NCBI RefSeq assembly: GCF_900101025.1
Contig: NZ_FMUH01000004.1
Coordinates: 186,001-250,000 of the forward strand
Source of the DNA: Klenkia marina
Lineage (GTDB): Bacteria; Actinomycetota; Actinomycetes; Mycobacteriales; Geodermatophilaceae
Length of the DNA stretch: 64,000 nucleotides
Reading direction: 5' to 3'
Notes under the pieces: model-generated
The model's input: only the letters and a program-made list of their open reading frames with translations
Told to the model about the DNA's origin: nothing
The model's database searches: none
Part shown: piece by piece, positions 1 through 64,000 of the stretch
Layout: each line of letters starts with the position of its first letter
Position numbering within the stretch: position 1 is the first letter of the stretch
Translations under genes and position numbers: made by a program

Positions 1-374
1 CACGGGAGTTCTGGCCGGGCGGGCTCACCCTCGTGCTGGAGCACACCTCCACCCTGACCTGGGACCTCGGCGAGTCCGAGGGCACCGTCGCCGTCCGGCT
101 GCCCGACGACGACGTCACCCGGGAGCTGCTGCGCCGCACCGGACCGCTCGCCGTGTCCAGCGCCAACCGCTCCGGCCGCCCGGCGGCCACCACCGCGCAG
201 CAGGCGGACTACCAGCTCGGTGAGCACGCCGCGGTGATCCTGGACGACGGTCCGCGCGAGGTGGGTGCGCCGAGCACCATCGTCGACTGCACGGGTGAGC
301 ACGCCCGGGTCCTGCGGGTGGGCGCGGTCGAGGTCGACCGGCTGCGCGAGGTCGTGCCCTCGCTCACGGATTGA
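1..374 (+). CDS. L-threonylcarbamoyladenylate synthase, 3' part (Sua5/YrdC family)
   Basis: The reading frame is open from the left window edge, so the N-terminal half is missing. Members of this family make threonylcarbamoyl-AMP from threonine, bicarbonate and ATP for the t6A37 modification of ANN-decoding tRNAs. The visible part begins with FWPGGLTLVLEH, matching the conserved FWPGPLT block of the YrdC fold, and continues with LAVSSANRSGRPAA (the SAN motif) and APSTIVDC near the end. There is no room for the extra C-terminal Sua5 domain, so this is a short YrdC-type protein. wecA follows after 113 nt, the order also known from mycobacteria (Rv1301-Rv1302, from memory). Confidence 0.9.
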   Translation, partial: REFWPGGLTLVLEHTSTLTWDLGESEGTVAVRLPDDDVTRELLRRTGPLAVSSANRSGRPAATTAQQADYQLGEHAAVILDDGPREVGAPSTIVDCTGEHARVLRVGAVEVDRLREVVPSLTD

Positions 375-375
375 G

Positions 376-440
376 GAAGGACCCGGTCGCCCCCCACGAC
401 GCGCTGCGCACGCCGCGGGTCCCTGCGACGGGGCCGGTCG
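376..440 (+). repeat. Stop-codon-linked stem-loop repeat, copy 1
   Basis: It starts one base after the sua5 stop codon and has the same orientation. It aligns with the copies at 20695, 40328 (minus) and 63519: GAAGGACCC, a C-rich run, a variable GC-rich centre, then GGGTCCCTGCGA and a G-rich run with GGCCGGTC. The outer stem pairs GTCGC with GCGAC, where other copies pair CTCGC with GCGAG or CGTGC with GCACG. This is the most diverged copy, with one mismatch further out in the stem. Confidence 0.75.
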
Positions 441-446
441 AGCCGT

Positions 447-452
447 TACCGT
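447..452 (+). promoter_or_regulatory. Possible -10 box (TACCGT) for wecA
   Basis: TACCGT lies just after the stem-loop repeat. Transcription from it would give a leader of about 30 nt containing GGAG about 12 nt before the GTG start of wecA. No clear -35 is visible, so this is a weak call. Confidence 0.35.
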
Positions 453-487
453 CGAGGCCTCACCCACCCCTTGGAGCTTGACCGCCC

Positions 488-1747
488 GTGCGCGAGTACG
501 CCGTCGTCTGCCTCACCGCGGCGCTGGTCACCTACCTGACCACGCCGGTGGTGCGGGTGCTGGCGATGCGGTGGAAGGTCATGTCCGCGGTCCGCGAGCG
601 CGACGTGCACGTCATCCCCACCCCGCGCGGCGGGGGTGTCGCGATGTACGTCGGCGTCGCCGCGGCCGTGCTCGTGGCCAGCCGGCTGCCGGCGCTGCAG
701 CGCACGTTCGACGACTCGCAGACGTACGCGGTGCTGGTGGCCGGCGGGCTGATCTGCCTGCTCGGCGTGCTCGACGACCGCTTCGAGATCGACGCCCTCA
801 CCAAGCTGACCGGCCAGATCGCCTGCGCCGGGGTGATGGTCCTGCTCGGGGTGCAGTTCCTGTACGTCTTCCTGCCGTTCGGCAACATCGGCACGCTGAT
901 CCTGGGTGACAGCGGGGTGCCGTTGACCATCCTCACCACGGTGCTCGTGGTGAACGCGCTCAACTTCATCGACGGCCTCGACGGCCTGGCCGCCGGGGTG
1001 TCCGCGATCGCGGCCCTGGCGCTGTTCGCCTACAGCTACAACCTCGGACTCGTCGGCTTCGACGACACCGCCTCGGCGCCGGCGCTCATCACCGCGGTGC
1101 TCGCCGGGGCCTGCCTGGGGTTCCTGCCGCACAACTTCTCCCCGGCCCGCATCTTCATGGGCGACTCGGGCTCGATGCTGGTCGGGCTGATGCTGTCGGC
1201 CGCAGCCGTCTCGGCGACCGGGCGCGTGGACTCGCAGAGCTTCGACTCGGCGGCCAGCGTGCTGCCCTTGGCCCTGCCGCTGCTCGTGCCGCTGGCCGTG
1301 CTGTTCATCCCCTTCACCGACCTGGTGCTGGCCGTGCTGCGGCGGACGCGCAAGGGTCAGTCGCCGTTCAGCCCGGACAAGATGCACCTGCACCACCGGC
1401 TCCTGTCGATCGGGCACTCCCACCGCCGTGCGGTGCTGGTCATGTACTTCTGGGCGGCGCTGCTGAGCTTCGGGGTCATCGCCCTGTCGATCTCGGGTGG
1501 CACGGTCGAGGTGCTGGTCCTCGTGGGGGTCCTCGTCGTGGTCGGCGTGGTGGTCGTGCTCGCCCCGCGCGCCCGCCGACCCGAGCGCACCGCCGAGTCG
1601 GTGGCGGAGTCCGAGACCCGGGCCGCGCGGTCGGCCCGCTGGTGGGGACGCCGCGCCGGCGGTTGCAGGGGGAGGGGCGCCGTACCGTCACGGTCAGCAA
1701 CGCCGTCGTCCGGCCGCACCCCCGACACCTCCGGAGCCCCCCGATGA
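488..1747 (+). CDS. wecA: Polyprenyl-phosphate GlcNAc-1-phosphate transferase (MraY/WecA family)
   Basis: This integral membrane enzyme would transfer GlcNAc-1-phosphate from UDP-GlcNAc to a polyprenyl phosphate, the first step of many cell-wall glycans; in mycobacteria it starts the arabinogalactan linker. Family blocks occur in order: HVIPTPRGGGVAMYVG near residue 40, LDDRFEIDALTKLTGQ near 97, NALNFIDGLDGLAAG near 157 (magnesium-binding aspartates), ARIFMGDSGSMLVG near 220 and DKMHLHHRLL near 297 (the HIHH-like loop). About ten hydrophobic segments are present. The last 55 residues are basic and probably cytoplasmic. The GTG start follows GGAG at some distance. The stop overlaps the next ATG by 4 bp (ATGA), so the gene is coupled to the ATP synthase cluster. 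Confidence 0.92.
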   Translation: MREYAVVCLTAALVTYLTTPVVRVLAMRWKVMSAVRERDVHVIPTPRGGGVAMYVGVAAAVLVASRLPALQRTFDDSQTYAVLVAGGLICLLGVLDDRFEIDALTKLTGQIACAGVMVLLGVQFLYVFLPFGNIGTLILGDSGVPLTILTTVLVVNALNFIDGLDGLAAGVSAIAALALFAYSYNLGLVGFDDTASAPALITAVLAGACLGFLPHNFSPARIFMGDSGSMLVGLMLSAAAVSATGRVDSQSFDSAASVLPLALPLLVPLAVLFIPFTDLVLAVLRRTRKGQSPFSPDKMHLHHRLLSIGHSHRRAVLVMYFWAALLSFGVIALSISGGTVEVLVLVGVLVVVGVVVVLAPRARRPERTAESVAESETRAARSARWWGRRAGGCRGRGAVPSRSATPSSGRTPDTSGAPR

Positions 1748-2256
1748 CCCGACCTCCTGCCCGTCCGGCGCCGCGCAGCGCCGCCGGGCCCTGGGACCTC
1801 TCGTTCCTGCGGGTGGGCGCCCTGGTCACCGCCGTGCTCACCGTGGTCGCCGTCCCTGCGGTGGGGCTGCTGGCCGGCTGGCCCGAGGCGCTCGGCGTGG
1901 TGCTCGGCGCGGTCGTCGTGACCGCGTTCTTCTGCCTGTCGGGCTTCGCCATCGCCTGGGCCGGCAAGATCGACGACTCGTTCACCCTGCCGGCGGCCCT
2001 CGGGGCGTTCGTCGTCAAGATCCTCGGGTTCTCCGCCCTGCTGCAGTCGTTGCCGGCCGACGGCGTCCCCGACCGCCGAGCAGCTGCGTGGGCGGTGATA
2101 GCCGGCGCCCTGCTGTGGAGCGGGGTGCAGGCCCGGTGGGTGTGGACCCGTCAGCTCTACTACACGACACCGCCCGCTCCACCTGCGGGGTCATCCGATC
2201 AGGGTGTTCTGCGACGAGCTGTAGAAGACCCTGGCGGGCGCCGCACAGGCGGCTGA
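1744..2256 (+). CDS. Small four-helix membrane protein, ATP synthase I-like
   Basis: This protein of 170 residues has four hydrophobic segments (about residues 20-42, 46-68, 78-98 and 112-132) and a hydrophilic tail. Its position between wecA and atpB matches the small membrane protein Rv1303 of mycobacteria, often annotated as ATP synthase I. By analogy it may help assemble the c-ring or bring magnesium to the synthase; nothing in the sequence itself shows a reaction. The ATG was chosen because it overlaps the wecA stop as ATGA and removes a long low-complexity upstream extension. A second AtpI-like gene follows, which is unusual. Confidence 0.7.
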   Translation: MTRPPARPAPRSAAGPWDLSFLRVGALVTAVLTVVAVPAVGLLAGWPEALGVVLGAVVVTAFFCLSGFAIAWAGKIDDSFTLPAALGAFVVKILGFSALLQSLPADGVPDRRAAAWAVIAGALLWSGVQARWVWTRQLYYTTPPAPPAGSSDQGVLRRAVEDPGGRRTGG

Positions 2257-2262
2257 TAGTGT
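2257..2262 (+). promoter_or_regulatory. -10 box (TAGTGT), predicted leaderless promoter
   Basis: TAGTGT overlaps the stop of the upstream gene and is followed by 8 nt and an ATG, the geometry of a leaderless actinobacterial promoter. It would give the atp genes a start independent of wecA. Confidence 0.5.
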
Positions 2263-2270
2263 CCGCAGCG

Positions 2271-2654
2271 ATGGACAGCGCCTCCACGCAGAACGGTGGC
2301 CACGGCCGTCGCCCCACCCCGTCCGACGAGTCGCACCCCAGCGGTGCGGATGTCGGCTGGGGGATCACCGGGACCTTGTTGTCCGGGCTGGTCGTGTGGG
2401 GTGGCGCCGGCTGGCTGCTCGACCGCTGGCTGGAGACCCGCGTGTTCGTCGTGATCGGCATGCTGCTCGGGCTCGCCTCGGCCATCTACCTGGTGGTCAC
2501 GAAGTACGGCGGGGCCACCGACGCCCCGGTCGCGATCAGCTCCACCAGCTACAGCAAGATCAGCTCCAAGAGCTACACGACCTACCGCAGGACCCCGGGC
2601 GGACGACGGAGCCGGCCACGGGCGCAGCAGATGACGCAGAAGGGACACCGGTGA
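2271..2654 (+). CDS. AtpI/AtpZ-like ATP synthase accessory membrane protein
   Basis: The protein has 127 residues: a polar N terminus, two hydrophobic helices (about residues 29-48 and 55-75, GWGITGTLLSGLVVWGGAGW and VFVVIGMLLGLASAIYLVV), and a basic, serine/tyrosine-rich C-terminal tail. The two-helix layout and glycine-rich first helix fit the AtpZ/AtpI family, whose members assist c-ring assembly or magnesium uptake for F1Fo. ATG was chosen; a GTG 12 nt upstream is in frame. The stop overlaps the GTG of atpB by 4 bp, so the two are translationally coupled. The tail of about 45 residues is longer than usual. Confidence 0.75.
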   Translation: MDSASTQNGGHGRRPTPSDESHPSGADVGWGITGTLLSGLVVWGGAGWLLDRWLETRVFVVIGMLLGLASAIYLVVTKYGGATDAPVAISSTSYSKISSKSYTTYRRTPGGRRSRPRAQQMTQKGHR

Positions 2655-3484
2655 CCTCCAGCGCCTCCGCGCTCGCGAGCGTGCTCGCAGTCGAGAGCGA
2701 CCCCGGCGGCGGCTTCGTGTCGCCGACGATCCAGGAGTTCTACCCGCCGGCGTTGGCCGAGTTCTCGGTCTTCGGCATCGATTTCTCGATCACCCGCATC
2801 ACGGTGATCTCGTGGATCGCCACCGCGGCCATCCTGCTGTTCATGGTGCTGGCCACCCGCCGCATGACGGTGGTGCCGCGCAAGGCGCAGTGGTTGATGG
2901 AGAGCGGTTACGGCCTCGTCCGCGACAACCTCGGTCGCGACGTCATCGGCCCCCGCTACAAGCCGTTCGTCCCGTTCCTGGGTGCGCTGTTCTTCTTCAT
3001 CCTGGCGAACAACGCGATGAGCATCATCCCGTTCTTCCAGATCTCGCCGATGAGCAAGTTCGCGTACCCGTTGGTGCTCGCTCTGCTGGTGTACGTGCTC
3101 TACAACGTCGTCTCGATCAAGAACAAGGGCCTGGGTGGCTACCTCAAGGAGGTCGCTGTCCCGCCCGGCGTGCCCATCCCGTTCCTGATCCTGGTGACGC
3201 CCATCGAGCTGCTGCAGATGTTCGTCATCCGGCCGTTCACGCTGGCCGTCCGACTCTTCGCCAACCTGTTCGCCGGTCACATGCTGCTGGTTGTCTTCTC
3301 CCTCGGCACGGTCTACCTGCTGGGCAAGTTCGGCGAGAACTTCTCGTTCATCTTCGCGCCGCTGTCGTTCCTCATGGCGCTGTTCATGACCTTCTTCGAG
3401 GTGCTGGTGATCGTGCTGCAGGCCTACGTCTTCACGGTGCTCACCGCCACCTACCTGAACGGGGCGGTCGAGAAGGCCCACTGA
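2651..3484 (+). CDS. atpB: F1Fo ATP synthase subunit a
   Basis: This is the membrane stator subunit that forms the proton half-channels against the c-ring. It has 277 residues with five to six transmembrane helices. The essential arginine is R201 in RPFTLAVRLFANLFAGHM, and ELLQMFVIRPF precedes it. The GTG start gives MTSSASALASVLAVES and overlaps the upstream stop (GTGA). The next gene, atpE, begins after 92 nt with its own strong ribosome binding site. Confidence 0.97.
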   Translation: MTSSASALASVLAVESDPGGGFVSPTIQEFYPPALAEFSVFGIDFSITRITVISWIATAAILLFMVLATRRMTVVPRKAQWLMESGYGLVRDNLGRDVIGPRYKPFVPFLGALFFFILANNAMSIIPFFQISPMSKFAYPLVLALLVYVLYNVVSIKNKGLGGYLKEVAVPPGVPIPFLILVTPIELLQMFVIRPFTLAVRLFANLFAGHMLLVVFSLGTVYLLGKFGENFSFIFAPLSFLMALFMTFFEVLVIVLQAYVFTVLTATYLNGAVEKAH

Positions 3485-3552
3485 GGCCCTCGCCGTCGCG
3501 TTCGACCCCCAGACGCACCACCCCGCCAGCCACCCGGGACCACCCCGGGTGA

Positions 3553-3804
<252 letters not shown>

Positions 3805-3855
3805 CCCTGCCCCTGTTCGGCACGTCTGACCTGAGCACGGACGAGGAGTGACATC

Positions 3856-4437
3856 GTGGAGCTGACTGCTGCTGAGTCGGTCAATCCGCTGCTGCCCCCG
3901 GTCGGCGAGATCATCGTCGGCCTCATCACGTTCGCCATCCTGGCGTTCGTCGTCATCAAGTTCGTCTTCCCGGTCATCGAGAAGACGTTCCAGGAGCGGC
4001 GCAACGCGATCGAGGGCGGCATCGAGCGTGCCGAGGCCGCCCAGGCCGAGGCCAAGGCAGCGCTGGAGCAGTACCGCGCCCAGCTCGCCGAGGCCCGCAC
4101 GGAGGCCGCCCAGATCCGGGACGCCGCCCGGGCCGAGGGCCAGCAGATCCTCGAGGAGCTGCGCACCCAGGCCCAGGAGGAGTCCGCCCGCATCGTCGCC
4201 CGCGGCGAGGAGCAGCTCGCTGCCTCCCGCCAGCAGGTGGTCAACGAGCTGCGCGGCCAGATCGGCTCCATGGCCGTCACGCTCGCCGGCCGCGTGGTGG
4301 GCGAGTCCCTCGAGGACGACGCCCGTCGCCGCGGGACGGTGGACCGCTTCCTCGACGAGCTGGACCAGATGTCGACGTCGACCGCGACCGGCCCCACCGG
4401 TGGCAGCTCGGCGTACTCGCCGGAGGGCACCCGCTGA
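3856..4437 (+). CDS. atpF: F1Fo ATP synthase subunit b
   Basis: Subunit b is the peripheral stalk that holds F1 against rotation. It has 193 residues: one transmembrane helix at about residues 15-38 (VGEIIVGLITFAILAFVVIK), then a long charged coiled coil rich in Ala, Glu, Gln and Arg, and a short Ser/Thr/Gly tail. It starts at GTG behind GAGGAG. Its stop shares one base with the ATG of atpH (TGATG). b and delta are separate here, unlike the fused b-delta protein of mycobacteria. Confidence 0.96.
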   Translation: MELTAAESVNPLLPPVGEIIVGLITFAILAFVVIKFVFPVIEKTFQERRNAIEGGIERAEAAQAEAKAALEQYRAQLAEARTEAAQIRDAARAEGQQILEELRTQAQEESARIVARGEEQLAASRQQVVNELRGQIGSMAVTLAGRVVGESLEDDARRRGTVDRFLDELDQMSTSTATGPTGGSSAYSPEGTR

Positions 4438-5270
4438 TGCAGGCAGCCAGCCGGGAGGCGCTCACCGCATCGCGCGACCGCCTCGCCCAGCAGACCGGGT
4501 CCCCCTCGGGGGCCCGGTCCGACGGCCAGACCCTGCTGGGCCTGGCCGACGACCTGTTCGCCGTGGCGCACCTGCTCGACGGTCAGGTCTCGCTCCGGCG
4601 GGCCCTGGCCGACGCGTCGGTCCGCCCCGACGACCGGGCCGGGCTGGCCGGCCGGCTGCTCTCGGGCAAGGTCGGCGACGGCGCGCTCGACGTCGTGCAG
4701 ACCGTGGCCCGGCAGCGCTGGTCGCGACCCCTCGACCTGGTCGAGGCCGTCGAGACCCTCGCCACCGATGCCGCCCTCGAGGCGGCGCAGGCGCGGGGCG
4801 AACTCGACGCGGTCGAGGACGAGCTGTTCCGGTTCGGCCGGATCATCGACGGCGACCCCGCCCTGTCCCGGCTGCTCGGTGACCCGAGTGCCGACCGGTC
4901 GGGCAAGACCGCGCTGCTGGACCGGCTCCTGGCCGGGAAGGTCTCGCCCGTCACCGAGCGGCTGGTGCGCAACGCGCTGACCAGTCGGCACGTGCACAAC
5001 GCCGCGAACGCCGTCGAGCGCATCTCCGAGGCCGCCTCGGCCCGCCGGGGCCAGTCGGTCGCGCACGTGGTCAGCGCGGTCGAGCTGAGCGACGAGCAGC
5101 GCCGCCGGCTCACGGGGATCCTCGAGCGGACCTACGGCCGGACCATCGGTCTGCAGGTCCAGGTCGACCCCTCGATCGTCGGAGGCCTGGTCATCCGGGT
5201 CGGCGACGAGATCGTCGACGGCAGCATCGCGAACCGGTTGGCCGCAGCCGGTCGCCGCTTCGCCGGCTGA
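4437..5270 (+). CDS. atpH: F1Fo ATP synthase subunit delta
   Basis: Delta links the peripheral stalk to the top of the alpha3beta3 head. At 277 residues it is about 100 longer than the E. coli protein, as is usual in actinobacteria. The C-terminal part carries the family signature: SVAHVVSAVELSDEQRRRL followed by GLQVQVDPSIVGGLVIRVGD and NRLAAAGRRF. Translation is probably coupled to atpF through the 1-bp overlap. A gap of 89 nt containing a small inverted repeat (CGGTCGG/CCGACCC) precedes atpA. Confidence 0.95.
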   Translation: MQAASREALTASRDRLAQQTGSPSGARSDGQTLLGLADDLFAVAHLLDGQVSLRRALADASVRPDDRAGLAGRLLSGKVGDGALDVVQTVARQRWSRPLDLVEAVETLATDAALEAAQARGELDAVEDELFRFGRIIDGDPALSRLLGDPSADRSGKTALLDRLLAGKVSPVTERLVRNALTSRHVHNAANAVERISEAASARRGQSVAHVVSAVELSDEQRRRLTGILERTYGRTIGLQVQVDPSIVGGLVIRVGDEIVDGSIANRLAAAGRRFAG

Positions 5271-5359
5271 GCCGGCTGGTCGACCCGGTCGGCTGACCGA
5301 CCCGAACACTCCAGCACCACCCCAGACAGCACCTGAGCAGGGAAGAGGACACCCGGGCC

Positions 5360-6997
<1,638 letters not shown>

Positions 6998-7000
6998 CCC

Positions 7001-9443
<2,443 letters not shown>

Positions 9444-9460
9444 CCCGCAGCACGACCTGA

Positions 9461-9500
9461 CCGGCGGCCGGTCACCCCTCCCGGGGTGGCCGGCCGCCGG
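9461..9500 (+). terminator. Hairpin after atpD, probable bidirectional terminator
   Basis: An 18-bp stem (left arm CCGGCGGCCGGTCACCCC) with a TCCC loop contains a single U-G wobble. It starts 18 nt after the atpD stop and ends 27 nt before the end of the convergent transporter gene. There is no U-tract, as is common in high-GC actinobacteria. It would separate atpD transcription from everything downstream, including atpC. Confidence 0.7.
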
Positions 9501-9526
9501 CGTGTGCGGGCAGCGCGCCGGGGTGC

Positions 9527-10378
9527 CTACTGCCGGTGGTGCTCGTCGAGCAGCTCGTCGGCCGGGACGGTGGGCACCCCGAACCGGGCCAGGCAGATCG
9601 CGGCGCCGACGGTGACGACGAAGCCGAGCACGGCCAGCCACCCGAGGCCGGGCACCGTCTGGTCGCCGACCGCCAGGCCCAGCCCCGCGCCGAGCACCGA
9701 CTCCGAGGCGACCATCGTCGCCGTGACCACGACGACCGCGCCCCGCTGCAGGGCCAGTGCGCCCGCCACCAGCCCGGTGAGGCCGGCCACCCCCACGGCC
9801 CACGCGGCCGGGTCGCCCAGGACGCCGGGCACGGTCACCGGCGCCAGCACGCGGGCGGCCAGCGACAGCACCCCGAACGCGACCCCGGCCAGCACGCCCA
9901 GCGCGGCGCCGGATGCCCCGAGGCGGGTCCCCACGGCCACCGCGACGGCGCTGAGGCCCGCCGCGGCCAGCGCGCACCAGGACACCCACGTGGGCACCTG
10001 CTCGGCCACCGACGGCTGCGCGGCCACCGCGACGCCCACCAGGCCGCCGGCGAGCGCCACCAGGGCGACCACCTCGCGGGCGCGCAACCGCGAGCCGAGC
10101 AGCACCGCGGCCAGCACGGCGGTCACGCCCAGGCTGCTGGCGCGACCGGCCTGCACCAGGAACAGCGGCAGCGCGCGGACGGCGACCAGGGACGCCAGGA
10201 ACGACACCCCGACGAGCGCGGTGCCGACCAGGTAGCGCGGGTCCCGGGCCAGGCCACCCAGGAAGCCGGCGACGCGCTCGGCCGAGGACCGACCGACCGC
10301 CGAGGCCTGCAGCACCGCCGCGGCCCCCGAGCACAGCGCGGCGGCGACGAGGGCGAGGGCGGACACCAGCACGGGCAC
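9527..10378 (-). CDS. DMT-superfamily (EamA-like) membrane transporter
   Basis: The protein has about 283 residues and roughly ten hydrophobic segments rich in Ala, Val, Gly and Leu, arranged as two similar halves (MPVLVSALALVAAALCSGAA and the second half from about residue 135). This is the drug/metabolite transporter layout. GTG at 10378 is the longest start, but GGAGG ends right against it and lies 5 nt before an in-frame GTG at 10372, so the real start is probably two codons later. It diverges from the glycan operon that begins 115 nt away. DMT proteins include the polyprenyl-phosphate-aminosugar flippases ArnE/ArnF, so a flippase role beside these glycosyltransferases is possible but unproven; metabolite export is the alternative. 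Confidence 0.72.
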   Translation of the reverse strand: MPVLVSALALVAAALCSGAAAVLQASAVGRSSAERVAGFLGGLARDPRYLVGTALVGVSFLASLVAVRALPLFLVQAGRASSLGVTAVLAAVLLGSRLRAREVVALVALAGGLVGVAVAAQPSVAEQVPTWVSWCALAAAGLSAVAVAVGTRLGASGAALGVLAGVAFGVLSLAARVLAPVTVPGVLGDPAAWAVGVAGLTGLVAGALALQRGAVVVVTATMVASESVLGAGLGLAVGDQTVPGLGWLAVLGFVVTVGAAICLARFGVPTVPADELLDEHHRQ

Positions 10379-10480
10379 CTCCGGGGTCGGCGAGCGGGGC
10401 GACGCACGTCACGTCCGTCCCGTGGGCCCCGGGGACCCTACCGACACGCGCCTGTTCACCGATCTGCCAGGTCGGCCCCC

Positions 10481-10486
10481 TAGGGT
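10481..10486 (+). promoter_or_regulatory. -10 box (TAGGGT), predicted leaderless promoter of the glycan operon
   Basis: TAGGGT is followed by 7 nt and the GTG of the first glycosyltransferase, and no ribosome binding site is present. It would drive the five coupled genes up to 14965. Confidence 0.6.
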
Positions 10487-10493
10487 GCCTGCC

Positions 10494-11747
10494 GTGATCG
10501 ATGCACCCGCCCGCGCCGAGGGCCTCGTCGTCCGGAGGCTGCCGGCCTTCGCGCTGGCCGCCTTCCTGCTGCTGGCGGTCGTCGTGGGCGTGGTGGCCTC
10601 GCTGGCCTACCCGGGCCGCCCGGAGCTCGGCCTCGACGGGCCGTGGTGGTTGGACGCCCTGTTCCAGGGCGACTCGGGGTGGTACTTCTCGATCGCGTCG
10701 CAGGGGTACTCCTACACCCCGGGTGTGCAGTCCCCGATCGCGTTCTTCCCGGCCTACCCCGTCACGGTCCACCTGCTGGGCGAGCTGATGGGTGGTGACT
10801 TCTCCACGGCGGCGGGCGTGCTGACCCTGGTGTTCGCCGGCGCGGTCACCGTGCTCTTCGCGTCCTGGATCCGCACCCGGGTCGCCCCCCGCACGGCCGT
10901 CGTCGCGGTCGGGCTGCTCCTGCTCTACCCGTACAGCTTCTTCCTCTACGGCAGCGGCTACAGCGACGCGCTGTTCCTGCTGACCGCGCTGGGGGCGTTC
11001 GCCCTGCTGGAGCGTCGGCAGTACGTGCTGGCCGGGCTGGTGGGCATCCTGGCCACCGCGGGCCGCCCCATCGGCATCGCGGTCACCGCAGGTCTGGCCG
11101 TGCGCGCGCTGGAGCTGCTGGCCCAGCGCCGCACGGCACAGCACGACCCCGACCCCGACCCCGATCCCGACCGGGCCGGTGCCGGGTCGCCGGGCCGGCC
11201 CGTCCCGCTGCGCGCGCTGGTGGCCGCGCTGCGCGACGTGGGCTGGCGCGAGGTGAGCCTGCTGGTCTCGGTCGCCGGTCTGGTCGGCTGGATGGTCTAC
11301 CTCGGCGAGCGCTTCGGCGACCCGCTGGCCTTCGCCACCGTGCAGGGGGCCCCGGGCTGGAACCAGGGGAGCGGGCCCTTCACCTGGTTCAAGGGACCGT
11401 TCGTGGGCAGCGTGCTGTCCCTGGACTGGGACGTCCTGGTGCTGATCGTGCCGCAGGCCCTCATGTGCGGGCTGGCGGTGCTGCTCGTGCGCACCTGCTG
11501 GAAGCGGTTCGGCTGGGGCTACACCGCCTTCGCGGTGGTCTCCATCGCCATCCCGATCATCGGCACGAAGGACTTCATGGGCGGTGGCCGCTACGTGCTG
11601 GCCGCCTTCCCGCTGCTCGCCGCGGCCGCCGTCGTCCTCACCGGGGATCGCCGTCCGCGGTGGCTGGCTCCGGCGGTGCTGGCCGTGCTCGGGGTCGGTC
11701 TGGTGATCGCCACCGTGGCCTATGTTCACGGGGTGGAGGTCTCGTGA
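10494..11747 (+). CDS. Integral membrane mannosyltransferase-like protein (GT-C fold, PIG-V-like)
   Basis: This polytopic membrane protein of 417 residues has about ten hydrophobic segments. Between the first two lies GDSGWYFSIASQGYS followed by SPIAFFPAYPV, which resembles the W-D-x-x-W-Y/FFPLYP signature of PIG-V/GPI18-type mannosyltransferases that use polyprenyl-phosphate sugars outside the membrane. A GAC/CCC-rich stretch encodes a short DPDPDPDPD run near residue 220 in a cytoplasmic loop. GTG was chosen because a TAGGGT box lies 7 nt before it. Four downstream genes are coupled to it by 4-bp GTGA overlaps. The sugar and acceptor are unknown; in context I infer transfer of a polyprenyl-linked sugar to a wall polymer or lipid. 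Confidence 0.75.
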   Translation: MIDAPARAEGLVVRRLPAFALAAFLLLAVVVGVVASLAYPGRPELGLDGPWWLDALFQGDSGWYFSIASQGYSYTPGVQSPIAFFPAYPVTVHLLGELMGGDFSTAAGVLTLVFAGAVTVLFASWIRTRVAPRTAVVAVGLLLLYPYSFFLYGSGYSDALFLLTALGAFALLERRQYVLAGLVGILATAGRPIGIAVTAGLAVRALELLAQRRTAQHDPDPDPDPDRAGAGSPGRPVPLRALVAALRDVGWREVSLLVSVAGLVGWMVYLGERFGDPLAFATVQGAPGWNQGSGPFTWFKGPFVGSVLSLDWDVLVLIVPQALMCGLAVLLVRTCWKRFGWGYTAFAVVSIAIPIIGTKDFMGGGRYVLAAFPLLAAAAVVLTGDRRPRWLAPAVLAVLGVGLVIATVAYVHGVEVS

Positions 11748-12493
11748 AGGGCGCACCGCCTGTCCAGCTGCTGTCGGTCTTCTTCCCCATGTGGAACGAG
11801 GAGGAGTACGTCGAGCGGGCCGTGCGCGCGGCCGAGGAGGAGTGCCAGCGCCTGCAGGGCCTGGACGAGATCGCCGAGTACGAGCTCGTCATCATCGACG
11901 ACGCCTCCACCGACGGCACCCCGCAGATCGCCGACGACCTCGCTGCGGCAGACCCGCGCGTCCGGGTCGTGCACCACCCGGTGAACCGGGGGCTCGGCGG
12001 GGCCATCAAGACCGGGTTCGCCTCCGTCCGCGGGGACGTGGTGCTCTACACCGACGCCGACCTGCCCTTCGAGATGCTCGAGCTCGGCCGCGCGCTGCGG
12101 GTGCTGCGGCACTACGAGGCCGACATGGTCTCCGCCTACCGCCTCGACCGCACGGGCGAGGGCCCGCGCCGCGCGGTCTACTCCTTCGTCTACAACGGGC
12201 TCATCGCCCGGCTGTTCGGCACCCGGGTGCGCGACATCAACTTCGCGTTCAAGCTGGTGCGCCGCAGCGTGCTCGAGGCCGCCCGGCCGGTCAGCGAGGG
12301 CTCCTTCATCGATGCCGAGCTGGTCATCCGTGCCCAGCGGCTGGGCTTCCACATCGTGCAGATCGGCGTCGACTACTTCCCCCGCACCCGCGGGGTGTCC
12401 ACGCTGAGCTCGCCGGCGGTCATCCGCCGCATGCTCACCGAGATGCGCGAGCTCCGCAGCGACCTCGACCAACTGGCCCCGAGGAAGCGGTGA
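11744..12493 (+). CDS. GT2 glycosyltransferase, polyprenyl-phosphate sugar synthase type
   Basis: This 249-residue GT-A protein belongs to the dolichol-phosphate mannosyltransferase-like group. It has SVFFPMWNEEEYVERAV at the N terminus, VIIDDASTDGTPQIADD, the VNRGLGGAIKTGF block and the metal-binding DXD as YTDADLPFE near residue 106. No transmembrane segment follows the catalytic domain, so it is a minimal DPM1-type enzyme that would move a sugar from a nucleotide donor to a polyprenyl phosphate on the cytoplasmic face. Francisella FlmF2 and mycobacterial PpgS are GT2 enzymes doing this with GalNAc (established knowledge); the sugar used here cannot be read from sequence. Start and stop both overlap neighbours by GTGA. 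Confidence 0.85.
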   Translation: MKGAPPVQLLSVFFPMWNEEEYVERAVRAAEEECQRLQGLDEIAEYELVIIDDASTDGTPQIADDLAAADPRVRVVHHPVNRGLGGAIKTGFASVRGDVVLYTDADLPFEMLELGRALRVLRHYEADMVSAYRLDRTGEGPRRAVYSFVYNGLIARLFGTRVRDINFAFKLVRRSVLEAARPVSEGSFIDAELVIRAQRLGFHIVQIGVDYFPRTRGVSTLSSPAVIRRMLTEMRELRSDLDQLAPRKR

Positions 12494-13326
12494 CCCGGCT
12501 GCTCGTGGTCAACGCCGACGACCTCGGCCTGACCGCCGGGGTCTGCCGTGCCGTGGCGCTGGCGCACACCGACGGTGTGGTCACCTCGACGTCGGTGCTG
12601 GCCGTGGGTCGGGCGTTCGACGACGCCGCCGCGGTGCTGCAGGACAACGAGGAGCTCGGGCTCGGCGCGCACCTGGCCATCGTGGGGGAGGACCCGCCGC
12701 TGCTCACCGCACGCGAGGTGCCCACCCTCGTCGACCGCTCGGGCAGGTTCCCGCTGTCCTACCGCACCGTGGTGGCCCGCGGGGTGGCCGGGCGGATCGA
12801 CCCGGCCGACGTGGCTCGCGAGTTCCGGGCCCAGATCGAGCGGGTGCGGGGCATCGGCCGTCCGGTGACCCACCTGGACACCCACCAGCACACCCACCTG
12901 TGGCCGGCGGTCGCCGACGTGGTGGTCGACCTCGCCGGGGAGGCCGGCATCGGGGCGGTGCGGCTGCCCGGCAGCGCCCGGCGGGGCCCGCTGGGCGCCG
13001 GCGTGCGGGTGCTGGCCGGCCGGTTGCGGCAGCGGCTGGCCTCGGCCGGGGTCGCCACGACGGAGGCCTACGCCGGTCTCGACGAGGCCGGCCGGCTCGA
13101 CGCCCGCGGGCTCGACGTGGCCCTGCGCCGGGCCGCGCGGGCCGACGTCGGGTCGCTCGAGGTCAACGCGCACCCCGGGGAGGCCGGCGACCCCGACCTG
13201 GCCCGGTTCGACTGGGACTACCGATGGGCGGACGAGACGACCATGCTGACCGACCCGGTGACGCGCCGGCTGGTGATCGCCCACGGTTTCCGGCTGGGCA
13301 CCTTCGCCGACCTGGTGGCGGCGTGA
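12490..13326 (+). CDS. ChbG/YdjC-family carbohydrate deacetylase
   Basis: This 278-residue protein has the metal-site motifs of the YdjC family: LLVVNADDLGLTAG at the N terminus (the two aspartates), LGLGAHLAIVG near residue 56, THLDTHQHTHLWPAV near 130 and LEVNAHPGE near 222. Family members remove the acetyl group from N-acetylhexosamines: ChbG acts on chitooligosaccharides, and Francisella NaxD acts on undecaprenyl-phosphate-GalNAc made by a GT2 enzyme. The gene lies directly between a GT2 gene and a methyltransferase gene with GTGA overlaps at both ends, which favours a NaxD-like role on a lipid-linked sugar over chitin breakdown. There is no signal peptide, so it acts in the cytoplasm. 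Confidence 0.85.
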   Translation: MTRLLVVNADDLGLTAGVCRAVALAHTDGVVTSTSVLAVGRAFDDAAAVLQDNEELGLGAHLAIVGEDPPLLTAREVPTLVDRSGRFPLSYRTVVARGVAGRIDPADVAREFRAQIERVRGIGRPVTHLDTHQHTHLWPAVADVVVDLAGEAGIGAVRLPGSARRGPLGAGVRVLAGRLRQRLASAGVATTEAYAGLDEAGRLDARGLDVALRRAARADVGSLEVNAHPGEAGDPDLARFDWDYRWADETTMLTDPVTRRLVIAHGFRLGTFADLVAA

Positions 13327-13991
13327 GCCGGCTGCCCGACCGGGCGGCCCGCCGTGCCTTCGCGGCCTACCGCAACGCTCCGGTCGGCCACCGCGCGCAC
13401 CTGCTCGTCCGCTGGGTGACCTGCCCCTTCGCCCCGCTCGTCGACGTCCTGCCCACCCACGGCCGGGTGCTGGAGGTCGGGTGCGGGCACGGCCTGTTCA
13501 GCACCTACCTGGCCGAGCGGTCGCCGGGCCTCGCCGTCCACGGGGTCGACATCGACGCGGACAAGGTCGCCGTCGCCGCGGCCAGCACCCGGCCGGGGGA
13601 CCGGCGCTCGTTCGCCGTCGCGCCCTCCGGTGCGGTGCCCGCGGGTCCGTGGGACGCCGTCGTGCTGGTCGACGTGCTGTACCTGCTCGACGCCGCGGGC
13701 CAGCGTGCCCTGCTCGAGGAGTGCGCGGCGCGGCTGGCGCCCGGCGGGGTGCTGGTGGTCAAGGACATGGCGGTGACCCCGCTCTGGAAGGCCCGGGTCA
13801 ACGCGCTGCAGGAGACGGTGTCCGTGCGGCTGCTGGGGATCACCGAGGGCTCGCGCGACTTCGACTTCGTGCCCCCCGACGAGCGCGCCCGCTGGCTGGT
13901 CGCGGCCGGTCTGGTCGACGTGCGCAGCCGGCGGCTGGACCGCGGGCGGGCACACCCGCACCACCTGCTGGTCGGGCGGGCGGCGTCGTGA
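13323..13991 (+). CDS. Class I SAM-dependent methyltransferase
   Basis: The protein has 222 residues. Motif I, binding S-adenosylmethionine, is VLEVGCGHGLFSTYL near residue 50, motif II/acidic loop is HGVDIDADKV near 76, and DAVVLVDVLYLLD plus LAPGGVLVVKDM form motifs IV-V. The substrate is not visible. It is the fourth of five coupled genes, so a small molecule or lipid-linked sugar of the same pathway is the likely target, such as O-methylation of the transferred glycan. GTGA overlaps occur on both sides. Confidence 0.82.
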   Translation: MSRLPDRAARRAFAAYRNAPVGHRAHLLVRWVTCPFAPLVDVLPTHGRVLEVGCGHGLFSTYLAERSPGLAVHGVDIDADKVAVAAASTRPGDRRSFAVAPSGAVPAGPWDAVVLVDVLYLLDAAGQRALLEECAARLAPGGVLVVKDMAVTPLWKARVNALQETVSVRLLGITEGSRDFDFVPPDERARWLVAAGLVDVRSRRLDRGRAHPHHLLVGRAAS

Positions 13992-14965
13992 GCGGACTGC
14001 CCGCAGTCGTGGTCACCGGTGGCGCGGGGTTCATCGGGTCGCACGTCTGCACCGCCCTGGCCGAGGCCGGGCACCGGGTCGTGGCCGTCGACGACCTGTC
14101 CACCGGGTCCGCCGACAACCTGGTCGGCGTGCCCGAGGTCGACCTCGTGGTCGCCGACGTCGCCGCCCCCGGTCTGGTCGACGTGCTGCGCTCGGTGGGC
14201 GCCGGCGTCGTGTGCCACCTGGCCGCGGCCATCGACGTCCGGGCCTCGGTCGCCGACCCGGTCGCCGACGCCACCCGCAACGTCGTGGGCACCGTGGCCG
14301 TGCTGCAGGCAGCCGTCGCGGCAGGGGTCGGCAAGGTGGTCTTCGCCTCCTCGGGCGGCTCCATCTACGGCGCCGCCACCCCGCCTCCGGTGGCCGAGGA
14401 CGCCGAGATCGCCCCCGAGTCGCCGTACGCGGCCAGCAAGGCGGCGGCCGAGCTGTGGCTGCAGACGTTCCGCCGGCTACACGGGCTGCGCTGGACCGCG
14501 CTGGCCCTGGCCAACGTCTACGGACCCCGGCAGGACCCGGCGGGCGAGGCCGGGGTCATCTCGCTGTTCGCCGACGCCCTGCTGGCCGGCCGGTCGACCA
14601 CGATCTACGGGGACGGCAGCCAGACCCGCGACTTCGTCCACGTCGGCGACGTCGCGGCCGCGTTCCGGGCCGCGTCCGGCGAGCTGGCCGAGGACTGCCG
14701 GCTCAACATCGGCACCGGCGTCGAGACCTCCGTGCGCGAGCTGCACACGCTGCTGGCCGGGCTCTGCGACGCCCCCGACCGCCCGGCCACCGCGGCGGCG
14801 CGGGCGGGGGAGCTGCAGCGCTCGGCGCTGGATGCCCGGCGGGCGCGGGCGGTGCTGGGCTGGACCCCGCAGGTGCCCCTGGCCGAGGGGCTGGCCGGCA
14901 CGGTCGAGTGGATCGGCTCACGTGCGTCGGTGTCCGCGCTGCGGGGTCCCGAGGGCCCCCGATAG
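13988..14965 (+). CDS. NAD-dependent sugar epimerase/dehydratase (extended SDR, GalE-like)
   Basis: This 325-residue extended short-chain dehydrogenase starts with the Rossmann motif VVVTGGAGFIGSHVC; the active-site serine is in SSGGSIYG and the Tyr-Lys pair is in SPYAASKAA. VYGPRQDP and YGDGSQTRDFVHVGDVA are typical of UDP-glucose/UDP-GlcNAc 4-epimerases and related dehydratases. As last gene of the coupled operon it may supply the nucleotide sugar used by the GT2 enzyme; UDP-GlcNAc to UDP-GalNAc conversion would fit, but specificity cannot be assigned from sequence. The stop codon TAG forms part of a TAGCAT hexamer that could serve as a -10 box for the next gene. Confidence 0.85.
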   Translation: MSGLPAVVVTGGAGFIGSHVCTALAEAGHRVVAVDDLSTGSADNLVGVPEVDLVVADVAAPGLVDVLRSVGAGVVCHLAAAIDVRASVADPVADATRNVVGTVAVLQAAVAAGVGKVVFASSGGSIYGAATPPPVAEDAEIAPESPYAASKAAAELWLQTFRRLHGLRWTALALANVYGPRQDPAGEAGVISLFADALLAGRSTTIYGDGSQTRDFVHVGDVAAAFRAASGELAEDCRLNIGTGVETSVRELHTLLAGLCDAPDRPATAAARAGELQRSALDARRARAVLGWTPQVPLAEGLAGTVEWIGSRASVSALRGPEGPR

Positions 14966-15006
14966 CATCGCGGGCGGTCGGGGCCGCGGCGCTGCGAACC
15001 GGCCGT

Positions 15007-15040
15007 CCCCCACCACCCCACCCTTTCGGGTGGTCGTGGG
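15007..15040 (+). terminator. Hairpin with CCACCC/GGGTGG stem and TTTC loop
   Basis: A 6-bp core stem with a TTTC loop is extended by a bulge and about six further pairs, 41 nt after the epimerase stop. It may end the glycan operon transcript or lie in the leader of the next gene. There is no U-tract. Confidence 0.35.
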
Positions 15041-15126
15041 CGCCCGACCTCACCCCGAGGTCGGCCGGGGCCGAAGATCACCGCGAGAGCCCGGACGACC
15101 CACCGGGCACGGCAGGGAGAAGCAGC

Positions 15127-15396
15127 GTGGACGACAGCCAGCAGACCGGACCCGCTCCGGTGCTCGGCGCCGCACCGTTGCTGACCCCGACCGGTGAGCC
15201 GACCGCGGACCACCCGTCGGGCCCGCTGCCGCTCACGGGCACCGGTGACGAGTCCGACTGGTGCTGGCCGCCCTACGCCCCGCCGCCGCCGGCCGACGTG
15301 CCGCGCTTCGACCTGGAGGAGTGGGCGCCGAGCTCGGTCGTCCGGCGTCCGCTCGTCCGGATGGGCCGCTGGACCCTGCTCTACCGCCGGGGCTGA
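15127..15396 (+). CDS. Small proline-rich hypothetical protein
   Basis: The protein has 89 residues and I do not recognise it. The first half is Pro/Gly/Thr-rich and probably unfolded; the second half has ESDWCWPPYAPPPPADVP and ends with VVRRPLVRMGRWTLLYRRG, a short basic and aromatic tail that could touch a membrane. GTG was chosen because GGGAGA lies at the right distance and codon use upstream is poor. It sits between the glycan operon and atpC, but nothing ties it to either. Confidence 0.5.
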   Translation: MDDSQQTGPAPVLGAAPLLTPTGEPTADHPSGPLPLTGTGDESDWCWPPYAPPPPADVPRFDLEEWAPSSVVRRPLVRMGRWTLLYRRG

Positions 15397-15501
15397 GCGA
15401 CCCGCGGCGGGGGTGGCGTCCCAGCTGCGGTTATTGTGGGACGGACCCGTCGCCGTCAGGTGACCTGAGCACCGGCCCGCCGGTGGACCCCGAGGAGTGT
15501 C

Positions 15502-15894
15502 GTGGCGACCCTGCAGGTCGAGCTCGTGGCCGTGGAGCGCAAGATCTGGTCCGGTGAGGCCTCGATGGTCATCGCCCGCACCACCGAGGGTGAGCTCGGC
15601 GTCCTGCCCGGCCACGCCCCGCTGCTCGGCGAGCTGGCGCCCGGTGGCGTCGTCACCATCCGCGTGGCCGACGGCGAGGACCTCGTCGTGGCTGCCCACG
15701 GTGGCTTCCTCTCGGTGACCGAACGCGGCGTGTCGATCCTCGCCGAGACCGCCGAGATCTCGACCGAGATCGACGTCGAGCGCGCCCGGGAGTCCCTGCG
15801 CCGCGCCGAGTCCGCCGCCGACGACGACGAGGAGGCGCTCGCCGCCGCCCGTCGCGCCCAGTCCCGGCTCCGCGCCGCCGGCCAGGCCGCCTGA
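15502..15894 (+). CDS. atpC: F1Fo ATP synthase subunit epsilon (displaced from atpD)
   Basis: Epsilon couples the rotor to F1 and regulates ATP hydrolysis. It has 130 residues: an N-terminal beta-sandwich with [35 protein letters not shown] and [20 protein letters not shown], then two C-terminal helices (from about 88) rich in Ala, Glu and Arg. GTG lies 6 nt after GAGGAG. It lies 6,058 nt downstream of atpD, beyond a terminator-like hairpin and an unrelated operon, so it probably has its own promoter; TATTGT near 15432 is a weak candidate. The genes that follow match the mycobacterial order after atpC. Confidence 0.95.
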
Positions 15895-15927
15895 GCCAGG
15901 CGGGGCCACGAGGGCGGGGGTGAGACG

Positions 15928-16332
15928 TTGAGCACCGCCGTCCTGGTCGTCGTCGCGGTCCTGCTCGTCGCCCTCGTCGCCACCTTCCTGCTCCGCCGGC
16001 ACTTCCTGCTCTCCGGGCTCGGCGCGGTCACCATGTGGTTGCGGCCGGTCGGCGCTCCGCGCTGGTCGGTGGGCGTGGCCTGGTACGCCGGCGGTGAGCT
16101 GCTCTGGTACCGCGCGCTGTCGTTGTCGGTGCGCCCGACCCAGCGACTGTGCCGCGCCGAGTTCCACGTCGAGGGCCGCCGGCGCCCCACGCCCGAGGAC
16201 GGCGCGGTGCCCGCCGACAGCCAGGTGCTGATCTGCCGCACCGGGGCCGGCCCGCAGGAGCTGGCCATGGACTCCTCGACCGTGACCGGCTTCCTCTCCT
16301 GGATCGAGTCGGCCCCGCCGCTGGGCCGCTAG
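15928..16332 (+). CDS. DUF2550 single-pass membrane protein
   Basis: The protein has 134 residues, with one N-terminal transmembrane segment (about 2-24, STAVLVVVAVLLVALVATFL) and a basic, tryptophan-containing soluble domain (WLRPVGAPRWSVGVAWYAGGELLWYR). Length, layout and its place right after atpC match the DUF2550 protein Rv1312 of mycobacteria. Function is unknown. It starts at TTG behind GGGGGTGAG; a GTG 8 nt upstream is out of frame. The gap to atpC is 33 nt, so the two are probably cotranscribed. Confidence 0.8.
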   Translation: MSTAVLVVVAVLLVALVATFLLRRHFLLSGLGAVTMWLRPVGAPRWSVGVAWYAGGELLWYRALSLSVRPTQRLCRAEFHVEGRRRPTPEDGAVPADSQVLICRTGAGPQELAMDSSTVTGFLSWIESAPPLGR

Positions 16333-16348
16333 CAGCGGGGCCGCACGC

Positions 16349-16960
16349 TCAGCTGGAGCTGTCCCGCGCGGCCCGCTGGGCGTGGACACCGCTGTGCGCG
16401 CCGGGCTCCCAGAGCACGTCGCCGCCGGGGTTGGCCGCCCGGGACAGGATGAACAGCAGGTCCGAGAGCCGGTTGAGGTACTTGGCCGTCTCCTCGTTCG
16501 TGTGCTCGGCGTCGGCCTCCAGCAGGGCCCAGACGCTGCGCTCGGCCCGCCGCGCCACCGTGCGGGCCTGGTGCAGCAACGCCGCCAGGGGCGTGCCGCC
16601 GGGCAGGATGAAGGAGGTCAGCTTCGGCAGCTGGGCGTTGTGCTCGTCGCAGGCCGCCTCGAGCCGCTCGGTGTAGGCGGCGGTCACCCGCAGCGGCGGG
16701 AACTCGGGCTCCTCGGTGATCGGGTTGCAGAGGTCGGCGCCGATGTCGAAGAGGTCGTTCTGCACGCTGCGCAGCAGCTCGAGCAGCTCGGGGGAGGGCG
16801 CGCCCAGGGCCAGCGCGACCCCGATGACGGAGTTGGTCTCGTCGACGTCGGCGTAGGCGGCCAGCCGCACGTCGGTCTTGGCCACCCGGCTCATGTCGCC
16901 GAGGTGGGTCTGCCCGGCGTCGCCGGTCTTGGTGTAGATGCGCGTCAGCCGGACCGTCAT
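16349..16960 (-). CDS. Cob(I)alamin adenosyltransferase, PduO type
   Basis: This 203-residue protein transfers adenosyl from ATP to cob(I)alamin, giving the adenosylcobalamin used by acyl-CoA mutases. Family motifs are [20 protein letters not shown] at the N terminus (ATP-binding loop), [12 protein letters not shown] near residue 37, [13 protein letters not shown] near 65, and [11 protein letters not shown] with [14 protein letters not shown] near the C terminus. It is divergent from murA with only 34 nt between start codons. Ethylmalonyl-CoA mutase, 1.7 kb away, is a natural user of its product, and MeaB is also in the window. Confidence 0.94.
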
Positions 16961-16966
16961 GCCCGC

Positions 16967-16972
16967 ACCCTA
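16967..16972 (-). promoter_or_regulatory. -10 box (TAGGGT) of the adenosyltransferase gene
   Basis: On the minus strand TAGGGT is followed by 6 nt and the ATG, predicting a leaderless mRNA. It lies 9 bp from the opposing murA -10 box, so the two polymerases cannot both bind at once. Confidence 0.6.
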
Positions 16973-16981
16973 CGGCCGAAG

Positions 16982-16987
16982 TACCGT
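16982..16987 (+). promoter_or_regulatory. -10 box (TACCGT) of murA
   Basis: TACCGT is followed by 7 nt and GTG, predicting leaderless murA mRNA. It is back to back with the opposing box at 16967-16972. Confidence 0.6.
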
Positions 16988-16994
16988 CAGCCGG

Positions 16995-18290
16995 GTGGAC
17001 TGCTTCGAGGTGATCGGCGGGACGTCGCTGCGCGGCCGGGTGCGCGTGACCGGCGCCAAGAACAGCGCGCTCAAGCTGATGGCGGCCGCGCTGCTGGCCA
17101 GCGGGCGCACCACCATCGAGGAGGTCCCCGACATCCTCGACGTCGCGATCATGAGCGAGGTGCTGCGCCGGCTGGGCTGCGGCGTGGAGTTCGAGAAGTA
17201 CACCGACGGCCGCGGCGGCGGGGGCGGGCGGGTCGTCGTCGACGTGCCCGACATGCCCTCCAGCGAGACCGACTACGACCTGGTGCGCCGCATGCGTGCC
17301 TCGATCAGCGTGCTCGGCCCGCTGGTCGCCCGGTGCGGGCAGGCCAAGGTGGCGCTGCCCGGCGGCGACGCCATCGGGTCACGCGGGCTGGACATGCACG
17401 TGGCCGGGCTGGAGCGGCTGGGTGCCACCGTGCACAGCGAGCACGGCTTCCTCATCGCCACCGCCCCGCGGCTGGTGGGCACCTCGATCTGGCTGGACTT
17501 CCCGTCGGTGGGTGCCACCGAGAACCTCGTCATGGCGGCCGTGCTCGCCGAGGGCACCACGGTGGTCGACAACGCCGCCCGCGAGCCCGAGATCGTGGAC
17601 ATCTGCACCATGCTGTCGGAGATGGGCGCCCGGATCAGCGGGGCGGGCTCCTCGACCATCACCGTCGAGGGCGTCACCGAGCTGCACCCGGTCACCCACA
17701 CCACCGTGCCCGACCGCATCGTCGCCGGCACCTGGGCGATCGGTGCCGTCATGACCCGCGGCGACGTGGTCGTCGAGCGGGCGGCCCCCGAGCACCTGTC
17801 GGTCGCGCTGGACAAGCTGCGCACGGCGGGGGCCACCGTCGAGCAGGTCGAGGGCGGGCTGCGGGTCGCGATGGCCGAGCGGCCCACCGGCGTCGACGTC
17901 GTCACGCTGCCGTTCCCGGGGTTCCCGACCGACCTGCAGCCGATGGCCGTGGCGCTGGCCGCGGTCTCCACCGGCACGGCGCTCATCACCGAGAACGTGT
18001 TCGAGGGCCGGTTCATGTTCGTCAACGAGCTCGTGCGGCTGGGTGCCGACGTCCGCATCGACGGGCACCACGCCGTCGTCCGCGGGCGCGAGCGCCTGTC
18101 GAGCGCTCCGGTGCTGGCCACCGACATCCGGGCCGGGGCCGGTCTGGTGCTGGCCGGGCTGTGCTCGGACGGTGTCACCGAGGTGGCCGACGTGCACCAC
18201 GTCGACCGCGGCTACCCCGACTTCGTGGAGCAGCTGCGGGGGCTGGGCGCCACCGTCGAGCGCACCACCCGCGAGGGCATCAGGGACTGA
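16995..18290 (+). CDS. murA: UDP-N-acetylglucosamine 1-carboxyvinyltransferase
   Basis: MurA adds enolpyruvyl from PEP to UDP-GlcNAc, the first committed step of peptidoglycan synthesis. The protein has 431 residues with both halves of the EPT fold; [16 protein letters not shown] near residue 20 and [13 protein letters not shown] near 315 are conserved. The active-site loop reads [10 protein letters not shown] with D125 (codon GAC at 17367) where most bacteria have the cysteine alkylated by fosfomycin. Mycobacterial MurA also has Asp here and is naturally resistant, so the enzyme should be active and fosfomycin-insensitive. GTG was chosen from the TACCGT box 7 nt upstream; the longer upstream frame runs through the divergent promoter. 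Confidence 0.96.
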
Positions 18291-18603
18291 ACGTCCCGGC
18301 CAGGCTGCGGGCCCGGTCGGCGTCCTCGGGGAAGACCAGCACGTCGGCGCGGTGCGGGGCCGGGAAGCGCACGGTCGAGCGGATGCCGGCGTCGGAGAGC
18401 ACCGCCCGCAGGGCGAGCGCGGAGTCCTTGCGGGTGAGGGTGGCGACCCGGGTGAGCAGGCCGTCCTCGGCGGACGGGCGCTTGGTCGCCTTCGGCGCGG
18501 ACGACGCGAACGCCCAGCGCAGGAAGACGGCGAGGATCGCCAGCATCGCCATGGCGATCGCCGGGCCCACGGCGTAGTGCAGGCTGCCTGCGTCGATCGG
18601 CAC
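18280..18603 (-). CDS. Small membrane-anchored protein, possible DUF2007-like domain
   Basis: The protein has 107 residues, with one transmembrane helix at about 11-30 ([20 protein letters not shown]), a basic linker, and a small soluble domain from about 50 ([20 protein letters not shown]) that may resemble the DUF2007 signal-transducing fold. Function is unknown. The start is GTG 6 nt after GGAGGAG; an in-frame TTG ten codons upstream lacks such a site. It converges on murA, and the two coding regions overlap by 11 bp at their 3' ends, so no terminator fits between them. Confidence 0.6.
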
Positions 18604-18670
18604 GGGCGCTCCTCCAGGATGTGCGGACTGCAACCGAGTGTGCCACCGCGTGAGGCGTTCGACACTGTGG

Positions 18671-18684
18671 TTACTGACCGGTAG
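18671..18684 (+). promoter_or_regulatory. TTAC-N6-GTAG palindrome (operator) at the ecm promoter
   Basis: TTACTGACCGGTAG lies 3 bp upstream of the TACACT -10 box, inside the promoter spacer. It is nearly identical to the site before crotonyl-CoA carboxylase/reductase (TTACTGGCCAGTAG). Its position suggests direct repression, probably by a TetR-like dimer; no such regulator gene is in the window. Confidence 0.6.
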
Positions 18685-18687
18685 CCC

Positions 18688-18693
18688 TACACT
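18688..18693 (+). promoter_or_regulatory. -10 box (TACACT) of ecm, predicted leaderless
   Basis: TACACT is followed by 8 nt and ATG with no ribosome binding site. The operator-like palindrome lies immediately upstream. Confidence 0.6.
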
Positions 18694-18701
18694 CCCCGGA
18701 C

Positions 18702-20693
18702 ATGCCGTTCCCTTCAGCGCCGAAGGACCGGGACCGCCCGTGGGTCATGCGCACCTACGCCGGCCACTCCTCCCCGGCCGAGTCCAACGCCCTGTACCGC
18801 CGCAACCTGGCCAAGGGCCAGACCGGCCTGTCGGTGGCCTTCGACCTGCCCACCCAGACCGGGTACGACCCCGACGACGAGCTGGCCACCGGCGAGGTGG
18901 GCAAGGTCGGGGTGCCGGTCAGCCACATCGGCGACATGCGTGCGCTGTTCGACGGCATCCCGCTCGACGAGATGAACACGTCGATGACCATCAACGCCAC
19001 GGCGATGTGGCTGCTGGCGCTCTACCAGGCCGTCGCCGAGGAGCACGGCCACGACGTCACGAAGCTGGCCGGGACGACGCAGAACGACATCGTCAAGGAG
19101 TACCTGTCGCGGGGCACCTACGTGTTCCCGCCGGCGCCGAGCATGCGGCTGATCACCGACATGGTCGCCTACACGGTGACGACGATGCCGAAGTGGAACC
19201 CGATCAACATCTGCAGCTACCACCTGCAGGAGGCCGGGGCCACGCCGGTGCAGGAGATCGCCTACGCGATGAGCACCGCGATCGCCGTCCTGGACTCGGT
19301 GCGCGACTCGGGGCAGGTGCCCCAGGAGCGCTTCGGCGAGGTCGTGGCCCGCATGTCCTTCTTCGTCAACGCTGGGGTGCGCTTCGTCGAGGAGATGTGC
19401 AAGATGCGCGCGTTCACCCGGCTCTGGGACGAGCTGACCCGCGAGCGGTACGGCGTCGAGGACCCCAAGCACCGCCGCTTCCGGTACGGCGTGCAGGTCA
19501 ACTCGCTGGGCCTCACCGAGGCGCAGCCGGAGAACAACGTGCAGCGCATCGTGCTCGAGATGCTCGCGGTCACCCTGTCCAAGGACGCCCGCGCCCGCGC
19601 GGTGCAGCTGCCGGCCTGGAACGAGGCACTGGGCCTGCCACGGCCCTGGGACCAGCAGTGGTCGCTGCGGTTGCAGCAGGTGCTGGCCTACGAGACCGAC
19701 CTGCTCGAGTACGACGACCTGTTCGCCGGCTCCACCGTGGTCGAGGCCAAGGTCACCGAGCTCCTCGAGGGGGCCCGTGCCGAGATGGAGCGGGTCGCCG
19801 AGATGGGCGGGGCGGTGGCCGCCGTCGAGTCCGGCTACATGAAGGGTCAGCTGGTCGGGTCCCTGGCCGAGCGGCGGCGCCGGATGGAGAGCGGTGAGGA
19901 CGTCGTCGTCGGCGTCAACAAGTTCGACTCCACCGAGCCCAACCCGCTGACCGCTGACCTCGACACGGCGATCCAGACCGTCGACCCGGCGGTCGAGTCC
20001 GCCGCCCAGGAGGCCGTGCGGGCCTGGCGTGCCGACCGCGACGACGCCGCGGTGGCGCAGGCCCTCGAGGAGCTCAAGCGGGTCGCGGGCACCGACGAGA
20101 ACCTGATGGCCGCGACGCTGGCGTGCGCGCGGGCGAAGGTCACCACGGGGGAGTGGGCCGGCGCGCTGCGCGAGGTGTTCGGCGAGTTCCGGGCGCCCAC
20201 CGGCGTCTCGGCGGCCAGCACCGGTGAGGCCGACGGCTCGCTCACCGAGGTGCGCGAGCGGGTGCGCGCCACCGGCGAGGAGCTCGGCGGGCGGCTGCGG
20301 CTGCTGGTGGGCAAGCCCGGGCTCGACGGGCACTCCAACGGCGCCGAGCAGATCGCCGTCCGGGCCCGCGACGCCGGGTTCGAGGTCGTCTACCAGGGCA
20401 TCCGGCTCACCCCGGCGCAGATCGTGTCGGCCGCGGTCGAGGAGGACGTGCACGTCGTCGGGCTGTCGGTGCTGTCCGGTTCGCACCTGCAGGTCGTGCC
20501 CGCGGTGCTGCAGGGGTTGAAGGACGCCGGCCTGGACGACGTCCCCGTGGTGGTCGGGGGCATCGTGCCCGACGCCGACGCGCGGCGGCTGCGCGAGCAG
20601 GGCGTGGCCCGGGTCTTCACCCCGAAGGACTTCGGGATGACCGACATCATGGGCCAGATCGTCGACGTCGTCCGCGAGGCCAACGCGCTCTAG
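18702..20693 (+). CDS. ecm: Ethylmalonyl-CoA mutase (MeaA type, adenosylcobalamin-dependent)
   Basis: This 663-residue single-chain acyl-CoA mutase joins a TIM-barrel substrate domain and a C-terminal B12 domain. The barrel starts with DRPWVMRTYAGHSSPAESNA and contains FDLPTQTGYDPDDEL, NTSMTINATAMWLLALYQ and QNDIVKEYLSRGTYVFPP. The B12 motif D-x-H-x-x-G is D542-G-H544-S-N-G547 in KPGLDGHSNG, followed by VHVVGLSVLSGSH. Methylmalonyl-CoA mutases share this layout, but the overall pattern is that of MeaA/Ecm proteins, and a crotonyl-CoA carboxylase/reductase gene is nearby, so rearrangement of ethylmalonyl-CoA to methylsuccinyl-CoA is the best call. Helpers in the window are PduO and MeaB. A stop-linked stem-loop repeat follows the stop codon. 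Confidence 0.87.
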   Translation: MPFPSAPKDRDRPWVMRTYAGHSSPAESNALYRRNLAKGQTGLSVAFDLPTQTGYDPDDELATGEVGKVGVPVSHIGDMRALFDGIPLDEMNTSMTINATAMWLLALYQAVAEEHGHDVTKLAGTTQNDIVKEYLSRGTYVFPPAPSMRLITDMVAYTVTTMPKWNPINICSYHLQEAGATPVQEIAYAMSTAIAVLDSVRDSGQVPQERFGEVVARMSFFVNAGVRFVEEMCKMRAFTRLWDELTRERYGVEDPKHRRFRYGVQVNSLGLTEAQPENNVQRIVLEMLAVTLSKDARARAVQLPAWNEALGLPRPWDQQWSLRLQQVLAYETDLLEYDDLFAGSTVVEAKVTELLEGARAEMERVAEMGGAVAAVESGYMKGQLVGSLAERRRRMESGEDVVVGVNKFDSTEPNPLTADLDTAIQTVDPAVESAAQEAVRAWRADRDDAAVAQALEELKRVAGTDENLMAATLACARAKVTTGEWAGALREVFGEFRAPTGVSAASTGEADGSLTEVRERVRATGEELGGRLRLLVGKPGLDGHSNGAEQIAVRARDAGFEVVYQGIRLTPAQIVSAAVEEDVHVVGLSVLSGSHLQVVPAVLQGLKDAGLDDVPVVVGGIVPDADARRLREQGVARVFTPKDFGMTDIMGQIVDVVREANAL

Positions 20694-20694
20694 G

Positions 20695-20771
20695 AGGACC
20701 CCCTCGCCCCCCACGACGCCCCCCACGACGCGCTCCGCGCGCCGTGGGTCCCTGCGAGGGGGCCGTTCCAG
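20695..20771 (+). repeat. Stop-codon-linked stem-loop repeat, copy 2
   Basis: It begins one base after the ecm stop. Its outer stem is a perfect 9-bp pair, CCCCCTCGC with GCGAGGGGG, flanked by AGGA on the left and CCGTTCCAG on the right. The inner part pairs around a TCC loop (GCGC/GCGC). A short internal duplication of CGCCCCCCACGA makes this copy longer than the others. It may act as a terminator or 3' UTR element. Confidence 0.8.
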
Positions 20772-20775
20772 CGGG

Positions 20776-21513
20776 TCATCTCACCCACGGGCCGAAGCGC
20801 ACCGGGACGCCGGGGGACCACAGCACGCTGTTCGGTTCCCCGGCGACCGGCACGCCCGCCGCGGCCGTCAGGTCCTCGGACAGCTCGACCACCGAGGCCC
20901 GGTGCAGCGGCCACTCCGGGTGCTCGTTGGGCCAGTACGCGGTGCGGCCGAGGAACCCGCGGTGCAGGCCCCACCGCGAGGTGAGGAAGCGGTCCAGCGG
21001 CGCGGGGTCGGCGATGCGCTCACCGACCTGCACGGCGATCCGGCTGTGCGCGCCGCGCGGCGCCGGCCAGCGCCGCCGCGAGGTGTAGGTCACCACGTCG
21101 CCGTCGCGGCGCACCCGCATCCTCGCGAACGTGTAGGGCAGCCGGGCCACCCAGCGGGCGGCCAGCACCGGCAGCAGCCGGTCGGCCTCCAGCGAGGAGA
21201 ACACCACTCCCCGACGGCCCTGCTCGTCGACGGAGTACAGCCGCACGTTGGTCTCGGCGAACGAGCCGAGGTAGGGCAGCCCGGGCAGGCCGAAGAAGCC
21301 GATGCGCCGCATCCGGAACGGGATCAGCCCCACGTAGGTCGCGCCGTCCAGGGTGTCGGGGCGGGTGCCCGGCGGCAGGTGCGGGGCGACCAGGGCCGGG
21401 TCGACGGCCCAGTGCAGGAAGGCGAGGTCCGCCCAGCCCTGGGTGAAGACCGTGGCGCCGATCGGGCGCGGCGCGGTGGGGGTGACCGGTTCTGGGTGCA
21501 CGGGTCCCTGCAT
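20776..21513 (-). CDS. DUF2071 family protein (YqjF-like)
   Basis: The protein has 245 residues. Typical DUF2071 features are GWADLAFLHWAVDPALVAPHLP near the N terminus, ATYVGLIPFRM, and LGSFAETNVRLYSVDEQGRRGVVFSSLEA. The family is widespread and its function is unknown. An ATG giving MQGPVHPEPVT was chosen; a longer frame starting at 21585 would run 19 bp into the divergent enoyl-CoA hydratase gene. GAGGGA lies about 12 nt upstream. The stop lies 5 bp from the right edge of the stem-loop repeat. Confidence 0.8.
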   Translation of the reverse strand: MQGPVHPEPVTPTAPRPIGATVFTQGWADLAFLHWAVDPALVAPHLPPGTRPDTLDGATYVGLIPFRMRRIGFFGLPGLPYLGSFAETNVRLYSVDEQGRRGVVFSSLEADRLLPVLAARWVARLPYTFARMRVRRDGDVVTYTSRRRWPAPRGAHSRIAVQVGERIADPAPLDRFLTSRWGLHRGFLGRTAYWPNEHPEWPLHRASVVELSEDLTAAAGVPVAGEPNSVLWSPGVPVRFGPWVR

Positions 21514-21566
21514 GCCCGGGGTCGGGTCCCTCGACACCGGGACGTGCGCGTGGTGGGGTCGGGTGC

Positions 21567-22340
21567 ATGGCAGAGCTGGCAGCACCCCGGGTCGAGCGCA
21601 CCGACGACGTCGTCACCCTCACGATGTGCCGGCCCTCCCGGCGCAACGCACTGTCCCGGGAGCACCTGACCCAGCTGCTGGCCGCCGTGCGGGAGATCGC
21701 GGCCACCGACGCCACGGCGATCGTCGTCGCGGCCGAGGGCCCGGTGTTCAGCGCCGGGCACGATTTCGCCGACATGGACGGGGCCCCGATGGCCGAGGTC
21801 CGGTCGCTGCTGACCCTGTGCACCGAGTTCATGCAGACCCTGCACCAGGTGCCGCAGGTCGTCGTCGCCCGGGTGCACGCCCTGGCCACCGCGGCCGGCG
21901 CCCAGCTCGTCGCCTCCTGCGACCTCGCGGTGGCCGGCGAGTCCGCGGGGTTCGCCGCGCCCGGGGGCAAGGGTGGCTGGTTCTGCCACACGCCGATGGT
22001 GCCGATCGCGCGCAACGTCGGCCGCAAGCGGGCGATGGAGCTGGCCCTCACCGGCGACGTCGTCGACGCCCGCACCGCCCTGGACTGGGGGTTGGTCAAC
22101 CGGGTGGTGCCCGATGCCGAGCTCGACGACGCGGTCGCCGACCTGGTGGCGCGGGCGACCCGGGGGTCGCGGGCGTCCAAGGCGTGGGGCAAGCAGGCGA
22201 TGTACGCCCAGCTGGACCGGCCCGAGGCCGACGCCTACCTGCAGGCGGTCCAGACCATGGCCGCCGCGTCGCAGCTCGACGGTGCGCGCGAGGGCGTGGC
22301 CGCCTTCCTCGGCAAGCGTCCGGCGGTCTGGACCGACTGA
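21567..22340 (+). CDS. Enoyl-CoA hydratase/isomerase homologue without catalytic glutamates (ECHDC3-like)
   Basis: This 257-residue crotonase-fold protein has VFSAGHDFADM (CoA/oxyanion loop) near residue 60 and VARVHALATAAGAQLVASCDL near 100. Where active hydratases have two glutamates, this protein has Q113 and the loop APGGKGGWFCHTPM, a pattern like the ECHDC3 group. Hydratase activity is therefore doubtful; another crotonase-fold reaction or a non-catalytic role is possible. The ATG lies 53 nt from the divergent DUF2071 start. No TTAC-N6-GTAA site is visible upstream. Confidence 0.82.
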   Translation: MAELAAPRVERTDDVVTLTMCRPSRRNALSREHLTQLLAAVREIAATDATAIVVAAEGPVFSAGHDFADMDGAPMAEVRSLLTLCTEFMQTLHQVPQVVVARVHALATAAGAQLVASCDLAVAGESAGFAAPGGKGGWFCHTPMVPIARNVGRKRAMELALTGDVVDARTALDWGLVNRVVPDAELDDAVADLVARATRGSRASKAWGKQAMYAQLDRPEADAYLQAVQTMAAASQLDGAREGVAAFLGKRPAVWTD

Positions 22341-22499
22341 CGCATCACACCGGGAACAGGCGCGGACGGGGACGGTTGGCACTCCTGTGCGCACTCTGTG
22401 GCTGACCAAGCGGAGGGTCGTCGACTTCGGTCGGGCGACCACCGAGGGTTGACGACGGCGCAGCCCCGCCGTCCCTCCCTCCTGCGAAAGGCCTCCTCC

Positions 22500-23855
22500 G
22501 TGCTCTCCCGCCTCCGCCGCGTGCCCTTCGCGGCCCAGGTGCTGATCGCCCTCGTGCTGGGCGTGGCCCTCGGGCTCGTCGCCCGCGCCATCGGCACCGT
22601 CCCCGGCAGCTACGTCGACGGCGAGCTCGTCGCCGGCACCGACCAGAACTGGCTGACCTCGACGCTGGACACCATCGGCTCGACGTTCGTCGGGCTGCTG
22701 CGGGTCATCGTCATCCCGCTGATCGTCACCGCGATCATCGTCAGCATCGCCAACCTCAAGCAGGTCGGCAACGCCGCCCGGCTGGCCGGCCAGACCCTGC
22801 TGTGGTTCGCGATCACGGCGCTGATCGCGGTCTCCATCGGCATCGGCCTGGGCCTGATCACCCAGCCGGGTCGCAACAGCTCGGTCGCGGAGTCCGCCGC
22901 CGACTACAGCGGCACCGGCGGCTCGTGGTGGGACTTCCTCACCGGCCTGGTGCCCGGCAACATCCTCGGCCTCGAGGGCTCGACCGACGGCTCGCTGTCG
23001 TTCAACGTGCTGCAGCTCATCGTCGTCTCGGTCGCGGTCGGCATCGCCGCGCTGAAGGTCGGCGAGGCGGCCGAGCCGTTCCTGACCGTCACCCGCTCGG
23101 CGCTGGCGATCGTCCAGAAGGTGCTGTGGTGGGTCATCCTGCTCTCGCCGCTGGGCACGCTGGGCCTCATCGGGCACGCCGTCGCCGCCTACGGCTGGGA
23201 GTCCCTGGGCTCGCTCGGCGTCTTCGTCGCGGCCGTCTACGGCGGGCTCGTGCTGGTGCTCGGCGTCGTCTACCCGGTGCTGCTCAAGCTGCACGGCCTC
23301 TCGCCCAAGCGCTTCTACGCCGGTGCCTGGCCGGCCATCCAGCTGGGCTTCGTGTCCCGCTCCTCGATCGGCACGCTGCCGGTGACCGAGCGGGTGACCG
23401 AGGCCAACCTGGGTGTCCCGCGGTCCTACGCCTCGTTCGCCGTCCCGCTGGGGGCGACGACCAAGATGGACGGCTGCGCGGCGATCTACCCGGCGCTGGC
23501 CGCGATCTTCGTGGCGCAGTTCTTCGGCGTCGACCTGTCGATCACCGACTACCTGCTCATCGCGCTGGTCTCGGTCGTCGGCTCGGCCGCCACCGCCGGC
23601 GTCACGGGCGCGGTGGTCATGCTCACGCTGACGCTCTCGACGCTGGGCCTGCCGCTGGCCGGCGTCGGCCTGCTGCTGGCCGTCGACCCGATCCTCGACA
23701 TGGGCCGGACGGCGACCAACGTCGCCGGCCAGGCGCTGGTGCCGACCATCGTGGCCAAGCGCGAGGGCATCCTCGACCAGGAGCGCTACGACTCGACCAC
23801 CACGGTCGACCCGATCCGCTCCCTCGGCGAGACCCGCGAGCCCGAGCGCGTCTGA
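22500..23855 (+). CDS. Dicarboxylate/amino acid:cation symporter (DAACS family)
   Basis: The protein has 451 residues, about eight transmembrane helices and two re-entrant loops. Signatures are [20 protein letters not shown] near residue 75, [18 protein letters not shown] (serine-rich HP1), [20 protein letters not shown] (TM7, TKMDG in place of TMNMDG) and [18 protein letters not shown] (TM8/HP2). It should take up C4-dicarboxylates or acidic amino acids with sodium or protons. GTG was chosen because the first helix then begins at about residue 10 and AAAGG lies upstream; an in-frame GTG 34 codons earlier is possible but has no ribosome binding site. Confidence 0.9.
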
Positions 23856-23885
23856 CGCGGTCGCCGGGCACGGGCGTCGGCGCGG

Positions 23886-23891
23886 TAGCGT
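23886..23891 (+). promoter_or_regulatory. -10 box (TAGCGT) of nucS, predicted leaderless
   Basis: TAGCGT lies 8 nt before the GTG start with no ribosome binding site between. Confidence 0.55.
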
Positions 23892-23899
23892 CGGCGCCC

Positions 23900-24571
23900 G
23901 TGCGCCTGGTCATCGCGACGTGCTCCGTCGACTACGTCGGGCGGCTCACCGCCCACCTGCCCACCGCCACCCGGCTGCTGCTGGTGAAGGCCGACGGCTC
24001 GGTGTCGGTGCACGCCGACGACCGCGCCTACAAGCCGCTGAACTGGATGACCCCGCCCTGCACCCTCAAGGACGCCCTCGTCGACGGATCGGGCACCTGG
24101 ACGGTCACCAACAAGGCCGGTGAGCAGCTCGTCATCACCATCGAAGAGGTGTTCCACGACGTGCGGCACGAGCTCGGGGTCGACCCCGGCCTGCAGAAGG
24201 ACGGCGTCGAGGCCGAGCTGCAGCGTCTGCTGGCCCTGCACGTCGAGACCTTCGGCGCCGGGTGGCAGCTGGTGCGCCGCGAGTACCCGACCGCGATCGG
24301 CCCGGTCGACCTGCTCTGCCGCGACGAGCGGGGCACCACGGTGGCCGTGGAGGTCAAGCGCCGCGGGGAGATCGACGGCGTCGAGCAGCTGACCCGTTAC
24401 CTGGAGCTGCTCAACCGCGACCCCCTGCTGGCCCCGGTCAAGGGCGTGTTCGCCGCCCAGGAGATCAAGCCGCAGGCCCGCGTGCTGGCCCGCGACCGCG
24501 GCATCGACTGCGTGACGGTGGACTACGCGGTGCTCAAGGGCACCGACGACCCCACTCAGCGCCTGTTCTGA
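23900..24571 (+). CDS. nucS: Mismatch-specific endonuclease NucS/EndoMS
   Basis: NucS cuts both strands at G-T, G-G and T-T mismatches and replaces MutS/MutL repair in actinobacteria. The protein has 223 residues: an N-terminal DNA-binding domain ([20 protein letters not shown]) and a RecB-like nuclease domain with the catalytic set in [13 protein letters not shown] (Asp) and [18 protein letters not shown] (Glu-x-Lys). The C terminus DDPTQRLF resembles the beta-clamp-binding tail required in vivo in mycobacteria. Synteny with Rv1321 supports the call. The start is set by the TAGCGT box. Confidence 0.95.
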
Positions 24572-24595
24572 GACCTGCTTCACGCCCGCCGGTGG

Positions 24596-24609
24596 TTACC
24601 CGCGGGTAA
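24596..24609 (+). promoter_or_regulatory. TTAC-N6-GTAA palindrome upstream of the hydroxyacyl-CoA dehydrogenase gene
   Basis: TTACCCGCGGGTAA is a perfect palindrome, extended to 18 bp as GGTTACCCGCGGGTAACC. It starts 25 nt after the nucS stop and ends 69 bp before the GTG of the next gene. The same arrangement occurs before etfB and, with GTAG ends, before ecm and ccr. Confidence 0.65.
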
Positions 24610-24677
24610 CCAGCTCTGGCAGACTCGCCGGACCAGGGTGCGACGACGAGGTCGCGCCGGGACGAGGGAGTGGCAAC

Positions 24678-26459
24678 GTGGCCAGAGAACTCAGCCAGGT
24701 CGGGGTCGTCGGGCTCGGCACCATGGGCGCGGGCATCACCGAGGTGCTCGCCCGGGCCGGCCTGGACGTGACGGCCGTGGAGGTCTCGACCGAGGCGCTC
24801 GAGCGCGGCCGCGGCCACCTCGAGCAGTCCACCGACAAGGCCGTGCAGCGCGGCAAGCTCGACGCCGCCGACCGCGACGCGATCCTCGGGCGCATCCGCT
24901 GGTCGACCTCGCTCGACGACCTCGCCGAGGCCGAGCTGGTGGTCGAGGCGATCCCCGAGCGCATGGAGCTCAAGACCGAGGTCTTCGCGGCGCTGGACAA
25001 GATCTGCCCACCGGACACGATCCTGGCGACCAACACGTCGAGCCTGTCGGTCACCGAGCTGTCGGTGGCCACCGGCCGGCCGAGCAAGGTCATCGGCATG
25101 CACTTCTTCAACCCGGCGCCGGTCATGAAGCTGGTCGAGGTCATCAGCACCGTGGTCACCGAGCCGTCGGTGATCGCCGACGTCGAGGCGCTGGCCGAGC
25201 GGCTGGGCAAGACCGACGTGACCGTGGGCGACAAGGCCGGCTTCATCGCCAACGCCCTCCTCTTCGGCTACCTCAACCACGCCGTCTCGATGTACGAGGC
25301 CAAGTACGCCAGCCGCGAGGACATCGACGCGGCCATGCGGCTGGGCTGCGGCCTGCCGATGGGCCCGCTGGCCCTCATGGACCTCATCGGCATCGACACC
25401 GCCTACGAGATCCTCGACACGATGTACAAGCAGTCGCGCGACCGGCTGCACGCCCCGAGCCCGATCATCAAGCAGCTGATGACCGCCGGGCTGCTCGGCC
25501 GCAAGACCGGCCGCGGCTTCTACACCTACGCCGGCCGCGACTCCGCCGAGGTGGTGGCGGACGCGCAGACCCCCACCCCGGGCGGCGCCGCCGAGGGCGC
25601 CCGCCCGGTGCACACGGTCGGGCTGGTCGGCTCGGGGACGATGGCCACCGGGATGATCGAGGTGTTCGCCAAGGGCGGGTACGACACCGTGTTCGTCGCC
25701 CGCACCCCCGAGAAGGTCGAGGGGGTGCTCGCCGCGATCACCAAGAGCCTGGACAAGCAGGTCACCCGCGGCAAGCTCGACGAGGACGGCAAGGCCGCCG
25801 TCCTGGCCCGGCTCACCGGCACCACCGACCGGGCCGACCTGGCCGACGTCGACCTGGTGGTGGAGGCCGTGGTCGAGTCCCTGGCGGTCAAGCAGGAGCT
25901 GTTCGCCGAGCTGGGGCGCATCTGCAAGCCGGGCGCGGTGCTGGCCACCACGACGTCGTCGCTACCGGTCATCGAGTGCGCGAAGGCCAGTGCCCGCCCC
26001 GGGGACGTCGTGGGCCTGCACTTCTTCAACCCCGCCACGGTGATGAAGCTGGTGGAGGTGGTCTCCACCGTCGCCACCTCCGACGACGTCGCGGCCACCG
26101 CGCACGCCGTGTGCGGGCAGCTGGGCAAGCACGCGGTCTCCTGCACCGACCGCTCGGGCTTCATCGTCAACGCCCTGCTGTTCCCCTACCTCAACGACGC
26201 GGTGCGCATGCTGCAGGCGCACTACGCCACCGCCGACGACATCGACGCGGCCATGAAGGTCGGCTGCGGCTACCCGATGGGCCCCTTCGAGCTGCTGGAC
26301 ACCGTCGGGCTGGACGTCTCGCTGGCCATCGAGCGCGAGCTGTACACCGAGTTCCGCGAGCCGGGCTTCGCCCCTGCACCGCTGCTCGAGCACCTGGTCA
26401 CCGCCGGGTACCTCGGGCGCAAGACCGGCCGCGGGTTCCGGGAGCACGCCCGCCGGTAA
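24678..26459 (+). CDS. 3-hydroxyacyl-CoA (3-hydroxybutyryl-CoA) dehydrogenase, internally duplicated
   Basis: The protein has 593 residues made of two consecutive dehydrogenase units of about 290. Unit 1 starts VGVVGLGTMGAGITEVLARA with catalytic blocks TNTSSLSVTEL, GMHFFNPAPVMKLVEV and GLPMGPLALMDLIGIDTAY. Unit 2 repeats this from about residue 313 (VGLVGSGTMATGMIEVFA, TTTSSLPVIE, GLHFFNPATVMKLVEV, GYPMGPFELLDTVGLD). Both keep the His and Asn of the active site, although unit 1 looks the more canonical NAD binder. Long forms like this are known in actinobacteria. It should reduce acetoacetyl-CoA or oxidise 3-hydroxyacyl-CoA in beta-oxidation or the ethylmalonyl-CoA pathway. GTG lies behind GGGAG. 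Confidence 0.9.
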   Translation: MARELSQVGVVGLGTMGAGITEVLARAGLDVTAVEVSTEALERGRGHLEQSTDKAVQRGKLDAADRDAILGRIRWSTSLDDLAEAELVVEAIPERMELKTEVFAALDKICPPDTILATNTSSLSVTELSVATGRPSKVIGMHFFNPAPVMKLVEVISTVVTEPSVIADVEALAERLGKTDVTVGDKAGFIANALLFGYLNHAVSMYEAKYASREDIDAAMRLGCGLPMGPLALMDLIGIDTAYEILDTMYKQSRDRLHAPSPIIKQLMTAGLLGRKTGRGFYTYAGRDSAEVVADAQTPTPGGAAEGARPVHTVGLVGSGTMATGMIEVFAKGGYDTVFVARTPEKVEGVLAAITKSLDKQVTRGKLDEDGKAAVLARLTGTTDRADLADVDLVVEAVVESLAVKQELFAELGRICKPGAVLATTTSSLPVIECAKASARPGDVVGLHFFNPATVMKLVEVVSTVATSDDVAATAHAVCGQLGKHAVSCTDRSGFIVNALLFPYLNDAVRMLQAHYATADDIDAAMKVGCGYPMGPFELLDTVGLDVSLAIERELYTEFREPGFAPAPLLEHLVTAGYLGRKTGRGFREHARR

Positions 26460-26472
26460 CCTCGGCGGGGTC

Positions 26473-26772
26473 ATGGGCAGGGGACGGCGGCGGCCGCACG
26501 CAGGTGCACGCCCGCCGCTGTCCCGCACCCCACCGGTGGAGACCGCCGACGACGGCGACTGGGTGGTCCGCCCGGTCACCGGGTCGGCCAGCACCCGGGC
26601 CTACCGCTGCCCGGGCTGCGACCAGGAGATCCGCCCCGGCACGCCGCACGTGGTCGCCTGGCCGGTCTACGCCCGCGACTCCGACCTCGACCCGTGGGAC
26701 ACCGAGTCCTCGATCGACCTGCGCCGGCACTGGCACACCGCGTGCTGGCGCGCCCGCTCGCGTCGTCACTGA
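26473..26772 (+). CDS. Small zinc-ribbon-like protein
   Basis: The protein has 99 residues: a basic, Pro/Arg-rich N terminus, then a compact domain with YRCPGCDQEIRPGTPHVVAWP and RRHWHTACW. The CxxC pair, later histidines and a Cys suggest one bound zinc. Homologues of this type are common in actinobacteria and sometimes labelled ATP/GTP-binding protein without clear basis; no Walker motif is visible. The 3' end overlaps the convergent sortase gene by 7 bp. Confidence 0.6.
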   Translation: MGRGRRRPHAGARPPLSRTPPVETADDGDWVVRPVTGSASTRAYRCPGCDQEIRPGTPHVVAWPVYARDSDLDPWDTESSIDLRRHWHTACWRARSRRH

Positions 26773-27389
26773 ACCAGCGACGCGTACACCACCACGTTGT
26801 CGACGTAGCTGCGCCGCGAGCGGTCGAACTCGCCACCGCAGGTGATCAGCCTCAGCTGCGCGTCGACGGTGGGGCCGTACACCTCGTCGGTGGCGAAGGC
26901 CGACTTCGGGTACTCGGCGACCCGGGTGACCTCGAAGGTGAGCGTGCTGCCGTCGGCCTGCCCGACCAGCACCTGGGCCCCGACGGCGACCTCCTCGAGC
27001 CGGTAGAAGACCGCCGGGCCCGAGCGGGAGTCCACGTGGCCGGCCAGGACCGCCGGGCCGACCTGCCCGGGCGCCACGCCGGCGTCGAACCACCCGGCCT
27101 GCGCGTAGTCGGCCGGCGGCACGAGGGCGCCGCTGCCGTCGACCCCGATCGGCACCAGGCTGCTGGCCAGGTCGACGCTGGGCACCGCTACGGACACCGG
27201 TGCCACCGAGGCGACGGGCTCGTCCGTGGCCGCCTGCACCACCGGTGCCGGTGGCGAACCGGCCACGGCGGGGGCGGGCGGACTCCCCGCCAGGACGGCG
27301 ACCGCACCGCTGACGACGGCGACGGCGGCCAGCAGCCAGCGCAGCCTGGTCAGTCCGCGGTGCGGGGCGCGGTGCCGGTGACCGGCCAC
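26766..27389 (-). CDS. Class F sortase
   Basis: This 207-residue protein has an N-terminal transmembrane/signal anchor at about 17-35, a Pro/Ala/Val-rich spacer, and a sortase beta-barrel from about 75. The catalytic residues are H118 in LAGHVDSRSG, C184 in LRLITCGGEFD and Arg 192 or 193 in RSRRSYVDN. The TCGG-F-D context and short length fit class F, which is found in actinobacteria and whose physiological substrates are mostly unknown. The GTG start lies 6 nt after the stop of the upstream DUF4397 gene, so the two form an operon and the DUF4397 protein is the first candidate partner. Confidence 0.88.
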   Translation of the reverse strand: MAGHRHRAPHRGLTRLRWLLAAVAVVSGAVAVLAGSPPAPAVAGSPPAPVVQAATDEPVASVAPVSVAVPSVDLASSLVPIGVDGSGALVPPADYAQAGWFDAGVAPGQVGPAVLAGHVDSRSGPAVFYRLEEVAVGAQVLVGQADGSTLTFEVTRVAEYPKSAFATDEVYGPTVDAQLRLITCGGEFDRSRRSYVDNVVVYASLVQ

Positions 27390-27395
27390 CGGGGG

Positions 27396-28274
27396 TCAGG
27401 CGGCGTGGCGGGGTGCGGACCCGCGCCGCGGCAGCCGGCGGCCCGAGGCGAGCACGCCCCCGGCCAGCGCCAGTACCGACACGCCACCCAGCACGTACAG
27501 CAGCGGGGAGGACGACCCGGCCGCGCCACCACCACCGGCCTCGACCCCGCCGGCGGGCACGACGCCCGGGCTGGCGGCGTCCAGCACCGTCTGCACCCGC
27601 ACGCCGGAGTCGCCGTCGAGCAGCAGCACGGTGTAGGACGAGCCGTCGGCCAGGTCGACGGGGAGGTCGGTGGGCGTCCCGCCGGCGCCGCTCACCTGCA
27701 GGGTGGTGGAGCCACCGGGGACCGCCACGTAGTCGGTGCGGTCGGGGAAGGCCAGGTCGCCGGACAGCGTCGGGCCGCCGGCCAGGGCGACCGCGGCCGG
27801 CGTCAGCGTCTGCGAGGCGTTGATGACCCGGGCGCGGGCGTCGCCGGCCGGGGGAGCCGACAGGTCGTCGTCGAGCACCGTCAGGCCCAGCTGCGCGAAG
27901 GTGCCGACACCGGCCACCGTGTAGGCGTCGCCGGGGGCCACCGTCACGGTGGTCGAGAGCACCGGGGCCGAGGTGGCGGGCGCACCGGCCGACCGCATGG
28001 AGACGGTGTACGTGCCGGCCGGCACGGACTGGTAGTCCGAGACGGTGCCGTAGCCGACACCGGTGAGCACGATGCCGGTGTCGGGGGAGGACACCGAGTC
28101 GACGTAGACGTCGACCGAGGGGGTGTCGGGGCTCAGGTGCGCGAGCCGCAGCATGCCGGTGTCGGCGGCGCCGGCGATGCCCGGGGCCAGCAGACCGAGC
28201 AGGACGGCCATGCCGGTGACGAGGCCGGTGAGGAGGCCGGTGATCAGCGACGGAGCGGTGCGCCGGTGTGCCAC
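27396..28274 (-). CDS. Secreted DUF4397-domain protein with C-terminal membrane anchor
   Basis: The protein has 292 residues with an N-terminal signal peptide (LITGLLTGLVTGMAVLLGLL then GIAGA-AD). Two DUF4397-type beta repeats follow: RLAHLSPDTPSVDVYVD with VPAGTYTVSMRSAGA, and ARVINASQTLTPAAVALAGG with VPGGSTTLQVSGAGG. A Gly/Ser linker, a transmembrane helix (about 255-277) and the basic tail SGRRLPRRGSAPRHAA complete it. This looks like a cell-wall or surface protein and ends like a sortase substrate, but no LPXTG-like motif precedes the helix. GTG lies 7 nt after AGGAGG, which fixes the start. The class F sortase gene follows immediately. Confidence 0.82.
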   Translation of the reverse strand: MAHRRTAPSLITGLLTGLVTGMAVLLGLLAPGIAGAADTGMLRLAHLSPDTPSVDVYVDSVSSPDTGIVLTGVGYGTVSDYQSVPAGTYTVSMRSAGAPATSAPVLSTTVTVAPGDAYTVAGVGTFAQLGLTVLDDDLSAPPAGDARARVINASQTLTPAAVALAGGPTLSGDLAFPDRTDYVAVPGGSTTLQVSGAGGTPTDLPVDLADGSSYTVLLLDGDSGVRVQTVLDAASPGVVPAGGVEAGGGGAAGSSSPLLYVLGGVSVLALAGGVLASGRRLPRRGSAPRHAA

Positions 28275-28357
28275 GGCTGGCCTCCTGGGTGACGGGACGA
28301 CTACTGCGGGCAAACCGTACCGGTCCGTCACGGGCCGGGCACCCGGACCGGTGGTGG

Positions 28358-30070
28358 TCACCCGGCCGAGGCGGCGACGAGCTCGTCGGGGGCGGGGGCG
28401 TAGCCGAAGCCCACGCGCAGGCCGTCGTCGACCACCTCCACGGTGCTCGGGGCGTAGGGCGGCAGCTGCGCGACCAGCCAGCCCTGCACCTGGTCCGCCA
28501 GCGCCGGGTCGTCGGCCAGCCGGGTGCCGCCGACGGAGTCCACGACCGCGTAGCGCAGGGCGGTGCCCACCTCGCCGGGGACCGTGGGCATCGCGGTCAC
28601 CCCGACGCCGTACTGCGCCGCGATGCCGGCCAGCAGCGTGAGCAGTCGCGGGTCGACGTCGCCCGAGAGCAGCGCCCCCGTCACCTGGCCGGAGTCGGCC
28701 GTCGTCGGGTTGGTGAGCAGGGCCCCGGCCAGCTGTCGGCGCAGGGCGCGGTCGTCGGCGTCGGGGGCGCGGTACCGGGGGTCGACGACGGCCAGACCGG
28801 TGGTCTCGTCGCCGAAGCGCGCGACCACCGGCCCGGGGCCGGCGGGCTCGCCGCGGCTGACCTGCAGCCCGCCCGGCTCGATCGGCACACCGGCCCGCTC
28901 CAGGTCCTCGGCGAGCAGCCCGTCGGCGGCCACGGGGGTGCCGGCGGGGAACTGGTCGGTCAGCCACGAGACCAGGGCGCGGCGGTCGGCGGCGCCGAAG
29001 TCGTCGGCCCGGGCGGTGCCCAGCGCGGCCCCGCCGACCCCCAGGGAGACCACCAGCGCGACCGCCGTGGCGGTGGCCAGGGCCGGGCGCAGCGGCCGCG
29101 TCGCCGGGTGGCGCACCAGCTCCTGCACCAGTGCCCCGAGCAGCAGCGCACCGAGGGGCAGGCAGACGACGAGGGCGGAGAACCGGCCGGGCGGGGCGAT
29201 CGCGGCCAGGGTGGTCACGGCCAGGGCGCCGGCCGGCGGTCGCCAGCGGGGCAGCACCCACGCGGCGAGCGCCCCGACCGCCAGCAGGCCGGCCGTGAGC
29301 AGGACCGAACGGGCCTCGCCGGCCGCCCAGGGCGCCAGGACGTCGGGTTGGGGATCCCAGCGCGGCAGCAGCAGCACCAGCACGACGAAGACCGGGGCCA
29401 GCAGGGCCGCGAGCACCGTGCGCGTGCGGGTCGACCACCGTCGACCCAGTCGTCCGGTGGCCAGGGCGCCGGCCGTGCCGGCCAGGAGCAGCAGGGCGAC
29501 GTCGGGGGCGAGCACGACCGCCGGAACGAGCGCGGGCACGGCCAGGGCCCGCACGACCGGCCGGCGGCGGCCCAGCCCGAGCCAGGCTGCCAGCAGCATC
29601 CAGGGCACCGCCCACGCCGCCGGCGAGCTCACGGCGTGCACGAGCACGAGCCCCGGGACGGCGCCGAGCACGAGCACGGCGACGCAGGCCCCGGCGTCAC
29701 CCAGCCGGGCCCGCCGCGCCACCCGCCACAGGAGCAGGCACGACACCAGCAGGGCGACCCAGAGCAGCTCCCGGCCCGCCGCGGCCAGGCCGCCGTGCCG
29801 CTCGAACGCCCGCGTGACCCACGCCCACCCCGCGGTGTGCACGACGGCCAGGCCCTCGGGGGTGAGCGGGTCCGGTGCCGATCCGCCCTGGACCCAGGCC
29901 CAGGCGGGCGCGGTGAGGGCACCGTCGTCGGCCAGTGGTGTGCTGCGCAGGGCGCGGGCGGACACCGCCGCAGCCAGCGCGAGCGCGGCCAGCGGGGCGA
30001 GCACCGACCAGCGGACCCGGCTGGTCGTCCCCGAGGAGTGCCGGGCGCGGGTGCTGCTGGTCGCGGACAC
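28358..30070 (-). CDS. Polytopic membrane protein, possible GT-C glycosyltransferase
   Basis: The protein has 570 residues with about nine to eleven hydrophobic helices in the first 350 residues and an extracytoplasmic soluble domain at the C terminus (from about 360: ADDFGAADRRALVSWLTDQF, then VAADGLLAEDLERAGVPIEP). The topology and the acidic first loop (ALRSTPLADDGALTAPAWAW) recall GT-C sugar transferases that use polyprenyl-phosphate donors, but no diagnostic motif is clear, so the function is open. GTG was chosen behind GGGGGG; a GTG 19 codons upstream has no ribosome binding site. It is 83 nt upstream of the DUF4397-sortase pair and may be cotranscribed. Confidence 0.6.
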   Translation of the reverse strand: MSATSSTRARHSSGTTSRVRWSVLAPLAALALAAAVSARALRSTPLADDGALTAPAWAWVQGGSAPDPLTPEGLAVVHTAGWAWVTRAFERHGGLAAAGRELLWVALLVSCLLLWRVARRARLGDAGACVAVLVLGAVPGLVLVHAVSSPAAWAVPWMLLAAWLGLGRRRPVVRALAVPALVPAVVLAPDVALLLLAGTAGALATGRLGRRWSTRTRTVLAALLAPVFVVLVLLLPRWDPQPDVLAPWAAGEARSVLLTAGLLAVGALAAWVLPRWRPPAGALAVTTLAAIAPPGRFSALVVCLPLGALLLGALVQELVRHPATRPLRPALATATAVALVVSLGVGGAALGTARADDFGAADRRALVSWLTDQFPAGTPVAADGLLAEDLERAGVPIEPGGLQVSRGEPAGPGPVVARFGDETTGLAVVDPRYRAPDADDRALRRQLAGALLTNPTTADSGQVTGALLSGDVDPRLLTLLAGIAAQYGVGVTAMPTVPGEVGTALRYAVVDSVGGTRLADDPALADQVQGWLVAQLPPYAPSTVEVVDDGLRVGFGYAPAPDELVAASAG

Positions 30071-30206
30071 AGCGGCACCCCCCAGCGTCGACGGAACGAC
30101 CTCACACCCCGGTGGGCACTGTGGCACGCACCGTCACGACCGGCCAGTCACCGCGTTCGCCCGGGAGCACGGCCGGGCAGTTACCGCCTCGGGAGGCGGC
30201 GCAGGA

Positions 30207-31538
30207 TCAGCGGGGCTCGGCGCCCCCGCCCTTCTGGGCCGGCTGGCTGCCGGTGGGGACCGACCGGACGGCGGGCTGCACCGCGGTGGCCGGACCCTGG
30301 GTGGGGGCCGGGCGCGCGGGCTGCGGGGAGCCGCCCGGCTGCTCGCCCGCCGGCGGGTCGCTCGCGGGCCGGGTGCCCGCGGACTGAGCACCTGCGGGCT
30401 GCGCACCTGCGGGCTGAGCACCTGCGGGCTGGGCACCTGACGGCTGGGCACCTGACGGCTGGGCACCTGACGGCTGGGCACCTGCGGGCCGGGCAGCAGC
30501 GGGCGCGGCTGCCGGCGGTGCGGCCGGCTGAGGCTGCGGAGCACCCGAGGGTCGACCCGGTGCCGTGGGCGCCGCGGGGGCTGCGGCGGTCGTCGGGGCC
30601 GCGGTGGTGGCCGTCCCGGACGACCGGGGCCGGTCCTGCCCCGCACCCTTCCCGGCAGCCTCGTCGGCGCTCGTGCCGTCGACCGCGCGGTCGCCGGCGG
30701 TGTCCTGGTCCTGGGCGGGACGGGCGGCGGTGGCCGGGGCGTCGGCGAGGTCGGGAAGCTGCCCGAGCAGGCGCCGTACCTCGTGCAGGCGGGTGGCCAG
30801 CTCGTCACGGGTGCGCCGGAGGGCGGCGGCCTCCTCCTCGGCGGCCGAGACCGTGGCGGCGGCACGCTGCTCGGCGGCGGCGACCCGCTGCTGGGCGGCG
30901 GCGACCGAGCTCTTCTCGCGCTCGTCCTCGAGCCGGGCGGCCTCGGTGCGCCGCGCCCGCTGGGCGATCTCGAAGTCCTCCTCGATCTTGGTGCGGCGGG
31001 CCTGCGAATCGGCGTCGAGCTGGGCGACCCGCTCCTGGGCCTTGGCGACCAGCTCGTCGGCCCGGGCCTGCGCCTTCGCGGCGATCTGCTCGGCCTCGTG
31101 CCGTGCCTCGGCGAGCACCCGCTCGGCGTCGGCGCCGGCCTGGGCCTGGCGCTGCACCGAGGCGTTCTCCTCGGCGGTGATGCGCTGCCGGATCGCGTCG
31201 GCCTCCTCGGCGGCCCTGCGGCGCACCTCGGCGGCCTCCTCCTCGGCCAGCCGGAGCATGTGCGAGATGCGTTCGCCCATGTTCTCGAAGGTGGGCGCAC
31301 CGGCGGAGGCGGCCTTGCGGCGCAGGCTCTCCATCTCCTGGTGCAGCGCCGACAGCTGGGCGGCCAGGTCGGAGGCGCGCGACGCCGCGGCGTCGCGGTC
31401 GGCCATCGTGACCCGCAGATCCGCGTCCAACCGCTCGATGGCCTCGGCCACCTGGTCCCGGTGGTAGCCCTTGCGGACCACCTCGAAGGAGTAGGTGGCC
31501 TCGCGCAGCGGGAGCAGTTCGGCGTGGGGGTCGCTCAT
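30207..31538 (-). CDS. FilP/DivIVA-like coiled-coil protein with Pro-Ala-Gly-Gln repeat tail
   Basis: The protein has 443 residues. It begins with a DivIVA-like segment (YSFEVVRKGYHRDQVAEAIE, about 16-37) followed by coiled coil to about residue 265, including MGERISHMLRLAEEEAAEVR, which closely resembles Streptomyces FilP. The remaining 175 residues are low complexity, with seven tandem P(A/S)GAQ pentapeptides. FilP and Scy are cytoskeletal proteins of polar growth in Streptomyces and lie beside the methylmalonyl-CoA epimerase gene there, as here. I infer a scaffold role in polar or septal organisation. ATG follows GGATGGAG. Confidence 0.75.
   Translation of the reverse strand: MSDPHAELLPLREATYSFEVVRKGYHRDQVAEAIERLDADLRVTMADRDAAASRASDLAAQLSALHQEMESLRRKAASAGAPTFENMGERISHMLRLAEEEAAEVRRRAAEEADAIRQRITAEENASVQRQAQAGADAERVLAEARHEAEQIAAKAQARADELVAKAQERVAQLDADSQARRTKIEEDFEIAQRARRTEAARLEDEREKSSVAAAQQRVAAAEQRAAATVSAAEEEAAALRRTRDELATRLHEVRRLLGQLPDLADAPATAARPAQDQDTAGDRAVDGTSADEAAGKGAGQDRPRSSGTATTAAPTTAAAPAAPTAPGRPSGAPQPQPAAPPAAAPAAARPAGAQPSGAQPSGAQPSGAQPAGAQPAGAQPAGAQSAGTRPASDPPAGEQPGGSPQPARPAPTQGPATAVQPAVRSVPTGSQPAQKGGGAEPR
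30371..30490 (-). repeat. 15-bp tandem repeat array inside the FilP-like gene
   Basis: Seven units of 15 bp (for example gggcacctgacggct on the plus strand) plus one degraded unit encode the P-(A/S)-G-A-Q pentapeptides. Three adjacent units are identical at DNA level, which indicates recent expansion by slippage or unequal exchange. The copy number is a multiple of three bases and keeps the frame. Confidence 0.85.
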
Positions 31539-31599
31539 GGCTCCATCCTTCCAGAAGCTGCGGACCGGATCGGGTGTGACGAGCCGGTCCGCAGCATGC

Positions 31600-32931
31600 T
31601 CACAGGCCGCGGAAACGGTTGATCGCGTCGAGGTGCTTGGCGCGCTTGTCCTGGTCGCGGACGCCCAGGCCCTCCTCGGGGGCGAGGGTGAGCACGCCGA
31701 CCTTGCCCTGGTGGGTGTTGGTCTGGACGTCGCGGGCGGCCTGCCCGACCTGCTCCATCGGGTAGACCTTCGAGACCGTCGGGTGGATCAGGCCCTTGTC
31801 GATCAGCCGGTTGGCCTCGTACGCCTCCTTGTAGTTCGCGAAGTGCGAGCTCAGGATCTTCTTCAGGTTCATCCACAGGTAGCGGTTGTCGTACTCGTGC
31901 ATGTACCCGGAGGTCGAGGCGCACGTGATGATCGTGCCGCCCTTCTTGGCGACGTAGACGCTGGCGCCGAAGGTCTCGCGGCCGGGGTGCTCGAAGACGA
32001 TGTCGATGTCCTCGCCGCCGGTCAGCTCGCGGATCTTCTTGCCGAAGCGCTGCCACTCCTTGGGGTCCTGGGTCTTCTCGTCCTTCCAGAACCTGTAGCC
32101 CTCGGCGGAGCGGTCGATGACCAGCTCGGCGCCCATCCTCCGCACGATCTCGGCCTTCTCGGGGCTGGAGACCACGCAGACGGGGATGGCGCCGCCGTTG
32201 AGGGCCATCTGGGTGGCGTAGGAGCCCAGCCCGCCCGAGGCGCCCCAGATGAGCACGGTGTCGCCCTGCTTCATGTTGGCGCCGTTCTTGCTCACCAGCT
32301 GCCGGTAGGCGGTGGCGTTGACAAGTCCGGGCGCGGCGGCCTCCTCCCACGTGAGGTGGGCCGGCTTGGGCAGCAGCTGGTTGCTCTTGACCAGGGCGAG
32401 CTCGGCCAGGCCGCCGAAGTTGGTCTCGAAGCCCCAGATGCGCTGCTGGGGGTCCATCATCGTGTCGTCGTGGCCGGCCGGGTCCTCGAGCTCCACCGAC
32501 AGGCAGTGCGCGACGACCTCGTCGCCGGCCTTCCACTTGTTCACGCCGGGCCCGACGGCCAGGACGACGCCGGCCAGGTCGGAGCCCACCACGTGGTAGG
32601 GCAGGTCGTGCCGCTTCGTGAGCTCGGACAGCCGTCCGTAGCGCTCCAGGAACCCGAACGTGCTCACCGGCTCGAAGATCGACGTCCACACGGTGTTGTA
32701 GTTCACCGACGACGCCATCACGGCCACGATGGCCTCGCCCGGCCCGAGCTCGGGGGTGGGCACCTCCTCGACGTGCAGGCTCTTGCGGGGGTCCTTGTCC
32801 TTGGTGGCCAGGCCCTCGAACATGTCCTGCTCGTCCTTGCGCACCAGCACCGCGCGGTAGGAGTCGGGCACGCCCAGCCCCCCGATGTCGCTGAGCTGGT
32901 CGGACAGGATGGCGTCCCTGATCTCGTTCAC
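31600..32931 (-). CDS. ccr: Crotonyl-CoA carboxylase/reductase
   Basis: This medium-chain dehydrogenase of 443 residues carboxylates crotonyl-CoA with CO2 and NADPH to ethylmalonyl-CoA, the key step of the ethylmalonyl-CoA pathway and a source of polyketide extender units. The CO2-binding residues known from Kitasatospora are all present at a constant offset: N79 (SSVNYNTVW), F168 and E169 (WGFETNFGG) and H363 (SSHFANYKEA). The NADPH-binding motif is WGASGGLGSYA near 229. GTG follows GGGAG. The gene lies downstream of the epimerase gene on the same strand, but a palindromic operator in the 68-bp gap suggests its own regulated promoter. Confidence 0.95.
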   Translation of the reverse strand: MNEIRDAILSDQLSDIGGLGVPDSYRAVLVRKDEQDMFEGLATKDKDPRKSLHVEEVPTPELGPGEAIVAVMASSVNYNTVWTSIFEPVSTFGFLERYGRLSELTKRHDLPYHVVGSDLAGVVLAVGPGVNKWKAGDEVVAHCLSVELEDPAGHDDTMMDPQQRIWGFETNFGGLAELALVKSNQLLPKPAHLTWEEAAAPGLVNATAYRQLVSKNGANMKQGDTVLIWGASGGLGSYATQMALNGGAIPVCVVSSPEKAEIVRRMGAELVIDRSAEGYRFWKDEKTQDPKEWQRFGKKIRELTGGEDIDIVFEHPGRETFGASVYVAKKGGTIITCASTSGYMHEYDNRYLWMNLKKILSSHFANYKEAYEANRLIDKGLIHPTVSKVYPMEQVGQAARDVQTNTHQGKVGVLTLAPEEGLGVRDQDKRAKHLDAINRFRGL

Positions 32932-32977
32932 GCTGTGCTCCCGGGTCGTCGTTGGCTCGGTAGTGCGGGTGAGGATG

Positions 32978-32991
32978 TTACTGGCCAGTAG
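32978..32991 (-). promoter_or_regulatory. TTAC-N6-GTAG palindrome (operator) at the ccr promoter
   Basis: The plus strand reads TTACTGGCCAGTAG, whose core TACTGGCCAGTA is a perfect 12-bp palindrome. On the minus strand its end forms TAACAT, a plausible -10 box for ccr, so a bound protein would block the promoter. It differs from the ecm operator at three bases. Confidence 0.65.
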
Positions 32992-32999
32992 CCAGGAAG

Positions 33000-33449
33000 T
33001 CAGTGCTGTGTGGCCGGTTCCACGATCTCGACGAGCACGCCGCCGGCGTCCTTGGGGTGCACGAAGTTGACCCGGCTGCCGGCGGTGCCGCGGCGGGGCT
33101 CGTCGTAGAGCAGTCGCAGGCCGCGCTCGCGCAGGGTGGCGCTGACCGCCTCGACGTCGACCACCCGGAAGGCAAGCTGCTGCAGGCCCGGGCCCGACCG
33201 GCCGATGAACTTCGCGATCGTGGACTCCGGCGTCAGCGGGGCCAGCAGCTGGATGCGGGTGTCACCCGACCCGACCGCGAGCATGGCCTCGCGGACGCCC
33301 TGCTCCTCGTTCGTCTCCTCGTGGACCGAGGTGATGCCGAACGCGCGGTCGTAGAAGGCGATCGCCTCGTCGAGGTCGGGTACGGCGATCCCGACGTGGT
33401 CGATGGTGGTGAACAGCTCGGTGGGCAGTGCGGCTCCGTCGACGCTCAT
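33000..33449 (-). CDS. mce: Methylmalonyl-CoA (ethylmalonyl-CoA) epimerase
   Basis: This 149-residue vicinal oxygen chelate protein has two beta-alpha-beta-beta-beta modules. The metal ligands expected of the family are visible: H18 in IDHVGIAVPDL, a histidine or glutamine position in GPGLQQLAFRVVDV, and E143 in GGVLVEIVEP. It interconverts (R) and (S) methylmalonyl-CoA, and in ethylmalonyl-CoA pathway organisms also ethylmalonyl-CoA. A degraded relative of the TTAC operator (TTACCCGCGGTACC, 33465-33478) lies just before the start codon. The neighbour order FilP-like, ccr, mce, thiolase, meaB brings the whole pathway together. Confidence 0.88.
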   Translation of the reverse strand: MSVDGAALPTELFTTIDHVGIAVPDLDEAIAFYDRAFGITSVHEETNEEQGVREAMLAVGSGDTRIQLLAPLTPESTIAKFIGRSGPGLQQLAFRVVDVEAVSATLRERGLRLLYDEPRRGTAGSRVNFVHPKDAGGVLVEIVEPATQH

Positions 33450-33514
33450 GCGGGCATGTTGCCGTTACCCGCGGTACCGCGCACCCGGTGGAGGGGGGTG
33501 ACGCTGGACACAGC

Positions 33515-33547
33515 GGAGCCCGCCGTCCCTGGGGGACGACGGGCTCC
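33515..33547 (-). terminator. Hairpin after the alpha/beta-hydrolase gene
   Basis: Arms of 15 bp (left GGAGCCCGCCGTCCC) with one mismatch and a 3-nt loop lie 64 nt downstream of the hydrolase stop and 66 bp upstream of the epimerase start. There is no U-tract. Confidence 0.55.
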
Positions 33548-33610
33548 GGTACGGCCCGGCTGCAGGAGCCCGTGCCTCGCAGCGTGGCGCGGGGGGGGCA
33601 GTCGGGTCCG

Positions 33611-34447
33611 CTACTTCGCGAGGAACTGGAGCAGGGCGGCGTTGAACTCCTGCGGGTGGCTGGCGTTGACGCCGTGCGGGCCGCCCTCGACGACCACGAG
33701 CTCGGCGCCCTCGATCGACTCGGCCGAGCGCTTGCCCGACACCTCGAAGGGCACCACGCCGTCGCTGTCGCCGTGGATGACCAGCGTGGGGACGGTGACC
33801 TTCGTGAGGTCGTCGCGGAAGTCGGTGCGGCCGAAGGCGGTGATGCAGTCCAGGGTGCCCTTCGGCGACGCCACGTTGGCGATCTGCCGGGCGAAGGCCT
33901 TCTGTGCGCTGCTGACCAGGTCGTTCTTGTCCCCGGCGGCGAAGAAGTTCTCGGTGAAGTCCTCGAGGAAGGCCGGGCGGTCGGTGCGGACGCCGGTCTG
34001 GAAGGCCTCGATGGTGGCGTCGTCGAGGCCGCCGTCGGGGTTGTCGTCGCTCTTGTACAGGTACGGCGGCACCGCGGCGGCCAGCACGGCCGACCGGATG
34101 CGGTCGGTGCCGTAGCGGCTGATGTAGCGCACGACCTCGCCGCCGCCCATGGAGAAGCCGACCAGGGTGACGTCGGTGAGGTCGAGGTGGGTGAGCAGCG
34201 CGTCGAGGTCGGCGGCGAAGGTGTCGTAGTCGTAGCCGTCGAAGGGCTTGGACGACTCGCCGAAGCCGCGGCGGTCGTAGGTGACCACGCGGTGGCCGGC
34301 CTCGACCAGCGCGGGCACCTGGGCCTCCCACGACTTGCCCGACAGCGGCCAGCCGTGGATGAGCACGACCGGGCGGCCGGCGCCGTGGTCCTCGTAGTAC
34401 AGCTCGATCGGGGCGGAGTTCTCGGTGCCGACGGTGACCGTGGCCAT
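33611..34447 (-). CDS. Alpha/beta hydrolase, non-haem chloroperoxidase/arylesterase type
   Basis: The protein has 278 residues. The oxyanion motif is VLIHGWPLSGKSW near residue 30, the nucleophile serine is in VGFSMGGGEVVRYI near 100, the acid is Asp in VIHGDSDGVVP and the histidine is in GGPHGVNASHP near the C terminus. Close relatives are annotated as cofactor-free haloperoxidases but act as esterases or perhydrolases in vitro; the true substrate is unknown. ATG was chosen because ACAGGAGAACGC precedes it; a longer frame upstream has no such site. It is divergent from the thiolase gene. Confidence 0.85.
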   Translation of the reverse strand: MATVTVGTENSAPIELYYEDHGAGRPVVLIHGWPLSGKSWEAQVPALVEAGHRVVTYDRRGFGESSKPFDGYDYDTFAADLDALLTHLDLTDVTLVGFSMGGGEVVRYISRYGTDRIRSAVLAAAVPPYLYKSDDNPDGGLDDATIEAFQTGVRTDRPAFLEDFTENFFAAGDKNDLVSSAQKAFARQIANVASPKGTLDCITAFGRTDFRDDLTKVTVPTLVIHGDSDGVVPFEVSGKRSAESIEGAELVVVEGGPHGVNASHPQEFNAALLQFLAK

Positions 34448-34575
34448 GTGCGTTCTCCTGTCGCTCGGGGTCGTGGGCTCGCGCAGGTTCAGTCGTGCCC
34501 AATGCATCTGGGGTGTGCACCGTTCCGGGTGGTGACCTGCCTCACGTGGCCCCGGTGCGTCGGCCACCGTCGTCC

Positions 34576-34581
34576 TAAGCT
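34576..34581 (+). promoter_or_regulatory. Possible -10 box (TAAGCT) for the thiolase-meaB operon
   Basis: TAAGCT would start a transcript with a leader of about 55 nt that ends in GGAGG 6 nt before the thiolase ATG. The upstream sequence has no TTAC-N6-GTAA site. Confidence 0.35.
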
Positions 34582-34641
34582 CGGCGCCAGCCCGTCTGCT
34601 CGGCCACCAACGGTGGTGGCCTGCGCCCCTGGAGGCCCCGC

Positions 34642-35856
34642 ATGACCCAGACCACCAAGCCCGCGGCCGCGAACCGCTCCGTGATCGTCGGCGGCGCCCG
34701 CACCCCGATGGGCCGGCTGCTCGGCTCGCTGAAGGACTTCTCCGCCGCCGACCTCGGTGGCGTGGCCATCAAGGGCGCCCTGGAGAAGGCCGGCATCAGC
34801 GGCGACCAGGTCGAGTACGTGATCATGGGCCAGGTCATCCAGGCCGGGGCCGGCCAGAACCCGGCCCGCCCCGCCGCGGTCGCCGGCGGCATCCCGATGA
34901 CCGTGCCGTCGTTCACCCTCAACAAGGTGTGCCTGTCGGGCATCGACGCCATCGCGCTGGCCGACCAGCTCATCCGGGCCGGGGAGTTCGACGTGGTCGT
35001 CGCCGGTGGCATGGAGTCGATGACCCAGGCGCCGCACCTGCTGCCCACCAGCCGCACCGGCGTCAAGTTCGGCAACACCGCGCTGGTCGACTCGATGAAC
35101 CACGACGGGCTCACCGACACCTTCGACCAGGTGGCCATGGGGCTGCTGACCGAGCAGGCCAACAGCCGCTACGAGCTGACCCGCGAGGAGCAGGACGCCT
35201 TCGCCGCGGCCAGCCACCAGCGCGCGGCCGCGGCGCACAAGAACGGCCTGTTCGACGACGAGATCGTCACGGTGTCCATCCCGCAGCGCAAGGGCGACCC
35301 GATCGAGTTCCGCGAGGACGAGGGCATCCGCGCCGACACCACCACCGAGTCCCTGGGCCGGCTCAAGCCCGCCTTCAGCAAGGACGGCACGATCACCGCC
35401 GGCACCGCCTCGCAGATCTCCGACGGCGCCGCCGCCGTCGTGGTGATGAGCGCCGCCAAGGCCGCCGAGCTCGGCTGCACCGTGCTGGCCGAGATCGGCG
35501 CCCACGGCGTGGTCGCCGGTCCCGACGCCACCCTGCAGCAGCAGCCCTCCCGGGCCATCGCCGCAGCCTGCGCCCGGGAGGGCATCGCCCCCGCCGACCT
35601 CGACCTGGTCGAGATCAACGAGGCCTTCGCCGCGGTCGGCATCGTCTCCACCCGCGAGCTCGGGCTCGACCCCGAGAAGGTCAACGTCAACGGCGGCGCC
35701 ATCGCGCTGGGCCACCCGGTCGGCATGAGCGGGGCCCGCATCGTGCTGCACCTGGCGCTGGAGCTGCAGCGCCGCGGCGGCGGCACCGGTGCCGCCGCGC
35801 TGTGCGGTGGTGGTGGCCAGGGCGACGCCCTGGTCGTGCACGTGCCCGCCGCCTGA
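34642..35856 (+). CDS. Acetyl-CoA C-acetyltransferase (thiolase)
   Basis: This 404-residue biosynthetic-type thiolase condenses two acetyl-CoA to acetoacetyl-CoA or runs the reverse. The nucleophile is C97 in [11 protein letters not shown]. The other active-site blocks are [28 protein letters not shown] with the catalytic His, and [11 protein letters not shown] with the second Cys. It corresponds to FadA4 in the mycobacterial order. ATG lies behind CTGGAGG. meaB begins 3 nt after the stop. Confidence 0.94.
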
Positions 35857-35858
35857 CC

Positions 35859-36809
35859 GTGGGTCGCCGCACCCCGGACGTCGGCGCGCTGGTCGCCGGC
35901 GCCCGGTACGGCGACCCCCGCTCGGTCGCCCGGCTGATCTCGCTCGTGGAGCAGGAGAGCCCGGCGCTGCGCGAGGTCGCCGCCGCGCTCGCGCCGCACA
36001 CCGGCCGGGCGCAGGTGCTGGGCATCACCGGGTCGCCCGGCGTCGGCAAGTCGACCACCACCACCGCCCTGGTCCGCGGCCTGCGCGCCCGCGACCTGCG
36101 GGTGGGGGTGCTCGCGGTCGACCCGTCGTCCCCCTTCTCCGGGGGCGCACTGCTGGGCGACCGGGTGCGCATGGGCGACCACGCCGACGACCCGGGGGTC
36201 TACATCCGGTCGATGGCCTCCCGCGGGCACCTCGGCGGGCTGTCGTGGGCCACCCCCCAGGCGCTGCGGGTGCTCGACGGGGCGGGCTGCGACGTCGTGG
36301 TCGTGGAGACCGTCGGGGTGGGTCAGTCCGAGCTCGAGGTGGCGTCGCTCGCCGACACCACGCTCGTGCTGGTCGCGCCGGGCATGGGCGACGGCATCCA
36401 GGCGGCCAAGGCCGGGATCCTCGAGGTCGCCGACGTCTTCGTGGTCAACAAGGCCGACCGCGAGGGCGCCGACCGCACGGCTCGCGAGCTCCGGGCGATG
36501 CTCACGATGGCCGCCGACACCGGCTGGCGGCCGCCCGTCGTCCGCACCGTCGCCTCGGCCGGTGAGGGCGTCGACGACGTCCTCACCCGGGTCGAGGAGC
36601 ACCGCAGCTGGCTGGCGTCCTCCGGCGAGGGCGACCGGCGCCGACGGGTCCGGGCGGCCCGCGAGATCGAGGCGATCGCGGTCGGTGAGCTGCGCCGCCG
36701 GATGGGCGACGTCGGCGGCGCGGCGGCGATCGACGCACTCGCCGAGCGGGTCGTCGCGGGGGAGTGCGACCCCTACGCCGCGGCCGACGAGCTCGTCGGG
36801 CGGCTCTGA
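35859..36809 (+). CDS. meaB: Methylmalonyl-CoA mutase-associated GTPase MeaB (ArgK family)
   Basis: The protein has 316 residues. G1/Walker A is GITGSPGVGKSTTTTALV near residue 56, DPSSPFSGGALLGDRVRM follows, switch regions include VETVGVGQSE, and the base-specificity motif is NKADREG. MeaB proteins guard B12-dependent acyl-CoA mutases by gating cofactor loading and removing damaged cofactor. The only mutase gene in this window is ecm, so the client could be Ecm or a mutase encoded elsewhere. GTG lies 2 nt after the thiolase stop. Confidence 0.93.
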   Translation: MGRRTPDVGALVAGARYGDPRSVARLISLVEQESPALREVAAALAPHTGRAQVLGITGSPGVGKSTTTTALVRGLRARDLRVGVLAVDPSSPFSGGALLGDRVRMGDHADDPGVYIRSMASRGHLGGLSWATPQALRVLDGAGCDVVVVETVGVGQSELEVASLADTTLVLVAPGMGDGIQAAKAGILEVADVFVVNKADREGADRTARELRAMLTMAADTGWRPPVVRTVASAGEGVDDVLTRVEEHRSWLASSGEGDRRRRVRAAREIEAIAVGELRRRMGDVGGAAAIDALAERVVAGECDPYAAADELVGRL

Positions 36810-36833
36810 GGGGCCTCGGGGGAGACTGCCCGT

Positions 36834-38306
36834 ATGAGCTCGCAACCGGATGCCGTCGTCGTCGGAGCCGGACCGAACGGGCTGGCTGCCGCGCTGCGCC
36901 TGTCGGCCGCCGGGCTGCGGGTGCGGGTCGTCGAGCGTGCGTCGCGGCCCGGGGGCGGGATGCGCACCGAGGAGGTCACGCTCCCGGGCTTCGCGCACGA
37001 CATCTGCTCGGCGGTGCACCCGATGGGGGTCGCGTCGCCGTTCTTCCGCGAGTTCGACTGGGCCTCGCGCGGGGTGCGCATGCTGCACCCCGAGATCGCC
37101 TACGCCCACCCGCTGGACGGCGGCGACGCCGCGCTGGCGTTCCGGTCGCTGGAGCAGACCGCGGCGGGCCTGGGGGAGGACGGCGATGCCTACCGGATGC
37201 TGTTCGCCCAGCTGGTCGAGCACGGCGACGACGTCATCGACTTCTTCCTGTCCTCGGCCTTCCGCCGGCTGCCGACCCGCAGCATCCCGGCGATCACCCG
37301 GTTCGCCCTCAACGCGCTGCCCAACGTGCGGTGGCTGGCGCACAGGGCGTTCGACGGGGAGAAGGCCCGCGCGCTGATCGGCGGGGCCGCCGCGCACGGG
37401 ATGCTCGACCTCACGCGCCCGCTCACCGCGGGCCTGGGCATGGTGCTGTCGATGCTGGCCCACCACCGGGGCTGGCCGCTGCCCGAGGGCGGCACCCAGC
37501 GGATGGCCGACGCCATGGTCACCGCCCTCGAGCAGCAGGGCGGCGAGGTGGAGTACGACCACGAGGTCACCGACCTGCGCGAGTTCGACGGCGTCCCGGC
37601 GGTGCTGCTGGACACCTCGCCCGACGCCTTCGTGCAGATGGCCGGCGACCGGCTGCCCCGCGGCTACGCGCGCTGGGTGAACCGGTACGAGCACGGGCCC
37701 GGGGTTTTCAAGATCGACTGGGCGCTGTCGGACCCGGTGCCGTGGACCAACCCCGACGTCCGCCGGGCCGGCACCGTGCACGTGGCCGGCACGTTGGCCG
37801 AGACCATCGCCGGCGAGGCCGCCCCGGCCGCGGGGCGGCTCACCGACCGGCCCTACGTGCTCGCGGTGCAGCCCACCGTCGTTGACCCCACGCGGGCGCC
37901 CGAGGGCAAGCACGTGTTCTGGGCCTACGTGCACGTGCCGCACGCCTCGACGGTCGACATGACCGAGCAGATCGAGGCGCAGATCGAGCGGTTCGCCCCC
38001 GGCTTCCGCGACACGGTGCTGGCGCGGGCGACCAAGACGGCGCCGCAGATGCAGGAGTGGAACCCCAACAACATCGGCGGCGACATCTCCAACGGCGAGG
38101 CCTCGCTGCGGCAGATGCTGGCCCGTCCGGTGCCGCGGTGGAACACCTACTCGACGCCGATGGACCACGTCTTCCTGGCGTCGGCGGCCACCCCGCCGGG
38201 CCCGGCCGTGCACGGCATGTGCGGCGACAACGCGGCGCGGGTCGCCCTGCGGAAGGTGTTCGGCGTCCGGGACGTCCCCCCGCTCCGCCCCGCCCCGCCG
38301 TCCTGA
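36834..38306 (+). CDS. FAD-dependent oxidoreductase, phytoene desaturase-like
   Basis: The protein has 490 residues. The FAD Rossmann motif is VVVGAGPNGLAAALRLSAAG at the N terminus, followed by VVERASRPGGGMRTEEVTLPGF, as in carotenoid desaturase/isomerase and NAD(P)/FAD-dependent oxidoreductase families. The C-terminal FAD block is VHGMCGDNAARVAL. No other carotenoid gene is nearby, so the substrate is unknown. ATG lies 24 nt after meaB. A perfect 40-bp palindrome follows the stop. Confidence 0.8.
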   Translation: MSSQPDAVVVGAGPNGLAAALRLSAAGLRVRVVERASRPGGGMRTEEVTLPGFAHDICSAVHPMGVASPFFREFDWASRGVRMLHPEIAYAHPLDGGDAALAFRSLEQTAAGLGEDGDAYRMLFAQLVEHGDDVIDFFLSSAFRRLPTRSIPAITRFALNALPNVRWLAHRAFDGEKARALIGGAAAHGMLDLTRPLTAGLGMVLSMLAHHRGWPLPEGGTQRMADAMVTALEQQGGEVEYDHEVTDLREFDGVPAVLLDTSPDAFVQMAGDRLPRGYARWVNRYEHGPGVFKIDWALSDPVPWTNPDVRRAGTVHVAGTLAETIAGEAAPAAGRLTDRPYVLAVQPTVVDPTRAPEGKHVFWAYVHVPHASTVDMTEQIEAQIERFAPGFRDTVLARATKTAPQMQEWNPNNIGGDISNGEASLRQMLARPVPRWNTYSTPMDHVFLASAATPPGPAVHGMCGDNAARVALRKVFGVRDVPPLRPAPPS

Positions 38307-38346
38307 CCCCCGGCGCCCGCAGCCTGGATCAGGGGGGTGCAGGGAC

Positions 38347-38386
38347 GTCCGTCCTCCGCCACCGGATCCGGTGGCGGAGGACGGAC
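38347..38386 (+). terminator. Perfect 40-bp palindrome between convergent genes
   Basis: Two 20-nt arms starting GTCCGTCCTCC pair perfectly with no loop bases left over at DNA level, so the RNA hairpin would turn at GGATCC. It lies between two converging genes and should terminate both strands. The GTCCGTCCT/AGGACGGAC ends recur in the hairpin after etfA. Confidence 0.75.
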
Positions 38387-38403
38387 TCCGGTGGAGTAGG
38401 CCC

Positions 38404-38979
38404 TCAGGCGACGCGGGAGGCGCCGGCGTAGCCGGGCATGTCGACGCTGCTCACCACGACACCGGTGTCGGAGTTGAGGGCGTTCACCATCTGGCCGTTG
38501 CCGATGTAGATGCCCACGTGGCTCACCGGGGAGTAGTAGAAGACGAGGTCACCGGGCTGCAGGGCGGCGCGGTCGACCGGGGTGCCGACGGTGGCCTGGT
38601 CGGCGCTGCGGCGGGGCAGCTCGACACCGGCGGCGGCGAAGGCCTGGGTGGTCAGCCCCGAGCAGTCGTAGGCGTCGGGACCGTTGCCGCCGTACGCGTA
38701 GCCCTTGCCCACCTGGGCCATCGCGTGGTCGACGGCGACCTGGGTGGCCGGGGTCGGGGCGACGATGCCCGACGACGCCGCGGCCGGCGCGGTGACGGCG
38801 GCGGGCGCGGCCTGCGCCGTCCCCGTGGCACCGGGCAGGAACCCGACGGCGAGCGCGGCTGCCGCGCCGGTGACGACGACCTGGCCGAAGCGGCGGCGCA
38901 GACGGCCGACCGGCTGGTCGACGGCGGCGGTGGTGCTGGTGGTGGTGCTGCTGGAGATCGTGCGGGGGCTGGTCGCCAT
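38404..38979 (-). CDS. Secreted NlpC/P60 peptidoglycan hydrolase
   Basis: The protein has 191 residues. A Ser/Thr-rich N terminus and basic stretch precede a hydrophobic segment (about 33-50, VVVTGAAAALAVGFLPG), which together act as a signal peptide ending near AQAAPA. The NlpC/P60 domain runs from about 80 to the end with the catalytic C106 (YDCSGLTTQAF), H154 (SHVGIYIG) and a polar third residue in NALNS. It should cut gamma-D-Glu-meso-DAP bonds in the wall. There is no SH3 or LysM domain, so substrate access must be limited in another way. ATG follows GAGGACGG. Confidence 0.87.
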   Translation of the reverse strand: MATSPRTISSSTTTSTTAAVDQPVGRLRRRFGQVVVTGAAAALAVGFLPGATGTAQAAPAAVTAPAAASSGIVAPTPATQVAVDHAMAQVGKGYAYGGNGPDAYDCSGLTTQAFAAAGVELPRRSADQATVGTPVDRAALQPGDLVFYYSPVSHVGIYIGNGQMVNALNSDTGVVVSSVDMPGYAGASRVA

Positions 38980-39331
38980 GGGTGGCAGGCCGTCCTCTCG
39001 ACAAGTCGGTCGCCGGGCGGGGTGCTGGTCCCGCGACGCCGTGGTGCGGCGGGGGACCGGGTGGGTCGGGGGCAGCTGCGCTCCGGCGCATCCTGGATCG
39101 GCCGGCCGCCTCGCGCGGTCCCGGCCGAACTGCCCGGCCGGACCCTGGTCGCCGTCCTCGTCGGACGGCGCCCCTCCCGGCGGAGGTCGTCGGCGGGGCG
39201 GGGCCCCGTCGACCGGACCGCCCGAACGTACGCACGGCCCCGCGGGGGGATGCAACAGGTGGTGAGCAGGGTCACGCCGGTGGGCGGGGTGGGGCAGGAC
39301 GGCGCGGCGACCGGCTCCCGGCGGTGGGATC
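38980..39331. other. 352-bp non-coding region upstream of the NlpC/P60 and thioredoxin/TPR genes
   Basis: No convincing gene is present. The region must hold two divergent promoters. On the minus strand it could form a leader of up to about 280 nt for the NlpC/P60 gene, rich in short GC inverted repeats. Leaders of wall-hydrolase genes in actinobacteria sometimes carry c-di-AMP (ydaO) riboswitches, but I could not find that consensus here. GGTGGGATCATGG marks the likely start of the thioredoxin gene. Confidence 0.4.
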
Positions 39332-40324
39332 ATGGACGTCATGCAGCCGAACCGCCCCGCTCGACCCGGTCAGCCCACCGATCCCCGCGCCGCGGCGCAG
39401 CAGGCGCAGATGGCCGCCTCGCTGGCAGGTGCGGTCGACCTGGCTGCGGTCAAGGCGCGCTCGGACGCTGCGGCCCGGGCAGCGGCGGCCCCGCCGCCGG
39501 CACCGGGTGCACCGGCCGGTGCGCCGGGCGCAGCGGTGGTGGACGTCGACGAGGCCACGTTCCAGACGGAGGTCATCGACCGGTCGTTCCAGGTGCCCGT
39601 CGTGCTCGACCTGTGGGCCGAGTGGTGCGGGCCGTGCAAGCAGCTCTCGCCGGTGTTGGAGAAGCTCGCCGCCGAGGGTGGCGGCTCGTGGGTGCTGGCC
39701 AAGGTCGACGTCGACGCCAACCCCAACCTGTCGCAGGGCCTGCGCGTGCAGGGCATCCCCGCGGTCAAGGCCGTGTGGCAGGGGCAGCTGGTGGCCGAGT
39801 TCACCGGTGCCATCCCCGAGGAGCAGGCCCGGCAGTTCGTCACCGAGCTGGTCGGTGCCACCACCGGCGGCGCCGTGCCCGGCGCCCAGGGCGACGCCGA
39901 GTCGCAGGAGCCCGAGGACCCGCGGCTGGACGCCGCCGAGGCCGCGCTCGACGCCGGTGACCTGGCCGGGGCCGAGGCCGCCTACCAGCAGATCCTCGAC
40001 GTCGAGCCGGCCCACCCGGTCGCCTCGGTGGCCATCAAGCAGGTGCAGCTCTTCCGTCGCGCCGAGGAGGCCGGCCCGAACGCGCTGGACACCGCCGACG
40101 CCGCCCCCGACGACGTCGCGGCGCAGACGCGGGCTGCGGACTTCCTGCTCGGCACCGGCGACGTGGATGGCGCGTTCGCCCGCCTGCTCGACGTCGTCCG
40201 GCGCACCTCGGGCGCGGACCGCGACGCCGCCCGGGTCCACCTGGTGGAGCTGTTCGGCGTGGTCGGCGACGACGACCCGCGGGTCGGCGCCGCCCGCCGT
40301 CAGCTGTCCGCCGCCCTCTTCTGA
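39332..40324 (+). CDS. Thioredoxin-domain protein with C-terminal TPR-like region (CnoX/YbbN-like)
   Basis: The protein has 330 residues: an Ala/Pro-rich N terminus to about 68, a thioredoxin domain with the redox motif WCGPC at 98-102 and cis-proline in GIPAVKAVW, then a helical region from about 205 with TPR-like pairs (LDAAEAALDAGDLAGAEAAY, LGTGDVDGAFARLLDVVRRT). This layout matches mycobacterial Rv1324 and E. coli YbbN/CnoX, a co-chaperone that protects proteins from oxidation. Unlike YbbN it keeps both cysteines. An in-frame ATG three codons downstream is also possible. Confidence 0.88.
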   Translation: MDVMQPNRPARPGQPTDPRAAAQQAQMAASLAGAVDLAAVKARSDAAARAAAAPPPAPGAPAGAPGAAVVDVDEATFQTEVIDRSFQVPVVLDLWAEWCGPCKQLSPVLEKLAAEGGGSWVLAKVDVDANPNLSQGLRVQGIPAVKAVWQGQLVAEFTGAIPEEQARQFVTELVGATTGGAVPGAQGDAESQEPEDPRLDAAEAALDAGDLAGAEAAYQQILDVEPAHPVASVAIKQVQLFRRAEEAGPNALDTADAAPDDVAAQTRAADFLLGTGDVDGAFARLLDVVRRTSGADRDAARVHLVELFGVVGDDDPRVGAARRQLSAALF

Positions 40325-40327
40325 GCC

Positions 40328-40393
40328 CTGGAACGGCCCCCGTGCAGGGTCCCGCCGCGAGCTCGCTCGTGGTGGGGGGCACGGGGGTCCTTC
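40328..40393 (-). repeat. Stop-codon-linked stem-loop repeat, copy 3
   Basis: On the minus strand it starts one base after the zinc metallopeptidase stop (TGA-TGAAGGACCC) and ends CCGTTCCAG, exactly like copies 2 and 4. The outer stem is CCCCCGTGC with GCACGGGGG, a two-base compensatory change from CCCCCTCGC/GCGAGGGGG. The other end abuts the convergent thioredoxin-gene stop. Confidence 0.8.
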
Positions 40394-40394
40394 A

Positions 40395-41801
40395 TCAGGC
40401 CTCGAGGCCGCAGGCGGTGAGCCCGTACAGGTAGCCCTGCCGGAACACATCGACCAGCTGGAAGCCCGACAGGCCGACGTCGGGGAAGACCGTCGGGTCC
40501 TTGCCGTAGGTGAGCAGGAACTGGATGGCCTCGTCGAAGTCGCCGGGCGAGATGGAGATCGTCGGGACCTCCTGGTTCAGCGCGGCGCCGGAGAAGGCGC
40601 CGGCCTGGCACGTCGCCGAGCGGATGGCGTCCTCGTCCTCGGTGGACAGGCCCAGTTGGTCGCGGGCCGCGATGCCGTAGGGGATGGCCACGGCGGTGAG
40701 CACCGCGTAGTCGCCGATCTCGTAGGCGGGCTCGGCGAGGTCGGTCTGGTCGTAGTAGACGGTGTCCTGGTCCCGGCAGAAGCCGGCGTTGGTGTCGGCG
40801 TTCATGCCGTCACAGGTCGGGGCGGTGCCGTCGAACGTCTCGATGGCGGGCTCGGTGAAGTCGACGCCGAGGTCGTCGGGGAACGAGTCCGTGTAGTAGG
40901 CCGGAAGCGACTGCGCGATGAGGTCGGGGACCTGGGCCAGCGGCAGGTTGCCGTCGTTGTCGAAGTCCTCCTGGTCGTCGAACTCAGCCTGGGTGAAGCG
41001 ACGGTCGGACTCGTAGTTGTCCCGGCAGGCCGCGGCGCCGCCGTCGTAGCCGTCCTGGATGGCCGAGACGCGGTCGAAGTAGGAGCCGTGCGCCTGGTCC
41101 TCCTCGGCGCCGGTGCCGGGGGGGTCGCGCACGATGAAGTAGCCGACCAGCAGGCCGTCGAGCTCGGGGGCCCGGATGGACTCGTGCGAGGCGTTGCCCT
41201 CGGCCACCCAGCGGGTCCAGGCCCCGGCGAAGCAGTCGGCCTGGGTCTCGACGTTGATCGACGTGTCGTCGGCCGGGTAGCCGACCCGGCCCTGGACCGC
41301 GTGGCCGAACTCGTGGGCCATGATCAGGGCGGGCAGGAAGCGGCCGTACTCGTCGCTGAGCTGCTGCAGGAAGGCCCGGTCGTAGCTGATCGAGTCCTCG
41401 TTGGAGGCACCGACGTCGGGCGGGCAGTAGAAGGCGTTCTGCTCGACCTCCTCGGGGGCCGAGCTGCAGCCGATCTCGCCGTCGGGGTAGAGCGACTCGT
41501 CGACGTCGCCGGGGTCGACGGAGAAGTACCCGCCGGCCAGGGCCGGGAAGTCCTCGCCGTAGACCTCGGGGAAGGTCTGCGACCAGTAGTCGTTGAGGTC
41601 GGCCAACGCGTTGCGCGAGGTCACGTCGGCCTCGGTCTCGGCGGCGCCCGTGATCGGGAAGTCCGCCGGTGAGACGTCGGTGATCGGGGGCCCGGCCGGG
41701 GTGGCCTGACCGGGCACGATCGCTGCGCTGCAGCCGGCGAGCACCAGGGCGAGGGCGAGGACACCGCTGGCCAGGGCCACCGGTCGCGACGTCGAGGGCA
41801 T
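40395..41801 (-). CDS. Lipoprotein zinc metallopeptidase (HEFGH type, neutral zinc metallopeptidase family)
   Basis: The protein has 468 residues. The signal peptide ends in the lipobox VLAG-C24, so the protein is probably lipid-anchored outside the membrane. The gluzincin-type site H163-E-F-G-H167 lies in ALIMAHEFGHAVQG, with a likely third ligand in NVETQADCFAG, about 20 residues on. Several cysteines (for example CSSAPEE, YCPPD, TCDGM, FCRDQ) suggest disulfides. The substrate is unknown. The ATG giving MPSTSRPVAL follows GGAGAACGGGAG. It is the last gene of the minus-strand block after glgB, 99 nt away. Confidence 0.82.
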   Translation of the reverse strand: MPSTSRPVALASGVLALALVLAGCSAAIVPGQATPAGPPITDVSPADFPITGAAETEADVTSRNALADLNDYWSQTFPEVYGEDFPALAGGYFSVDPGDVDESLYPDGEIGCSSAPEEVEQNAFYCPPDVGASNEDSISYDRAFLQQLSDEYGRFLPALIMAHEFGHAVQGRVGYPADDTSINVETQADCFAGAWTRWVAEGNASHESIRAPELDGLLVGYFIVRDPPGTGAEEDQAHGSYFDRVSAIQDGYDGGAAACRDNYESDRRFTQAEFDDQEDFDNDGNLPLAQVPDLIAQSLPAYYTDSFPDDLGVDFTEPAIETFDGTAPTCDGMNADTNAGFCRDQDTVYYDQTDLAEPAYEIGDYAVLTAVAIPYGIAARDQLGLSTEDEDAIRSATCQAGAFSGAALNQEVPTISISPGDFDEAIQFLLTYGKDPTVFPDVGLSGFQLVDVFRQGYLYGLTACGLEA

Positions 41802-41900
41802 GGGCTCCCGTTCTCCTGCGCCCGTTCCGGGCCCGGGCGGCCTGCACATCATGGCCGACCCGGGCCCGGAACGCGACGAGGCGTTACCTCGCCGTCACCC

Positions 41901-44570
41901 TCACCCCTCGTGCAGGAACCAGGTGGTCGCCAGCGGCGGCACGCTGACCGTCGCCGAGAACGGCTGGCCGTGCCACGGCTCGGGGACGGCGTCGATGCCC
42001 CCGAGGTTGCCCACCCCGGAGCCGCCGTAGCCCTCGGCGTCGGTGTTGAGCACCTCGCGCCACCGGCCACCGCGCGGCAGCCCGATGCGGTAGCCGGAGT
42101 GCGGGGCGCCGGCGAAGTTCGCCACGCACGCCAGCGCCTGGCCGCCCTTGCCGTAGCGCAGGAAGCTCAGCACGTTGCCCGCGGCGTCGTTGGCGTCGAT
42201 CCACTGGAAACCGGCCGGGTCGACGTCCTGGCTCCAGAGCGCCTCGGTCTCCTTGTACCGGCCGTTCAGGTCGGCGACCAGGGACAGGACCCCGCGGTGC
42301 GCGGGGTCGTCGAGGTGCCACCAGTCCAGCGACCGGGAGTCGGCCCACTCGCCGTCCTGGGCGAACTCCTGGCCCATGAACAGCAGCTGCTTGCCGGGGT
42401 GGGCCCACATGTAGGCGAGGTAGGCGCGCACGTTGGCCAGCTGCTGCCAGCGGTCGCCGGGCATCTTGCGCAGCAGCGAGCCCTTGCCGTAGACGACCTC
42501 GTCGTGGCTGATCGGCAGCACGTAGTTCTCGCTGTAGGCGTAGACGAGGGAGAACGTGAGCTGGTTGTGGTGGTAGACGCGGTGCACCGGCTGCTTCTCG
42601 ACGTAGCCGAGCGAGTCGTGCATCCAGCCCATGTTCCACTTGAAGCCGAAGCCCAGACCGCCCAGGTACGTGGGCCGGGTGACGCCGGGCCACGCGGTGG
42701 ACTCCTCGGCGATGGTCATGACGCCCGGCACCTCGCGGTACACGGTGGCGTTCATCTCCTGCAGGAAGGCCACGGCCTCGAGGTTCTCCCGCCCGCCGTG
42801 CACGTTGGGCTCCCACTCGCCCTCCTTGCGCGAGTAGTCCAGGTAGAGCATCGAGGCGACGGCGTCGACCCGCAGGCCGTCGACGTGGAACTCCTTGCAC
42901 CAGTAGAGGGCGTTCGCGACCAGGAAGTTGCGCACCTCGGACCGGCCGAAGTCGAAGACGAACGTGCCCCAGTCCATCTGCTCGCCGCGGCGCGGGTCGC
43001 CGTGCTCGTACAGCGCCGTGCCGTCGAAGCGGCCCAGGGACCAGGCGTCCTTGGGGAAGTGCGCCGGCACCCAGTCGATGAGCACGCCGAGGCCGGCCTG
43101 GTGGGCCTTGTCGACGAGGTAGCGGAAGTCGTCGGGCACCCCGAAGCGGGCCGAGGGCGCGAAGTAGCCGCTGACCTGGTAGCCCCACGAGCCGCCGAAC
43201 GGGTGCTCGGCGACCGGCATGAACTCCAGGTGGGTGAACCCGGCGTGCACGGCGTACTCGACCAGCTCGTCGGCCAGCTGCCGGTAGGACAGCCCCTGCT
43301 TCCAGGAGCCGAGGTGCACCTCGTAGGCGCTGATCGGCCGCTCGTGCCAGTTGCCCTCGGCGCGGTCGGCCAGCCACTGGTCGTCGCCCCACTCGTACTG
43401 CGAGTCGGTGACGACGCTGGCGTTGAGCGGGGGGACCTCGGTGGCGAAGGCCATCGGGTCGCTCTTCTCGCGCCACTCGCCGTCGGCGCCCAGCACGTGG
43501 AAGCGGTACCGCTGGCCCACCTCGGCACCGGGGACGAACAGCTCCCACACGCCCGAGGAGCCCAGGGAGCGCAGGGGGAGGGCCCGGGCCTGCCACCAGT
43601 CGAAGTCGCCGGTGACCTTCACGCCGCGGGCGTTGGGCGCCCACACGGCGAAGGACACCCCGCTGACCTCGCCGCCGGGGGTGTCGTAGCTGCGCACGTG
43701 CGCGCCGAGGACCTCCCACAGGCGCTCGTGCCGACCCTCGCGGATCAGGTGCTGGTCGACCTCGCCGAGCGTGGGCAGCCAGCGGTAGGGGTCGTCGGCG
43801 AGCACGGTGTTGGTACCGCCCTGGCCGTCGCCGTAGACGACCTCGACGCGGTAGTCACCCGGCTGCTGGGGGAGCTGGGCCTCGTACACGCCGCCGCCGT
43901 GCAGCTGCGTGGCCTCGTAGCGGGTGCCGTCCTGGTCGACGACGGTGACCGACACGGCGTCCGGGCGCAGCGTGCGCACCGCCCAGCCGTCGCCGACCGG
44001 GTGCGCGCCGAGCACGGCGTGCGGCTCGTGCGACCAGCCCTCGACGACGGCGCGGACGGCTTCGGGGTCGACCGGGGCGCCCTCGACGTGGGCGGGTTCC
44101 TGGGGTGCGGCGGGGCTGGCCGAGCGCGTGCGGCCGGGGGAGGCGAGACCGGCCGGCGGGGGGTGGTCGTCCCCCTGGGGCGCGTCGTCGGCGGACCCGC
44201 CCCGGGACGGCGTCGGGGACCCGCCGGTGTCGGGGCTGGTGGAGGCCGGGCTCAGCTCGGTGGTCTCGGCGGGGGAGTCGCCCCCGGTGCCGGCCTGCCG
44301 GCCGTCCTCGCGCGGTTCCGGGTGACCGGGCTCGGCGGGGTCGCCGTCCGGCGGCTCGGGCTGCGGCGCCGAGGGTGCGGCGGGGTTGCCGGGCTCGGCG
44401 ATCGGGGCCGGGGCGACCACGGGGGTCGCCGTGATGCCCTGACCGGGGTTGCTCGGGCTGTCGCGCTCGGCCTGCTCGAGCTCGGCCTGGAAGGCCTCCG
44501 TCTTCTCCGTGACCGCGCGCTGCAGGTCGTCGGGGTCGAGCGGGTCGTGCGGGGAGTCCTGGGTCGTCAT
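41901..44570 (-). CDS. glgB: 1,4-alpha-glucan branching enzyme with long disordered N-terminal extension
   Basis: GlgB makes alpha-1,6 branches in glycogen or alpha-glucan. The core begins near residue 168 ([20 protein letters not shown]), then CBM48 ([20 protein letters not shown]), and the GH13 barrel with nucleophile D569 ([10 protein letters not shown]), acid/base E622 ([12 protein letters not shown]) and [12 protein letters not shown]. Usual actinobacterial GlgB proteins have about 730 residues; this one has 889 because the first 165 are Pro/Asp/Glu/Gly/Ser-rich and probably unfolded. It is the last gene of glgE-treS-mak-glgB, 54 nt after mak. Confidence 0.96.
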
Positions 44571-44624
44571 GGAGCGCTCCGTCCTGCCGGTGCGCCCCCG
44601 GAGGGGCGCGGAGTAGTGGGTCGG

Positions 44625-47800
<3,176 letters not shown>

Positions 47801-47838
47801 GGGGAGCTCAGGTCCTCGGGTTCTCGGGGTGGGAAGGG

Positions 47839-49842
47839 TCAGCCGAGCGGGGCGTGCCGCGTGACCGTGAAGACGTGGGCGGGCTCGCGGTAGGGGTCGA
47901 GCTCGACGTAGTTGAACTGCCCCCACTCGTACTGCGCGCCGGTGATCTGGTCGGTCACGGTGAACCGGTCGGACCACTCGAGGCCGAGGGCGGACATGTC
48001 CAGCGCCGTCGTGCCGATCTGGGTGTGCTGGCTGGACAGGGTGACGACCACGAGGACGGCGTCGTCGGAGCCCGGGTCGGTCTTGGAGAAGCAGAGCAGG
48101 TTCTCGTTGTCGACGCCGTGGAAGTGCAGCGTGCGCAGCTGCTGCAGCGCCGGGTGCTCGCGCCGGATCTGGTTGAGCCGGGTGAGGTAGGGCGCCAGCG
48201 AGCGGCCCTCGGCCTCGGCGGCGGCCCAGTCGCGCGGGCGCAGCTGGAACTTCTCGGTGTCCAGGTACTCCTCGCTGCCGGGCTTGAGCGCCACGTGCTC
48301 GAACAGCTCGTAGCCCGAGTACACCCCCCAGGTGGGGCTCATCATCGAGGCCAGCACCGCCCGGATCCTGAACATCGGCGGCCCGCCGTACTGCAGCGAC
48401 GCGTGCAGGATGTCCGGGGTGTTCACGAAGAAGTTGGGCCGCATGTAGTGCGCGGTGCCGGCCAGCTCGCGGCCGTACTCCTCGATCTCCTGCTTGCCGG
48501 TGCGCCAGGTGAAGTAGCTGTAGCTCTGGGTGAACCCGACGCGGGCGAGCTGGTGCATCATCGCCGGCTTGGTGAACGCCTCGGCCAGGAACAGCACGTC
48601 GGGGTGGGTCTTCTTGACGTCCCAGATGATCCAGTGCCAGAAGTTGATGGCCTTGGTGTGCGGGTTGTCGACCCGGAACACCTTCACCCCGGCGTCGATC
48701 CACACCTGCAGCACGCGGCGGGCCTCGGCGTAGATGCCGGCCGGGTCGTTGTCGAAGTTGATCGGGTAGATGTCCTGGTACTTCTTCGGCGGGTTCTCCG
48801 CGTAGGCGATGGTGCCGTCGGGCTTGGTGGTGAAGAACTCCGGGTGCTCGGTGACCCACGGGTGGTCGGGTGCGGCCTGCAGCGCGAAGTCCAGCGCCAC
48901 CTCCATGCCCAGCTCGCGGGTGCGGGCCACGAAGGCCTCGAAGTCGGCCATCGTGCCCAGCTCGGGGTGGACGGCGTCGTGCCCGCCCTCGGCGCTGCCG
49001 ATGGCCCACGGCGAGCCGACGTCGCCCTCGACGGTGGTCAGCGTGTTGTTCTTGCCCTTGCGGTTCACCGTGCCGATGGGGTGGATCGGCGGCAGGTAGA
49101 CGACGTCGAACTCCATGGCCGCGATCGCCGGCAGCCGCCGCGCCGCGTCGGCGAAGGTGCCGTGCGTGGGCACGCCGTCGACGACGGGGCCCTCCGAGCG
49201 GGGGAAGAACTCGTACCAGGAGCCGTAGAGGGCGCGCTGGCGGTCGACCCACACCTCGTAGCGGGGGGAGCGGGTGACCAGGCGGCGCACCGGGTGGGCG
49301 TGCAGCAGGTCGGTCATCGCCGGCGCCAGCGCGGGGGCCAGCCGGGCGGTGAGCTCGAGGGTCTCGTCGCGCAGGGCCACCGCGGCCGCGGCCACCGCCG
49401 AGCGGTGCTCCTTGGGCACGGTGCGGCCGACCTCGTCGAGCAGCCGGGCGCCGTCCTCGAGGTCGTTGGCGAGGTCGGCGGCGCCCTGGCCGGCCTCGAC
49501 CTTGACCTCGACGGCGTGGTGCCACGTGCCGATCGGGTCGTCCCAGGCCTCGACCTGGTAGGTCCACAGGCCCTCGCGGTCGGGGACGACGGTGGTGGTC
49601 CAGCGGTCGGGCTGGTCGGAGTAGCGCTGCATGCGGCGCAGCGGCACCTTCGGGGCCCGCTTGCCGGGGGTGGCCGGCGGGCTCCAGACGACGTTGGCCG
49701 CCACGGCGTCGTGCCCCTCGCGGAACACCGTGGCGGTGATCGGTACGTGCTCGCCGACGACGGCACGGGCGGAGAACGCGCCGCACGAGACGACGGGTGC
49801 GATGTCGGTGATGCCCAGACGGAGGTCAGCGCGGCCAGTCAC
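47839..49842 (-). CDS. glgE: Alpha-1,4-glucan:maltose-1-phosphate maltosyltransferase
   Basis: GlgE extends alpha-1,4-glucan with maltosyl units from maltose-1-phosphate and is a validated essential target in M. tuberculosis. The protein has 667 residues: N-terminal beta domains, an inserted helical segment (about 120-185) and the GH13 barrel with nucleophile D392 ([17 protein letters not shown]) and acid/base E421 ([11 protein letters not shown]), two positions from the Streptomyces numbering D394/E423. [20 protein letters not shown] is characteristic. The GTG at 49842 was preferred to one three codons upstream because the TAGCGT box lies 7 nt before it. It is divergent from glgP. Confidence 0.97.
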
Positions 49843-49849
49843 CCCCGTC

Positions 49850-49855
49850 ACGCTA
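49850..49855 (-). promoter_or_regulatory. -10 box (TAGCGT) of glgE, predicted leaderless
   Basis: On the minus strand TAGCGT is followed by 7 nt and GTG. It would drive glgE-treS-mak-glgB. The divergent glgP promoter lies 85 bp away. Confidence 0.6.
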
Positions 49856-49940
49856 TCGGCGCCCGGCCCGTTGGGCACATCGGCCGGCCGGGCCCCGTCC
49901 GCGGGGTCCGACGACCCCCCGGATCGTCGTCCCCGGTCGC

Positions 49941-49946
49941 TAGGGT
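49941..49946 (+). promoter_or_regulatory. -10 box (TAGGGT) of glgP, predicted leaderless
   Basis: TAGGGT is followed by 7 nt and GTG with no ribosome binding site. The 111 bp between glgE and glgP starts hold both promoters and could carry shared control. Confidence 0.6.
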
Positions 49947-49953
49947 CGGCGCC

Positions 49954-52512
49954 GTGCGAGCACTCCGACGACTCACCGTCCGCGCAGCGCTCCCCGAGGC
50001 GCTGCTCCCGCTGGCCCCGCTGGTGATGAACCTGCGCTGGTCCTGGCACCCCGAGACGCGCGACCTGTTCGAGGCCGTCGACCCCGACCTGTGGGTCAGC
50101 TGCGGCAACGACCCGGTGCGCGTGCTCGGCGAGGTGTCGGCCGAGCGGCTGGCCACCCTGGCCGGGGACCGCAGGTTCCTGCGCCGGCTCTCCGACGTCA
50201 CCGACGACCTGCAGGACTACCTCGAGGCCCCGCACTGGTACCAGTCGCTGGGCCCCGAGGCCCCCGCGTCCATCGCCTACTTCTCCGCCGAGTTCGGCAT
50301 CACCGAGGTGCTGCCGCAGTACTCCGGTGGCCTGGGCATCCTGGCCGGCGACCACCTCAAGGCGGCCTCCGACCTCGGTGTCCCGCTCATCGGCGTGGGG
50401 CTGCTCTACCGCGCCGGCTACTTCTCCCAGGGGCTGTCGGCCGACGGGTGGCAGCTCGAGCACTACCCGGCGCTGGACCCGCACGGCCTGCCCGTGAAGC
50501 TCATGCGCGACGCGGAGGGCAACGCGGTGGTCATCACCGTGCCGCTGCCCGAGGGCCGCACGCTGCACGCCCACGTCTGGCGGGCCCAGGTCGGCCGGGT
50601 GTCGCTGCTGCTGCTCGACAGCGACATCGAGGAGAACACCCCGGCCGAGCGCGGGGTCACCGACCGGCTCTACGGCGGCGGCGAGGACCACCGCCTGCGC
50701 CAGGAGATGCTGCTGGGCATCGGCGGCGTGCGGGCCGTCCGGGCGTACTGCGCGCTGACCGGCACCCCGCAGCCCGAGGTGTTCCACGCCAACGAGGGGC
50801 ACGCCGGGTTCCAGGGCATCGAGCGCATCCGCGAGCTCACCGAGTCCCACGGCCTGTCCTTCGCCGAGGCGCTGCAGGCCGTCCGCGGCGGCACGGTGTT
50901 CACCACCCACACCCCGGTGCCCGCCGGCATCGACCGCTTCCCGAAGGCGCTGGTCGAGCGGTACTTCGCCGGGTTCGGCGTGGGCGTGCACGACCTGCTG
51001 CCGCTGGGCGCCGAGGAGGACCCGACCAAGTTCAACATGGCTCACCTGGGCCTGCGGCTGGGCCAGCGGGCCAACGGCGTCAGCGAACTGCACGGGCACG
51101 TCAGCCGCGACATGTTCGGCTACCTGTGGTCGGGCTTCGACGCCGACGAGGTGCCGATCTCCTCCATCACCAACGGGGTGCACGCCGCCACCTGGACCGC
51201 CCGCGAACTGGTCGAGCTGGGCACCCAGACCTCCGCCCAGGGCGCCCCGGCCGACGTCGGCGGCGCCGGGGGTGCGGTCCGGTTCGACCGGGTCGACCGC
51301 ATCGACGCCGGTGAGCTGTGGAGCACCCGCCGGTTGCTGCGCGGCCGGCTGGTCGACGAGGTGCGCCGCCGGGTGCGCGAGACGGCGCTGTCGCGCGGGG
51401 CGTCGGAGGCCGAGGTGGGCTGGACCGACTCCGTGTTCGACCCCGACGTCCTCACCATCGGCTTCGCCCGCCGTGTGCCCTCCTACAAGCGGCTCACCCT
51501 GATGCTGCGCGACCCCGCGCGGCTCAAGGCGCTGCTGCTGGACCCCGAGCGGCCGATCCAGCTGGTCATCGCCGGCAAGAGCCACCCCGCCGACGACGGC
51601 GGCAAGCAGCTCATTCAGCAGATGGTGAAGTTCGCCGACGACCCCGAGGTCCGGCACCGCATCGCGTTCCTGCCCGGCTACGACATCGGCATGGCCCGCT
51701 ACCTCTACTGGGGCTGCGACGTCTGGCTGAACAACCCGCTGCGGCCCCTGGAGGCCTGCGGCACGTCGGGCATGAAGTCCGCGCTCAACGGCGGCCTCAA
51801 CCTGTCCATCAAGGACGGCTGGTGGGACGAGTGGTTCGACGGCCAGAACGGCTGGGCGATCCCGACGGCCGACGGCGTCGAGGACCCCGAGCGACGCGAC
51901 GACGTCGAGGCCGCGGCGATCTACGAGCTGCTCGACCACCAGGTGCTGCCGCGGTTCTACGAGACCGACCGCGACGGCGTCCCCACCCGCTGGGTCGAGA
52001 TGGTCAAGCACACGCTGGCCGACCTCGGCCCCAAGGTGCTGGCCAGCCGCATGGTCGCCGACTACGTGCAGCAGCTGTACGTGCCGGCCGCGGGCTCGGC
52101 CCGTGCGCTGGCCGAGGGCGGCTACCGGGTCGCCCGCGAGCAGGCCGCCTGGCGCTCGCACCTGGTCAGCAACTGGGGCAGCGTGCGGGTGGCCCACGTC
52201 GAGGCCACCGGCGTGGGTGACACCCCGCAGATCGGGTCGACCATCGACCTGCGGGCCGAGGTCGAGCTGCCCGGCCTGGTGCCCGGCGACGTCGAGGTGC
52301 AGGCCGCCTACGGGCGGGTCGACGACACCGACGGCCTGCACGACGTGACGGCCGTGCCCATGACCCACGAGGCGACCGAGGGCAGCCGGCACTGGTTCAC
52401 CGCCACCGTCCCGCTCGAGCGCACCGGCGCGTTCGGGTACACGGTGCGCGTGCTGCCCTCCTCGCCGGCGCTGGCCACCCCGGCCGAGCTCGGCGTCGTC
52501 ACCACCGCGTGA
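49954..52512 (+). CDS. glgP: Alpha-glucan (glycogen/maltodextrin) phosphorylase
   Basis: GlgP releases glucose-1-phosphate from alpha-1,4-glucan ends. The protein has 852 residues and is of the actinobacterial short alpha-glucan phosphorylase type: [51 protein letters not shown]-like block (residues about 312-330), [16 protein letters not shown], and the PLP-lysine region [20 protein letters not shown]. It ends with an extra C-terminal domain of about 130 residues ([20 protein letters not shown] onward) seen in this subgroup. A hairpin follows after 7 nt. Confidence 0.96.
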
Positions 52513-52519
52513 GCCCGGC

Positions 52520-52551
52520 GGCTGGACGGTCCGTGCGCGGATCGTCCAGCC
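52520..52551 (+). terminator. Hairpin after glgP
   Basis: Arms of 14 bp (GGCTGGACGGTCCG and its partner) with one mismatch and a TGCG loop lie 7 nt after the glgP stop. No U-tract. It is the likely end of the glgP transcript. Confidence 0.7.
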
Positions 52552-52704
52552 GTGCGGCAGCGCGGACGGGTCGCGGTGGACGCGTGACCCCCGAGATGAC
52601 CAGACCGTGGGACTGCGGTGACTGGTGGTGACGATCGGACCATGTCGGTCGTCACTCTCCGGCGTGGCTGACGTTCGTGACGGGCTGGGGTCGCCGTCGA
52701 TCAT

Positions 52705-52710
52705 TAGGGT
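52705..52710 (+). promoter_or_regulatory. -10 box (TAGGGT) of the FHA-domain gene, predicted leaderless
   Basis: TAGGGT is followed by 7 nt and ATG. Confidence 0.6.
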
Positions 52711-52717
52711 GACCGGC

Positions 52718-53695
52718 ATGCCCGACCGTTGTGAGGTCCTCCCCGGAGAGAACGTCGTCGCCCGCCGTGCCGGCGGCCTGCTGTGGGTCGACGCCCCCGG
52801 CTCGCCCGCCCTGGTGGCGACGCTGCACGCCTGCCTGGGGGTGGCCGGGCCCGGCGCCGACCGGGTGCTCACCGCGGTCGCCGGCCAGGTCGCCGCGCTG
52901 GCCCCCGGCGGTGCCTCCTTCGCGCTCGTGCTCACCGACTCCGCCGACGGCTCCGGTGCCGGCGTGGCCCTCTGGTCGGGCAAGGGCCAGCCCGCCGTCG
53001 ACGGCGTCCCCGTGGGCGGCCGGCCCACCGAGGGCGGCTGCACCCTGGCCAGCGGCTTCGACCTGGGCTCCAGCCTCTACGTCGGCCCCGGCTCCTCGCC
53101 GTCGCCCGTGCCGCCGGGTGTGGCCTACGACCTCGTCGAGGGCACCGTGCCCGGCGGGGGTGCCACCCTGCAGCTGGCCGCGGCCACCCCCGTGTCCGTC
53201 GCCGTCCCTGCCCCGCAGAGCGCCCCGGCCGCCGAGCGCTTCTCCGCCGACTCCGACGCGGGCTTCAGCGCGCCCGCCGCCGCACCCGTCTCCGAGCCCC
53301 AGCCCGCCGCCCAGCCCGGGGCGGCCACCGCCTTCTGGCAGCCGGACCCGCCGGCCGCCCCCGTGCTGCGCTTCGACGACGGCATGGTCGTCGACGTCGA
53401 CAACGACCTGGTGCTCGGCCGGCGCCCCGACGGCCACGAGCTCGTCACCTCCGGCACCGCCCGGCCGGTGCCGATCGCCGACACCCAGAACGTGCTGTCC
53501 TCCGCGCACGCCGCCATCCAGCGCGCCGGCCGCGAGGTCTCCCTCGTCGACCTCGGCTCGCTCAACGGCACCCACGTCGCCGGTCCCGAGGCCACCGAGT
53601 GGACCCAGCTCGAGCCCGGCGTCGCGCACGCCCTCTCCGACGGCGACCGGCTCCTGCTCGGCTGGACCGTCATCACCTTCGAGCAGCCGGAGTAG
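52718..53695 (+). CDS. FHA-domain protein
   Basis: The protein has 325 residues. The N-terminal 150 residues form an Ala/Gly/Val-rich domain I do not recognise; similar regions precede FHA domains next to type VII or protein-kinase systems. A Pro/Ala-rich linker (about 160-215) follows, then an FHA domain from about 220 with [12 protein letters not shown], the phosphothreonine-binding SSAHAAIQ and [11 protein letters not shown]. It should bind phosphothreonine on partners of Ser/Thr kinases. No kinase or phosphatase lies nearby, so the partner is unknown. The start is fixed by the TAGGGT box. Confidence 0.8.
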
Positions 53696-53703
53696 AGCTG
53701 TAC

Positions 53704-53769
53704 TGATGGTGGTTCCTCCGGACCACACCGCGGCTGTGTTGATGGTGGTCCTCCGGACCACACCGCGGC
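53704..53769 (+). repeat. Tandem pair of about 30-bp repeats
   Basis: Two copies, 53704-53734 and 53740-53769, start TGATGGTGGT and contain CCTCCGGACCACACCGCGGC. Each can fold as GTGGTCC/GGACCAC around a TCC loop. They follow the FHA gene stop by 8 bp. Confidence 0.8.
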
Positions 53770-53770
53770 C

Positions 53771-53793
53771 AACGGCCGTCCCCGACGGCCGTT
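53771..53793 (+). terminator. Hairpin AACGGCCGTC/GACGGCCGTT
   Basis: A perfect 10-bp stem with a CCC loop follows the tandem repeats and is the best candidate for the end of the FHA-gene transcript. Confidence 0.55.
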
Positions 53794-53800
53794 GAGCCGC

Positions 53801-53941
53801 TGAGCCCCTCCTCGGGGACCCTTCGGGCCCCCTCGTCGGGGTCGCCTCGGTTGGGGCGCGTCGTCCGCTCGCTCGTTCGTCCCCGGCGTCCGCCGTCGGG
53901 GTGAGCCCCTCCTCGGGGACCCTTCGGGCCCCCTCCTCGGG
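53801..53941 (+). repeat. Direct repeat of 34-41 bp, 101 bp apart
   Basis: Copies at 53801-53834 and 53902-53935 are identical over 34 bp, beginning TGAGCCCCTCCTCGGGGACC, and continue with one mismatch for about seven more. Each contains GGGGACCCTTCGGGCCCCC, a 5-6 bp stem with a TTCG-type loop. The interval between them is T-rich compared with its surroundings. The stretch from the FHA stop to the cstA start holds no gene. Confidence 0.8.
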
Positions 53942-54002
53942 GGCGGGGGCTTTCGGTCGTCGCGTTCGGGCGACGGTGCTGTGTGCGGGCTGTGCGGAGG
54001 GC

Positions 54003-54008
54003 TAGGGT
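54003..54008 (+). promoter_or_regulatory. -10 box (TAGGGT) of cstA, predicted leaderless
   Basis: TAGGGT is followed by 6 nt and GTG. Confidence 0.6.
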
Positions 54009-54014
54009 CCGCCC

Positions 54015-56210
54015 GTGACCACGGACACGCTGCGCCCCGAACCCGGTACCGGACGTCGTCGTCCTTCCCTGCGCGACGTCGTCGTGTGGACGGTCGTCGC
54101 GCTGGTGGGCGCCACCTGCTGGACGGTGCTGGCGCTCTCGCGGGGGGAGTCGGTCAGCGCGCTGTGGATCCTGTTCGCCGCGCTGAGCAGCTACGCGATC
54201 GCGTACCGCTTCTACTCCAAGTTCATCGCCAGGAAGGTCCTGCAGGTCGACGACCGCCGGGCCACCCCGGCCGAGCGGCTGGAGAACGGCCGCGACTTCG
54301 AGGTCACCGACCGCCGGGTGCTCTTCGGCCACCACTTCGCCGCCATCGCCGGCGCGGGCCCGCTGGTCGGCCCGGTGCTCGCCGCGCAGATGGGTTACCT
54401 GCCGGGCACGGTCTGGATCATCGTCGGCGTCATCGCCGCCGGGGCCGTGCAGGACATGGTCGTGCTGTTCTTCTCCATGCGCCGCAACGGGCAGAGCCTG
54501 GGCCAGATGATCCGCGCCGAGATCGGCGTCGTCGGCGGCACCGCGGCGCTCATCGCCGTCTTCGCCATCATGATCATCATCCTGGCCGTGCTGGCGCTCA
54601 TCGTCGTCAACGCCCTCGCCGAGTCGCCGTGGGGCGTCTTCTCGATCGCCCTCACCATCCCCATCGCCCTGTTCATGGGCGTGTACCTGCGGGTGCTCAG
54701 GCCGGGCCGGGTGCTCGAGGCCAGCGCCATCGGCGTCGTGGCGCTGCTGGCCGCCATCATCGGCGGCGGGATGATCGACGGCACCGCGCTCGGCGACGCC
54801 CTCACGCTCGACAAGACGACGCTGGTCATCGCCCTGGTGGTCTACGGGTTCGTCGCCTCGGTGCTGCCGGTGTGGCTGCTGCTCACCCCGCGCGACTACC
54901 TGTCGACCTTCATGAAGATCGGCGTCATCGTGCTGCTGGCGGTCGGCCTGGTCATCGCCATGCCGGTGCTGCAGAACGACGCCGTCTCCAGCTTCGCGCT
55001 CGCCGGCAACGGTCCGGTGTTCGCCGGCTCGTTGTTCCCCTTCGTCTTCATCACCATCGCCTGCGGCGCGCTGTCGGGCTTCCACGCGCTGATCTCCTCG
55101 GGCACGACGCCGAAGATGGTCGCCAAGGAGAGCCAGGTCCGGGTGATCGGCTACGGCGGCATGCTCATGGAGTCCTTCGTCGCGATCAGCGCCCTCATCG
55201 CGGCCTGCATCCTGGACCCGGCGCTGTACTTCTCGATGAACGCCCCGGCCGGGGCCACCGGCGGCACCGTCGAGGGTGCATCGGCGTTCGTGGCCAACCT
55301 CGGGTTCAGCATCAGCCCGGCCGAGCTGCAGGCCGCTGCCGACACCATCGAGGAGGCCACGCTCGTCTCCCGCACCGGTGGCGCCCCGACACTGGCCTAC
55401 GGCATCTCGGAGATCTTCCAGACCGCGTTCGGCGGCGGGCTGCAGGCCTTCTGGTACCACTTCGCGATCATGTTCGAGGCGCTGTTCATCCTCACCGCCG
55501 TCGACGCGGGCACCCGCGTGGGCCGCTTCATGCTGCAGGACACCGTCGGCAACGTGTGGAAGCGGTTCGGCGACCTCACCTGGCGGCCGGCCAGCTGGAC
55601 CGCCTCGGCCGTCGTGGTCGGCCTCTGGGGCTACATCCTCTACGTCGGGGTGACCGACCCCCTGGGCGGCATCAACCAGCTGTTCCCGCTGTTCGGCATC
55701 GCCAACCAGCTGCTGGCCGCCATCGCCCTCACGCTGTGCACCACGCTGCTGGTCAAGCACGGCAAGCTGCGCTGGGTGTGGGTCACCGGCGTCCCGCTGG
55801 CCTGGGTCCTGGTCATCACCATGACCGCGTCGTTCCAGAAGGTCTTCTCCGGCGACCCGAAGGTGGGCTACTTCGCCCAGCGGTCCCTCTACGCCGACGC
55901 CCTCGACCGGGGTGACGTCCTGGCCCCGGCGGCCGACGCCGCGGCGATGGAGAAGGTCATCACCAACTCCACGGTGAACGGCGTGCTGCAGTCGCTCTTC
56001 GCCGTCCTGACCCTCGTCGTGGTGGCCAACGCCGCCGTCGTCTGCGTGCGGGCGATCCGGGCCGGCGGTCTGCCGACCACCGAGGTGCCGGCCGAGCCCT
56101 CGCGCATCGTCGAGCCCTCCGGCTTCTTCCCGACGGCCGAGGAGCGCGCCCTGCTCGAGGCCGAGCGCGAGCGGCTGGCGGCCGAACGGACGCCGTCGGG
56201 GCAGCAGTGA
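54015..56210 (+). CDS. cstA: CstA-family carbon-starvation transporter (pyruvate/peptide uptake)
   Basis: This 731-residue membrane protein has about 16-18 helices. Family blocks include ALSSYAIAYRFYSKFIARKV, RRVLFGHHFAAIAGAGPLVG (the most conserved CstA motif, near residue 100) and GTVWIIVGVIAAGAVQDM, and FPLFGIANQLLAAIALTLCT near the end. CstA and BtsT take up pyruvate in E. coli, and CstA is also linked to peptides. The gene overlaps the small ybdD gene by 4 bp, the usual pairing. The C-terminal tail carries charged Glu/Arg repeats. Confidence 0.95.
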   Translation: MTTDTLRPEPGTGRRRPSLRDVVVWTVVALVGATCWTVLALSRGESVSALWILFAALSSYAIAYRFYSKFIARKVLQVDDRRATPAERLENGRDFEVTDRRVLFGHHFAAIAGAGPLVGPVLAAQMGYLPGTVWIIVGVIAAGAVQDMVVLFFSMRRNGQSLGQMIRAEIGVVGGTAALIAVFAIMIIILAVLALIVVNALAESPWGVFSIALTIPIALFMGVYLRVLRPGRVLEASAIGVVALLAAIIGGGMIDGTALGDALTLDKTTLVIALVVYGFVASVLPVWLLLTPRDYLSTFMKIGVIVLLAVGLVIAMPVLQNDAVSSFALAGNGPVFAGSLFPFVFITIACGALSGFHALISSGTTPKMVAKESQVRVIGYGGMLMESFVAISALIAACILDPALYFSMNAPAGATGGTVEGASAFVANLGFSISPAELQAAADTIEEATLVSRTGGAPTLAYGISEIFQTAFGGGLQAFWYHFAIMFEALFILTAVDAGTRVGRFMLQDTVGNVWKRFGDLTWRPASWTASAVVVGLWGYILYVGVTDPLGGINQLFPLFGIANQLLAAIALTLCTTLLVKHGKLRWVWVTGVPLAWVLVITMTASFQKVFSGDPKVGYFAQRSLYADALDRGDVLAPAADAAAMEKVITNSTVNGVLQSLFAVLTLVVVANAAVVCVRAIRAGGLPTTEVPAEPSRIVEPSGFFPTAEERALLEAERERLAAERTPSGQQ

Positions 56211-56386
56211 TCCGGCGCTGGGCCGCCGGCGTCCGCTGGTGGCTGCGGGCGCTCACCGGGGAGGACCGCTACGACCGGCACCTCGCGGCCTGCGCGGCCG
56301 ACGGGCGCACCCCGATGACCCGCCGAGCCTTCGAGCGGCACCGCGCCGACGTCGCCGCCGCACACGCCCACGAACGCTGCTGCTGA
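56207..56386 (+). CDS. ybdD: YbdD/YjiX family small protein
   Basis: The protein has 59 residues (VIRRWAAGVRWWLRALTGED at the N terminus, then RYDRHLAACAADGRTPMTRR, ending HERCC). The WWLRALTGEDRYDRHL block, the middle TPMTRRAFER and the terminal Cys-Cys are the marks of the YbdD family, which accompanies CstA/BtsT transporters and is needed for their uptake activity in E. coli. The GTG overlaps the cstA stop by 4 bp, so translation is coupled. Confidence 0.9.
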   Translation: MIRRWAAGVRWWLRALTGEDRYDRHLAACAADGRTPMTRRAFERHRADVAAAHAHERCC

Positions 56387-56399
56387 ACGGGCCGCCCGG

Positions 56400-56731
56400 G
56401 TGACCGAGCCTCGCCGTCCATCGGCTTCCTGCACACCTCCGGCACGCACGTGCCCACCTTCGACCGGCTGGTGCAGGCCGCCGGTGCGGCGACGATCGTC
56501 TGCACCTGCTCGACGCCGGACGGGCCCGCCGAGGTGCGGTCCGTCGTCGAGCAGGTGGTGCACGGGGTCGACCACGGGGTCGACGTGGTCGTCCTCGCCC
56601 AGGCCAGCACGGCGCCGGCCGCCGAGGGCAGCTGGCCGGTCCCGGTGCTGAGCAGCCCGGCATCCGCCGTCGCCCGGCCGGTCGACGTCCTACGGACGGC
56701 GGAGCACGCGCAGCGCCCAGACCGTCCGTGA
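56400..56731 (+). pseudogene. Decayed Asp/Glu racemase-like gene (frameshift and internal deletion)
   Basis: One frame encodes IGFLHTSGTHVPTFDRLVQA, then GAATIVCTCSTPDGPAEVRS, then VDVVVLAQASTAPAAEGSW and VPVLSSPASAVARPVDVL. As I recall them, Asp/Glu racemase-like proteins have these blocks in this order but in about 200 residues; here the middle region is missing and the rest spans about 105. No start codon precedes the first block in frame; a GTG at 56400 is in another frame and would need a one-base shift near 56418. The 3' end overlaps glgX by 42 bp. I read this as a relic. A functional short protein from the GTG at 56450 is possible but unlikely. Confidence 0.5.
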
Positions 56732-58831
56732 GGGCATGACCAGGGGGCCGGGGGAGACGACGGTGGGCCTCGTCGGGGCGCCGGTGGGCCACTCCGTGGA
56801 GACCACGAACTCGTAGCCGTCGGCCCACGGGGCGCCGGGCAGGTGCACCTCGACGTCCTCGGGCCCGGCGTGCACCCACACCAGCCAGGAGTCGTCGCGG
56901 ACCGGGCGGCCCCGCTCGTCGCGGTGCCGGATGCCACGGCCGTCGAGGTACATGCCGACGGTCTGCAGCCCGGTGTCGTACCAGTCCTCGGTGGTCAGCT
57001 GCCCCCCGCGCGGGGCGAACCAGGCCAGGTCGCGGGTGCCGCCGGAGCCGGGCACCTCCGTGCCGTCGAAGAAGGCCTCCTGGCGCAGTGCGGGGGAGCT
57101 GCGGCGCAGCGCCACCAGGCGGGAGGTGAAGCTCCACAGGTCGGCGTCGATGGCGCCCCAGTCCAGCCACGACAGCTCGGAGTCCTGGCAGTAGGCGTTG
57201 TTGTTGCCCTCCTGGGTGCGGCCCAGCTCGTCGCCGGCGGTGAGCATCGGCACGCCGGTGGACAGCAGCAGCGTGGCCAGCACGTTGCGCACCTGCTTGG
57301 CGCGCAGCTCGGCGACGGCGGGGTCGTCGCTGGGCCCCTCGACGCCGCAGTTCCAGCCGCGGTTGTGGCTCTCGCCGTCGCGGTTGTCCTCGCCGTTGGC
57401 CTCGTTGCGCTTGGTCTCGTAGGTGTAGAGGTCGCGCAGGGTGAAGCCGTCGTGCGCGGTCACGAAGTTCACCGACGCGAACGGACGGCGGCCGTCGGAG
57501 CGGTACAGGTCGCTGGACCCGGTGAGCCGGTAGGCCAGGTCGCGCACCCCGACGTGCTGGCCGGACCACACGTCGCGCACCGTGTCGCGGTACTTGCCGT
57601 TCCACTCGGTCCACAGCGGCGGGAAGTTGCCCACCTGGTAGCCGCCCTCGCCGATGTCCCAGGGCTCGGCGATGAGCTTGACCTGGCTGACCACCGGGTC
57701 CTGGTGGACGACGTCGAAGAACGCCGACAGCCGGTCGACGTCGTGGAAGGAGCGGGCCAGCGCCGAGGCCAGGTCGAAGCGGAAGCCGTCGACGTGCATC
57801 TCGGTGACCCAGTACCGCAGCGAGTCCATGAGCAGAGCCAGCACCTGCGGACGCCGCACGTCGAGGGTGTTCCCGCAGCCGGTGTAGTCGGTGTACCGGT
57901 CGGGCTGGCCGGCGCCGAGCCGGTAGTAGCCGCCGTTGTCGATGCCCTTGAACGACAGGGTCGGGCCGGTGTGGTCGCCCTCGGCGGTGTGGTTGTAGAC
58001 GACGTCGAGGATCACCTCGATGCCCGCGGCGTGCATGGCCTTGACCATCGCCTTGAACTCGGTCACCTGCGCCCCGCCGGTGCCGGCGGAGGAGTACGCG
58101 GCGTGCGGGGCGAAGTAGCCCAGGGTGTTGTAGCCCCAGTAGTTGGTCAGCCCGCGACGCAGCAGGTGCGGCTCGGACACGAAGTGGTGCACCGGGAGCA
58201 GCTCGATCGCGGTCACCCCGAGCGAGACCAGGTGCTCGACGAACGCCGGGTGCGCGAGCCCGGCGTAGGTGCCGCGCAGCGCCGGGGGGATGTCGGGGTG
58301 GCGCATGGTCGCGCCCTTGACGTGCACCTCGTAGATGACGGTGTCCGACCACGCGGTGCGCGGCGGGGCGTCGCCGGCCCACGGGAACGAGTCGTGGATG
58401 ACCACGCCGCGGGGCACGAAGGGCGCGGAGTCCTGGGCGTCGGCCGTGGCCGAGTCGGGGTGCCCGGTGGCGTAGCCGAAGAGCGCCGGGTCGAGCGTCA
58501 GCTCGCCGTCGACGGCTCGGGCGTAGGGGTCCAGCAGCAGCTTCGCGGGGTTGTACCGGGCCCCCGACGAGGGGTCGTACCCGCCGTGCACGCGGTAGCC
58601 GTAGCGCTGGCCGGGGCCGACGCCGGGCAGCCGGCCGTGCCACACCTGGTGGGTGGTCTCCTGCAGGCGCTGGCGGTGCTCGGTGCCGTCGGGGTCGAAC
58701 AGGCAGAGGTCCACCGCAGTGGCCCCGGCCGACCAGAGGGCCACGTTGGTGCCGGTGCCGTCCCAGTGCGCGCCCAGGGGGGCGGGACTGCCGGGCCAGA
58801 CCTCGGACGGGCGACCAGCTGGAAGATCCAC
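56690..58831 (-). CDS. glgX: Glycogen debranching enzyme GlgX
   Basis: GlgX hydrolyses alpha-1,6 branches left after phosphorylase action. The protein has 713 residues: an N-terminal CBM48 (PLGAHWDGTGTNVALWSAGA), the GH13 barrel with nucleophile D353 (VDGFRFDLASAL) and acid/base E389 (KLIAEPWDIGEGGYQVGNFP), then NFVTAHDGFTLRDLYTYE and NEANGEDNRDGESHNRGWNC typical of isoamylase/GlgX. It works with GlgP encoded 4 kb away. GTG start; no strong ribosome binding site. Confidence 0.96.
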   Translation of the reverse strand: MDLPAGRPSEVWPGSPAPLGAHWDGTGTNVALWSAGATAVDLCLFDPDGTEHRQRLQETTHQVWHGRLPGVGPGQRYGYRVHGGYDPSSGARYNPAKLLLDPYARAVDGELTLDPALFGYATGHPDSATADAQDSAPFVPRGVVIHDSFPWAGDAPPRTAWSDTVIYEVHVKGATMRHPDIPPALRGTYAGLAHPAFVEHLVSLGVTAIELLPVHHFVSEPHLLRRGLTNYWGYNTLGYFAPHAAYSSAGTGGAQVTEFKAMVKAMHAAGIEVILDVVYNHTAEGDHTGPTLSFKGIDNGGYYRLGAGQPDRYTDYTGCGNTLDVRRPQVLALLMDSLRYWVTEMHVDGFRFDLASALARSFHDVDRLSAFFDVVHQDPVVSQVKLIAEPWDIGEGGYQVGNFPPLWTEWNGKYRDTVRDVWSGQHVGVRDLAYRLTGSSDLYRSDGRRPFASVNFVTAHDGFTLRDLYTYETKRNEANGEDNRDGESHNRGWNCGVEGPSDDPAVAELRAKQVRNVLATLLLSTGVPMLTAGDELGRTQEGNNNAYCQDSELSWLDWGAIDADLWSFTSRLVALRRSSPALRQEAFFDGTEVPGSGGTRDLAWFAPRGGQLTTEDWYDTGLQTVGMYLDGRGIRHRDERGRPVRDDSWLVWVHAGPEDVEVHLPGAPWADGYEFVVSTEWPTGAPTRPTVVSPGPLVMPSRTVWALRVLRRP

Positions 58832-58899
58832 CCGGCCATCCTGCCCGACACCCGGGTGCGGGCGGCGGAGCTGCGCGGCGCGGTTGGTTGGATGGGGTC

Positions 58900-59694
58900 G
58901 TGACGACCGCGGTGGTGCAGATGTCCGGTGTCGACGTCGTCCGGGGGACCGCGCACCTGCTGCGCGGGGTCGACTGGACGGTGCACGAGGACGAGCGCTG
59001 GGTGCTGCTGGGCCCCAACGGTGCGGGCAAGACCACCCTCATGCAGCTGGCCTCGGCGCAGATGCACCCCACGCGCGGCACCGTGACGCTGCTGGGGGAG
59101 ACCCTGGGGTCGGTCGACGTCTTCGAGCTGCGCCCCCGCATCGGGCTGACCAGCGCCTCGCTGGCCCAGCGCATCGCCCCGGCCGAGCGGGTGGGCGACG
59201 TGGTGGTCTCCGCCGGCTACGCCGTGGTCGGGCGGTGGCGCGAGCGCTACGACGTCCACGACCTGACCCGCGCCGGCATGCTGATGGAGCAGTGGGGCGT
59301 GGCGCCCTACGCGAACCGGCCCTTCGGCACGCTCAGCGAGGGTGAGCGCAAGCGCACCCAGATCGCCCGCGCGCTCATGACCGACCCCGAGCTGCTGCTG
59401 CTCGACGAGCCCGGTGCGGGCCTGGACCTCGGCGGCCGCGAGGACCTCGTGTCCCGGCTGACCGACCTCGCGCACGACCCGTACGCCCCGGCGCAGGTGC
59501 TGGTCACCCACCACGTCGAGGAGATCCCGCCCGGCTACACCCACGCGATGCTGCTGCGCGACGGCGGCGTGGTCGCCGCCGGGCCGGTCGACGAGGTCGT
59601 GACCGCCGAGCTGCTCGGCGAGACCTTCGGCCTGCCGCTCGCGCTGGGCCGGGTGCGCGGACGCTTCACCGCCCGCCGCGCCACCGACAGCTGA
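58900..59694 (+). CDS. ABC transporter ATP-binding protein without a membrane partner
   Basis: This single 264-residue ABC ATPase has Walker A LLGPNGAGKTTLMQLASAQM (about 37-56), a Q-loop region near RIGLTSASLAQRI, signature LSEGERKRTQIARAL, Walker B LLLLDEPGAGLDLGG and the switch His in VLVTHHVEEIP. It resembles the YlmA/ModF-like soluble ATPases more than importers. No permease or binding protein is next to it, so it may pair with proteins encoded elsewhere or act without a transporter. GTG was chosen; the in-frame TTG four codons upstream is less likely. Confidence 0.82.
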   Translation: MTTAVVQMSGVDVVRGTAHLLRGVDWTVHEDERWVLLGPNGAGKTTLMQLASAQMHPTRGTVTLLGETLGSVDVFELRPRIGLTSASLAQRIAPAERVGDVVVSAGYAVVGRWRERYDVHDLTRAGMLMEQWGVAPYANRPFGTLSEGERKRTQIARALMTDPELLLLDEPGAGLDLGGREDLVSRLTDLAHDPYAPAQVLVTHHVEEIPPGYTHAMLLRDGGVVAAGPVDEVVTAELLGETFGLPLALGRVRGRFTARRATDS

Positions 59695-59701
59695 GCCTGC
59701 A

Positions 59702-59707
59702 TAGGGT
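59702..59707 (+). promoter_or_regulatory. -10 box (TAGGGT) upstream of the enoyl-CoA hydratase gene
   Basis: The same hexamer as in the leaderless promoters, but here a leader of about 30 nt follows, containing GGAGG 7 nt before the ATG. Confidence 0.5.
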
Positions 59708-59743
59708 CGGCGAAGACCCATCGACGACGCTGGAGGACGACGC

Positions 59744-60529
59744 ATGGCCGAGCCGGAGTTCGTGACGCTGCAGGTCGAGGACGGCGTGGGCACCATCCGC
59801 CTGGACCGCCCGAAGATGAACGCGATCGACGAGCAGCTGCACTGGGAGGTCCGCGCCGCTGCGCAGGAGGCCGGCAGCCGGGCCGACGTCCGGGCCGTGG
59901 TCGTCTACGGCGGTGAGCGGGTGTTCGCCGCCGGCGCCGACATCAAGGCCATGTCCCAGCTCACGGGCTCGTCGATGGTGGCGTGGGGCCGGGAGCTCAC
60001 CAGCTCGTTCCGCGAGGTCGCCCGGGTGCCCAAGCCGGTCATCGCCGCGATCACCGGCTACGCGCTGGGCGGTGGCTACGAGCTGGCGCTGTGCGCAGAT
60101 TTCCGGGTCATGGGCGAGTCGGCCAAGGTCGGGCAGCCCGAGATCCTGCTCGGCGTCATCCCGGGTGCCGGCGGCACGCAGCGGCTGGCCCGCCTCGTCG
60201 GCCCGGCGAAGGCCAAGGACCTCGTCTTCACCGGCCGGCACGTCGGCGCCGAGGAGGCCCTCGAGCTCGGTCTGGTCGACGCCGTCGTCCCCGACGACCA
60301 GGTCTACGCCGCCAGCGTCGCCATGGCCCGCAAGTTCGCCGCCGGCCCGCCGCTGGCGATGGCCGCGGCCAAGCGGGCGATCGACGAGGGCCTCGACGGC
60401 ACCCTGGACCACGGCCTGGCCCTGGAGAGCGAGCTGTTCGCCGGGCTGTTCGACACCGAGGACCAGAAGACCGGCATGGCCTCCTTCCTCGCCGAGGGGC
60501 CGGGCAAGGCCACCTTCACCGGTCGATGA
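59744..60529 (+). CDS. Enoyl-CoA hydratase
   Basis: This 261-residue crotonase has both catalytic glutamates: E113 in [14 protein letters not shown] and E133 in [20 protein letters not shown]. The oxyanion loop is [11 protein letters not shown]. It should hydrate short-chain enoyl-CoA in beta-oxidation, for example crotonyl-CoA to 3-hydroxybutyryl-CoA, which the dehydrogenase at 24678 could use. It ends 10 nt before the next gene, so the pair is probably an operon. Confidence 0.92.
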
Positions 60530-60539
60530 GCGAGCGCCG

Positions 60540-61652
60540 ATGAGCGACCGGCCCGCCCAGCTGGACCGCTGCGACGAGGCCGGGCGGGCCTGGGTCGAGC
60601 GCGCCGTCGCGCTGGTCGAGGCCGACGCCCGGCGCAGCGCCGACACCCACCTGCTGGTCTACCCGCTGCCGCCGGAGTGGGGCGTGCAGCTCTACCTCAA
60701 GGACGAGTCGACCCACCCCACGGGCAGCCTCAAGCACCGGCTGGCCCGCTCGCTGTTCCTGCATGCGCTGTGCTCGGGGTGGATCGGTGCGGGCTCGACC
60801 GTGGTGGAGGCCTCGAGCGGGTCGACGGCGGTCAGCGAGGCCTACTTCGCCCGCATGCTCGGCCTGCCCTTCGTCGCCGTCATGCCGGCCTCGACGAGCC
60901 CGGAGAAGATCGCCCTCATCGAGTTCCACGGCGGCCGGTGCCACCTGGTCGCCGACGCGGGCACGGTCTACGACGAGGCCCGCAGGATCGCCACCGAGAC
61001 CGGCGGGCACTACCTGGACCAGTTCACCCACGCCGAGCGGGCCACCGACTGGCGGGGCAACAACAACATCGCCGAGTCGGTGTTCGAGCAGCTGGCCGCC
61101 GAGGAGCACCCGGTGCCCGACTGGGTGGTCGTGGGCGCCGGCACCGGTGGCACCAGCGCGACCATCGGCCGCTACCTGCGCTACCGCCGGCTGCCCACCC
61201 GGCTGGCCGTCGTCGACCCCGAGGGCTCGGCGTTCTTCCCCGGCTGGCGGGACGGCGACCCCGCGGCGACCGGCCGGCCCTCGCGCATCGAGGGCATCGG
61301 CCGCCCGCGGGTCGAGCCCTCGTTCGTGCCCACGATCGTCGACCGCATGTTCTGCGTGCCCGACGCCGCCTCGGTCGCGGCGATGCGGCACCTGGAGGTC
61401 GCCACCGGACGCCGGGCCGGTGGCTCCACCGGCACCAACCTCTGGGGTGCCTTCCAGCTGGTCGCCGAGATGGTCGCGGCCGGACGGCGGGGGAGCGTGG
61501 TCACGCTGCTGTGCGACGGCGGCGAGCGGTACGCCCACACCTACTACTCCGACGCCTGGCTGGCCCACCAGGGCATGGACCTCGACCCGTACCGCCGCAC
61601 CCTCGAGCGGTTCGCGGTCAGTGGTGACTGGTCTCACTCGGAACCGGTCTGA
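60540..61652 (+). CDS. PLP-dependent L-cysteine desulfhydrase, Cds1-like
   Basis: This 370-residue fold-type II PLP enzyme has the Schiff-base lysine K65 in [19 protein letters not shown], the substrate loop [15 protein letters not shown], the [19 protein letters not shown] block and the phosphate-binding [14 protein letters not shown]. These match mycobacterial Cds1 (Rv3684), which degrades cysteine to sulfide, pyruvate and ammonia, rather than cysteine synthases, although annotations often say cysteine synthase. ATG was chosen; an ATG 14 nt upstream opens only a five-codon frame. The junction contains a small duplication (cgatgagcga twice). Confidence 0.85.
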
Positions 61653-61662
61653 CGGGTCCACG

Positions 61663-61676
61663 TTACCCACGAGTAA
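61663..61676 (+). promoter_or_regulatory. TTAC-N6-GTAA palindrome (operator) at the etfBA promoter
   Basis: TTACCCACGAGTAA is extended on both sides to 9-bp perfect arms (CCACGTTAC and GTAACGTGG, 61658-61681). Its right arm contains TAACGT, a plausible -10 box for etfB with a leader of about 55 nt. It matches the site before the 3-hydroxyacyl-CoA dehydrogenase gene. Confidence 0.65.
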
Positions 61677-61740
61677 CGTGGACGATCAGTGCGTGTGCGG
61701 GCCCCGCGCCCGCAACCCCGAGACCACCCGCGGAGGTGCG

Positions 61741-62520
61741 ATGAACATCGTCGTTCTTGTGAAGCAGGTCCCCGACTCCGGCAGCGAGCGTGCGCTGGAC
61801 AGCTCGGACAACACCGTCGCCCGTGCCAGCGCCGACAACGTCATCAACGAGATGGACGAGTACGCCATCGAGGAGGCGCTGACGGTCAAGGAGTCGCAGG
61901 GCGGTGAGGTCACCGTGCTGACCGTCGGCCCCGCCGGCGCCACCGACGCCATCCGCAAGGCCCTGTCGATGGGTGCGGACAAGGCCGTGCACGTCACCGA
62001 CGACGCGATCCACGGGTCGTGCGCGGTGCAGACCTCGGCGGTCATCGCCGCGGCGCTGGCGCAGATGGAGTACGACCTGGTGATCTGCGGCGCCGAGTCC
62101 ACCGACGGCCAGGTCTCGGTCATGCCGGCCCTGCTGAGCGAGCGCCTGGGCGTCCCGCACCTGTCCGGTGCCCGCAAGCTCACCGTCGAGGGGTCCACCC
62201 TCAAGGTCGAGCGGCAGACCGACGGCGGCTTCTGGGCCCTCGAGGCGCAGACGCCGGCCATCGTCAGCACCTGGGACACCATCAACGAGCCGCGCTACCC
62301 CTCCTTCAAGGGGATCATGGCCGCCAAGAAGAAGCCGGTGGAGACCAAGTCGCTGGCCGACCTGGGCGTCGACGCAGGCTCCGTGGGCCTGGCCACCGCC
62401 ACCAGCCAGGTGCTCGACTTCGCCGGCCGCCCGCCCAAGGGCGAGGGCGTGAAGGTCACCGACGAGGGCGACGGCGCCGAGAAGCTGGTCGGCTACCTGG
62501 CCGCCCAGAAGATCGTCTGA
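61741..62520 (+). CDS. etfB: Electron transfer flavoprotein beta subunit
   Basis: Together with EtfA this accepts electrons from acyl-CoA dehydrogenases. The protein has 259 residues: MNIVVLVKQVPDSGSERALD, INEMDEYAIEEALTVKE, a VICGAESTDGQVSVMPALLSERLGVP block that fits the AMP/partner-binding region, and a C-terminal IMAAKKKPVETKSLADL that reaches over the alpha subunit. ATG follows CGGAGG. etfA follows after 33 nt. Confidence 0.96.
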   Translation: MNIVVLVKQVPDSGSERALDSSDNTVARASADNVINEMDEYAIEEALTVKESQGGEVTVLTVGPAGATDAIRKALSMGADKAVHVTDDAIHGSCAVQTSAVIAAALAQMEYDLVICGAESTDGQVSVMPALLSERLGVPHLSGARKLTVEGSTLKVERQTDGGFWALEAQTPAIVSTWDTINEPRYPSFKGIMAAKKKPVETKSLADLGVDAGSVGLATATSQVLDFAGRPPKGEGVKVTDEGDGAEKLVGYLAAQKIV

Positions 62521-62553
62521 CCCCGACCAGCGACGAAGGAGAGAAGAAGAGCA

Positions 62554-63516
62554 ATGGCTGAAGTCCTGGTCCTGGTCGAGGTCGCCCCCGACGGCTCCGG
62601 TGTCCGCAAGACCACCCTCGAGGCGCTCACCGCCGCCCGTGCGCTCGGCGAGCCCTCGGCCGTCGTCCTCGGTGCGCCCGGCACCGCGGCGACGGTGAAG
62701 GACGCCCTCGCCGAGTACGGCGCCGCCAAGGTCTACGTCGGCGAGTCCGACGAGATCGACGCCTACCTGGTGGCCCCCAAGGCCGAGGTGCTGGCGCAGC
62801 TGGTGGCGGACAAGGCCCCGGCCGCCGTGGTCATCCCCTCCACGCCCGAGGGCAAGGAGGTCGCCGGTCGCCTGGCGATCAAGACCGGCTCGGGGTTCCT
62901 GACCGACGTCACCGAGATCGCCGCCGACGGCACCGCCACCCAGGTGGCCTTCGCCGGCGCGACCATCGTGCACTCGAAGGTCACCACCGGTACCCCGATC
63001 TACACCCTGCGCGGCAACTCCGTCACTCCCGAGCCCGCGGCCGGCGCGGCCGAGGAGGAGGCCATCACGGTCTCGATCTCCGACGCCGCCAAGCAGACCC
63101 GCGTGGTCGACCGGGTGGTCGAGCAGAAGTCCGACCGCCCCGAGCTCACCGAGGCCGCCATCGTGGTCTCCGGTGGCCGTGGCGTGGCCTCGGCGGAGAA
63201 CTTCTCCGTCATCGAGGGCCTGGCCGACTCCCTCGGCGCGGCCGTCGGCGCCTCGCGCGCGGCGGTCGACTCGGGCTTCTACCCGCACTCGTTCCAGGTC
63301 GGGCAGACCGGCAAGACGGTGTCGCCGCAGCTCTACATCGCGGTGGGCATCTCCGGGGCGATCCAGCACCGGGCCGGCATGCAGACCTCGAAGAACATCG
63401 TCGCGGTCAACAAGGACCCCGAGGCGCCGATCTTCGAGCTGGCCGACTTCGGCGTCGTGGGCGACCTGAACACCGTCGTCCCCGCCGCGACGCAGCAGAT
63501 CACCGCGCGCAAATAG
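62554..63516 (+). CDS. etfA: Electron transfer flavoprotein alpha subunit
   Basis: The protein has 320 residues and carries FAD. The C-terminal FAD domain has the family motifs [58 protein letters not shown] and [23 protein letters not shown] follows GGAGAGAAGAGC. Electrons would go on to an ETF:quinone oxidoreductase encoded elsewhere. A stop-linked repeat and a strong hairpin follow the stop. Confidence 0.96.
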
Positions 63517-63518
63517 GA

Positions 63519-63585
63519 GAAGGACCCCCTCGCCCCCCAGACCACGCTCCGCGCGGCCCGGGACCCTGCGAGGGGGCCGTTCCAG
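63519..63585 (+). repeat. Stop-codon-linked stem-loop repeat, copy 4
   Basis: It starts two bases after the etfA stop in the same orientation: GAAGGACCCCCTCGC, a variable centre, then GGGACCCTGCGAGGGGGCCG and TTCCAG. The outer stem is the same perfect 9-bp pair as in copy 2, while the centre differs at many positions. Confidence 0.8.
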
Positions 63586-63595
63586 CGAGTCACGG

Positions 63596-63635
63596 GTCCG
63601 TCCTGGTTCACCGGCACCGGTGAGCCAGGACGGAC
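63596..63635 (+). terminator. Strong hairpin after etfA
   Basis: Two 19-nt arms starting GTCCGTCCTGG pair with one U-G wobble around a CA loop and are followed by TTCT. It shares GTCCGTCCT/AGGACGGAC with the palindrome at 38347. Likely terminator of the etfBA transcript. Confidence 0.75.
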
Positions 63636-63672
63636 TTCTGCGTTCCGGGCCGCACCGGACGACGATGGGCCG

Positions 63673-64000
63673 GTGCTGCTCGCCGACGTCGTGTCCACCT
63701 CCGCCGCGGTCGGCGCCACCCGCGCCCGGACGGCGAAGAGCGCCGCGGTGGCCCAGCTGCTCCGTGCAGCCGCCCCCGACGAGGTCGGCCCGGTCACCGC
63801 GTGGCTCTCGGGTGCCCCGCGCCAGGGCAAGCTCGGCGCCGGCTGGCGCACCCTGTCCGGCGTCGACGCCCCGCCCGCCGCCGAGCCCACCCTCGCCGTC
63901 GTCGCCGTCGAGACCGCGCTCGACGAGCTCGCCGCCGTCTCCGGCGCCGGCTCCACGGCCCGTCGCGGCGGGCTGCTGGCCGACCTGTTCGGCGCCGCCA
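63673..64000 (+). CDS. ATP-dependent DNA ligase, N-terminal part (LigB-like)
   Basis: The frame is open to the right window edge; about 109 residues are visible. [20 protein letters not shown], then [20 protein letters not shown] and [16 protein letters not shown], match the N-terminal helical domain of actinobacterial ATP-dependent ligases such as M. tuberculosis LigB (Rv3062, from memory). The catalytic KYDG motif lies beyond the window. GTG start with no ribosome binding site; GACGAT 6 nt upstream is a poor -10 box. Confidence 0.85.

Follow-up and report, generated by a model that had tools for sequence, protein, structure and literature searches.

A gene cassette lying between atpD and atpC of Klenkia marina probably encodes a donor pathway for an Und-P-linked hexosamine, similar to FlmF2-NaxD-FlmK of Francisella and with a methyl step added. 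The genes are best read as a self-contained, horizontally moving decoration cassette. Its core of a GT-C glycosyltransferase, a GT2 glycosyltransferase, a YdjC-type deacetylase and a methyltransferase is present in Actinomycetota, Myxococcota and Desulfobacterota, with a patchy distribution.

Organisation of the locus

In the window (the 64,000-nucleotide stretch of K. marina DNA that was analysed), five genes at 10494-14965 are chained in the order GT-C, GT2, YdjC-type deacetylase, methyltransferase, epimerase. The start of the next gene overlaps the preceding stop in a GTGA four times consecutively (11744-11747, 12490-12493, 13323-13326 and 13988-13991). These coordinates, read directly from the sequence, confirm the chain that a first-pass annotation had described inside the ATP synthase locus. 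The whole set, including a divergent gene for a multi-helix membrane protein, is placed between atpD, ending at 9443, and atpC, at 15502.

8001..9443, + strand: atpD (F1 beta), left flank of the insertion; 97% identity in Modestobacter sp. Leaf380
9461..9500, + strand: strong hairpin 3' of atpD (-66.2 kcal/mol for 9441-9526, z -4.97)
9511..14941, no strand: inserted segment, approximate, from alignment to the empty site of G083 (L062)
9527..10378, - strand: multi-helix membrane protein, EamA/DMT-like, divergent; candidate flippase
10494..11747, + strand: GT-C glycosyltransferase, predicted PIG-V/ArnT-like fold; motif WLDxxxxxDSxWYxxIAxxGY
11744..12493, + strand: GT2, DPM1-like, without C-terminal membrane helices; candidate polyprenyl-phosphate hexosamine synthase
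12490..13326, + strand: YdjC/ChbG-family deacetylase, without signal peptide
13323..13991, + strand: class I SAM methyltransferase, core member of the cassette
13988..14965, + strand: SDR sugar-nucleotide 4-epimerase with Ser-Tyr-Lys triad, optional member; closest solved relative 7ys8
15127..15396, + strand: small ORF upstream of atpC, conserved in Geodermatophilaceae; a gene of the atp locus, not of the cassette
15502..15894, + strand: atpC (F1 epsilon), right flank

In G083 (L062), a relative with an empty site, atpD and atpC are 310 bp apart, and neighbouring parts of this gap align with positions 9448-9511 and 14941-15150 of the window; a GC-rich counterpart of the hairpin-like repeat also follows atpD there. 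Two genomes, from two species of one genus, have the cassette at this place. The ATP synthase setting is therefore incidental.

Spread and linkage of the cassette

Loci in this GC-rich DNA were read with a codon-score gene caller and with six-frame profiles. Among 33 loci with a YdjC match of at least 270 bits, a GT-C gene was linked in 31, the same GT2 in 30 and a methyltransferase in 30; weaker YdjC genes were adjoined by neither GT-C nor methyltransferase. A sample of 396 genomes of the phylum held only four YdjC matches above 300 bits, all adjoining a GT-C match above 300 bits. More than 20 loci, with identities of 35-88%, repeat the gene order, so that a chance arrangement can be dismissed. 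Some distant YdjC matches had reported internal stop codons; in the two checked (L133 and L134) the profile match did not cross the stops. The flanks at three loci checked carry unrelated genes (glycogen debranching, GGDEF, luciferase-like, thiolase and URO-D) and therefore give no hint of acceptor or pathway. No acceptor gene linked to the cassette was found.

Predicted functions of the cassette proteins

Taken alone, the GT-C protein matched no family above cut-off (PF04188 PIG-V at E 0.0037) and its profile found no match among PDB sequences. Its homologues gave a PIG-V match in 10 of 21 cases (best 2.3e-11) and a PMT_2 match in 6 of 21. An AlphaFold model (pLDDT 88.6) had GT-C enzymes throughout the top of its Foldseek match list (OSTs, ALG9, ArnT, EmbC, PMT and GPI mannosyltransferase; prob 1.00), with moderate TM-scores of about 0.45. 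The residue D60, after TM1 and within the motif listed above, is invariant in 21 sequences. The model thus has a GT-C fold, in agreement with the earlier naming of this gene as a GT-C membrane transferase.

The GT2 protein matches PF00535 at 1.2e-30. Its best solved relatives, with moderate scores, include ArnC, which leads, GtrB and DPM synthase; DPM synthase 5mlz aligns over the entire protein, and other GT2 types among the matches align mostly over the nucleotide-binding half. The protein failed the cut-offs of the PpgS model NF058614 (27.9 of 370 bits) and the ArnC model NF007986 (61 of 529 bits). The Desulfobacterota (Desulfobacterales) cassettes carry a two-helix ArnC-like GT2 in place of the usual one; the slot at L018 and L021 is filled by a protein with C-terminal membrane helices ending in an ArnC/GtrB pattern. 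The GT2 profile was built without the two ArnC-like Desulfobacterales proteins, which had biased an earlier version. This substitution supports the prediction of a polyprenyl-phosphate sugar synthase in the GT2 slot.

The deacetylase matches PF04794 at 5.7e-56 (190.7 bits, gathering cut-off 29.7) and the ChbG structure 7vi8 at 2.4e-20. Its residues D10, D11, H61, H132 and H228 are invariant in 15 sequences and are the counterparts of the kpChbG active-site residues D10, D11, H61, H125 and H206; kpChbG R223 is not kept, W or H being aligned there. It failed the cut-off of the ChbG equivalog model NF002559 (118.6 of 227 bits), and the closest curated model was HpnK (TIGR03473) at 165.1 bits, below the cut-off of 232.6. 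HpnK is linked with a glycolipid rather than with polyprenyl phosphate.

The methyltransferase matches PF13489 at 2.3e-15, and N-, O- and lipid methyltransferases are mixed among its PDB matches. A methyl group added at some step had been proposed; the linkage in 30 of 33 loci makes the gene a core member rather than an add-on. A methyl ether is an assumption, and N-methylation of the freed amine fits equally well. The sugar 6-O-methyl-GalNAc in the O-antigen of M. xanthus is a possible lead; a literature search on methylated galactosamine in Myxococcus returned nothing useful.

The epimerase matches PF01370 at 5.7e-56. Its closest solved enzyme is 7ys8 (1.1e-83), in which the residue numbering matches Rv3634c, and its Ser-Tyr-Lys triad aligns to S121, Y146 and K150, the positions reported for Rv3634c. 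By similarity it appears to be of the same type as Rv3634c, a UDP-GalNAc 4-epimerase, in keeping with the proposed supply of UDP-GalNAc. The gene is however optional: several cassettes are without it, so GalNAc is not required.

For the divergent membrane protein of the window there was no Pfam match, but 9 of 14 homologues matched EamA at E up to 0.1 (best 9.1e-05). Its model had no global fold match and a partial SMR match to 6wk5 (TMt 0.69, E 1.6). The gene is divergent in 19 cassettes, all from the Actinomycetes part of the set, and missing from cassettes outside Actinomycetes. The earlier call of a DMT transporter is plausible but weak, and a role as flippase is only plausible.

Proposed pathway

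The order of the steps, the sugar, the methyl position, the flipping and the acceptor are what we infer from these families and their linkage. On the inner face of the membrane, the GT2 would use a UDP-sugar to charge polyprenyl phosphate with an N-acetylhexosamine; where the epimerase is linked, the sugar loaded would be that of UDP-GalNAc. The YdjC protein, a cytoplasmic enzyme, would strip the acetyl group from the lipid-bound sugar, and the methyltransferase would methylate this sugar either at the amine so exposed or at a hydroxyl. Flipping of the lipid-linked sugar may, in actinobacteria, be the task of the divergent multi-helix protein. The GT-C enzyme would hand the sugar to an acceptor outside the cytoplasm, be it a glycolipid, a lipoglycan, a wall polymer or a protein. 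The part of the first-pass proposal in which a polyprenyl-phosphate amino sugar is deacetylated and moved by the GT-C protein is favoured by the conserved linkage, the intact YdjC residues, the ArnC/GtrB/DPM-like GT2 and its ArnC-like replacement in Desulfobacterales.

A more specific version is rather doubtful: the product would be a polyprenyl-phosphate-linked N-methylated hexosamine, YdjC freeing the amine for the methyltransferase and GT-C setting the resulting secondary or tertiary amine on the cell surface. Gene transfer would have spread this route through the three phyla. NodB followed by NodS is a chemical parallel for deacetylation before N-methylation. We know of no N-methylated hexosamine serving as a cationic decoration in these bacteria.

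As to the acceptor, cassette hosts are mostly Gram-positive, so it would not be lipid A there. A literature search on galactosamine in Geodermatophilaceae walls yielded only sugar-utilisation data and whole-cell sugars. Arabinogalactan is unlikely in Klenkia, since the whole-cell sugars of described Klenkia species are without arabinose (PMC5742155).

Comparison with known systems

In Francisella, FlmF2 is the GT2 that loads Und-P and FlmK the GT-C transferase. NaxD deacetylates Und-P-GalNAc (PMC10927774). The Francisella FlmF2-NaxD-FlmK and Acinetobacter NaxD systems (GalN on lipid A) share with the cassette a GT2 acting on Und-P, a YdjC-family deacetylase and a GT-C enzyme, the Flm proteins being likened by description. 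The cassette differs in its near-invariant methyltransferase, optional epimerase and divergent membrane protein, and most of its GT2 proteins are without C-terminal membrane helices.

Galactosamine decoration in mycobacteria and corynebacteria (Rv3634c, PpgS Rv3631, Rv3632 and Rv3779) likewise combines a UDP-GalNAc epimerase, a polyprenyl-P-GalNAc synthase, de-N-acetylation and GT-C transfer; its deacetylase and flippase were reported as unidentified (PMC9671496). The cassette GT2 is not PpgS, and no methyltransferase is named in the mycobacterial system. In a control profile search of C. glutamicum, PpgS was present and YdjC absent, so at least this species must use a deacetylase of another family. 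The parallel drawn earlier is thus one of analogy, with an epimerase apparently of the same type, and not of homology.

The aminoarabinose pathway ArnC-ArnD-ArnE/F-ArnT resembles the cassette in two enzymes: ArnC ranks with the best solved relatives of the cassette GT2, and ArnT shares the GT-C fold. It differs in having no methyl step, in its deformylase ArnD, which is of polysaccharide-deacetylase type, and in ArnE/F, which form four-helix pairs of SMR type. HpnI-HpnK, which form glucosaminyl hopanoid, pair a GT2 with a YdjC-family deacetylase on lipid-linked GlcNAc, but the cassette YdjC lies below the HpnK cut-off and an HpnI-type match was not reported for the GT2. GpgSDF (glucosaminyl-PG) and HexSDF (aminohexosyl glycolipid; the HexS-HexD product is aminohexosyl-hexosyldiradylglycerol) follow the same logic of glycosyltransferase, deacetylase and flippase on a lipid, with different glycosyltransferase and deacetylase families and with neither GT-C nor methyltransferase.

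Alternative explanations

Such operons for amino-glycolipids are established (PMC12713373, PMC10128005), and with HpnK, a lipid-linked case, as the best curated YdjC model, the GT2 and YdjC might instead make a free-hexosamine glycolipid as end product, which the membrane protein flips and to which GT-C adds another sugar. We consider this improbable: GpgS is a GT4 and HexS of MGDG-synthase type, whereas the cassette GT2 appears to group with polyprenyl-phosphate enzymes, and a GT-C enzyme as invariant partner would be expected where the product is a polyprenyl-P sugar donor but not where the lipid is itself the end product. It is less likely still that GT2 and GT-C belong to an ordinary polyprenyl-P hexose (e.g. 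mannose) pathway, with YdjC and the methyltransferase acting on a separate soluble metabolite and linked by co-regulation only. The GT-C protein does resemble PIG-V, whose family is best known for transferring mannose, and the GT2 resembles DPM synthases, but in three phyla the four core genes travel together across rearrangements (head to tail, convergent and split), and their absence is likewise shared.

Insertion between atpD and atpC in two species, with one gene on the opposite strand, might uncouple epsilon from the atp operon and so regulate the enzyme. This is very unlikely, given that every other host examined carries the cassette at another site, that relatives have plain atpD-atpC order and that the hairpin-like repeat is found at the empty site. 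Slighter again is the chance that the cassette serves chitooligosaccharide degradation or salvage with YdjC acting as ChbG, as the 7vi8 match and the kept active-site residues might suggest: genes for a chitobiose PTS, a chitinase or a glycosidase are absent from it, the ChbG equivalog cut-off was failed, the flanks checked are unrelated and two glycosyltransferases are near-invariant partners.

Significance

The cassette, probably an Und-P-hexosamine donor pathway, offers candidate deacetylase and flippase genes for an amino-sugar pathway that can be tested in its own hosts. Surface amino sugars alter charge, phage binding and peptide sensitivity. If the proposal is true, a known route for placing positive charge on the bacterial surface would have a new version in this cassette, through which the delivery of free and methylated amino sugars to the surface could be studied genetically.

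Gene layout and a conserved four-gene core

Direct reading of the sequence bore out the genes and the four GTGA overlaps reported in the first-pass annotation. The start of the GT-C gene was placed at 10494 because the N-terminus encoded there lines up with those of its homologues.

Features of the cassette and its flanks
8001-9443, atpD, left flank of the cassette
9527-10378, minus strand, divergent membrane protein gene
10494-11747, GT-C gene
11744-12493, GT2 gene
12490-13326, YdjC gene
13323-13991, methyltransferase gene
13988-14965, epimerase gene
15127-15396, small ORF (89 aa) upstream of atpC
15502-15894, atpC

Cassette profiles were built from alignments, and a YdjC threshold of at least 270 bits yielded 33 loci. 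A GT-C gene lay nearby in 31 of these, and a GT2 gene of the same type and a methyltransferase gene in 30 each; among the loci that break the pattern are L022, a fragment of 3.7 kb, and L017, a lone cassette-grade YdjC gene (5193-6008, 329 bits) on a 9.4-kb Ilumatobacteraceae contig that carries no other cassette gene. Profile searches of loci with weaker YdjC genes found neither GT-C nor methyltransferase. The genes run head to tail in actinobacteria, GT2-YdjC faces methyltransferase-GT-C in Myxococcus and Archangium, and the methyltransferase is reversed in two Desulfobacterales cassettes. The divergent membrane protein gene was present in 19 of the 33 loci and absent from those of Myxococcota, Desulfobacterota and more distant actinobacteria. 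An epimerase gene directly 3' of the methyltransferase was found in the window genome, four other Geodermatophilaceae and one Pseudonocardiales MAG, with weaker homologues adjoining some of the Cellulomonas cassettes; Modestobacter sp. Leaf380 and others lack it. This pattern of presence and absence defines a functional core of GT-C, GT2, YdjC and methyltransferase across three phyla. The proposed methyl transfer, whatever its position, would thus be part of the core, while the epimerase, proposed as a pathway member, is linked in the window and some relatives but optional. Second GT-C copies were seen in loci L131 (4834-5955 and 8252-9397) and L140 (4807-6012); one extra copy lies beside the cassette in genome G488 and one alone in genome G248.

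The distribution of the cassette is patchy. Cassette-type YdjC occurred in 11 of 115 Geodermatophilaceae genomes, and any YdjC protein in 11 of 250 genomes of the order. Among 396 genomes sampled across the phylum, four YdjC matches exceeded 300 bits, each adjoining a GT-C match above 300 bits.

Insertion between atpD and atpC

Of 30 regions retrieved around atpC from Geodermatophilaceae, 28 show atpD, or its end, then the small ORF and then atpC. Only the window genome, which a search of GTDB genomes and whole-genome relatives places in this family, and Leaf380, its closest cassette-bearing relative and a congener, carry the cassette there. The ATP synthase locus, previously taken as the setting, is thus a landing place and gives no functional clue. 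Two pieces of the 310-bp atpD-atpC gap in genome G083 align to 9448-9511 and 14941-15150, and the gap reads as a clean empty site. A tree built on the atpC-murA region keeps the two carriers apart, whereas their cassettes group together (support 1.000); given this conflict, the insertion would be either ancestral in the genus and followed by losses, or moved within the genus by recombination at the flanks.

A very stable hairpin is predicted 3' of atpD (9441-9526; -66.2 kcal/mol, z -4.97), and a GC-rich inverted repeat was observed at the same place in L062, the empty-site locus of G083. The 89-aa ORF, which has no family match, was present between atpD and atpC in all Geodermatophilaceae atp loci inspected (L062-L090 and the window); its C-terminal half is conserved and in the window reads FDLEEWAPSSVVRRPLVRMGRWTLLYRRG.

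Predicted functions of the cassette proteins

The YdjC protein retains D10, D11, H61, H132 and H228, which align to D10, D11, H61, H125 and H206 of kpChbG, and it scored below both the ChbG and HpnK cut-offs. Its sequence begins with the fold's first strand and lacks an export signal; it would therefore be expected to act in the cytoplasm. The methyltransferase is class I, its nearest solved proteins having mixed functions. For the GT-C protein, the top matches of a predicted model (pLDDT 88.6) were all GT-C enzymes, at moderate TM-score, and the first outer loop holds an invariant Asp. The divergent membrane protein is EamA-like through some of its homologues; its predicted model gave no global fold match.

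The GT2 protein is nearest, at moderate scores, to ArnC, GtrB and DPM synthase and reaches no equivalog cut-off. In two Desulfobacterales loci, L018 (2934-3944) and L021 (9040-9981), a GT2 of a different subtype, one with C-terminal membrane helices, occupies its slot. Such a swap would be understandable if that slot belonged to a polyprenyl-phosphate sugar synthase. The epimerase matched the solved structure 7ys8 (1.1e-83), with its triad at S121, Y146 and K150. These are also the residues given for Rv3634c, an enzyme with UDP-GalNAc epimerase activity (PMC5389812). Other epimerases of the window genome share just about 35% identity with it over long alignments.

Comparison with known systems

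NaxD deacetylates Und-P-GalNAc ahead of transfer to lipid A (PMC10927774). The same chemistry has been proposed for the galactosamine on arabinogalactan in corynebacteria and mycobacteria, where the flippase and deacetylase are unidentified (PMC9671496). The C. glutamicum control genome matched the model for PpgS, the polyprenyl-P-GalNAc synthase, and contained no YdjC, so its deacetylase belongs to another family; the cassette genes are separate from the mycobacterial galactosamine genes. Arabinogalactan, drawn on earlier as a parallel, is an unlikely acceptor in Klenkia, since no arabinose is listed for the described species (PMC5742155).

The GpgSDF operon for glucosaminyl-PG and the HexSDF operon for an aminohexosyl glycolipid likewise combine glycosyltransferase, deacetylase and flippase. 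These precedents would allow the cassette also to make a glycolipid as its end product; the near-invariant GT-C partner speaks against this, and we consider it improbable. A lipid-linked hexosamine pathway, as first proposed, is broadly supported by a conserved gene linkage that the sequence-only reader could not see. To that proposal the analysis adds the three-phylum core with its indispensable methyltransferase, an epimerase that is optional, the empty site and the distinction between these genes and the mycobacterial ones.
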